Assembly: GCA_903881215.1 (NCBI GenBank)
Contig: CAIRSO010000253.1
Location: 1-32,388, forward strand
Length of the DNA stretch: 32,388 nucleotides
Direction: 5' to 3'
DNA from: an uncultured Bacteroidia bacterium
GTDB taxonomy: Bacteria > Bacteroidota > Bacteroidia > Bacteroidales > Prolixibacteraceae
Position numbers and translations under genes: made by a program. The stretch's first letter is position 1. Every line of letters starts with the position of its first letter. This document shows, piece by piece, positions 1-32,388 of this stretch. The notes beneath the pieces are model-generated. The model worked only from the letters and a program-made list of their open reading frames with translations, had not been told where the DNA came from and did no database searches.

Positions 1-122
1 ATTCCGACATATTCAGTAACACTTTTTAGCTTGTCTCCATTTTGATCGTAATTAATCAATTTTTGGGCAGACAATTGTAACCCAAATAGAATTAGGCATC
101 CGATTAAGATAAATGTTCTCAT
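1..122 (-). CDS. Secreted protein, N-terminal fragment (runs off the window)
   Basis: The minus strand has an ATG at 122 followed by about 40 open codons to the window edge. The translation starts MRTFILIGCLILFGLQLSAQ, which is a typical Bacteroidota signal peptide: a short basic start, a hydrophobic core and an SAQ cleavage site just before the mature residues KLINYDQNGDKL. Only about 20 mature residues are present, so no family can be assigned. They recall the start of proteins with YD/RHS-like or MORN-like repeats, but this is too little to call. It reads out of the window to the left, away from the rest of the region. Confidence 0.6.
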   Translation of the reverse strand, partial: MRTFILIGCLILFGLQLSAQKLINYDQNGDKLKSVTEYVG

Positions 123-629
123 AACAATCGATTTAAAAATTTGTATTAATGATAAGTTGGCGGAGAATGGCTGGAAAAATTATATTGCCCTCTTCCGCAA
201 ATGGCAAATATGCAGAAGTCTTGCAGACAAAATATCCCGGTTTTAGGTAGGACTGCATGCTCGATGATTCTATTGAGGATAATAAATTATAAGGTATAAT
301 CTGTTCAATAATTCTAAGGATTTTGCTCCTAATACCATCAATATGCTATTAATCTATTTGAGGCTAAAAAGGTTACCCCTAATGGTTGGATTAAAAAACC
401 GGCTGCCGAGGAAATTTAATAAGGCAATAAGGTTCTTTTCCCTCTAAACTTTTGTGACGACTAAGGTTATAAAAGAAAATAAGGTTTACCTACCCAAAAA
501 TTTCATCTTTCACAATTACAATTATGTTAATTCTGTAATTCTGCAAATTCTGATTCAGACAAGTTTACTACACCTTCCATTTTGCAAATTCTAAAATTCT
601 GCAAATTCTGATTCAGACAATTTTTGTAT
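123..629. other. 507-bp AT-rich gap with a 26-bp direct repeat
   Basis: No open frame of useful length was found on either strand. The left half is AT-rich and unremarkable. It probably holds the promoter of the leftward secreted-protein gene, although no clear TAnnTTTG box was seen in that orientation. The right end (537-620) holds a pair of exact 26-bp repeats that are described separately. The stop codon of the 110-aa gene lies just beyond. Confidence 0.5.
537..620. repeat. Family E: exact 26-bp direct repeat pair
   Basis: Two identical 26-bp copies lie at 537-562 and 595-620. Each is built from near-copies of a 9-nt unit, AATTCTGCA, and ends in GATTCAGACAA. Partial further units (TTTGCAAATT, CTAAAATTCT) lie between them. 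The pair sits just downstream of the stop codon of the 110-aa gene on the minus strand. There is no hairpin potential worth the name and no coding potential. It belongs to the same style of short-period intergenic repeats seen elsewhere in this window. Confidence 0.75.
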
Positions 630-962
630 CTATTTCGATATGGCACCCAAAATGGCGGTGCCTACGGCTTTTTTCAGGATATCCAGTCCGGCAGACGCTG
701 CTTTTTGAGCAAGTGCTTTTGAGATAACCCCCACCGCATTGAGTTCGGCTTCGGCAATCAGCTTTTCATCCAGGAGACGCGATTCAAATTTTTCCTGACT
801 GAGGTCTCCACTAATCCGCAGTTGGGCCAACAGTTCGAGCCGCTCTTTCCTGCGTTGCAGAAACTGTTGCGCAACAGTTTTGACTTCGCTCCAATTCTCG
901 CCTACTGCTCCTTTCATGGTCGATAACATTTCGGCCAATACATCATCTATATTGATATTCAT
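630..962 (-). CDS. Conserved-looking 110-aa helical protein, function unknown
   Basis: I do not recognise this protein. It has 110 residues, no signal peptide and a strongly helical, charged composition. The middle is rich in Arg, Glu, Leu and Gln (QQFLQRRKERLELLAQLRIS, about residues 33-52), which suggests a coiled coil or helical bundle. The last 30 residues alternate hydrophobic and lysine residues and end in GTAILGAISK, an amphipathic helix that could touch a membrane. It lies 24 bp downstream of the lipoprotein gene at 987-1463 on the same strand, so the two are probably co-transcribed and may work together in the envelope. The ATG at 962 is the only sensible start. Confidence 0.6.
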   Translation of the reverse strand: MNINIDDVLAEMLSTMKGAVGENWSEVKTVAQQFLQRRKERLELLAQLRISGDLSQEKFESRLLDEKLIAEAELNAVGVISKALAQKAASAGLDILKKAVGTAILGAISK

Positions 963-986
963 GATCTTATGTGTTATGTTGTTCGT

Positions 987-1463
987 TTACTGAGGAGGAT
1001 TGCCGATTATTTGCTTGCCTTTTTCGGCCACTTGCATGGCGAAGAAAAGATCGCTGAAAGTCTTCTGGTTCAATTTGACCAGTCCGTCGCTCAGCGTATT
1101 GTCCTTCTTGTGTTCTTCCTTGTATTTCGTCCACAGCTCAAGGGTGATCTCACAAATTCTGGTGGAATTTTGATTCAGCGGACGGATCTTGTTTTTGCTT
1201 AACAAAGCATTTAGCTCCACTTCAATGTTCACATATTGTTCTGAAAATTTGGAGAATGCCCGACCACCGTTTTCGGCGGAGGTATTATCCTGCATCGACA
1301 GATAAAATTTATCCACAGCTTTAGCCGTGTTCACGATCTGCTCAGAAATGTTGGCATCGTAGCCGGGAAGAAGGGTCACTTTGCATGCGTTCAATGACAG
1401 AAACATCAAAATAAACGCGGAAAGGATAATTCTTTTTTTTAAATGACGGGGTGGCTGCTTCAT
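987..1463 (-). CDS. Putative lipoprotein, 158 aa, function unknown
   Basis: The N-terminus is KKRIILSAFILMFLSLNAC: basic residues, a hydrophobic core and a lipobox (LNAC) with the lipidated cysteine at residue 27, so the mature product should be an envelope lipoprotein. The rest is helical and polar, with NISEQIVNTAKAVDKFYLSM and NALLSKNKIRPLNQNSTRIC as typical stretches, and has no motif I can name. It lies immediately upstream of the 110-aa helical protein on the same strand (24-bp gap), which suggests a two-gene operon. Codon use resembles the neighbours, so there is no sign of recent transfer. Confidence 0.7.
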   Translation of the reverse strand: MKQPPRHLKKRIILSAFILMFLSLNACKVTLLPGYDANISEQIVNTAKAVDKFYLSMQDNTSAENGGRAFSKFSEQYVNIEVELNALLSKNKIRPLNQNSTRICEITLELWTKYKEEHKKDNTLSDGLVKLNQKTFSDLFFAMQVAEKGKQIIGNPPQ

Positions 1464-1745
1464 GAAATTTGTTTTAAGGGGTTAAACAGATTTATTGCAG
1501 AAAGGAGTGATTTCCCCTTTGAATGAAATAATTATTAAAAATAAAAATTAATTTGGGATATATTATTGCAACGATTACATTTTTTAAACAAATTTTAATC
1601 ACTCCGCTGTCGCGGATTCAGCTAATCTCTATCGTATCAATCCTATTTGTGTTCATTTGTGCCATTTATGGTTGGGAATGAGGGGGCGATCGGAACTCCA
1701 GAAATTGGCATAATCAATAGGCGAGTATGGTTTGATGTGCTTATG

Positions 1746-2765
1746 TTATCCCTCCTTCTGCTTGAAATATTCAATTTTCCCGGTAAGTGCAATGTTTTTC
1801 ACTTTATTAATCAAGATCGTCTTCTGGTCGGCTGTCATCTCGGTAAAGCTGCGTGCCAAAGCAATCTTCTCCCGCATAAAAGAGGCATTTTCATTTCCAG
1901 AAATTAAGACGGAAACCGGAAGCGACCACACAAAATGCATCGCTTCTTTGATGCTCAGATAGTTGGGAATGAGCGGGTCGTCGGTAGTCCAACCAGTTTG
2001 AGCCTTTTGTGCAAAAAACCTGCCATCGGCCAATGATTTTATGGCAAGAATTCCCATGTTCCGTTCAACTGCTTTGGACATGATCGTCTGGGTAAAACTA
2101 TAGTAAGATTGGTCGAGCACATTCACCGGCATCAAAACGGTATCGAAAATGTCACTTTCCTTTGTTCTCTCCAGCATCCTGGCATGCGCAAAAGGATTTT
2201 GGTGACCGGTAAACCCCATAAACCTGATCTTACCCTCCTCTTTGGCCTTAAGCAAAACATCCAGAACACCTAGCTCAATTCTACTGTCAACATCCGAAGG
2301 GGTAGAAATGGCATGAACCTGGAACAAATCCAGGTGGTCAGTTTTTAATCTCCGCAATGTTCCTTCCAAATGCTCCCTCACCGTTTTGGCATCTTTACCT
2401 GTCGATTTACTCATCAAAAATACCAGATCCCGGTAGTTTGGAGTCAGGTATTTGCCATAACGAGTTTCACTTGTTCCGTTGCCATAACTTTCTGCTGTAT
2501 CGAAAAACCGGACACCACCTTCCAGTGCAGCTTCCACCACCTCTTGTGCATCACGCTCTGTGGTCCATCCAACATGGTATCCTCCCGTACCCAGAATGGT
2601 CACATATTCATTGGTCCGACCTAGTTTTCTTTTTGGAAGAACATCTCCCAGTCGGTCGCTCTCTTTTTTTTCTGCAAGAACAATACCCGCCAGCGATCTC
2701 CCTGCAATGGTTAAACCAGCAGTTGCGCCTGCAATAGATTTTATAAAGATTCTTCTGTCTGCCAT
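1746..2765 (-). CDS. Aldo/keto reductase with Tat-type signal, 339 aa
   Basis: This is a TIM-barrel oxidoreductase of the aldo/keto reductase superfamily. The catalytic tetrad is visible: Asp89 and Tyr94 in FFDTAESYGNGTSETRYG, Lys120 in FLMSKST and His151 in LFQVHAI. The C-terminal half has the usual NVLDQSYY and LPVSVLISG segments. The N-terminus (MADRRIFIKSIAGATAGLTI) has a twin arginine followed by a hydrophobic stretch, so the protein is probably exported by the Tat pathway, folded and carrying its cofactor. The family normally uses NADP(H); the physiological substrate cannot be told. It is separated by 206 bp of repeats from the upstream UROD-like gene on the same strand and is probably transcribed on its own. 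Confidence 0.88.
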   Translation of the reverse strand: MADRRIFIKSIAGATAGLTIAGRSLAGIVLAEKKESDRLGDVLPKRKLGRTNEYVTILGTGGYHVGWTTERDAQEVVEAALEGGVRFFDTAESYGNGTSETRYGKYLTPNYRDLVFLMSKSTGKDAKTVREHLEGTLRRLKTDHLDLFQVHAISTPSDVDSRIELGVLDVLLKAKEEGKIRFMGFTGHQNPFAHARMLERTKESDIFDTVLMPVNVLDQSYYSFTQTIMSKAVERNMGILAIKSLADGRFFAQKAQTGWTTDDPLIPNYLSIKEAMHFVWSLPVSVLISGNENASFMREKIALARSFTEMTADQKTILINKVKNIALTGKIEYFKQKEG

Positions 2766-2774
2766 GATTTGGGG

Positions 2775-2845
2775 GTTTAAAATGTTTGAAGGGTTTGAAG
2801 AGTTTGAAGTGTTTATAGAGTTTAAAATGTTTGAAGGGTTTGAAG
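2775..2845. repeat. Family B TTTGAAGGG repeat, tandem
   Basis: Quasi-tandem 9-10-nt units of the form TTTGAAGGG / TTTGAAGAG / TTTAAAATG fill this stretch just upstream of the aldo/keto reductase start. An exact 26-bp segment occurs at 2775-2800 and again at 2820-2845, so the array also has a 45-bp higher-order period. The same family appears as inverted pairs at 15517-15648 and 20427-20517. Confidence 0.75.
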
Positions 2846-2879
2846 GGTTGATAGGGTTTTTTACGGATGAAAAGGCTAT

Positions 2880-2965
2880 TGAGTTTTAAAATTCGTGTAA
2901 TTTGTGTAATCCGTGGTTGGGGGGGTTAATCCGTGTAATCTGCTTTCTGATAATCCGTGCAATCC
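2880..2965 (+). repeat. Family A repeat (GTGTAATCC type)
   Basis: Units of about 9 nt (AATTCGTGT, AATTTGTGT, AATCCGTGG) lead into a G-rich tail (GTGGTTGGGGGGGTTAAT) and then more AATCCGTGT/AATCTGC units. The region fills the gap between the stop of the UROD-like gene and the start of the aldo/keto reductase. Related copies lie at 5530-5705, 9180-9265, 14010-14180, 16305-16340 (inverted) and 17915-18060. Confidence 0.7.
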
Positions 2966-2971
2966 GAAAAA

Positions 2972-4414
2972 TTAGAAAGACAACAAGCACTGCCAGATAA
3001 ACATGTTCCCGAATCCGTCTACCTCTTCCCAGATCCGCTTCACCAATGGCTCATCGCCCGTTATCACAGGAATCTCCTTTCGCTTCTCTTCCCACGGAAT
3101 GCAGAATCCCGGCGGTACTTTTGAATGCATGTGCCTGGCCATTCCGTAGTCCGATCCGAAGAGGGTTCCGGCCGCCGGACTGTTTTGCGCATTCAGCGGA
3201 AGCAGAGGGGCAGAACCGTCCGAATAAACCCCATATTCCCGGGTGAAATCGGTCAGCACCTTCATGTTTTCGATGGTGGCATCATTCTGGATGATGGCAC
3301 TGGCATCCATGATGTAGCCCCCCTCGCCCGCCACTTCATCGATCACCTTTTTGCAGCGGGAACGGATCGCATCCGGGGTACCGTAAGAAAGCAGGGTGTT
3401 CGGTATTCCGCCGCTCAGGCAGAACTTGTGACCGATGGTCTTGTGTGTCTTGAAAATATCTCCGCTGTCGACGTGAAAGACGATGCTTTTTTCGGGCAGG
3501 TCGTTAAATCTATCGAGATGGTGGTTCCAGCTTCCTTCGGCATAGAAGAGCGTCTGGTGACCGTTTTTCCAAAGTTCTTCAATGATTGGCCTGACTGTTG
3601 GCCAGTAATGAGATTCGAACTCACCGGCCGAAATAAAAGGTATGCAGCCCCGGTGCATCCAGTATCCGATGGGAACCTGCTTCAGGGGATCCGACGAATT
3701 GAGTGCCACATTGTAAAGATGGGGCATCAGGGCTTCACAGGCTTTTTTCACTTTCCCGGGCTGGGTGAGCATGTCCATCGTAAGACCCAGGTATCCCCGG
3801 AGTTTATCCCCCAAAATATCGAAGGGTGCCTTGAAAATTCCGTTGATGGCAGAAACTGTTCCACTTTCGGATCGCAATTTTTCCACATGCGGACTGTAGG
3901 CATTGAAATAGTTGAGCATGGCCATTCCTCCTTTCACCAGAGCCAGGTTGTTGCGGTAGCTGGTGGCACTGCCCATCGGTGAGATATCGGCCGAAACGCG
4001 TGGTAGCCACTTGTTGTACAAAAAAGCAGTCGGATCGTCAATCAGCTCGTCGTATTCATCCTCCTTCATGAACGACTTGCCCTCCTCCGGTTCGCGGTAC
4101 TGAAAGCCATTGTTTGCAGGCACATCAATACCTGGAATGCCGTAATAGGTGAGGCCGATAGACTGCGTAAGACCGGTCCAGACATAGACCATGTTCGATA
4201 CCACTGCGTCCCAATCGTATCCGGCCGCACACAGGCGCGCCGCTTCAAAGGCTCGGTTGTAATCGTGCACCACATCCTGACAAGTCATTCCGGCATATTT
4301 TGCGGTAAACTCCGCAACGAAAGGACGAATCGGAATGCGGTCGGGCTTTTCGTTGCGCATCGCCGTAAGATATCGGCTCAAACGCTGATGATATAGTTCT
4401 TCGGTCGCTGTCAT
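2972..4414 (-). CDS. Uroporphyrinogen decarboxylase-family protein, 480 aa
   Basis: The protein belongs to the URO-D superfamily, whose members are either haem-pathway decarboxylases or methyltransferase/corrinoid-protein partners. Seen in the sequence: a start segment LTAMRNEKPDRIPIRPF, a central FHVDSGDIF, and the C-terminal LSGGIPNTLLSYGTPDAIRS, which matches the family's GGI...L..GTPEEV pattern. At 480 aa it is longer than HemE (about 340-360), which favours a methyltransferase-like or uncharacterised member rather than a true HemE. I start it at the ATG at 4414, which overlaps the TGA of the phosphoesterase gene by 4 bp (ATGA). The longer reading (4453) would start with an unlikely MSGGGDDDN segment lying inside the upstream gene. 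The overlap implies translational coupling. Confidence 0.8.
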   Translation of the reverse strand: MTATEELYHQRLSRYLTAMRNEKPDRIPIRPFVAEFTAKYAGMTCQDVVHDYNRAFEAARLCAAGYDWDAVVSNMVYVWTGLTQSIGLTYYGIPGIDVPANNGFQYREPEEGKSFMKEDEYDELIDDPTAFLYNKWLPRVSADISPMGSATSYRNNLALVKGGMAMLNYFNAYSPHVEKLRSESGTVSAINGIFKAPFDILGDKLRGYLGLTMDMLTQPGKVKKACEALMPHLYNVALNSSDPLKQVPIGYWMHRGCIPFISAGEFESHYWPTVRPIIEELWKNGHQTLFYAEGSWNHHLDRFNDLPEKSIVFHVDSGDIFKTHKTIGHKFCLSGGIPNTLLSYGTPDAIRSRCKKVIDEVAGEGGYIMDASAIIQNDATIENMKVLTDFTREYGVYSDGSAPLLPLNAQNSPAAGTLFGSDYGMARHMHSKVPPGFCIPWEEKRKEIPVITGDEPLVKRIWEEVDGFGNMFIWQCLLSF

Positions 4415-5364
4415 AAGCTTTTCAGTGTTATCATCGTCACCTCCGCCGGACAATTAAACCGCACCGGCAACCCGCTCACCCCGGCTCCCCGCGAGGTATA
4501 TCCGACCATGCCTCCAATGTTCCACAACCCGTGGTTGAACTGCTTGCCCTCAAACTGGTGACTAATTATCGGAACCCCCTCCTTCAGACAAATCTGTCCG
4601 CCATGCGTATGCCCGCACAGATACAAATCGTACTTATTCTTAGCCGCAGCTTTGGCCAACTCCGGAGTATGCACCATCGCGATCTTGAAATCATAAGCCG
4701 GAGTATCGAGACTGAGGAGTGTAGCATCGGTGTAGTAATTGAACGGATCGTCGGTCCCGGTGATCAGGATCTTCTGCCCGTCTTTGCTGATCTCCACTGA
4801 CTCGTTGATCAGAAGTTGCATCCCCGAATCCGGCTCGTACTGAGCCATCAGGTAAGTGTCGTGGTTCCCTAAAACGGCAAAGGTGCCATAGGGAGCCTGG
4901 ATATTTTTTGACAAAATGCGCAGCGGCTTAAGGATGTGACTGAAGCTTCCCAAAATATCCCGCCGGTAATCGCCCGTCAGGAGACAAATATCAAATTCCA
5001 GCGCCTTGACTTTATCGACCAGGAAAGCGGTAAACCCGGGAATGCTGTCGATGTGCAGATCAGACAAATGCAAGATCCTGAACCCATCAAAGGCAACCGG
5101 CAGATTTGGATATTCCAAGGTAAACTCGTTAACTGAAATGGTCTTGGCGTTTCCGTAACCCTTTCTGTAATGACCCGTCAGCTTAAGGAGGAAAGCAAAG
5201 ATCTTAAGCAGCCACAGAAACAGGTTCCAGTGACTCTTGCTCTTTTTGCCGCTCTGCTGGTGGATGAGCCCAATATTTTCCATCACCGACCTGTTCACAG
5301 CCCAGATCAGCCTCTTCTCCTTCCGTACAGCCTCCGCCTCAAGGAATTGATACATCTCAAACAA
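4411..5364 (-). CDS. Membrane-anchored metallophosphoesterase (YkuE-like), 317 aa
   Basis: This is a calcineurin-like phosphoesterase with a dinuclear metal site. The metal-binding motifs are in order: SDLHID (Asp102, His104), LTGDYR (Asp132), GNHD (166-169), VHTPE (231-235) and GHTHGGQ (251-257). A hydrophobic stretch at about residues 46-63 (HWNLFLWLLKIFAFLLKL) before the catalytic domain should anchor it in the inner membrane. This architecture is that of YkuE/LpxG-like enzymes, which act on phospholipid or lipid A precursor pyrophosphates; the substrate here is unknown. A second Met at residue 4 (5355) is an equally good start. It is the first gene of a coupled pair with the UROD-like gene (4-bp overlap). 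Confidence 0.87.
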   Translation of the reverse strand: MFEMYQFLEAEAVRKEKRLIWAVNRSVMENIGLIHQQSGKKSKSHWNLFLWLLKIFAFLLKLTGHYRKGYGNAKTISVNEFTLEYPNLPVAFDGFRILHLSDLHIDSIPGFTAFLVDKVKALEFDICLLTGDYRRDILGSFSHILKPLRILSKNIQAPYGTFAVLGNHDTYLMAQYEPDSGMQLLINESVEISKDGQKILITGTDDPFNYYTDATLLSLDTPAYDFKIAMVHTPELAKAAAKNKYDLYLCGHTHGGQICLKEGVPIISHQFEGKQFNHGLWNIGGMVGYTSRGAGVSGLPVRFNCPAEVTMITLKSL

Positions 5365-5739
5365 TTTATCACCAAGATAGCAATTTTAATAATATCGTGC
5401 AATTTGAGAAAGGAAGAAGGAAAGAGGGGGTGAGAGGGCGAGTGGGCGAGTGGAACTTTCGAATTTGAAGAATTGAAACGGAGAAACGGAGAAACTGGAA
5501 GAGAGAAACGGTCTCTGAGCGAAGTCGAAGGGCTTCTTTAATCTGTGGTAGGGTCAGGGTTAATCTGTGTCAATTTGTGTAATCCGTGGTAGGGAATGGG
5601 GTTAATTTGTGTTTCTAATTTGTGGTAGGGCCGGGGTTAATTGTTTTCTTAATTCGTGTAATTTGTGTAATCCGTGGTAGGGTGGGGTTAATTTGTGTAA
5701 TCTGCCATTTTATCTGCGTAATCCGAAGTTTGGAGGTCT
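5365..5739. repeat. Composite repeat region: family C followed by four family A copies
   Basis: This 375-bp gap lies between two same-strand genes and is almost wholly repetitive. From left to right: a purine-rich tract (GAAAGAGGGGGTGAGAGGGC), GGCGAGTGG, AATTTGAAGAATTGAAACGG with GAGAAACGG copies, a GTCTCTGAGCGAAGTCGAAG segment at about 5511-5530, then four successive family A copies each ending in GTGGTAGGG plus a short G-rich tail. The GAGCGAAGTCGAAG segment resembles a short sequence I recall as a common intergenic repeat in Bacteroidota (memory, not checked). No coding potential or terminator was recognised. Confidence 0.75.
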
Positions 5740-8700
5740 TTATTCAGCAAGTGGCAATGTAAAAATAAACTTACTCCCCTTCCCCTCCTCGCTCTCGACC
5801 AGAATAATCCCTTTGTGCTTTTCTACAAATTCCTTGCATAGTATCAATCCCAGTCCGGTGCCCTTTTCCCCGTTGGTACCAGGTGTCGAGTGGTTGCTAT
5901 CGATCCTGAAGATCTTTCCAATAGTATCCGCCGGAATCCCAACCCCATCGTCCTTGATCGCAATTTCACAATGGTCATCAACCCTACGGATAGAGATGAC
6001 AATATGCCCTTTCTTGTGGGTAAATTTAATGGCATTGGCCACCAGATTCCTGACTACCGTCGAAAACATGTTCACATCTGCCAGTACCCTGATCCCCTCC
6101 GTTGGTGAGATCTTTATTTTTATCTGCTTCCTGGTGTAAGCACTCTCCAAAAACTCAATGGATTCAGTAATTTTTGCATGAACATCCATGGATATTGGAT
6201 CAAATTTGATCGCCCTGGTCTGGAGTTTGGCCCAGGTCAGCAGGTTCTCAAGCAACTCGTGTGCCAGGTTGGAGGAGTTGTAAATATTGGTCAGATGCTT
6301 TTCCACCTTCTCGGGAACCATCGTTTTAAAGCTCGAAACCAACATTTCGGAGAAGCCGATGATGATGTTGAACTGGTTGCCGAGGTCATGGCCGATGATG
6401 GAGAAAAATTTGTCCTTGGTGCCATTTAGCTCTTTCAGCTCGCGGTTTTGGGAGACAATCAATTTGGACTGCTCCTCGATTTGCAACGTTCGCTCCTGTA
6501 CCTTTTGCTCCAGAATCGCTTTGGCTTGCCTCAGATTTCGCTCCCTCACTTTGATGAAAACATAGATGGAAAGAATGATCACCAACAGATAGGCCAAATA
6601 AGCATAAATACTTTTCCACCAAGGAGGTAGAATGGTGATGTGAAGGCTGTTCTCCTTGTCGTTCCAGACTCCATCGTTGTTCGATCCCTTTACCCTGAAC
6701 ACGTAATCACCTGCCTGAAGAGCCGAAAAAGGAACGAACTTCCGGTTTCCGATGTCCACCCATTCGTCAGAAATTCCCTCCATCTTGTAAGTATAATTGT
6801 TCTTCAACGGATTGGTGTATTCCAGCGCTGCAAACTCAATGGTGAAAGAGCTGACATTGTGTTTCAGTACCAGTTCCCTGGATTCTTCCAGATTGACATA
6901 CTCCCTGACATTGCCCCTACTCTTGTAAAATGCCGTAAATACCAGGTTGGGAATGTAGGGATTTCTGGCGATGGAGTCGGGATAGAAGGCGTTGAAACCA
7001 TTCATTCCACCCATCAGCAACTCCCCGTCTTTGCTGACACAAGCAGCCCTGAGGTTGAATTCCAGACTCTGCAATCCATCTTCCACCGTAAAGGTTTGGA
7101 AACGGTTTTGCCTCATGCTGAACTTGCACAGGCCCTTTCCCGTGGCGATCCACAGATCGTCGTTCCGGTCTTTCACCATCTCGAAAATCCTGTTGTTCGG
7201 CAAGCCATCTTTCTGCGAATAGTAGGTAAAAGTGGAATCTTTCTTGTCGAAAACATTCACATAGGTGTCGGTGCCAACCCAGATCCTCTTCCTGCTGTCT
7301 TCGCAAAGTGAGATGATAAAATCGTCGCTCAGCCCTCTGTCCCCTTTTCTGAAATGGCTGATTTTTCCCGTAGCCGGATGGTACACATCCAAACCACCCA
7401 CGGTGCCGATCCAAATCAGTCCGTCGGAATCTTCCAGCAGATAATAAACCAGGTTTTCGCTCAACCGGCGACTCTTGTCCAGCTCCTTCCTGAAGACTTC
7501 TACTGTCGATTTTTTCAGGTTGATTTTATAGAGTCCGTTTTGGGTTCCTATCCAGTAATTGGAAGCCTTGTCCTGTATGATCATATAGATCCTGACCTGG
7601 TCCAGTGCAGGAAGCAGCACATTCCCGAAATAGACATTCCAGGGAACGAATTGATCCTTCAGTTTGTCGTAGATAAGCAGTCCATTGCGCGTTCCCAACC
7701 AAATATGGTGATCTGAATCCTCAAAGATCACATGGATAAAGTCGTTCGGTAGTTTGTGCGTTCCACCCATCGCGGTAGAAAAATGTTCTACCTTGTTGGT
7801 GCTTCTATCAACCAGATTCAAGCCCTGTCCCCAGTTACCAACCCACAAAATTCCCTTCTCATCCTTGTAAAGAGAGGCAATGACATTCCCAAGCAGATCG
7901 AGCGAATTTGGGGAATTGCTTCTCCGGTAAAGTTGAAACTTCTTTTTCTTCAAATCAGTTTTGCTAATACCCTGGAGTGTGCCGATCCAAAGATTCTCCG
8001 ACCGGTCGATCCAAAGTGATTGCACGATGTTGTGACCTATTTCGCTGTTTTCGGAGGTATAGTTTTGAACCGTAGCCGGGATTTGCCCATTGTTCGAAAT
8101 AACATACAGCCCACGGCCTTCTGTGCCTACGATCAGGTTTCCGTTTTTATCATCCAGAATCGCCCTGATACAAGTGTTTTCCAAAGTAAAATTTTCAGTA
8201 GTACCTATGACAAACTGCGCCTCTTCAAAACGATTGGCAGGAGTCTTAAAACTGTATAACCCGGCAGTAGTTCCCACCCAAAGTACCCCCTGCTTATCAC
8301 GGTAGAGTGATGAAACCTGCACATCCCGGACGACATCCCCTCTTTTGTTGATAAACGGATAGTAGCTGAACTCTTTTGTCTGAGTCGAAAAACAGGTCAG
8401 CCCATTCGATGAACCAATCCAAAGGCGGCTGTCTTTCTCCTCCAGAACCGGCATCCTGACATCTTTAACGGCTCCATCGTACTCCATATTACTTTGATAA
8501 TGGGCAAAACTTCCCTTCCGGGGATCGTAAATCGAAATGAGTGGAGGCGTATTGATGAGAATCGAACCGTTGCTGAGACAAAGCAGGTCGTAGCAATAGT
8601 GGGTCAAATCGATGGGGAAACCAGTCTCATAGATGATTCTTTCGAATTTATTTTGGGTTGTCAGGTACCGGTTTAGTCCGCCCTTGGTTCCAATCCATAA

Positions 8701-8982
8701 ATTTTTGTCGAGGTCTTCTGTGATAGAATAAATCCAGTTGTTGGATATCGACCCGGAGTCGGCCGGATTGTAGCTGAACACCTCGAAAGTCTCCCCATTG
8801 AAACGGCAGAGTCCATTTTGGGTGCCAATCCAGATGTAGTCGTGCGAATCCTGAAAGATGCAGTTGACCACACTCTGTGAAAGTCCGTTGTTGATGGAGT
8901 AATTCGTAAATACGTACTGCTGCGCAAAACTATTTGCCAACAGCACGATCCAGAAAACAAAAATGGCAACAACTCTTTTCAT
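5740..8982 (-). CDS. Two-component sensor histidine kinase, reg_prop/Y_Y_Y type, 1080 aa, no receiver
   Basis: The order is that of the Bacteroidota hybrid two-component sensors: a signal peptide ending in NSFAQQ, about 13 reg_prop beta-propeller repeats (for example IWIGTQNGLCRF, LWIGTKGGLNRY, IWLGTRNGLLIY), a Y_Y_Y domain near residues 720-785, one transmembrane segment at about 791-812, a coiled-coil linker, HisKA with the phospho-acceptor His865 (SIIGHDLGNQ), and HATPase_c with the N box at Asn979 (NLVANAIKF), DDGVGIP and GTGLGL. It stops right after the ATPase domain (FTLPLAE), so the receiver and AraC-type output domain of classic HTCS proteins are missing. It therefore needs a separate response regulator. 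The ligand is probably periplasmic, perhaps a glycan, but nothing here proves it. Confidence 0.93.
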   Translation of the reverse strand: MKRVVAIFVFWIVLLANSFAQQYVFTNYSINNGLSQSVVNCIFQDSHDYIWIGTQNGLCRFNGETFEVFSYNPADSGSISNNWIYSITEDLDKNLWIGTKGGLNRYLTTQNKFERIIYETGFPIDLTHYCYDLLCLSNGSILINTPPLISIYDPRKGSFAHYQSNMEYDGAVKDVRMPVLEEKDSRLWIGSSNGLTCFSTQTKEFSYYPFINKRGDVVRDVQVSSLYRDKQGVLWVGTTAGLYSFKTPANRFEEAQFVIGTTENFTLENTCIRAILDDKNGNLIVGTEGRGLYVISNNGQIPATVQNYTSENSEIGHNIVQSLWIDRSENLWIGTLQGISKTDLKKKKFQLYRRSNSPNSLDLLGNVIASLYKDEKGILWVGNWGQGLNLVDRSTNKVEHFSTAMGGTHKLPNDFIHVIFEDSDHHIWLGTRNGLLIYDKLKDQFVPWNVYFGNVLLPALDQVRIYMIIQDKASNYWIGTQNGLYKINLKKSTVEVFRKELDKSRRLSENLVYYLLEDSDGLIWIGTVGGLDVYHPATGKISHFRKGDRGLSDDFIISLCEDSRKRIWVGTDTYVNVFDKKDSTFTYYSQKDGLPNNRIFEMVKDRNDDLWIATGKGLCKFSMRQNRFQTFTVEDGLQSLEFNLRAACVSKDGELLMGGMNGFNAFYPDSIARNPYIPNLVFTAFYKSRGNVREYVNLEESRELVLKHNVSSFTIEFAALEYTNPLKNNYTYKMEGISDEWVDIGNRKFVPFSALQAGDYVFRVKGSNNDGVWNDKENSLHITILPPWWKSIYAYLAYLLVIILSIYVFIKVRERNLRQAKAILEQKVQERTLQIEEQSKLIVSQNRELKELNGTKDKFFSIIGHDLGNQFNIIIGFSEMLVSSFKTMVPEKVEKHLTNIYNSSNLAHELLENLLTWAKLQTRAIKFDPISMDVHAKITESIEFLESAYTRKQIKIKISPTEGIRVLADVNMFSTVVRNLVANAIKFTHKKGHIVISIRRVDDHCEIAIKDDGVGIPADTIGKIFRIDSNHSTPGTNGEKGTGLGLILCKEFVEKHKGIILVESEEGKGSKFIFTLPLAE

Positions 8983-9055
8983 TTCTTTGATGTTTTAAGC
9001 AACGGTAAAAAGACTTCTTTATTCACGTAAACTGCTTATTAATGTAAAGTTATAA

Positions 9056-9270
9056 AAGAAAGAGGAAACGGGAAAGAATGAAGAGGGAGGGGGCGAGGGG
9101 GAGAAGGGGAGAGGGGGCGAGTGGAACACCGTAGATTGAAGGATTGAAACGGAGAAACAGTGAAACGGAGAAAGCATTTCTTCCTTAATTCGTGTAATTT
9201 GAGTAATCCGTGGTTGGGTGGGGTGCATCTGCGTCAATTCGGTTTTAATTTGTGTAATCTGCGGTAAAGG
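9056..9270. repeat. Composite repeat: family C then family A
   Basis: A purine-rich G/A tract (GAGGGGGAGAAGGGGAGAGG) runs into GGCGAGTGG, GATTGAAACGGAGAAAC, a second GAAACGGAG, AAGCATTTCTTCCTTAATTC, and finally a family A unit ending in GTGGTTGGGTGGGG. The reverse complement of this order is seen at about 16305-16440, with long stretches of identity. This points to a dispersed composite element rather than chance low complexity. It lies between the divergent starts of two sensor kinases. Confidence 0.78.
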
Positions 9271-9477
9271 CATGAACTATCCTGTGTTATATGTACTAAA
9301 GACGCACCATTATTACAACCGTTATAGGGTAAAATGTTAAATTTTTATAAAATGAAGTGATCTCCGTGCCAACGACACGTTCCGAAGGGTAAACGGCATT
9401 CGAAACCGATAATCAACTTTTGGCCGACTGCAACCGGTAGAAGGCTGGAAAAGAAAATCCGGCAACTTCCAATTTTC

Positions 9478-9485
9478 TAATTTTG
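9478..9485 (+). promoter_or_regulatory. -7 box TAATTTTG for the kinase/ACE-like/LytTR operon
   Basis: TAATTTTG fits the Bacteroidota -7 consensus TAnnTTTG. No TTG is found 19-21 bp upstream, so the -33 element is poor or absent and expression may need an activator. A transcript starting near 9491 would leave only about 5 nt before the GTG at 9496 but about 68 nt before the ATG at 9559, which favours the ATG. The rest of 9271-9558 shows no gene. Confidence 0.45.
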
Positions 9486-9558
9486 AGCAGTTATTGTGCT
9501 ATGGACGGGATCTGTTGGCTTTCTGCCCGCCCAATCTCAAAACAAAATATTTCGCCAA

Positions 9559-10617
9559 ATGACACCTAATACTTTTAATCGACTGTTGCATATTCGGCCC
9601 GTCAATCATATGATTTACTGGATCTCGTTTGTTGCCATCGGTTCTTATGTTTTCAGTTATCAGCAAAATTTCCCTTACCAGTTTTACCTTCTAAATCTGA
9701 TGGTTCACCTTCCGGTATTAATGCTGTATACCTATTTCGTGGTCTATGCGCTGGTCCCTAATTTCCTGCTAAGAGGTAGGTATTTCAGCTTTTTGGGGTC
9801 GCTAGCTATGACATCTGCCCTGGCATCTCTGCTAAAATTGTCTATCAGCAAAAATGTCTATTACGCACTTTTTATTCCGTCGGCTTTGCATCCGAAAGAT
9901 TGGTACACAGCGGATGGTTTCCTGATTAATTTACTTTGGATCATGGGGCCAACCGTTCTTTTTGCCATGTTCAAATACTACAAAAACTGGATCAGAAGTC
10001 AGGATATTTCCAACGAAGCCGAACGCAAACGCCTTGCCACTGAGTTGCAGGTGCTGAAGGGGCAGTTGAATCCCCATTTCCTTTTTAATACACTAAACAA
10101 TCTTTACTCCCTCGCATTGAGCAAAAGCAGCAAAACAGCCGTCGTCATTGCCAAGATGTCTGAGATGTTTCATTACATTTTGTATGAATGCAACGCTACC
10201 GAGGTACCCGTTTCGAAGGAGATTAAGCTCATCGAAAATTACATTGAGCTTGAACAAATCAGGTATTCAGACCGGCTCTCCGTAAAATTCGAAAAAGATG
10301 TGGATAATATGAATCACCTGATCCCACCAATGTTGCTGTATTCGTATGTGGAAAATTGTTTCAAGCATGGCAGCAGTAAGGATCCCAATATGCCCTGGAT
10401 CAGGATTTCCCTGCGTGTCAAAAACGACTGCCTGACCTTCGAGGCCCTCAACAGCATTCCGGACAAAGGCAAAAATGATAGTACTGAGGGAGTCGGTCTG
10501 CTGAACGCAAAAAGACGGCTCGAATTGATCTATCCACAGAATCACAGGCTTACAGTTCGCGAGGAGAACAGTGAATTTTATGTCAGACTCGACATCACAA
10601 AAAACAACGGGAGATGA
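9559..10617 (+). CDS. LytS-type sensor histidine kinase, 352 aa
   Basis: This is a His_kinase (LytS/YehU-like) family sensor. Four hydrophobic segments lie at about residues 18-33, 42-68, 77-95 and 118-140. The phospho-acceptor His173 is in QLNPHFLFNTLN, the N box carries Asn266 (YSYVENCFKHG), and a G box GVGLLN is at 311-316. Such kinases usually pair with LytTR response regulators, and one lies two genes downstream. I start at the ATG at 9559 (MTPNTFNRLL); an in-frame GTG at 9496 would add 21 residues (MLWTGSVGFLP...) and is less like the family start. The TGA overlaps the ATG of the next gene by 4 bp, so the two are translationally coupled. The sensor part has no large extracellular domain. 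Confidence 0.92.
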   Translation: MTPNTFNRLLHIRPVNHMIYWISFVAIGSYVFSYQQNFPYQFYLLNLMVHLPVLMLYTYFVVYALVPNFLLRGRYFSFLGSLAMTSALASLLKLSISKNVYYALFIPSALHPKDWYTADGFLINLLWIMGPTVLFAMFKYYKNWIRSQDISNEAERKRLATELQVLKGQLNPHFLFNTLNNLYSLALSKSSKTAVVIAKMSEMFHYILYECNATEVPVSKEIKLIENYIELEQIRYSDRLSVKFEKDVDNMNHLIPPMLLYSYVENCFKHGSSKDPNMPWIRISLRVKNDCLTFEALNSIPDKGKNDSTEGVGLLNAKRRLELIYPQNHRLTVREENSEFYVRLDITKNNGR

Positions 10618-12398
10618 AGTATCTACTGCTTTTGCTTTTCATTTTATCTGTTAGTTGTTTGAATGAGAAGCAACAATCCGAATTGATCTTACGTCATTAC
10701 ATCGACAAAAATGTCGACCTGATCCGCAATTTTTCAATGGAGAGTACGGTTGCACTCTGGAACGCAAATCTATCCGGCAATCAGAGCGATTACAAGAAGC
10801 TCCTTGAACTGGAATTTGTTTTTAACAATTCAAACCAAAACAAAAGTGGTCAATTTGCTCCTGATAAGTTTGTTTCATTTACTGAAAATGTCTTCACCAA
10901 AGAAAAGGATTTCGAACTACTCAGGAAATTAAAGAACTCCGAATTGATTACTGATCCGATGCTAAAAAGGCAATTGACTGTGTTGTATCAATCTTTTATG
11001 GGACCGCAGTTGGAGGAGAACCGGTACAAAAAACTGAGGTTCGCCGAAACCCAATTGTGGCAGTCTTATTCAACCAATCAGGTGGTGGTGGGTGACAAGA
11101 AATATGTAGGAGCTCAGCTTGATTCGATCTTGAAATATTCGACCGACACGGCAATCCTGAGAAAGGTGTACACTGCCTACCGGGATAAAGGGAAACAAAT
11201 TGCCGGAGACATTGTCAAGATGGTAAAGACCAGGAACGAATTTGTCCGTGAATTTGGCTACACCGATTATTACCAGCTCGCTCTGGAAAACAAGGATCAG
11301 ACCCCGGAGATGATCAAAACATTACTTGATTCAATAGAACTGAAAACGCGTAAACCTTTTTTTGAAGCCAAATCGCTTGTAGATAAAGTGCTGTCCGGGA
11401 AATTTCATATCTCAAAAGAAGAGCTTCAATGTTACCATTACAACGACGAGCGTGCCAGCTACCTGCCAAAGAGTTTTTTGGCAAAAATGGATTCCTTGTT
11501 TAGCAAGCGGGATCCGATCGAACAGGTCGCCGGCTTTTTCAATGGCATTGGACTTCCGGTTCAGGATGTCATCAACAACAGCGACCTGAAAGCAAAAAAG
11601 GGCAAATCGATGGGGACGAATTTTTTCAATGTGGATTTTAAGAGCGATATGCGCATGATGGCCAGCATTCAGGAGAATGCCGAAGGGATGAGAAAGATGA
11701 TGCACCTTTGCGGTCATGCCTCACATTTCAAAAATATCTCGGATACCATACCTTACCTTTTGAAATACCCAAATGCGGTGGTAGTCGAAGGGATTGCCTG
11801 CTTTTTTGAGAACCTGACTATGAACAGTGATTGGCTGAAACGGGAATTTGAATTGGATTCAGTCAGTAGCCATGAATATAAGCTTCTTTGCATGCATCTT
11901 ATGCAGGTCGACCGGTTGTACCGATTCAGGCGACTCCTGGTGAAATCTGTCTTTGAAAGAGAGGTCTACCGTAATCCGGATCAAAATCTTGGTGCACTGT
12001 GGTACAAGCTTAACGAGGAGTATCTGGGAATCAAGCCGCCCAAAGATCCAAACACCACCGATTGGGCAACCAGCAGCTATTTTACCAGTTTCTCCTGCAC
12101 TGTTCATAACTATGTTCTTGCCGAGTTGTTTGCCGGACAATTAAGGCACTTCATGGAAAAGAATATTCTGAAAGGAGGGGATGCTGACTATCAAAACAAC
12201 AAGAAAGTGGGTGAATTTCTGGTATCTCAGATCTACCAATATGGGGATATCATAACCTGGGACCGACTCATTGAGCAAGCCACCGGCGAACCATTAAATC
12301 CAAACTATTATGCCAATTTACTGACCAGAGATAGTGAAGAAAATGAGGCAAAAATAATTTCCGCCGTTAAGGCAAAGAATGGCTCTCCTAAATATTAA
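10614..12398 (+). CDS. ACE-like (M2-type) lipoprotein with degenerate active site, 594 aa
   Basis: A lipobox ends the signal peptide (LFILSVSC, Cys15), so the product should be a lipoprotein. The body is all-helical and resembles bacterial M2/M3 gluzincin peptidases: TQLWQSYST, KTRNEFVREFGYTDYYQLAL, HNYVLAELFAGQL. At the zinc site the sequence reads HLCGH (His364, His368), with the third ligand Glu392 in VVVEGIACFFE, 24 residues on, the spacing known in angiotensin-converting enzyme. The catalytic Glu of HExxH is replaced by Leu365. By recalled alignment, the residues matching the ACE Lys, His and Tyr that bind substrate are Ser487, Tyr489 and Thr496. So it may still bind zinc or peptide but should not be a normal peptidase. 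It overlaps the kinase gene by 4 bp and precedes a LytTR regulator, so a sensory role is likely (inference). Confidence 0.82.
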   Translation: MKYLLLLLFILSVSCLNEKQQSELILRHYIDKNVDLIRNFSMESTVALWNANLSGNQSDYKKLLELEFVFNNSNQNKSGQFAPDKFVSFTENVFTKEKDFELLRKLKNSELITDPMLKRQLTVLYQSFMGPQLEENRYKKLRFAETQLWQSYSTNQVVVGDKKYVGAQLDSILKYSTDTAILRKVYTAYRDKGKQIAGDIVKMVKTRNEFVREFGYTDYYQLALENKDQTPEMIKTLLDSIELKTRKPFFEAKSLVDKVLSGKFHISKEELQCYHYNDERASYLPKSFLAKMDSLFSKRDPIEQVAGFFNGIGLPVQDVINNSDLKAKKGKSMGTNFFNVDFKSDMRMMASIQENAEGMRKMMHLCGHASHFKNISDTIPYLLKYPNAVVVEGIACFFENLTMNSDWLKREFELDSVSSHEYKLLCMHLMQVDRLYRFRRLLVKSVFEREVYRNPDQNLGALWYKLNEEYLGIKPPKDPNTTDWATSSYFTSFSCTVHNYVLAELFAGQLRHFMEKNILKGGDADYQNNKKVGEFLVSQIYQYGDIITWDRLIEQATGEPLNPNYYANLLTRDSEENEAKIISAVKAKNGSPKY

Positions 12399-12403
12399 AT
12401 TTG
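12396..12403 (+). promoter_or_regulatory. Possible internal -7 box TAAATTTG before the LytTR gene
   Basis: TAAATTTG matches TAnnTTTG and overlaps the TAA stop of the ACE-like gene, 47 bp before the LytTR start codon. No TTG lies 19-21 bp upstream, so this may be chance. If used, it would let the regulator be made apart from the kinase. Confidence 0.25.
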
Positions 12404-12449
12404 TGTAATTGATTTGAATAAGAGGTTACCTATAGAAAAAGAGGCGGTT

Positions 12450-13184
12450 ATGAAAACAAAATACTTGATTGTTGATGATGAGCCACTGGCCCGCGACCTG
12501 ATCAGAGCCCACATAGAAAAGCTGGAGAATTTTGAGATCGTGGCAGAGTGCAACAACGCCATGAAAGCCCTGAGTGTTCTTCGTGAGAAGCATGTGGATC
12601 TTATGTTCATGGACATTCAGATGCCACAGATCACCGGTATCGAGTTCCTTAAAACGCTGAAACATCCGCCAAAAGTCATCATAACTACTGCCTACCGGGA
12701 TTATGCCCTGGAGGGTTTTGAACTCGATGTGGTGGATTATCTGATTAAACCCATCACTTTTGAGCGTTTCCTTAAATCTGTCAACAAGTTTTACCAGATG
12801 AACCTCGAGGCGATCCAGGGCAATGCCTCCTCACCTGCCGAGAAAGCCAATGATGAGAGTTTTATCTACGTGAAAGAGAACAAGAAGGTGATCAAGATTT
12901 ACCTCTCCGAAATCAGATATGTGGAAGGTTTGAGCGAATATGTTCAGATTTACACCGACAAACGCAAGATTATTACCAAAAACAGCATGGCCCTGATGGA
13001 AGAGAAACTGCCCACAGACCATTTTCTTCGCATCCACAAGTCCTACATCGTACCGGTAAACAAGATTGAAGCCTTTACCGCCAACACCATCGAAATCCAG
13101 GGGAAAGAGCTCCCTATTGGCCGAAATTTCAAGAATGCTGTACTCAGTGCTTTGAATTATTCCGGTCCGGTTGCTGGAGTGTAA
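12450..13184 (+). CDS. LytTR-family response regulator, 244 aa
   Basis: The N-terminal receiver shows the acidic pair in YLIVDDEPLARD, the phospho-acceptor Asp55 in LMFMDIQMP, the Thr in VIITTAYRDYA and the Lys in VVDYLIKP. A linker leads to a C-terminal LytTR DNA-binding domain (about residues 140-240: FIYVKENKKVIKI, IRYVEGLSEYVQIYT, FLRIHKSYIV, LPIGRNFKNAV). I start at the ATG at 12450, where the receiver fold begins; it has GAGG about 8 bp upstream. An in-frame ATG at 12414 adds 12 unneeded residues. It is the third gene after the LytS-type kinase and the ACE-like lipoprotein (51-bp gap) and is the obvious partner of that kinase. LytTR proteins bind paired direct repeats; none was identified here. 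Confidence 0.93.
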   Translation: MKTKYLIVDDEPLARDLIRAHIEKLENFEIVAECNNAMKALSVLREKHVDLMFMDIQMPQITGIEFLKTLKHPPKVIITTAYRDYALEGFELDVVDYLIKPITFERFLKSVNKFYQMNLEAIQGNASSPAEKANDESFIYVKENKKVIKIYLSEIRYVEGLSEYVQIYTDKRKIITKNSMALMEEKLPTDHFLRIHKSYIVPVNKIEAFTANTIEIQGKELPIGRNFKNAVLSALNYSGPVAGV

Positions 13185-13356
13185 GCATTTTCCATGATCT
13201 CATGGTCTGCGGAGGGTTTATCACTGTGATCTGCACGATTTAGGGTACGAACGACCAAAATATCCTCCAAAAGCTCAATTTCCGGTCAATAAGCATTATT
13301 TGCCCCACGATGACCCACTTACATTGATAAAAAAACCACACCCCATTTTCTAGAAA

Positions 13357-13364
13357 TATATTTG
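13357..13364 (+). promoter_or_regulatory. -7 box TATATTTG for the small secreted protein
   Basis: TATATTTG fits TAnnTTTG exactly, 59 bp before the start codon of the 152-aa gene, giving a leader of about 50 nt that is AT-rich (TTTAAAAAACAAAATTTATT). There is no TTG at 19-21 bp upstream, only A/C-rich sequence, so an activator could be required. The LytTR regulator encoded just upstream is a candidate (inference). Confidence 0.55.
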
Positions 13365-13422
13365 AGCCAAAGTTCTTTAAAAAACAAAATTTATTAAAAA
13401 CACACACTTAAATTTATTTGCT

Positions 13423-13881
13423 ATGAAAACAATTTTTTTAACAACTGCAATGGTCCTTCTGGTTTCAATGTTTGCAATGGGTAACAAGTTAGTTGCCAAA
13501 GGATCCTCAAATTCCGCTTTCGGAGATTACAAAATCGAACAATTGGAAGATCACATGATGCTTCAGGGTAAAGAACTGGACAAGTATTTAATTTCCTATG
13601 AAAAATCCGACATGAAAGTCGTCGTTGTCCTTGACAAACAGAAAAAATGCAAAAAGTACTACGTTCTTACCGATAAAGCTCCCATCCAGTACGAATGTAA
13701 TGGAGTCTATTTTGGAATCAAGAAACTTGACGGCGAACTTCTCTCCAGTGGATATGCAACTTCAATGGATAAATTGAACAAGCAAGTTTACTACCACCAA
13801 AGAGTGCTGGCAAGCGGAACAACCGAAACTGTTGCACATCTTGAACTGATTGCATCCTATTATCCTGAATTAGTCAGCTAA
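13423..13881 (+). CDS. Small secreted protein, 152 aa, function unknown
   Basis: I do not recognise a named family. A signal peptide (MKTIFLTTAMVLLVSMFAMG) is followed by about 130 residues rich in Lys, Tyr and beta-strand patterns: YLISYEKSDMKVVVVLDKQK, KYYVLTDKAPIQYEC and GVYFGIKKL. Two cysteines (in KKCKKYY and QYECNG) could pair. It reads like a compact periplasmic or secreted beta-rich domain. It has its own -7 box and a very strong terminator, so it is a monocistronic unit that may be well expressed. It lies 238 bp downstream of the LytTR regulator on the same strand, which makes it a possible target of that system; this is only positional evidence. Confidence 0.78.
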   Translation: MKTIFLTTAMVLLVSMFAMGNKLVAKGSSNSAFGDYKIEQLEDHMMLQGKELDKYLISYEKSDMKVVVVLDKQKKCKKYYVLTDKAPIQYECNGVYFGIKKLDGELLSSGYATSMDKLNKQVYYHQRVLASGTTETVAHLELIASYYPELVS

Positions 13882-13927
13882 GAATTTGCTTTAAAGTAAT
13901 TTCACCATCCAACCCTACACCAGGGTT

Positions 13928-13963
13928 AAAAAGGGAAGTCCTCATCTGAAGACTTCCCTTTTT
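13928..13963 (+). terminator. Rho-independent terminator, 13-bp perfect stem
   Basis: AAAAAGGGAAGTC (13928-13940) and GACTTCCCTTTTT (13951-13963) are exact complements around a 10-nt loop, and the T-rich right arm continues into TGATTTT. It lies 46 bp after the stop of the 152-aa secreted protein. The A/T flanks are symmetric, so it could also act on transcripts from the other strand, such as the selenium locus. Confidence 0.88.
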
Positions 13964-13995
13964 GATTTTATTTCTACATCTGTATCGCAGGTGGA

Positions 13996-14180
13996 ATGAA
14001 TGGCATTTCCTTCTTTAATCTGTGTAAATTTGTGTAATCTGTGGTAGGGAATGGGGTTAATCTGCGCTTAATTCTGGGGTTAATTTGCGTTTAAAATTCG
14101 TGTATTCTGTGTAATCCGTGGTTGGGTGGGGTTATTCTTCTAATCTGTGTAAATTTGTGTAATCTGTGGTAGGGTGGGGT
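13996..14180 (+). repeat. Family A repeats, three to four copies, with a partial composite start
   Basis: A GGCATTTCCTTCTTTAATC segment, matching the joint between families C and A at 9.2 kb, leads into successive AATCTGTGT/AAATTTGTGT/AATCTGTGG units. Each copy ends in GTGGTAGGG or GTGGTTGGGTGGGG plus GGTTA. The last copy abuts the stop codon of the DUF3343 gene at 14183. The gap 13882-14182 otherwise holds only the terminator. Confidence 0.72.
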
Positions 14181-14182
14181 TA

Positions 14183-14407
14183 TCAGTTACGAGTTATTCT
14201 TCGCACCACCATCCCATTCTCCCCTGCAAAAACCTCCAGCCTGTCCGCGTCCACATTACTCACTTCCAGACACAGTCCGCACTCCGTCGAGTATGGTTTT
14301 GGCACCGGAATGACCTTCACCGGAATCTTAACTCTCACGCACCACAGCTCCGCCTTGATTACCTGACGGATGTTCTGAAACAGCATGATTTCTCTATTTT
14401 CCGACAT
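14183..14407 (-). CDS. DUF3343 family small protein, putative Se/S carrier, 74 aa
   Basis: The sequence follows the DUF3343 pattern: an N-terminal strand and helix ([18 protein letters not shown]), then [20 protein letters not shown] with the conserved Cys43 and Cys46, then a short C-terminal strand. DUF3343 proteins are small, ferredoxin-like folded proteins often found beside selenium genes and proposed as selenium or sulfur carriers. Here the gene is the last of the mnmH-yedF-aminotransferase set, overlapping the aminotransferase gene by 14 bp, which agrees with such a role. The start is uncertain: ATG at 14425, 14407 or 14386 all give an intact core. I favour 14407. Confidence 0.75.
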
Positions 14408-15512
14408 CGTGGATTGCTTTTGCAAGATAATTCAACTCCTCCGGCGTATGATAGGGAGACAAGGAAAAACGGCAATCCCCATTTGGGAAAGAGCCCAAAT
14501 GACGGTGTGCCAAAGGCGCGCAATGGAGTCCTGCCCTCGACTCAATGCCAAATTTTTCATAAAATTGCAGTGCCAACTCCGACGAACTTAATGATTGGTG
14601 AACCACTGAGAACAGCTTCCCCTGATGGGCAAAATCTTCGGCGCAACGAACCACATAATTCCTGTTCTTCCTTACCTCGTTCAGCAAAGCGGAAAAATCA
14701 TCCCGCGAATGCTGCGCCACCGGACAGTTCTTCAGTGCCGCATTCAATCCATGAATCCCGGTTATATTGGGCGTTCCGGCCTCAAAACGGTCGGGTACAA
14801 AGGAAGGCATCGAAAGTGAATCAGATCCGCTGCCGGTGCCGCCGAAAATCAAAGGCTCCACCATCTCCGGATGCCGGATAAACGCCCCACCGGTACCTGT
14901 GGGTCCCAACAGTGATTTGTGTCCGGTGAAAGCCAGAAAATCGACTCCCCAATGATCAACCTCAACAGGATGTGAACCCAGCGACTGACTCGCGTCAATC
15001 AACAAAGGAATATCTCCAATGGCTTTTTTGATCTCTCCCGGCGACTGGGCCATACCGTTCACATTGCTCATGTGGCATACGGCGACCAGGATGGTGTTGG
15101 GACGTAGTTTCGCGGCAATCTTTTCCGTCAGAATTCGTCCGTCGGGTGCGCTATCCAGCAGCTCCCATTCGATCAAACCCATCTGGCACAGGTGCTGAAG
15201 TGGCCGGGCGATCGCATTGTGCTCCATAGCAGAAGTAAGCACATGGCCGCCCTTTTTGCAGATTCCCTGGATCATCAGGTTCAACGCTGTGGTGGCATTG
15301 GCGGTCAGGACGATCTTGCCCCCATCCGACGTGCCCATCCATACTGCCAGCTGATCGCGGCACTCTTCCACCAATCTTGTCGAATGCAGTATCCGCGGAT
15401 ACGCAGACCGTCCATAGGTGCCACCTGTCTCATTCAGGTGCTTGCTCATAGCCTCCGCTACCGCTGAAGGTTTAGGGAAGCTGGTCGCGCAATTGTCGAA
15501 ATATAGATTCAT
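14394..15512 (-). CDS. Class V aminotransferase, cysteine desulfurase/selenocysteine lyase-like, 372 aa
   Basis: This is a PLP-dependent fold-type I enzyme that should release sulfur or selenium from cysteine or selenocysteine. It starts [15 protein letters not shown], as in the cysteine desulfurase family protein group found beside orphan selenium genes. His98 stacks on PLP (AMEHNA), Asp173 binds the pyridine N (LLIDASQS), and Lys199 is the Schiff-base residue ([13 protein letters not shown]). The likely reactive Cys331 lies in [16 protein letters not shown]. The gene is followed by DUF3343 with a 14-bp overlap and preceded by yedF, so it probably supplies selenide/persulfide in the same pathway. 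It is shorter than IscS and lacks its long active-site loop. Confidence 0.87.
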
Positions 15513-15516
15513 AAGA

Positions 15517-15648
15517 AGTTTGAAATGTTTAGGAAGTTTGAAATGTTTGTGACGTTTAAAAAGTTTGAAAAGTTACCCAAGCAGTCGAAAGGAAGCACGA
15601 AACTCCATAAACATTTCAAACCCTTCAAACAATTTAAACTTTCCAAAC
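15517..15648. repeat. Family B inverted pair
   Basis: The left arm (about 15517-15549) is made of GTTTGAAATG/GTTTAGGAA units and the right arm (about 15608-15648) carries their reverse complements (CATTTCAAACCCTTCAAAC). This gives an imperfect stem of about 30 bp with a 58-bp loop. It fills most of the 143-bp gap between yedF and the aminotransferase gene and so would be transcribed if the locus is an operon. It may stabilise RNA ends or attenuate transcription. Confidence 0.65.
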
Positions 15649-15655
15649 AATTTTT

Positions 15656-16261
15656 CTAAGGCTTTATTATGTGCCCGGCCTTCGCCATCGTCTCGGTAAT
15701 GGTAAACATATTCGAGATTCTGCCCACGGCGAGCAGGGTTTTCACTTCGTAAAAATCGACGCAGGTGCCGCAGATCATGACATCTACTCCACTCTCGTCC
15801 AAGGTCTTCAGCGAACCGATCACACCGGAATCTATGGTTGCCAGCTTTACACCGGAATTGTAAAAAATCAGATGCGTCGGCAGAATGGGTTGCTCAATCA
15901 GTGAATTCAGAAATGCCTTCATCAGGATGGCTCCAAGTTCAGGATCCCCATCGCCCATCTTGTCGCTGCTTACAACCACAACGTAGGAATTGGAGCACAT
16001 TCCGGGATCAATGCTTCCAGTTCCAGCCACTTCTTCTACCTCAACTTTTTCATTCACTACCGTGATGTGAAAGATCCCATCCAACTCAGTCCCTTCCGGG
16101 GATAGCGCCTGATCGTTCAAATAAGTCAGGATATTTTGAAAAGCCGTTTTATTGTCACATTCAATCTTAAGTGTCTCGCCCGGCAGACAGTTTTTCAGTG
16201 CCTTTCTCGTCAAGATCAATGGTTGCGGACAAAGCAACCCTTTGCCATCTACTGTTTGCAT
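15656..16261 (-). CDS. yedF: Selenium metabolism protein YedF, 201 aa
   Basis: The protein has two parts. Residues 1-75 form a TusA/SirA-like domain with the hallmark CPQP motif (Cys11 in GLLCPQPLILTRKAL). Residues about 95-201 form a DsrE-like domain, with SSDKMGDGDPELGAILMKAF and, near the end, DVMICGTCVDFYEV carrying Cys164 and Cys167. This fusion and the CGTC motif are those of the selenium-associated YedF family, which occurs in genomes that use selenium and is thought to carry or sense it. It sits between mnmH and the desulfurase-like gene. ATG at 16261 is the natural start. No obvious promoter was seen; the 521-bp repeat-rich gap upstream makes co-transcription with mnmH uncertain. Confidence 0.9.
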   Translation of the reverse strand: MQTVDGKGLLCPQPLILTRKALKNCLPGETLKIECDNKTAFQNILTYLNDQALSPEGTELDGIFHITVVNEKVEVEEVAGTGSIDPGMCSNSYVVVVSSDKMGDGDPELGAILMKAFLNSLIEQPILPTHLIFYNSGVKLATIDSGVIGSLKTLDESGVDVMICGTCVDFYEVKTLLAVGRISNMFTITETMAKAGHIIKP

Positions 16262-16304
16262 ATTACGATGATATTATTCTTTATTATTCAAACACATATA
16301 ACTC

Positions 16305-16350
16305 CTCCCAACCACGGATTACACAGATTACACGAATTAAAAGAAGAAAT
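16305..16350 (-). repeat. Family A unit in inverted orientation, joined to the tandem array
   Basis: CCCAACCACGGATTACACAG followed by ATTACACGAATTAA and AAGAAATGCTTTCTCCG is the reverse complement of the family A/C joint at 9180-9230. It marks the left edge of the family C array and is the only clear family A copy in this orientation in the window. Confidence 0.7.
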
Positions 16351-16357
16351 GCTTTCT

Positions 16358-16767
16358 CCGCATCACCGTTTCCCCGTTTCAATTCTTCAAATTCGTGAGC
16401 TCCACTCGCCCAGTCTCCCAGTCTCCTAGTCCCCCAGTCCTTCTTCCCCGTTTCTCCGTTTCAATTCTTCAAATTCGTGAGTTCCGCTCGCCTAGTCTCC
16501 CAGTCTCCTAGTCCCCCAGTCCTTCTTCCCCGTTTCTCCGTTTCAATTCTTCAATCTCCTAAGCTCCACTCGCCCAGTCTCCAAGTCTCCTAGTCCCCTA
16601 GTCCTTCTTCCCCGTTTCTCCGTTTCAATTCTTCAAATTCGTGAGTTCCGCTCGCCTAGTCTCCAAGTCTCCTAGTCCCCTAGTCCTTCTTCCCCGTTTC
16701 TCCGTTTCAATTCTTCAATCTCCTAAGCTCCACTCGCCCAGTCTCCTAGTCCCCCAGTCCCCTAGTC
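16358..16767. repeat. Family C tandem array, 82-bp unit, five copies
   Basis: Four copies of exactly 82 bp start at 16440, 16522, 16604 and 16686, after a diverged first copy at about 16358-16439. Each unit reads CTTCTTCCCCGTTTCTCCG, TTTCAATTCTTCAA, a variable part, CTCGCC and then 8-nt steps of AGTCTCCC/AGTCTCCT/AGTCCCCC. The variable part alternates: copies 1, 2 and 4 have ATTCGTGAG, copies 3 and 5 have TCTCCTAAG, giving a 164-bp higher-order period. One strand is almost all pyrimidine. It lies between mnmH and yedF. No open frame of note is conserved, and there are no unique spacers, so it is not CRISPR. Confidence 0.9.
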
Positions 16768-16782
16768 TTTGTTCATTTTTAA

Positions 16783-17808
16783 CTAATCGAACTGAATCTC
16801 CCGTTCTGCAAAATCAACCAATTCCGGCGCAATCAATTCGGGAGAATACGATTTCGCCACAAAAGATATCATCTTCGTATCCCGCCTGGCCATGCTGAAG
16901 TCGTAGGATTTGTCGTAATAACCGAGGGTGATCTCAACCACTTTCCGGTAGTCTCCGGCATGAAGCGCTTCCAGGGTATCCTGTGTATCCTTGCCACCCA
17001 GACGTTTACTGATCTTTTCGACACTTACCTGCAGTTCCTCAGCCGGAAAGCCGGCATAGTCGCGCAACAAGCGCTCAACGCGTTCCGACTTGGGCGGATC
17101 AATACGAATCGTCTGACAGTTGTTCATCTGAAGAAACAACTCGTTCAGGATAGACACCCTTCCAATGGCCTGACTCTCACCCTCCACCCAGATGGGTTTG
17201 GAGCGATCAAATCCGATGACCTTCTCGAAGATGAGGTTGGTAAATTGTTCGGTAGATGGCTGCGGCGGCTGACCGATTCCGCCAAAACTGGATCCACGGT
17301 GATTGGCCAGTCCTTCGAGGTCCAAAACCTGCTGACCCATTTCAGCCAATTGGTGCAAAATTTCCGTCTTGCCCGAACCGGTCGGACCGCTCAGCATGAT
17401 CAATTTCAGTCCGTTGGAGACAAGCTCGCGGCCATAGGTCCGGTATGCCTTGTAGCCTCCTTCGAGCACAAAAACCTCCCTGCCTGCCGTGGCCAGCAAC
17501 CAAGCCATGCTGCTGCTGCGCATACCACCACGCCAGCAATAAAGACAAAGGGCTCCGGGATATTTCCTGGCTTGCAGCACATATTTCTTCAGCTTTGGCC
17601 CCACCAGATCGAGCCCTTTCAGCACGGCTGTATCTCTCCCCTGCTGCTTGTAAAGTGTCCCGACAATGACACGCTCCTCATCCGTGAAAAGGGGAAAAGA
17701 GATGGCATTGGGCAGATGACCCTCAGCAAACTCTGCCGGAGTACGAATGTCCAAAACGACATTCTCCTTCATCTTTCCAATAAACTCTTCAACTTTTAAC
17801 ACTGTCAT
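16783..17808 (-). CDS. mnmH: tRNA 2-selenouridine synthase MnmH (SelU), 341 aa
   Basis: The enzyme converts 2-thiouridine at the wobble position of certain tRNAs to 2-selenouridine through a geranylated intermediate, using selenophosphate. Seen: an N-terminal rhodanese domain with the active Cys91 in CLYCWRGGMRSSS, then a P-loop domain with Walker A GPTGSGKT (141-148), the conserved DLEGLANHRGSSFGG (about 163-177) and WVEGESQAIGRV. Its length matches the family (about 340-370). A textbook Bacteroidota promoter lies directly upstream on the minus strand. It is followed, after a 521-bp repeat region, by yedF, the desulfurase-like gene and DUF3343. The selenophosphate synthetase gene selD is not in the window and must lie elsewhere if the enzyme is active. 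Confidence 0.96.
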   Translation of the reverse strand: MTVLKVEEFIGKMKENVVLDIRTPAEFAEGHLPNAISFPLFTDEERVIVGTLYKQQGRDTAVLKGLDLVGPKLKKYVLQARKYPGALCLYCWRGGMRSSSMAWLLATAGREVFVLEGGYKAYRTYGRELVSNGLKLIMLSGPTGSGKTEILHQLAEMGQQVLDLEGLANHRGSSFGGIGQPPQPSTEQFTNLIFEKVIGFDRSKPIWVEGESQAIGRVSILNELFLQMNNCQTIRIDPPKSERVERLLRDYAGFPAEELQVSVEKISKRLGGKDTQDTLEALHAGDYRKVVEITLGYYDKSYDFSMARRDTKMISFVAKSYSPELIAPELVDFAEREIQFD

Positions 17809-17827
17809 ATCGGGGATATTATTGATG

Positions 17828-17857
17828 CAAATTTAACCCAATTTGCGCACAACGCAA
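17828..17857 (-). promoter_or_regulatory. mnmH promoter: TTG-N19-TAAATTTG
   Basis: On the minus strand TTG at 17857-17855 is followed after exactly 19 bp by TAAATTTG at 17835-17828, matching both Bacteroidota -33 and -7 elements with the usual spacing. The start codon at 17808 is 19 bp further on, so the leader would be about 14 nt. Confidence 0.75.
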
Positions 17858-17877
17858 TGTGTTGATAGTTAAGGTTT

Positions 17878-18065
17878 GAATTGTTTGAGTTGTTTAAAAA
17901 GTTTGAAGGGTTTTTTTAATCTGTGTAAATTTGTGTAATTCGTGGTAGGGTCGGGGTTAATTTGTGTTTTCAATTCGTGTAATTCGTGTAATCTGTGGTA
18001 AGAAGGGGGTTCATTTGTGTAATCTGCAACTTAATCTGTGTATTCTGTGGTTGGGTGGGGTTAAT
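17878..18065 (+). repeat. Family B fragment followed by family A copies
   Basis: TTTGAATTGTTTGAG and AAAAAGTTTGAAGGG units lead into three family A copies (AATCTGTGT, AAATTTGTGT, AATTCGTGG, tails GTGGTAGGG, GTGGTAAGAAGGGGG and GTGGTTGGGTGGGG). The array fills most of the 303-bp space between the divergent mnmH and membrane-protein genes, and its last tail supplies the -33 TTG of the rightward promoter. Confidence 0.72.
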
Positions 18066-18080
18066 TTTTTCCTAATTTTG
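18051..18080 (+). promoter_or_regulatory. Promoter of the membrane protein/SMP-30 operon: TTG-N19-TAATTTTG
   Basis: TTG at 18051-18053 and TAATTTTG at 18073-18080 are 19 bp apart, as expected for the Bacteroidota sigma factor. The -33 TTG lies inside the family A tail GTGGTTGGGTGGGG. The ATG at 18112 follows 31 bp after the -7 box. Confidence 0.7.
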
Positions 18081-18111
18081 GCTGTCTACTAACTACTATC
18101 AACTTTTTACC

Positions 18112-19392
18112 ATGAAGAAAAATCATCTCCTTCTCCCCATTCTCCTTGTCGGGATCGCCTTTGGCACCGCCTGGGCTATCCGCGGACAATTTGGCCACGA
18201 ACCCGGTGCCGCATTTGCCGGCATCATTGGAGGTGCAGCCCTCCTCCTCGCTGCCGGTCGCAAAGACTGGTACAACAAAATGCTGCCAATCATTGCCAGC
18301 TCGGCCATCGGCTGGGGCACAACAGGAATGATCAGCTACGGCATGGTTGTAGGCTATTGCAGAGGCGAAGATCTTCTCAACTCTACTTACGGATTTGTCT
18401 CACTTTTCGTGATCGGCGGACTCTTCGGACTAATCGGCGGCGGACTCGTTGGCCTATCCCTGAATTCCAGCTCCTCCAACCGGGTCAAATGGGCTTCGCT
18501 GGTAGCAGAGATGGCGGCCGGCGGACTCATCGGCTATTTCTTTCTGATCGAACAATTGGAGTTGCTCATGACTCCTCCCCGCTCGGAAGCATGGTCCATT
18601 TGCTTTGGCGCAGGAGCTGCCATGGTGTGGCACATGGCCCGAAATGGCTATTCATCCGCCTTGCGCGTCGCTTTCTATGCCATGCTTGGAGGCGGTTTCG
18701 GCTTCTCTTTCGGGAATTTCCTGCAAATTACCGGCAACCTCCTGCAAATCCATTTTAACCTCTGGAACGTGATGGAATACAACATCGGTTTCTGGGGTGG
18801 TTGTGGCATGGCATACGGCGTCTTTACTTCCAAATGGCCTTCAGAAACTGAGGCGCCCCGGAGATATGAAAACGTGCTTTCGCTCTTGCTGATCCTGGTG
18901 ATCATCCCTCTGCTGGTCTGGAAAGATGCCTTCCGTATGAGCGAAATAATCAAAAGCAACTTCCTCCAAAACGATACCTCGAAAGCATTATTTCTTTCAT
19001 TGCTCACACTTATCATTCTGGGCATAATGAATCTTATCGTCCGACTAAACCTGAAAGGAAAAGAGCTGTTCGGACGAAAAGAAGCGATGGTGCTTTTCTT
19101 TTCAGTTTTTACCGTTTACATTATATTGAGCTATCTCGTAACCGGGATTTTTATGGGCAACTTCCGATCCGAACAACCGCTGTACGTCCTCAATTTACTC
19201 GCGTTCTGGTTTCTTATTCGCAAATCTGTATCTCCTTTCCGGGATGAAAATGCAGAACTACCTGCCCCAAAAGACAGATGGGCACTCTATTTCGGCCTGA
19301 CACTTCTCGTCATTTCCTTGCTTCCGCTGATGGTTCAAATCATGCACGGTGGCGTCCCTAATGCAAACATCCGTTTTCCCCTGCAACCATGA
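18112..19392 (+). CDS. Polytopic membrane protein, 426 aa, function unknown
   Basis: I do not recognise a characterised family. The protein has about 10-12 hydrophobic segments, many glycine-rich (for example FAGIIGGAALLLAA, FVIGGLFGLIGGGLVGL, FYAMLGGGFGFSFGNFLQI, ILVIIPLLVW, LTLLVISLLPLMVQIM), and only short polar loops. The first segment contains FGTAWAIRGQFGHEPGAAFA, whose charged residues at a membrane entry look conserved-type and could be functional. It has its own promoter and overlaps the next gene, an SMP-30/gluconolactonase homologue, by 4 bp. The coupling hints at transport or handling of a sugar lactone or related compound, but this is inference from position only. Codon use matches the neighbours. 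Confidence 0.85.
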   Translation: MKKNHLLLPILLVGIAFGTAWAIRGQFGHEPGAAFAGIIGGAALLLAAGRKDWYNKMLPIIASSAIGWGTTGMISYGMVVGYCRGEDLLNSTYGFVSLFVIGGLFGLIGGGLVGLSLNSSSSNRVKWASLVAEMAAGGLIGYFFLIEQLELLMTPPRSEAWSICFGAGAAMVWHMARNGYSSALRVAFYAMLGGGFGFSFGNFLQITGNLLQIHFNLWNVMEYNIGFWGGCGMAYGVFTSKWPSETEAPRRYENVLSLLLILVIIPLLVWKDAFRMSEIIKSNFLQNDTSKALFLSLLTLIILGIMNLIVRLNLKGKELFGRKEAMVLFFSVFTVYIILSYLVTGIFMGNFRSEQPLYVLNLLAFWFLIRKSVSPFRDENAELPAPKDRWALYFGLTLLVISLLPLMVQIMHGGVPNANIRFPLQP

Positions 19393-20282
19393 CAAAACAT
19401 ATCTTCGTCCTGCTTCTCTTGTCCATCTCCCTGACACTTGGTGCCAAAGATCGTTCCGCCCGGCAAAATCCGGTTGCCAAAGGTGAAAAAGTAACAAAAG
19501 CCGGCGGCGGATATACCTTTACCGAAGGTCCTGCCGTGGCACCCGATGGTCGTGTCTTTTTCACCGATCAGCCAAACGACAAGATTGATGTGTGGAGCGA
19601 GGATGGAACAATCACCAACTTCTGCAAGTCGTGCGAAAGGTCCAATGGCACCTATTTTAACAAAAAGGGTGAGCTTGTGGCATGTGCAGATTTGCACAAC
19701 CGGATTGTGGCTTTTGGCATGGATGGGAAGCAGCGCATCCTCACCGAAGGTTTCAACGGACTGCATCTGAATGGCCCCAATGACCTCTGGATTGCGCCCA
19801 ATGGCGGAATCTACTTCTCCGATCCTTATTACTTCCGCGAATACTGGGAAACCGGTCACAAAGAGGCTCAGGATGTTCGGGGCGTGTACTACCTGAATCC
19901 CGAAGGCAAGGTTTCGCGGGTCATCGGCGACTATAAACAACCCAACGGTCTCATCGGTACCCCGGATGGCCGGATACTTTATGTGAGCGATATCAATGAC
20001 AGAAAAATCTGGAAGTACAACATTCAGCCGGATGGCTCATTGGGTTCGAAAACCCTATTTGCTCCCGAAGGCTCGGATGGGATGACCATCGACAGCAAGG
20101 GAAATGTCTACCTGACCAACAAAACGGTTTCGGTCTACAATGCCAAAGGAGAACATATCACCAACATTGAAATACCGGAACAACCTTCCAATGTCTGTTT
20201 TGGTGGCAAAAAGAGAAACATCCTGTTTATTACAGCCAGGACTTCAGTTTATATATTGAAGATGAGGGTAAGAGGCAATTAG
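19389..20282 (+). CDS. Exported SMP-30/gluconolactonase-family protein, 297 aa
   Basis: This is a six-bladed propeller of the SMP-30/gluconolactonase/LRE-like family, which hydrolyses sugar lactones or related esters with one divalent metal. A signal peptide (MTKHIFVLLLLSISLTLGAK) should send it to the periplasm. The expected metal-site residues are present: Glu46 (FTEGPAV), Asn131 (LNGPNDLWI), Asn186 (KQPNGL) and Asp230 (EGSDGMTID), with spacing close to that of human SMP-30 (85, then about 51, then 50 residues; here 85, 55, 44). Blade signatures such as PDGRVFFTDQ, PNGGIYFSDP and PDGRILYVSD are clear. It overlaps the upstream membrane protein by 4 bp. The natural substrate is not known. Confidence 0.9.
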   Translation: MTKHIFVLLLLSISLTLGAKDRSARQNPVAKGEKVTKAGGGYTFTEGPAVAPDGRVFFTDQPNDKIDVWSEDGTITNFCKSCERSNGTYFNKKGELVACADLHNRIVAFGMDGKQRILTEGFNGLHLNGPNDLWIAPNGGIYFSDPYYFREYWETGHKEAQDVRGVYYLNPEGKVSRVIGDYKQPNGLIGTPDGRILYVSDINDRKIWKYNIQPDGSLGSKTLFAPEGSDGMTIDSKGNVYLTNKTVSVYNAKGEHITNIEIPEQPSNVCFGGKKRNILFITARTSVYILKMRVRGN

Positions 20283-20426
20283 CTCGAACCGGTCAGAGTA
20301 GATACTTTTGAGTGGGCACCTTTTAGTGAATGGGCTTATCTTCCAAATGAGATAACTTCCCACCGGTACCAGCAATGGCAGACAGAAAAGGAAAATAAGT
20401 ACCTGCTTTTGCTTCAGGGGTCATCA

Positions 20427-20517
20427 GGTTTGAAGGGTTTGAAGGGTTTGAAATGTCAGCTTTATTCAAGATGCGCGTATCCATTGAACATTTCAAACAT
20501 TTTAAACCCTTCAAACT
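20427..20517. repeat. Family B inverted repeat between convergent genes
   Basis: The left arm 20427-20456 (GTTTGAAGGG twice, then TTTGAAATGT) and the right arm 20488-20517 (ACATTTCAAAC, TTTTAAACCC, TTCAAAC) are complementary over about 29 bp with three mismatches, with a 31-bp loop. It sits between the converging SMP-30 and TIM-barrel genes, where a bidirectional 3'-end structure would be useful. There is no T-tract on the plus side, so it is not a standard terminator. Confidence 0.7.
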
Positions 20518-20524
20518 ATTTAAA

Positions 20525-21397
20525 CTATTTCACATATGGAGCGGCAGCCAAAAAGTCGTAACTCTTCTGAACGCTAACAAGCGGTTCAAAATTGTAACGC
20601 TCTACCTCAACGAAATAATCTTTCATTCCGATTGAATAACCCTCTTCGAATATTGCTTTGAAATCGAGCAATCCGCTTTCACCAATTTCTTTTTCATCCT
20701 TGATGTGAAGCAATGGGAACCGTTTAGGGTATTTTTTCATGTAATCAATAGGAGAGCATCCGCCCTTCATTACCCAATATACATCCATTTCGAAGCAGAC
20801 AGTTTTTGGATTGGTATTCTCGAGCATAAAATCATAGATGACCTTATCTTCAATTTTAGTAAACTCGTGGTTGTGGTTGTGCCAGCCGAACTGCAATCCT
20901 GCGGCTGCTGTCAAGTCACCGACTGCATTGAAATAATCCATTTGCACTTTCAGCTCATCCAATTTTTGCGGCCACTTCAATCCACCCGGCTTGATCATAT
21001 ATTTCATGCCTGTCCGGGAATGGTCTTCAATGGCTTTCTTCCACCAGTCCATGGCAGCAGTATGTGTGTCTTTTGTATAGTTGGGGCCTCCCAAATGGCA
21101 ACTGTTGAGCCTCATGCCCAAATCTTTTACCCTCTTTGTGAATTCGTCAGGTAACATTCCGTATATTTTACCATCTCCGTATGAGGCAGTCTCGAGGGAA
21201 TAATAGCCCATCTCCGCTACTTTATTCAAAGTACCGGCAGCATCTTTGTTCATATCTTCGCGAAGGGAATAGAGCTGAAGACCAACTCTCTTTTTCTTCG
21301 ATTTTTTTGGTTCAGCGGCACTCAAAAGATTGGCGCCTACCACACTTCCGGCAACGATCATTGAAGTCGTTTTAAAGAAATCTCTTCTGTTTGTCAT
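20525..21397 (-). CDS. Tat-exported xylose-isomerase-like TIM-barrel protein, 290 aa
   Basis: This belongs to the sugar phosphate isomerase/epimerase (AP endonuclease 2-like) TIM-barrel family. The start MTNRRDFFKTTSMIVAGSVV is a Tat signal (RRDFFK). Metal-site segments follow in order: VGLQLYSLRED, FGWHNHNHEF (173-178), CFEMDVYWV (Glu203, Asp205), LLHIKD (231-234) and FVEVE (264-266). Members of this group act as isomerases, epimerases or, in glycoside oxidation pathways, as lyases on 3-keto sugars; the substrate here is unknown. It lies downstream of a second such gene on the same strand, but a terminator in the 231-bp gap suggests separate or reduced transcription. Identity with the second copy is low outside the metal motifs. 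Confidence 0.88.
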   Translation of the reverse strand: MTNRRDFFKTTSMIVAGSVVGANLLSAAEPKKSKKKRVGLQLYSLREDMNKDAAGTLNKVAEMGYYSLETASYGDGKIYGMLPDEFTKRVKDLGMRLNSCHLGGPNYTKDTHTAAMDWWKKAIEDHSRTGMKYMIKPGGLKWPQKLDELKVQMDYFNAVGDLTAAAGLQFGWHNHNHEFTKIEDKVIYDFMLENTNPKTVCFEMDVYWVMKGGCSPIDYMKKYPKRFPLLHIKDEKEIGESGLLDFKAIFEEGYSIGMKDYFVEVERYNFEPLVSVQKSYDFLAAAPYVK

Positions 21398-21461
21398 GGT
21401 TATTTTATTTTAATGCTTTTTGTTGATTTGTAAAAATAGCTTTTATTTCTATCCTTAACAA

Positions 21462-21493
21462 AAAAGGCCGTATCCCGAAGGAAACAGCCTTTC
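21462..21493 (-). terminator. Terminator with C(UUCG)G loop, minus strand
   Basis: Read on the minus strand, AAAGGC (21492-21487) pairs with GCCTTT (21468-21463), with an inner TTCC-TTCG-GGAT stem that has the stable C(UUCG)G tetraloop, followed by a T-run. It lies 136 bp downstream of the stop of the gene at 21629-22480 and should end that transcript. Confidence 0.65.
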
Positions 21494-21628
21494 ATACTAA
21501 CTTTGTTTAACCGTTCTAACAATAAAATTTCGCTACCAATAAGACTACGACTTTCTTAAAATGTTACACCTTTTCTAAATTAAAATTACAAACTTGAAAA
21601 TACATTCATTAGGCTACAACCAATCTCT

Positions 21629-22480
21629 TCATTTGATAGTCAGATTTCGCAAATAGGCTCCGCTGCTTTTCAAACAGTCCATGCCATCTTTCACGGTGTC
21701 ATGTTCGACGATGAAATGTTCAATGCCCTGGTTCAATGCCTCCTTAAAAATAGATGGGAAATCTAGGATCCCACTTCCCGGACATTCGAAGGTCTGTTCT
21801 GCTCCCGGTGCCATGTCTTTCACATGAAGTATTTTAACCCGACCTTTGTATTTCTTTAAAACGGCCAGTGGATCGGCACCTCCTTTGGCAACCCAGTAGA
21901 TATCCAGCTCACATTGGACCAGATCCTTCTCCGTCTGACTCATCAGAAAATCGAAGGGCATACCCGCTTCCATGGGAATGAACTCTTTGTTGTGGTTGTG
22001 CCAGCAGAGTGTCAGCCCGTTTTCTTTGCAGATTATACCGGTTTTGTTCAGAATTTCGGCAGATCTTTTGCAATCTTCCAAATTAAACGGTCCACCGACA
22101 AGCCAGGGCCAGTAGAGTATCGCGTTCTTGATTTCCAATTCGTGGATGCTCTCAATTTCTTTCTTCAAAACATCCTCTTTGGCATTGAAAGTGATTCCTT
22201 TGGCGACGGGCATTAGGCCGATCTCTTTGCAAAAAGCCAAAAAACTTGCGGCCGAATCACCGAAATAATTCCCGGGCTCCATTTCGTTGAACCCATACTC
22301 AACGGTTTTTTTCAAGACGGATTTCCAATCACCCTTCAGCTCTTTGCCAATGATTCCGGAAATAAATCCAATGTTCTTCAGTTTCTGACCTTCCGTACCA
22401 GCAAAAAGTGAAGGACTAAATGCAAGCATCGAGGCAGCTGCAGTCGAGGCAGTTGCAATAAATGTTCTTCTTGTTGTCAT
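21629..22480 (-). CDS. Second exported xylose-isomerase-like TIM-barrel protein, 283 aa
   Basis: Same superfamily as the gene at 20525-21397, with the same motif order: LCWHNHNKEF (161-166), CELDIYWVAKGGADP (Glu191, Asp193), ILHVKD (219-222) and FIVEH (258-260). The start MTTRRTFIATASTAAASM has the twin arginine and hydrophobic stretch of a Tat signal. It lies 13 bp downstream of the Gfo/Idh oxidoreductase gene, so the two are surely one operon. This pairing is that of pathways in which the oxidoreductase makes or reduces a 3-keto glycoside and the TIM-barrel protein isomerises or cleaves it. The reaction is inferred from family and context, not shown. Confidence 0.88.
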   Translation of the reverse strand: MTTRRTFIATASTAAASMLAFSPSLFAGTEGQKLKNIGFISGIIGKELKGDWKSVLKKTVEYGFNEMEPGNYFGDSAASFLAFCKEIGLMPVAKGITFNAKEDVLKKEIESIHELEIKNAILYWPWLVGGPFNLEDCKRSAEILNKTGIICKENGLTLCWHNHNKEFIPMEAGMPFDFLMSQTEKDLVQCELDIYWVAKGGADPLAVLKKYKGRVKILHVKDMAPGAEQTFECPGSGILDFPSIFKEALNQGIEHFIVEHDTVKDGMDCLKSSGAYLRNLTIK

Positions 22481-22493
22481 GGTTCAATCAGTT

Positions 22494-23822
22494 TTAAAAT
22501 TTTGGCAATTCCCAGGGTGAACGATAAACCGGTGTGACAAGCTCATTCGCAGCTTGGCTATTGGTGAAAAGATTTTTTTCATCATCCCATTTCAATACCG
22601 GTTCTCCAACCCTGGCGGCAATGTTGGCCATGTGGACATGCAGGGCGGCAGCGCGGCCAATCTCCGGCGGACAGGCATTTCTTTGTCCGGATTTGATGCA
22701 ATCCAGGAAGTTCCGGACATGCTCCTTGTGTGACTCCTTCCCTTCAAGGAATTCATATTCGGAAGTTTTGCCCTTTTTGGCTGCTTCATCCCACTCCGGA
22801 TACAGATTCATTTTGTTGCGATCGGCTACAATGGTGGCATCATCCCCAATGAAGGCAATACCGTAGGGCATTTTGTAAGGACCACTTTGGATACCGGCGG
22901 TCATGTCCCAGTTGATCACATAATCTTCTTTGGGGAAGCTGACAGTCATGGAATCGAAGGTCTCCCTGGCTTTCTTTTCATGGTAAGTGTTGGCACCATA
23001 AACCAGCACTTTATCAGGAGCTTTCACCAAATCCTTGGCCCACAAACCCATATCGAGCAGATGGACGCCCCAGTCAGACATCAATCCGCCACCATAATCC
23101 CACGTTAACCGCCACCAGCCGTGAAAGCGGTTTTTGTTGAAAGGTCTCTTGGGAGCCGGACCAAGCCACATCTCGTAATCGACACCTTCAGGTACGGGTT
23201 CATCCCCAAGAACATTCGGTCCTGCGCCGTAATTGAAGTTGGCCCATATATTTATTTTCCGGAGTTTGCCGATTTTCCCGCTCTTGATCATCTCCATCGA
23301 TTGTTGAAAAATAAATCCGGAACGCTGCTGCTGACCTACCTGAACCACCTTTTTGTAATAGTTCGCTGCCTTTACCATGATGTTGCATTCGGCGATGGTA
23401 TTGGCCATCGGCTTCTCCACATAGACATGCTTCCCTGCCTGCAACGAGTAGACTGTGGTCAAACAGTGCCAGTGATCCGGTGTGCCAATGATAACCGCAT
23501 CGATCTCTTTCTGCTCCAGCATTTTCCGAAAATCCTTGTACAGCATCGGCGTTTGATTGAAGGTTTTCTTCACCTCCTCCGATCGTTTGGCAAGTACTTT
23601 GTCATCCACATCGCACATGGCCACACACCTGACTTCCGGAAATCCAAGATGGTGCTTGAGAATACCGAACCCCATGTTGTTGCAGCCAATGATGGCCACG
23701 TTGATTTGGTCGTTTGGAGCGGTGGTTCCTGCATGTGTGACGAAATGGGTTGAGGCTGCCATACCCAGGCCTGCTGTTGCCAGGGTCGATTTTTTCATGA
23801 AATCCCTGCGATTTGTTCCCAT
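22494..23822 (-). CDS. Tat-exported Gfo/Idh/MocA-family oxidoreductase, 442 aa
   Basis: This is an NAD(P)-dependent sugar oxidoreductase. MGTNRRDFMKKSTLATAGLG is a Tat signal, so the enzyme probably leaves the cytoplasm with its cofactor bound. The Rossmann motif is INVAIIGCNNMG (46-51, with Asn where the second glycine usually sits), and the family's catalytic EKP is at 136-138 (YVEKPMANTIAEC). PDHWHC and GGGLMSDWGVHLLDMGLWA are typical of the large exported subgroup of Bacteroidota and Planctomycetota. I start at the ATG at 23822; an in-frame ATG at 23885 would place 21 residues before the Tat motif. It is the first gene of an operon with the TIM-barrel gene 13 bp downstream. A MITE-like repeat lies upstream. 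Confidence 0.92.
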   Translation of the reverse strand: MGTNRRDFMKKSTLATAGLGMAASTHFVTHAGTTAPNDQINVAIIGCNNMGFGILKHHLGFPEVRCVAMCDVDDKVLAKRSEEVKKTFNQTPMLYKDFRKMLEQKEIDAVIIGTPDHWHCLTTVYSLQAGKHVYVEKPMANTIAECNIMVKAANYYKKVVQVGQQQRSGFIFQQSMEMIKSGKIGKLRKINIWANFNYGAGPNVLGDEPVPEGVDYEMWLGPAPKRPFNKNRFHGWWRLTWDYGGGLMSDWGVHLLDMGLWAKDLVKAPDKVLVYGANTYHEKKARETFDSMTVSFPKEDYVINWDMTAGIQSGPYKMPYGIAFIGDDATIVADRNKMNLYPEWDEAAKKGKTSEYEFLEGKESHKEHVRNFLDCIKSGQRNACPPEIGRAAALHVHMANIAARVGEPVLKWDDEKNLFTNSQAANELVTPVYRSPWELPKF

Positions 23823-23952
23823 AAATATCAACTTTAGATTCTGTTTTTCTTTGCGAAATGCCTTATAAACTTCATTAAAATGCAAGTCGATTTAGTGATC
23901 CCTCAGTATTATGAAATACAACCATTACTAGAATAACTGTTGAGGCAAAAAT

Positions 23953-24061
23953 AATATTACACAGAGGAAGAAAGAGAATCACTGAGTTACAATGAGGTTT
24001 AGAAAGTTTTTCCAGACTCTGTGGATCTCTGTGACCCCTCTGTGGATCTCTGTGTAATATT
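23953..24061. mobile_element. Family D: 109-bp MITE-like element with 14-bp terminal inverted repeats
   Basis: AATATTACACAGAG at 23953-23966 and CTCTGTGTAATATT at 24048-24061 are perfect inverted repeats. Inside the right half are tandem 10-nt-like steps (CTCTGTGGAT, CTCTGTGACC, CCTCTGTGGAT), and the left half holds a diverged complement (AGAGAATCACTGAG). There is no ORF and no clear target-site duplication. Similar CACAGAG/CTCTGTG sequences are, from memory, widespread intergenic repeats in environmental bacteria. The element ends 10 bp from the stop of the GH97 gene. Confidence 0.55.
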
Positions 24062-24071
24062 TTACTACAAG

Positions 24072-26054
24072 TTACCTAAGAGGAATCCCCTCCAGAGTTG
24101 CAACAAAACCACCTCGGCCTTTCGTGGTTACTTTAAACTTTTCGCCTGCTTTATACTTGCTTTTCTGGTTGGAAAAGGATTTATTGTCCGCCCCATCGCT
24201 GATAAGATTCATTGAGTAAGTACCCTTGAAGATAAATGGCAATTCCAGTGAGAGCTCTTTGCTTTGGTTCTCACTGTTGATACCTGACACGTACCAGACA
24301 TTTCCCTTTCGACTGGCCAGAACAACCATTTTCCCCGGTTCGCCTGTCACATAACGTGTTTCATCAAATACCACCGGAACGGTTTTCAGGAAATCTTTGA
24401 CATACTCAGGTTGTGCAAGATAGGTTTTAACATTATCGGCAAAATGGAGAATTCCTGAATTGAAAATCAGCGACAAGGCCAGTTCGTGGGCATATGATGT
24501 CAGATGAGGATGTTTCACATTGCTGAATCCTACCGGGGTATAATCCATCGGTCCAATGGCATTTCGGGTAAAAGGCAATATGGAATTCTGAATGGGAGCC
24601 GCTTCGGGATAAGGCGGATCAAAAAGATAATTCTCTTCTCCCTTAACTGCTTCCATCGAAATCAGGTTCGGATAGGTTCTCGACCAGCCTCGCGGGATGG
24701 TACAGCCGTGGAAATTTACCATGATATGATAGTCTGCCGCATCTTTCATCACCTCATGATACAGGGTGATCAGGTTTTGCTTGTCGCTGTGCCAGAAGTC
24801 AACCTTTACCCCTTTTACGCCCCAATATTGGAGCTTTTTAAACTCGGCTTTCCGCTTTTGCGTATCACACATGATGTCGCGCGGACGTTCGGATACTGTG
24901 TTGTGCGGACCTCCCGAATTGTACCACATCAGGATCCCGACACCCTTTGCAGTGGCATATTTTACCAGTTGCTCTATGTCGCCACCTTTCATCAGGTCCC
25001 AGTTGGCATCCACCAGCGAATATTCCCATTTCATTTCGGCAGAAAGGTCCACGAAGGCTTTGAGCGCATTGTAATCCTTCGGACTGTCGTTTTCGGTCAA
25101 CCAGCTCCAGGAGGCGCGACCTGGTTTAACCCAGGAGAAATCACCGGGAATAGCCGGATCGCTCAGGTTGTAAACCATGTTCGATTCCACGATCGAAGCG
25201 GGCGACGAACCGATGACAATGAAACGCCAGGGCATCTCCCAGGGAAGTGCAGATGTCGGCTCCACCGCGCCAACTCCTTCGGCATCTTTGGCCTCTGGAA
25301 ACCTGACTTTGTACAATCCACCGGGGGCATTTTGCTCAAAACGGATGCCACAATAATTCGGGGATAAATTGGCCTCCGAAATCAGAATCCAACTACCGTT
25401 TGAATGAAACAAGGCAGGAAAAGCCCAACCTTCCTTGTTGGGGGAAGCAGTTCCTACCGGGATGCCGTTTTCATAGAATTTCTCGTAAGCAGGCGTATAT
25501 TTCGAAGGCACATCGTACCTTTCAATCCAGGCTTTGCCGCCCTCCGGAATTTTGAAACCGGTCAGCTCTTTGGTGACCGTAAAAGCCTTTTCCGACTTTT
25601 CCGGGAAAACGTATTTGAACGCCACACCGTCATTGTAAGCCCTGACAACCAATTTTATCAGTGAACCCTTCTCGTTTTTGAATGTCAATTCCAGTTCTTT
25701 GGCCTTGTTGATGCAGTCGCCTTGCCGGCCAATCAGCAAACGGTATTTTTCATCGATCAGTCTTTCACCGCCTTTGGATATAAACGTGAGGTTTTGGCTG
25801 AATTGCTGATCTTTTCTCTCGATTCCGAGTGGGGAGGATTCGATGACGGTTGTTGACTTACCATTCCTGAGGGCATTAACTTCGTATACCAGACCGGCCG
25901 ACCGGTTGGCATCTGTTCCAAGGGAGATTTTGATTGAAAGATTCTTATCAGGGGATTTGAGAACCCAGACTGTGTTGCCGGGTACCAGACCACCCATGCA
26001 GCAATATGCATGCAAAATGAACATTACAATTACAGAAATAGATTTCATGTTCAT
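24072..26054 (-). CDS. Glycoside hydrolase family 97, retaining-type, 660 aa
   Basis: GH97 enzymes are Bacteroidota exo-acting alpha-glucosidases or alpha-galactosidases. The order matches: a signal sequence, an N-terminal beta-sandwich (to about residue 290; NDGVAFKYVFP, GWAFPALF), a TIM barrel (SWSWL, VDANWD, ILMWYNSGG) and a C-terminal beta domain. In the barrel GVKGVKVDFWHSDKQ places Asp419 where retaining members have their nucleophile, rather than the Glu of the inverting SusB type. LISMEAVKGEEN carries candidate acid residues (Glu468). So an alpha-galactosidase-like or related retaining activity is more likely than SusB-type starch cleavage (inference). I start at MNMKSISVIVMF (26054); upstream ATG 26087 adds 11 residues. 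It precedes the Gfo/Idh operon on the same strand, with a 249-bp gap holding a MITE-like element. Confidence 0.92.
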   Translation of the reverse strand: MNMKSISVIVMFILHAYCCMGGLVPGNTVWVLKSPDKNLSIKISLGTDANRSAGLVYEVNALRNGKSTTVIESSPLGIERKDQQFSQNLTFISKGGERLIDEKYRLLIGRQGDCINKAKELELTFKNEKGSLIKLVVRAYNDGVAFKYVFPEKSEKAFTVTKELTGFKIPEGGKAWIERYDVPSKYTPAYEKFYENGIPVGTASPNKEGWAFPALFHSNGSWILISEANLSPNYCGIRFEQNAPGGLYKVRFPEAKDAEGVGAVEPTSALPWEMPWRFIVIGSSPASIVESNMVYNLSDPAIPGDFSWVKPGRASWSWLTENDSPKDYNALKAFVDLSAEMKWEYSLVDANWDLMKGGDIEQLVKYATAKGVGILMWYNSGGPHNTVSERPRDIMCDTQKRKAEFKKLQYWGVKGVKVDFWHSDKQNLITLYHEVMKDAADYHIMVNFHGCTIPRGWSRTYPNLISMEAVKGEENYLFDPPYPEAAPIQNSILPFTRNAIGPMDYTPVGFSNVKHPHLTSYAHELALSLIFNSGILHFADNVKTYLAQPEYVKDFLKTVPVVFDETRYVTGEPGKMVVLASRKGNVWYVSGINSENQSKELSLELPFIFKGTYSMNLISDGADNKSFSNQKSKYKAGEKFKVTTKGRGGFVATLEGIPLR

Positions 26055-26208
26055 AACAATGAATTTTAGAAGATTATAATGAATCATTAAAGATATAATT
26101 ATTACTGTTTAACAACGAAATCCATTCACTTCTTTGATCTCAATATTGATTCAAAAATCTTTCAGTGCCTAAATCATAGATGTTGTTCCTTCCAAACATT
26201 TTGCTGAT

Positions 26209-26216
26209 TATCTTTG
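26209..26216 (+). promoter_or_regulatory. -7 box TATCTTTG for the ceramidase-like gene
   Basis: TATCTTTG fits TAnnTTTG, 38 bp upstream of the ATG at 26255. A TTG lies 23 bp upstream, a little more than the usual 19-21. It supports starting the protein at 26255, because the ATG at 26180 would lie upstream of the transcript start. Confidence 0.5.
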
Positions 26217-26254
26217 CAGGGAATCACAGTCGCAAATCGCTAAAAACTATTACC

Positions 26255-27802
26255 ATGAAGAAGTTCTTCAAATTCTTAGGCTTCGGATTTTTATTGCTCA
26301 TAATTATCATTTTGGTCTGGTTTGGAATCAATCTCAGGGACCAGCATCCAGATTATAAAGTGGACTTGAAAATTCTGAACAATGCCCCGGCTCAGCTCTC
26401 TGCCGGTTTCGCTGCTATGCCAATCACACCCACTGTTTCCGATCGCTGGGACGATAAAAACAAAAATGCTGAATTCGATAAGGGCGAAACCTTCACCGAT
26501 GGAAACGGAAACGGAAAATTCGATCCGGTGTGGATCGCCGGCTTCGGCAACAACAAACCTGCCAACGGCATCCACGACGACCTGTGGGCCCGGGCAATGG
26601 TCATCGATGATGGCAAAACCCGGCTGGCTATCGTGGTTCTAGATGCCATCGGCTTCATGAACAACGATGTGATCGATGTGAGGGAGCGCGTTTCCAAAGA
26701 GTCCGGAATCACCTACGCCATCATCTCCTCTACCCATACCCACGAAGGACCCGATTTGCTTGGCCTCTGGGGAAAAACACCCTTCGGCAGCGGTATTGAC
26801 CCGGCCCACATGGAGTATGTGAAAAATCAGGCAGCCAGGGCCATCGAAACTGCCACGAAGAATCTTCGTCCCGCCCGCTTGTCCATCTCTCAGGACCTCA
26901 CCGGTGCCGCTCCTTTGGTGATTGACACCAGAAAACCCGAAGTCTTTGATTCCGGTCTTAGGATGATCCAAGTCCTCGACAAAGAATCAGGTAAAACAAT
27001 GGGAACGCTTATCTCATTTGGCAACCATCCTGAAACACTTTGGAGCGATAACCTATTGCTCACCTCCGACTTTCCGCATTTTGTTCGTGAAGGAATCGAG
27101 AAAGGTGTATTTAGCAAGGATAGTCTGATGAGACCAGGCGTTGGAGGTGTCACCGTTTATGCCAGTGGAGCCGTTGGCGGATTGATGACCACCCATCCAA
27201 GACTAGTTGTGAAAGATCCGTTTTCCGGAGAAGAATTCAAAGCCGCGACTTTCGAAAAAGCCGCCGCTCAGGGCAAACAAATGGCCAATCTGGCGCTTCA
27301 GGCGATGGCAAAACCTGATGAAGTGATCGACTCAGCCTCCATTTCAATAGTCGCAAAAACCGTTCTGTTCCCACTGGAGAACACTATGTTTAAACTGGCA
27401 GCCATGCTTGGCGTAATGAAAAGAGGTACCTCCGGCTGGATGAAGATGAAATCAGAACTTGCCGTGGTAAAAATCGGACCAATATCCATGGTCACAATTC
27501 CCGGAGAGCTGTATCCTGAAATACTTAATGGTGGTGTTGAGTCTCCCGAAGGACAGGATTTTAAAATTTCACCCATCGAAGTGCCATCCATCAGGGAGAT
27601 GATGCCGGGAAAATACAAATTCATGTTCGGCCTGGCCAACGACGAAATCGGATACATCGTCCCAAAAAGCCAATGGGATGTAAAAGCACCCTATACCTAT
27701 GGAAAGGATGGCGCTCCTTACGGCGAAGTCAACTCGCTCGGACCGGAAACTGCTCCCCTAATTCACAAGAACATAAAGGACATGATTTTCCAATTGAAAT
27801 AA
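26255..27802 (+). CDS. Neutral/alkaline ceramidase-like protein, membrane-anchored, 515 aa
   Basis: A start MKKFFKFLGFGFLLLIIIIL gives one N-terminal transmembrane anchor or signal. The body follows the neutral ceramidase-like family: LSAGFAAMPITPT at the N-terminal strand, SSTHTHEGPD with the zinc histidines, SFGNHPETLWSDN and VTIPGELYPEI. Between them lies an EF-hand-like Asp/Asn-rich insert (DDKNKNAEFDKGETF and TDGNGNGKFDP) that probably binds calcium, and HDDLWARAMV. Real ceramidases carry a further C-terminal domain that is absent here, so the substrate may be another amide or ester. I use the ATG at 26255. The last codons (DMIFQLK) lie in one arm of a perfect palindrome shared with the converging HAD gene. 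Confidence 0.85.
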   Translation: MKKFFKFLGFGFLLLIIIILVWFGINLRDQHPDYKVDLKILNNAPAQLSAGFAAMPITPTVSDRWDDKNKNAEFDKGETFTDGNGNGKFDPVWIAGFGNNKPANGIHDDLWARAMVIDDGKTRLAIVVLDAIGFMNNDVIDVRERVSKESGITYAIISSTHTHEGPDLLGLWGKTPFGSGIDPAHMEYVKNQAARAIETATKNLRPARLSISQDLTGAAPLVIDTRKPEVFDSGLRMIQVLDKESGKTMGTLISFGNHPETLWSDNLLLTSDFPHFVREGIEKGVFSKDSLMRPGVGGVTVYASGAVGGLMTTHPRLVVKDPFSGEEFKAATFEKAAAQGKQMANLALQAMAKPDEVIDSASISIVAKTVLFPLENTMFKLAAMLGVMKRGTSGWMKMKSELAVVKIGPISMVTIPGELYPEILNGGVESPEGQDFKISPIEVPSIREMMPGKYKFMFGLANDEIGYIVPKSQWDVKAPYTYGKDGAPYGEVNSLGPETAPLIHKNIKDMIFQLK

Positions 27803-27841
27803 GAATTAAAAATTCTTATTTCAATTGGAAAATCATGTCCT
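27777..27841. repeat. Perfect 31-bp inverted repeat across two convergent stop codons
   Basis: 27777-27807 and 27811-27841 are exact reverse complements around a 3-nt AAA centre. Each arm contains the last seven codons plus the stop of one gene, so the ceramidase-like and HAD proteins both end in DMIFQLK. As RNA it is a 31-bp perfect stem, but AU-rich and without a standard T-tract. It may act as a bidirectional 3' end. The identity of the arms is most easily explained by a recent inverted duplication. Confidence 0.95.
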
Positions 27842-28478
27842 CAACCTCACTCACCTTCCTCACCACCACATCCGCTCCCGCTCGCCACAATATTTCATCA
27901 GCCAGAATCCCTGTGTTGATGGCAATGGTATAAATCCCTGCTGCCTTGGCCGATTCAACACCCAGTGGTGCATTCTCAAGAACCACCACCTCATGGGCGC
28001 CAAATCCTGATTTTCTCAAGGCCATCAGATAGGGTTCAGGATGAGGTTTCCCATGTTTAACATCCTTCGCCGAGACAATTTTTTCCTTTTCCACCAATCC
28101 GGGAAAATCACTGCACAATCCATCCAGCAACTGCTCCTGCGCCGATCCGGTGACAACCCAGATAGCAATTTGGGCATTCTTTAACCTTTCCATCAGCGCT
28201 TTAATTTCATCGAAAGGGACCGGTATTGGCATGCTTTCGAAGAATTCACTCTTTTGGGTATAGATATTGGCAATCTCCTCCTCAGTTGCCAAACGGCCTA
28301 CCTTTTCCTTGTAAAACATCTGCACCGTAGACGATCCCGTTCGCCCCTCATTCATGTAAACCTGCTCCAGGGGAAAATCGTGGCCAAGTGCCGCAAAAGC
28401 CTTGTTCCAGGCTATCGAGTGATGTCCCATCGAGTCGTAAATCACCCCATCCATATCAAAGAAAATTGCTTTCAGCAT
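27816..28478 (-). CDS. HAD-superfamily hydrolase, beta-phosphoglucomutase-like, 220 aa
   Basis: The protein has the four HAD motifs: FFDMDGVIYDSM (nucleophile Asp8, acid/base Asp10), VVTGS, KHGKPHPEPYLMAL (Lys) and VVLENAPLGVESAKAAG (motif IV, with Glu-Asn in place of the common Glu-Asp). The helical cap with FPLEQVYMNEGRTGSS is that of the beta-phosphoglucomutase/DOG phosphatase subgroup, so it is a sugar-phosphate phosphatase or mutase. I start at the ATG at 28478, where the fold begins; the in-frame ATG at 28541 adds 21 residues with no family match. It converges on the ceramidase-like gene and its last residues are in the shared palindrome, so its natural C-terminus may have been overwritten. 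Confidence 0.88.
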   Translation of the reverse strand: MLKAIFFDMDGVIYDSMGHHSIAWNKAFAALGHDFPLEQVYMNEGRTGSSTVQMFYKEKVGRLATEEEIANIYTQKSEFFESMPIPVPFDEIKALMERLKNAQIAIWVVTGSAQEQLLDGLCSDFPGLVEKEKIVSAKDVKHGKPHPEPYLMALRKSGFGAHEVVVLENAPLGVESAKAAGIYTIAINTGILADEILWRAGADVVVRKVSEVEDMIFQLK

Positions 28479-28664
28479 TCCAAATTTATTTATTAATTGC
28501 ACCGTCATTGGTAGGAGGCACGACGAAGCAACCTGCCTCAAGTACCTGAAATTTCACAGTAAGTCAGACTCCAAAAATGGTTTGAAAAGTACTAAAAATA
28601 TACTTACTCAACATCTTCCGAAGAGCTGACTCTGCCAGATTTTCCTTGTTGCTAATAAAATTCA

Positions 28665-28672
28665 TACCTTTG
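28665..28672 (+). promoter_or_regulatory. -7 box TACCTTTG for metH
   Basis: TACCTTTG fits TAnnTTTG, 85 bp upstream of the metH start. TTGTTG lies somewhat too close (13-16 bp) and a TTTT run lies 21 bp upstream, so the -33 element is uncertain. Confidence 0.45.
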
Positions 28673-28701
28673 CCTGCATCACCCACAGACTCATGCAGGC
28701 A
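28671..28701 (+). promoter_or_regulatory. 9-bp hairpin in the metH leader region
   Basis: TGCCTGCAT (28671-28679) and ATGCAGGCA (28693-28701) are perfect complements around a 13-nt loop, CACCCACAGACTC. ACTC in the loop could pair with GAGT at about 28712-28715 to make a small pseudoknot. The first arm overlaps the -7 box. I could not match it to any SAM, SAH or cobalamin riboswitch that I know. Confidence 0.4.
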
Positions 28702-28757
28702 TCTGTCAACGGAGTGCTGATTGCCCGCGCAATATTAAAAAACCTAACTTCAAAATC

Positions 28758-31700
28758 ATGATAAAACCGGATATCCGAAAATTATTGGAATCAAGAATTC
28801 TCGTACTTGACGGAGCCATGGGGACAATGATACAACGTCTCAAATTGTCCGAAACCGATTTCAGGGGCGACCGTTTCAAGGATTGGCCATCCTCCCTGAA
28901 AGGTAACAACGATTTGCTTTGCCTCACCAAACCTGAGGCCATTCAGGAAATACATGAGTCATTCCTTATTGCCGGTGCTGATATCCTGGAAACAAATACT
29001 TTCAACGCAACATCCATTTCTCAAAGTGATTATGGGACTGAAGACTTTGTCAGGGAATTAAACAGGGAAGCGGCGAAAATTGCTGTCGCTGCCGCTGCAA
29101 AATTTTCTACTCCTGAAAAGCCAAGATATGTAGTCGGTTCCATTGGTCCAACAAACAAAACCTGTTCCATGTCGCCGGATGTAAATGACCCGGGTTTCAG
29201 GGCTATTTCATTTCAGGATTTAAAACTATCCTATCGGGAACAAGTAGAAGGCCTTCTGGAAGGTGGCGTCGATCTTCTTATGGTCGAAACAATCTTCGAT
29301 ACCCTCAACTGCAAAGTGGCGCTGGTCGCTATCAACGAGATCTTCAAAGAGAAAGGCCTTAAGCTGCCTGTCATGATCTCCGGAACCATCACCGACAAAA
29401 GCGGTCGAACACTATCAGGCCAGACCATCGAGGCTTTTTTGAATTCTGTCTCGCACATCGATCTGCTTACCATCGGATTAAACTGCTCTTTCGGTGCCAA
29501 AGATTTGCGTCCATACCTGGAAGAACTTAGCAGGAAAGCGCCTTTTATGATCAGCGTACATCCGAATGCCGGATTGCCCAACCAGTTTGGCGAATACGAC
29601 GAGACTCCCGAGGCCATGAAACTCCAGGTGGCTGAGTTTACCAATAACCTGACCGTAAATATCATCGGCGGATGCTGTGGCACCACCCCCGAGCATATCG
29701 GTGAACTGGCAAAACTGGCAGCCATCTCAAAGCCTCATAGCAAAGCACAACCCGAGAAGGTAACACGGCTTAGTGGCCTTGAACCACTCACCATCGACAA
29801 GCTTTCCAATTTTATCAACATCGGAGAACGTTGCAATGTGGCCGGATCGATCAAATTTGCCAGACTCATCCGCGACGGCAAATATGATGAGGCTCTCTCC
29901 GTGGCCAGAGAAATGGTTGAAGGAGGAGCACAAGTCATCGATATCAACATGGATGATGCCATGCTCGATGCCAAAAAAGAGATGGTTCGTTTCCTTAACC
30001 TCATTGCTTCAGAACCTGACATTTCAAGGCTCCCCATCATGATCGACTCTTCAAAATGGGAAGTGATCGAAGCCGGATTACAGTGCATCCAGGGCAAGTC
30101 GATCGTTAATTCCATCAGCCTGAAAGAGGGCGAGGAGCAGTTCCTGAATTATGCCCGCAAGATCAGAAACTACGGTGCCGCAGTGGTAGTGATGGCATTC
30201 GACGAGGAAGGGCAGGCTACAACGTACGAAAAGCGAATCGCCATTTGTGAAAGAGCATACCGCCTGCTGGTTGATAAGGTCCAATTTCCTGCCGAAGACA
30301 TCATCTTTGATCCGAATATTCTCACGATTGGTACCGGATTGGAGGAACACAACAACTATGCTGTCGACTTTTTCAGAACAACAACCTGGATCAAAAATCA
30401 TCTCCCTTATGCCAAAGTAAGCGGTGGCATATCCAATGTCTCTTTCTCCTTCCGGGGAAACAACATCCTCCGGGAAGCCATCCATTCGGTGTTTCTGTTC
30501 CATGCCATCAAAGCCGGACTAGACATGGGAATCGTTAATCCCGGCATGTTGCAGATCTATGATGAAATTCCAGCCGATTTACTCCAGCATGTCGAAGACC
30601 TCGTCCTTAACAAGCGGACCGATGCAACAGAACGCCTCCTTACTTTTGCAGAGAATATCAAGGCTGCTGACGAAAAGCAGGAAAAAATTGAAGTGTGGAG
30701 AGAACTACCTCCCGCCTCCAGGATTGAACACGCCATGGTGAAAGGAATCACTGATTTTATTGAGGAAGATGTGGCCGAACTGCTTCCACTTTTCGACTCC
30801 CCGCTGAATATTATCGAAGGTCCGCTGATGGATGGCATGAACAAAGTCGGAGACCTCTTTGGATCCGGCAAGATGTTCCTTCCACAGGTCATCAAATCGG
30901 CCCGCGTAATGAAAAAAGCGGTTGCCTGGCTCCAGCCTTTCATCGAAGAGGAGAAGAAATTGCTCCCACATAAAGTGGTCGTTCGCAAGAAAATCATTCT
31001 GGCCACCGTTAAAGGCGATGTACACGACATTGGCAAAAATATTGTTGGCGTTGTGCTGGCTTGCAACAACTACGATGTCATCGACCTGGGCGTCATGGTT
31101 CCCTGCGAAAAAATCCTCGATACAGCAAAAAATGAAAACGTGGATATCATTGGACTGAGCGGATTGATAACTCCTTCGCTCGAAGAGATGGTCCATGTGG
31201 CAAAAGAGATGGAAAAGAGAGGCATGATTCAGCCGTTACTAATTGGTGGGGCTACCACATCTAAAATCCATACGGCTGTCAAAATTGCCCCCGAATACAG
31301 CAAGACAACCCTGTATGTCAAGGATGCTTCAAGATCTGTTCAGGTCGTGGCAGAACTGCTGTCAGGATCTCCTGCATTCTTGAAATCCACTCTTGATGAA
31401 TACGCAGGTTTACGTCAGGTTCACAGCGCCAAAAAACCCAAGGAATACTGGACCCTGCAAGAGGCCAGGGAACGGAAATTTAATCCCGATTTCATCAAAC
31501 ATCCTGTCGCCGAACCCAATTTTACGGGTACAAAATATTACAATGATTATCCTTTGGAGGAGCTAAGAAAATACATAGACTGGACTTTCTTTTTCCTTGT
31601 GTGGGAGTTCAAAGGAAAATATCCGGCCATTTTGAGCGATCCCCACAAAGGGGAAGCAGCCCGACAGCTTTTTCAGGAGGCCAATGAATTTCTCGATGAG

Positions 31701-32388
31701 ATCATCTCAAAGAAAATGATCAGTGCCAATGGGGTAGTGGGTATTTGGCCTGCAAACTCAGTGATGGACGACATTGAATTGTACACCGATGAATCCAGAT
31801 CTCAGCTGCTTGGAAAATTCCTTCAGGTTCGTCAACAGGAGAAAAAAACGGGCGTCACTACCCAATACTGTCTCAGTGATTTCATAGCACCTAAAAAGTC
31901 CGGAATTCCGGATTATTGTGGAGCCTTTGCTGTAACAGCAGGGATAGGAGTAGCAGAATTAGTGGAACAATACAAGAAAGAAAACAACGACTACAAAGCC
32001 ATTATGCTGGAAGCCCTCTCCGACCGGCTTGCCGAAGCTTTCGCAGAGAAGTTACATCAGATTGTCAGAATGGAAGAATGGGGCTATAGCAAATATGAAA
32101 ACCTGAATCAGGAAGATTTGCTTTCCTTAAAATATCAGGGTATTCGTCCGGCACCAGGATATCCGGCATGTCCTGAACACTCAGAAAAAGAGACCATATT
32201 TAACCTTCTGCAGGCAAAAGAAAAGTCAGGTATTTCCCTCACCGAACACTACTCTATGTTTCCAAACGCTTCAGTTTGCGGGGTCTATTTTGCACACCCC
32301 GAATCAAGGTATTTTGGCATCGAAAAAATAGGCAAAGATCAGGTAAACGACTATGCAGATAGGAAAAAGGTTTCTCCTGAATTCATTG
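28758..32388 (+). CDS. metH: Cobalamin-dependent methionine synthase MetH, 3' end cut off by the window
   Basis: The enzyme transfers the methyl group of 5-methyltetrahydrofolate to homocysteine through cobalamin. All four modules are seen. Homocysteine domain: [18 protein letters not shown] (Cys243), GGCCGTT (Cys306, Cys307, zinc ligands). Pterin domain: [11 protein letters not shown] (354-364), [14 protein letters not shown]. Cobalamin domain: [12 protein letters not shown] with the Co-binding His756, [20 protein letters not shown]. AdoMet activation domain: [12 protein letters not shown]. 1210 residues are present. E. coli MetH has 1227, and the sequence ends in [11 protein letters not shown], close to the usual C-terminus, so about 15-20 residues are missing. 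The ATG at 28758 starts directly before [20 protein letters not shown], as in the family. Confidence 0.98.

Follow-up and report, generated by a model that had tools for sequence, protein, structure and literature searches.

What does a lipoprotein of peptidase ancestry do when its gene lies between those of a histidine kinase and a response regulator? The question is raised by the window, which is the whole stretch of 32,388 nt analysed here (contig CAIRSO010000253.1, assembly GCA_903881215.1), from an uncultured Bacteroidia bacterium of the Prolixibacteraceae. On its forward strand, positions 9559..10617 encode a LytS-type (PF06580) histidine kinase, the lipoprotein's partner, positions 10614..12398 a 594-aa lipoprotein that profiles and the motif table place as a pseudo-peptidase from the ACE-like family M2, and positions 12450..13184 a response regulator with receiver and LytTR DNA-binding domains. 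Kinase and regulator are both read from ATG starts, the open frame of the kinase extending upstream to a GTG at 9496. The kinase stop and the lipoprotein start overlap by 4 bp (ATGA), and the regulator ATG lies 51 bp past the lipoprotein stop codon, so that open reading frames and Pfam matches confirmed the gene order, overlap and gap first described for this DNA.

A kinase and a lipoprotein inherited together

For the kinase, the Pfam scan gave PF06580 with an E-value of 1.2e-24, and both the box around the phospho-accepting His (NPHFLFNTLNNLY) and the N box (VENCFKHG) are intact. With hardly any outer domain, LytS-type kinases mostly sense by means that have yet to be explained. A sensor of four nearly loop-free helices, as originally predicted, is plausible here: the loops are short, and a crude hydropathy scan picks out three hydrophobic segments (roughly residues 42-72, 76-97 and 117-140), leaving the N-terminal stretch (about 17-34) uncalled.

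The arrangement of kinase and lipoprotein is not due to chance, since it recurs in 20 genomes, the window's included, among 140 of the window's family. The gene order, which the original description proposed to look for in other genomes, was found there, with the regulator directly downstream of the pair in 16 of the 20 and the lipoprotein gene in between in all 16. A matching kinase scored at least 409 bits in exactly the 20 genomes that hold the pair, and none of the other 120 went above 313 bits; the profile included 15 of the 20 kinases subsequently found, the remaining five being close kin from genus g18. In the kinase tree, from which one locus with a cut kinase (L078) was left out, a 99/93 branch separates all 19 full-length kinases adjacent to a lipoprotein from 26 others taken from these and related clusters, a clustering reached in 0 of 500 shuffles. 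The linked lipoproteins are likewise set apart by a 100/100 branch, in a tree with 33 unlinked-type rows and without L087, which is cut by a contig end. Six close genome pairs are common to both trees, and L082 and L083 are placed differently. Kinase and lipoprotein genes are -8 to +18 bp apart in all but one of 19 loci, the exception being G001 with 84 bp, and some start codons were picked by hand; the gap to the regulator is looser (4-181 bp, 16 loci).

Relatives of the lipoprotein occur elsewhere in a different setting. For 33 of 34 unlinked-type loci there was no kinase or regulator match in the flanks (up to 1.5 kb a side), and the remaining one has a convergent pair; the count leaves out three weak matches (L066, L067 and L069), none of which has a kinase or regulator match. 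The original prediction had named mostly unlinked homologues as evidence against itself, and the wide relatives are indeed mostly unlinked, but these fall in a clade of their own, apart from the linked one, whose members are all linked. Outside the family, no kinase-linked lipoprotein appeared among the neighbours (flanks up to 1.5 kb) of the loci returned from order and class samples of 393 and 395 genomes, in which scores alone cannot tell a distant member that is linked from one that is not. Kinase and lipoprotein thus make up a conserved unit, and its co-inheritance and spacing are compatible with any joint function, sensing being one.

Descent and graded loss of the active site

The only Pfam match of the lipoprotein is to PF02074 (M32), in its C-terminal part (E 1.4e-10). 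The link to M2/ACE was seen with a family profile, M32 and ACE structures were matched, and an hhalign comparison with unlinked Bacteroidota M2 lipoproteins gave E 1e-116; in two unlinked relatives with HEXXH the Pfam scan found PF01401 at E 3e-30 and 3e-29. The peptidase origin is thus borne out by profile matches to M2/M32: judged from them, the protein descends from a widespread Bacteroidota lipoprotein of family M2 (ACE), and has its descent in common with the M2 and M32/M3 gluzincins. An AlphaFold2 model of the window lipoprotein and one relative was unusable (mean pLDDT 36.6, pTM 0.29), and the ACE-like fold therefore rests on sequence profiles. The lipobox reads SVSC, and its Cys15 is invariant in 14 of 14 aligned operon members.

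Active M2 enzymes carry HEXXH with a catalytic Glu, which the window lipoprotein does not: its motif is HLCGH (residues 364-368, positions 11703..11717), with Leu for the Glu and both His kept, and the third zinc-ligand position, Glu392 (11787..11789), is kept as well. Residues 487-500 (12072..12113) correspond to the part of ACE with its substrate-binding and transition-state residues, Lys511, His513, Tyr520 and Tyr523, and unlinked relatives show the pattern K-x-H...Y..Y there. In the window these residues are S, Y, V and Y, the Lys, the His and one Tyr having been replaced. All four equivalents are present in 9 of 9 tabulated unlinked rows with HEXXH, and HEXGH occurs in 28 of 31 unlinked relatives examined. 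Of the 15 rows in the window's own branch, 14 have Leu for the catalytic Glu and none retains the His513 equivalent, while 13 keep all three zinc-ligand residues. L082 and L083 have lost both zinc His and retained the operon; L079 has HEGGH although it falls within the dead branch.

Five linked lipoproteins (four of genus g16, and that of G031) retain HEXXH and the Glu, and the ACE-equivalent His and Tyr are present in the four of them with sequence there. To judge by these residues, the five may still be cutting. The claim of an inactive peptidase therefore holds for the window's branch, where the catalytic Glu is lost, and "dead sensor" does not describe every member of the clade. Read along the alignment, the linked lipoproteins have lost two substrate residues, then catalysis (in the window's branch) and then zinc ligands (in two members), and the window lipoprotein presumably functions without cutting.

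The linked lipoproteins are under purifying selection despite the loss of the active site. Two close pairs gave them a dN/dS of 0.09 and 0.15, as against 0.03 and 0.06 for the adjacent kinase, which is more tightly constrained; with values of 0.04 and 0.09 for an unlinked relative, the linked lipoprotein is no more constrained than that relative. Between the window and G001 synonymous sites are saturated in lipoprotein and kinase alike.

A regulator shared with a wider module

In the regulator, the Pfam scan found Response_reg (E 1.4e-24) and LytTR (E 1e-17), and Asp55 and Asp9/Asp10 are invariant in nine aligned relatives. It is not a partner specific to the lipoprotein: a close match (E <= 1e-90) is found in 61 of the 140 family genomes, of which 43 lack the pair, and at three g16 loci the pair has no adjoining regulator, the next gene being something else. 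The regulator is part of a wider module of a small secreted protein, tandem LytS kinases and LytTR, from which the lipoprotein is often absent. Related genomes have up to four tandem kinases with one regulator, and one class of these kinases is without the phospho-accepting His (pseudokinases). In the window the secreted protein is SecP (152 aa, 13423..13881, forward strand), of a family whose members adjoin LytS/LytTR genes whether or not the lipoprotein is present; a structure prediction of SecP alone was unusable (pLDDT 45.2).

In 12 g18 genomes the DNA upstream of the SecP gene holds a conserved array: two CGTTNRT-like sites, at 0 and +42, and between them a weak one at +21. With the first site as anchor, the mean PWM score at +42 was 3.1, against -16.2 (sd 4.9) over offsets, and +42 ranked first, followed by +66, +46 and +21. 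The array fits the geometry given for LytTR sites, repeats of 9-11 nt with spacers of 11-13 nt, in two reports (PMC4847170, PMC6193735). A loose form of the pattern occurred in 18 of the 28 genomes searched, directly before the SecP gene in 10 of these, with 11 further matching places; the reversed control pattern was matched in 2 genomes. As a site of the regulator, the array is a candidate and a lead only. Against it stand the window's own genome, which has no exact match to the array pattern, and G428, which has a weaker array yet is without a close regulator match.

A possible co-sensor of the kinase

We hypothesise, with somewhat better than even confidence, that the ACE-derived lipoprotein serves its own kinase as an extracytoplasmic co-sensor, binding a ligand, with LytTR output. 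Lipid-anchored outside the inner membrane, it would serve as a dedicated activator or inhibitor of the kinase encoded just upstream, touching the kinase's helices or the short loops on its outer side. In the former zinc cleft, which may itself hold zinc, a ligand, most likely a peptide, would be bound rather than cut; the kinase would then phosphorylate the LytTR regulator and so reach its putative targets, the same regulator serving, in related genomes, other LytS kinases that have no lipoprotein. Of the three-part sensor originally proposed, the kinase-lipoprotein partnership has stood, in 20 genomes, and the sensory role and the ligand are still what we infer.

To our knowledge, the PF06580 kinase and LytTR regulator pairs LytSR, BtsSR/YehUT and YpdAB, which the window resembles in these two components, have no lipoprotein partner, and we know of no peptidase ancestry for QseG, a lipoprotein with a comparable position. 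In the qseEGF operon of Enterobacteriaceae, according to two reports (PMC6075780, PMC12691602), a lipoprotein gene joins those of a kinase and a regulator as third member, and QseG activates the kinase QseE by contacting it outside the membrane. The window lipoprotein gene likewise sits between kinase and regulator, and by analogy its product would most likely parallel QseG in acting as co-sensor. QseE has a periplasmic loop, and QseF acts on sigma-54 promoters; as a LytTR regulator replaces the sigma-54 regulator in the window, a system of the QseEGF type is unlikely there. In the LytTR Regulatory Systems of Streptococcus mutans and relatives, as described in PMC6193735, a LytTR regulator has a dedicated controlling partner, a membrane inhibitor protein, whereas the window regulator is accompanied by a kinase and a lipidated ex-peptidase. 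Originally no described two-component system with a built-in inactive peptidase was known of. The gene placement has a precedent in qseEGF; among the matches listed from the open-access literature, no paper described a two-component system with a lipoprotein that is ACE-derived or an inactive peptidase.

Effectors are often encoded alongside their regulators, and the lipoprotein could be one, a peptide- or zinc-binding envelope protein controlled by the kinase and co-expressed with it, with no contact between the two. The three loci of one genus in which the pair lacks an adjoining regulator agree with this, and contact with the kinase is something that we infer; but the lipoprotein pairs exclusively with one kinase clade rather than with the regulator, a protein widespread in genomes that lack it, and the kinase and lipoprotein frames are tight or overlapping, which makes an effector rather unlikely. 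A working peptidase, acting on a signal peptide or a SecP-like partner through another base residue or with residual activity in the window's branch, seems less likely again. The zinc-ligand residues kept in most of that branch, the Glu of L079 and the five relatives with an intact motif would speak for it, but the near-uniform change of Glu to Leu, the universal loss of the His513 equivalent and the persistence of the operon in L082 and L083 do not, and the secreted protein also accompanies lipoprotein-free clusters. That the lipoprotein is a decaying relic, a non-functional duplicate, we regard as very improbable: it is more variable than kinase and regulator, and G441 has a remnant of its N-terminus in frame with an N-terminally truncated regulator and no partner kinase found, but the dN/dS of 0.09-0.15 in two pairs, the 20 copies (one cut by a contig end) and the invariant lipobox Cys count against decay.

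Returning to the co-sensor, we also consider, more tentatively and with rather less than even confidence, that an extracellular peptidase, bound to its kinase throughout, became a receptor stepwise, losing the pocket for the substrate C-terminus, then catalysis while zinc was retained, and then zinc, and reporting peptides to a module that contains pseudokinases. Since related modules also hold histidine pseudokinases, two classes of dead enzyme would then cooperate in one bacterial signalling array. The relatives offer a natural series beside one type of kinase, from an intact motif through a zinc-keeping dead enzyme to a zinc-less protein, in which the change from enzyme to receptor can be studied, and a dedicated, co-inherited lipoprotein, amenable to deletion, purification and ligand screens, gives a concrete handle on LytS sensing. 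Taken at this strength, our results suggest that in one family of Bacteroidota a former protein-cutting enzyme has been built into a bacterial sensor.

The kinase-lipoprotein pair and its distribution

The ORF coordinates in the window bore out the gene layout of the original prediction, with a LytS-type kinase (9559-10617, PF06580 by Pfam), a lipoprotein gene (10614-12398) whose start overlaps the kinase gene by 4 bp and, 51 bp past it, a regulator (12450-13184) with receiver and LytTR domains by Pfam. The genome of the window consists of 881 contigs (4.99 Mb, 85% complete). Taken alone, the window lipoprotein has as its sole Pfam match the C-terminal part of family M32, and a profile of 14 operon lipoproteins found M32 carboxypeptidases (E 5e-10) and ACE (1.4e-9) among solved structures, 12 sequences in all.

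We found matches to the lipoprotein profile in 26 of the 140 Prolixibacteraceae genomes. They include three genomes with the unlinked type only (G024, G438, G442), one with both types (G433), two with weak matches and one, G441, with a remnant. This remnant, a lipoprotein N-terminus (L089:5715-6683), lies in the same frame as a regulator truncated at its N-terminus, and the partner kinase was not found in G441. The gene order sought elsewhere recurred as kinase-lipoprotein adjacency in 20/140 genomes (the window's, G001, G031, G522, twelve of genus g18 and four of genus g16), but not throughout as regards the regulator, as three g16 loci hold the pair with no neighbouring regulator; the fourth g16 locus ends at the contig end. 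Most of the genomes are drafts, and any missing gene may therefore be a gap.

A kinase profile scored at least 409 bits in these same 20 genomes and at most 313 in the other 120, a gap that is partly built in because the profile was made from 15 of the 20; the five pair-bearing genomes outside it score alike, but are close kin within g18. In the kinase tree, a 99/93 branch separates the 19 full-length lipoprotein-adjacent kinases from 26 other kinases, which come from these and related clusters and not from all LytS kinases. A long branch sets the g16/G031 subgroup off from the rest of this tree.

Unlinked relatives and the active site

Relatives of the lipoprotein, at about 30% identity, are common: 91/393 genomes of the order, that of the window among them, have a match. 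Two unlinked HEXXH relatives match Pfam M2 with E values between about 1e-30 and 1e-29. Of 34 unlinked loci, scanned with flanks of up to 1.5 kb on either side, 33 showed no LytS/LytTR gene; the exception, L034, has a convergent LytS/LytTR pair nearby. Nor were such genes found in longer stretches (5.6-15.9 kb) around five of these loci, or at 31 further loci, some of them in genomes of the first set, though these flanks are short and the genomes mostly drafts. Taken broadly, homologues are mostly unlinked, which was named originally as speaking against the three-gene system, but the linked lipoproteins are a clade apart (19 rows, one side of a 100/100 branch).

Aligned residues indicate that the active site of the lipoprotein decays in grades across relatives. 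HEXGH and the third Glu are present in 28/31 unlinked rows examined, and the equivalents of K511, H513, Y520 and Y523 (ACE numbering) are all kept in 9/9 unlinked HEXXH rows. The equivalents of K511 and Y520, which in ACE grip the C-terminus of the substrate, are lost in each of the 19 linked rows that cover these positions. In the g16/G031 subgroup, HEXXH and the Glu are retained in 5/5 rows, and the H513 and Y523 equivalents in the 4/4 that cover them. Among the 15 rows of the window's branch, Leu replaces the catalytic Glu in 14 and the H513 equivalent is absent in all 15; the His, His, Glu zinc-ligand residues persist in 13. Both zinc His are lost at L082 and L083 within this branch, and the motif Glu is present at L079, where it may have been retained or regained.

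The zinc ligands are gone and the motif Glu kept in the other 3/31 unlinked rows, M2-type lipoproteins of a separate clade (L011:541-2250, L015:2570-4198, L021:1255-2961) that lack both zinc His. Their third Glu is changed to Asp and the K/H/Y/Y residues are kept; no LytS kinase was seen beside them.

For two close pairs, dN/dS of the lipoprotein was 0.15 and 0.09; the partner kinase gave 0.03 and 0.06, and an unlinked relative 0.04 and 0.09. Such low values, together with the site losses, argue that the lipoprotein is kept by selection and that its role in the window's branch differs from ordinary cutting. That zinc-ligand residues outlast catalysis fits a binding cleft.

The regulator, the wider module and its surroundings

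A close regulator match (E <= 1e-90) occurs in 61/140 genomes; 18 of these are among the 20 that hold the pair, and 43 lack it. Two of the four g16 genomes have such a match elsewhere. The regulator is thus widespread without the pair, and three g16 loci have the pair without an adjoining regulator, which places the kinase-lipoprotein tie first and the regulator second. In genera g10 and g5 the regulator closes clusters that open with the secreted protein and hold two or three LytS kinases in between, and the four stretches covered there contain no lipoprotein gene. Several g18 clusters have, between secreted protein and regulator, a kinase, a pseudokinase, the partner kinase and the lipoprotein, in that order. 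Of 45 kinases compared, 11 form a class in which the phospho-accepting His is replaced by Arg, Lys or Ile and the N box is altered. These tandem LytS proteins (L070:4023-5063, L072:8858-9910, L075:8802-9842, L083:8342-9385, L152:4371-5408 and others) are apparent histidine pseudokinases kept within the same clusters. The His and the N box are both intact in all 19 partner kinases, and the window's partner kinase is the sole kinase left of the module there.

The small secreted protein (window 13423-13881; family unassigned, no Pfam match above the curated cutoff) belongs to a family present in 119/140 genomes. Of the 30 loci that score best for this family, 23, among them the window's, have a LytS/LytTR match within 1.5 kb and 7 have none. 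Upstream of the gene at L122-L132 and L134, CGTTNRT-like repeats are conserved at positions 0 and +42, and a weak copy stands at +21. The spacing is LytTR-like, and in most of these loci a conserved TTTGAAATAAATTTACTTC block follows. This promoter array is only a lead to regulator targets.

Near the operon, G001, G031 and four g18 genomes carry SusC genes, in some cases together with SusD. G001 (L010:693-5382, L158) has a SusC/SusD pair between the regulator and secreted-protein genes, which in the window are separated by just 238 bp; in other respects the flanks appear syntenic. The window also holds a divergent Reg_prop/Y_Y_Y histidine kinase (5740-8982; no receiver or HTH domain by Pfam), with a similar protein at the same place in G001, sulfur-handling neighbours (14394-17808; class-V aminotransferase, TusA-domain and rhodanese-domain proteins) and a protein that matches the N-terminal domain of neutral/alkaline ceramidase (26180-27802, E 4e-11).

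A proposed co-sensor

The qseEGF operon encodes QseG, a lipoprotein of the outer membrane that binds its kinase and activates it (PMC6075780, PMC12691602), which gives a co-sensor mechanism a model. The likeness lies in a lipoprotein being the partner of its own operon's kinase, contact with the kinase being proposed here. The exclusive pairing, the mostly overlapping or abutting frames, the short kinase loops and the lipidation point to an extracytoplasmic co-sensor. The former active-site cleft may, judging from its descent, bind a peptide, and the lipidated protein, outside the membrane, would likely serve the partner kinase as its co-sensor.
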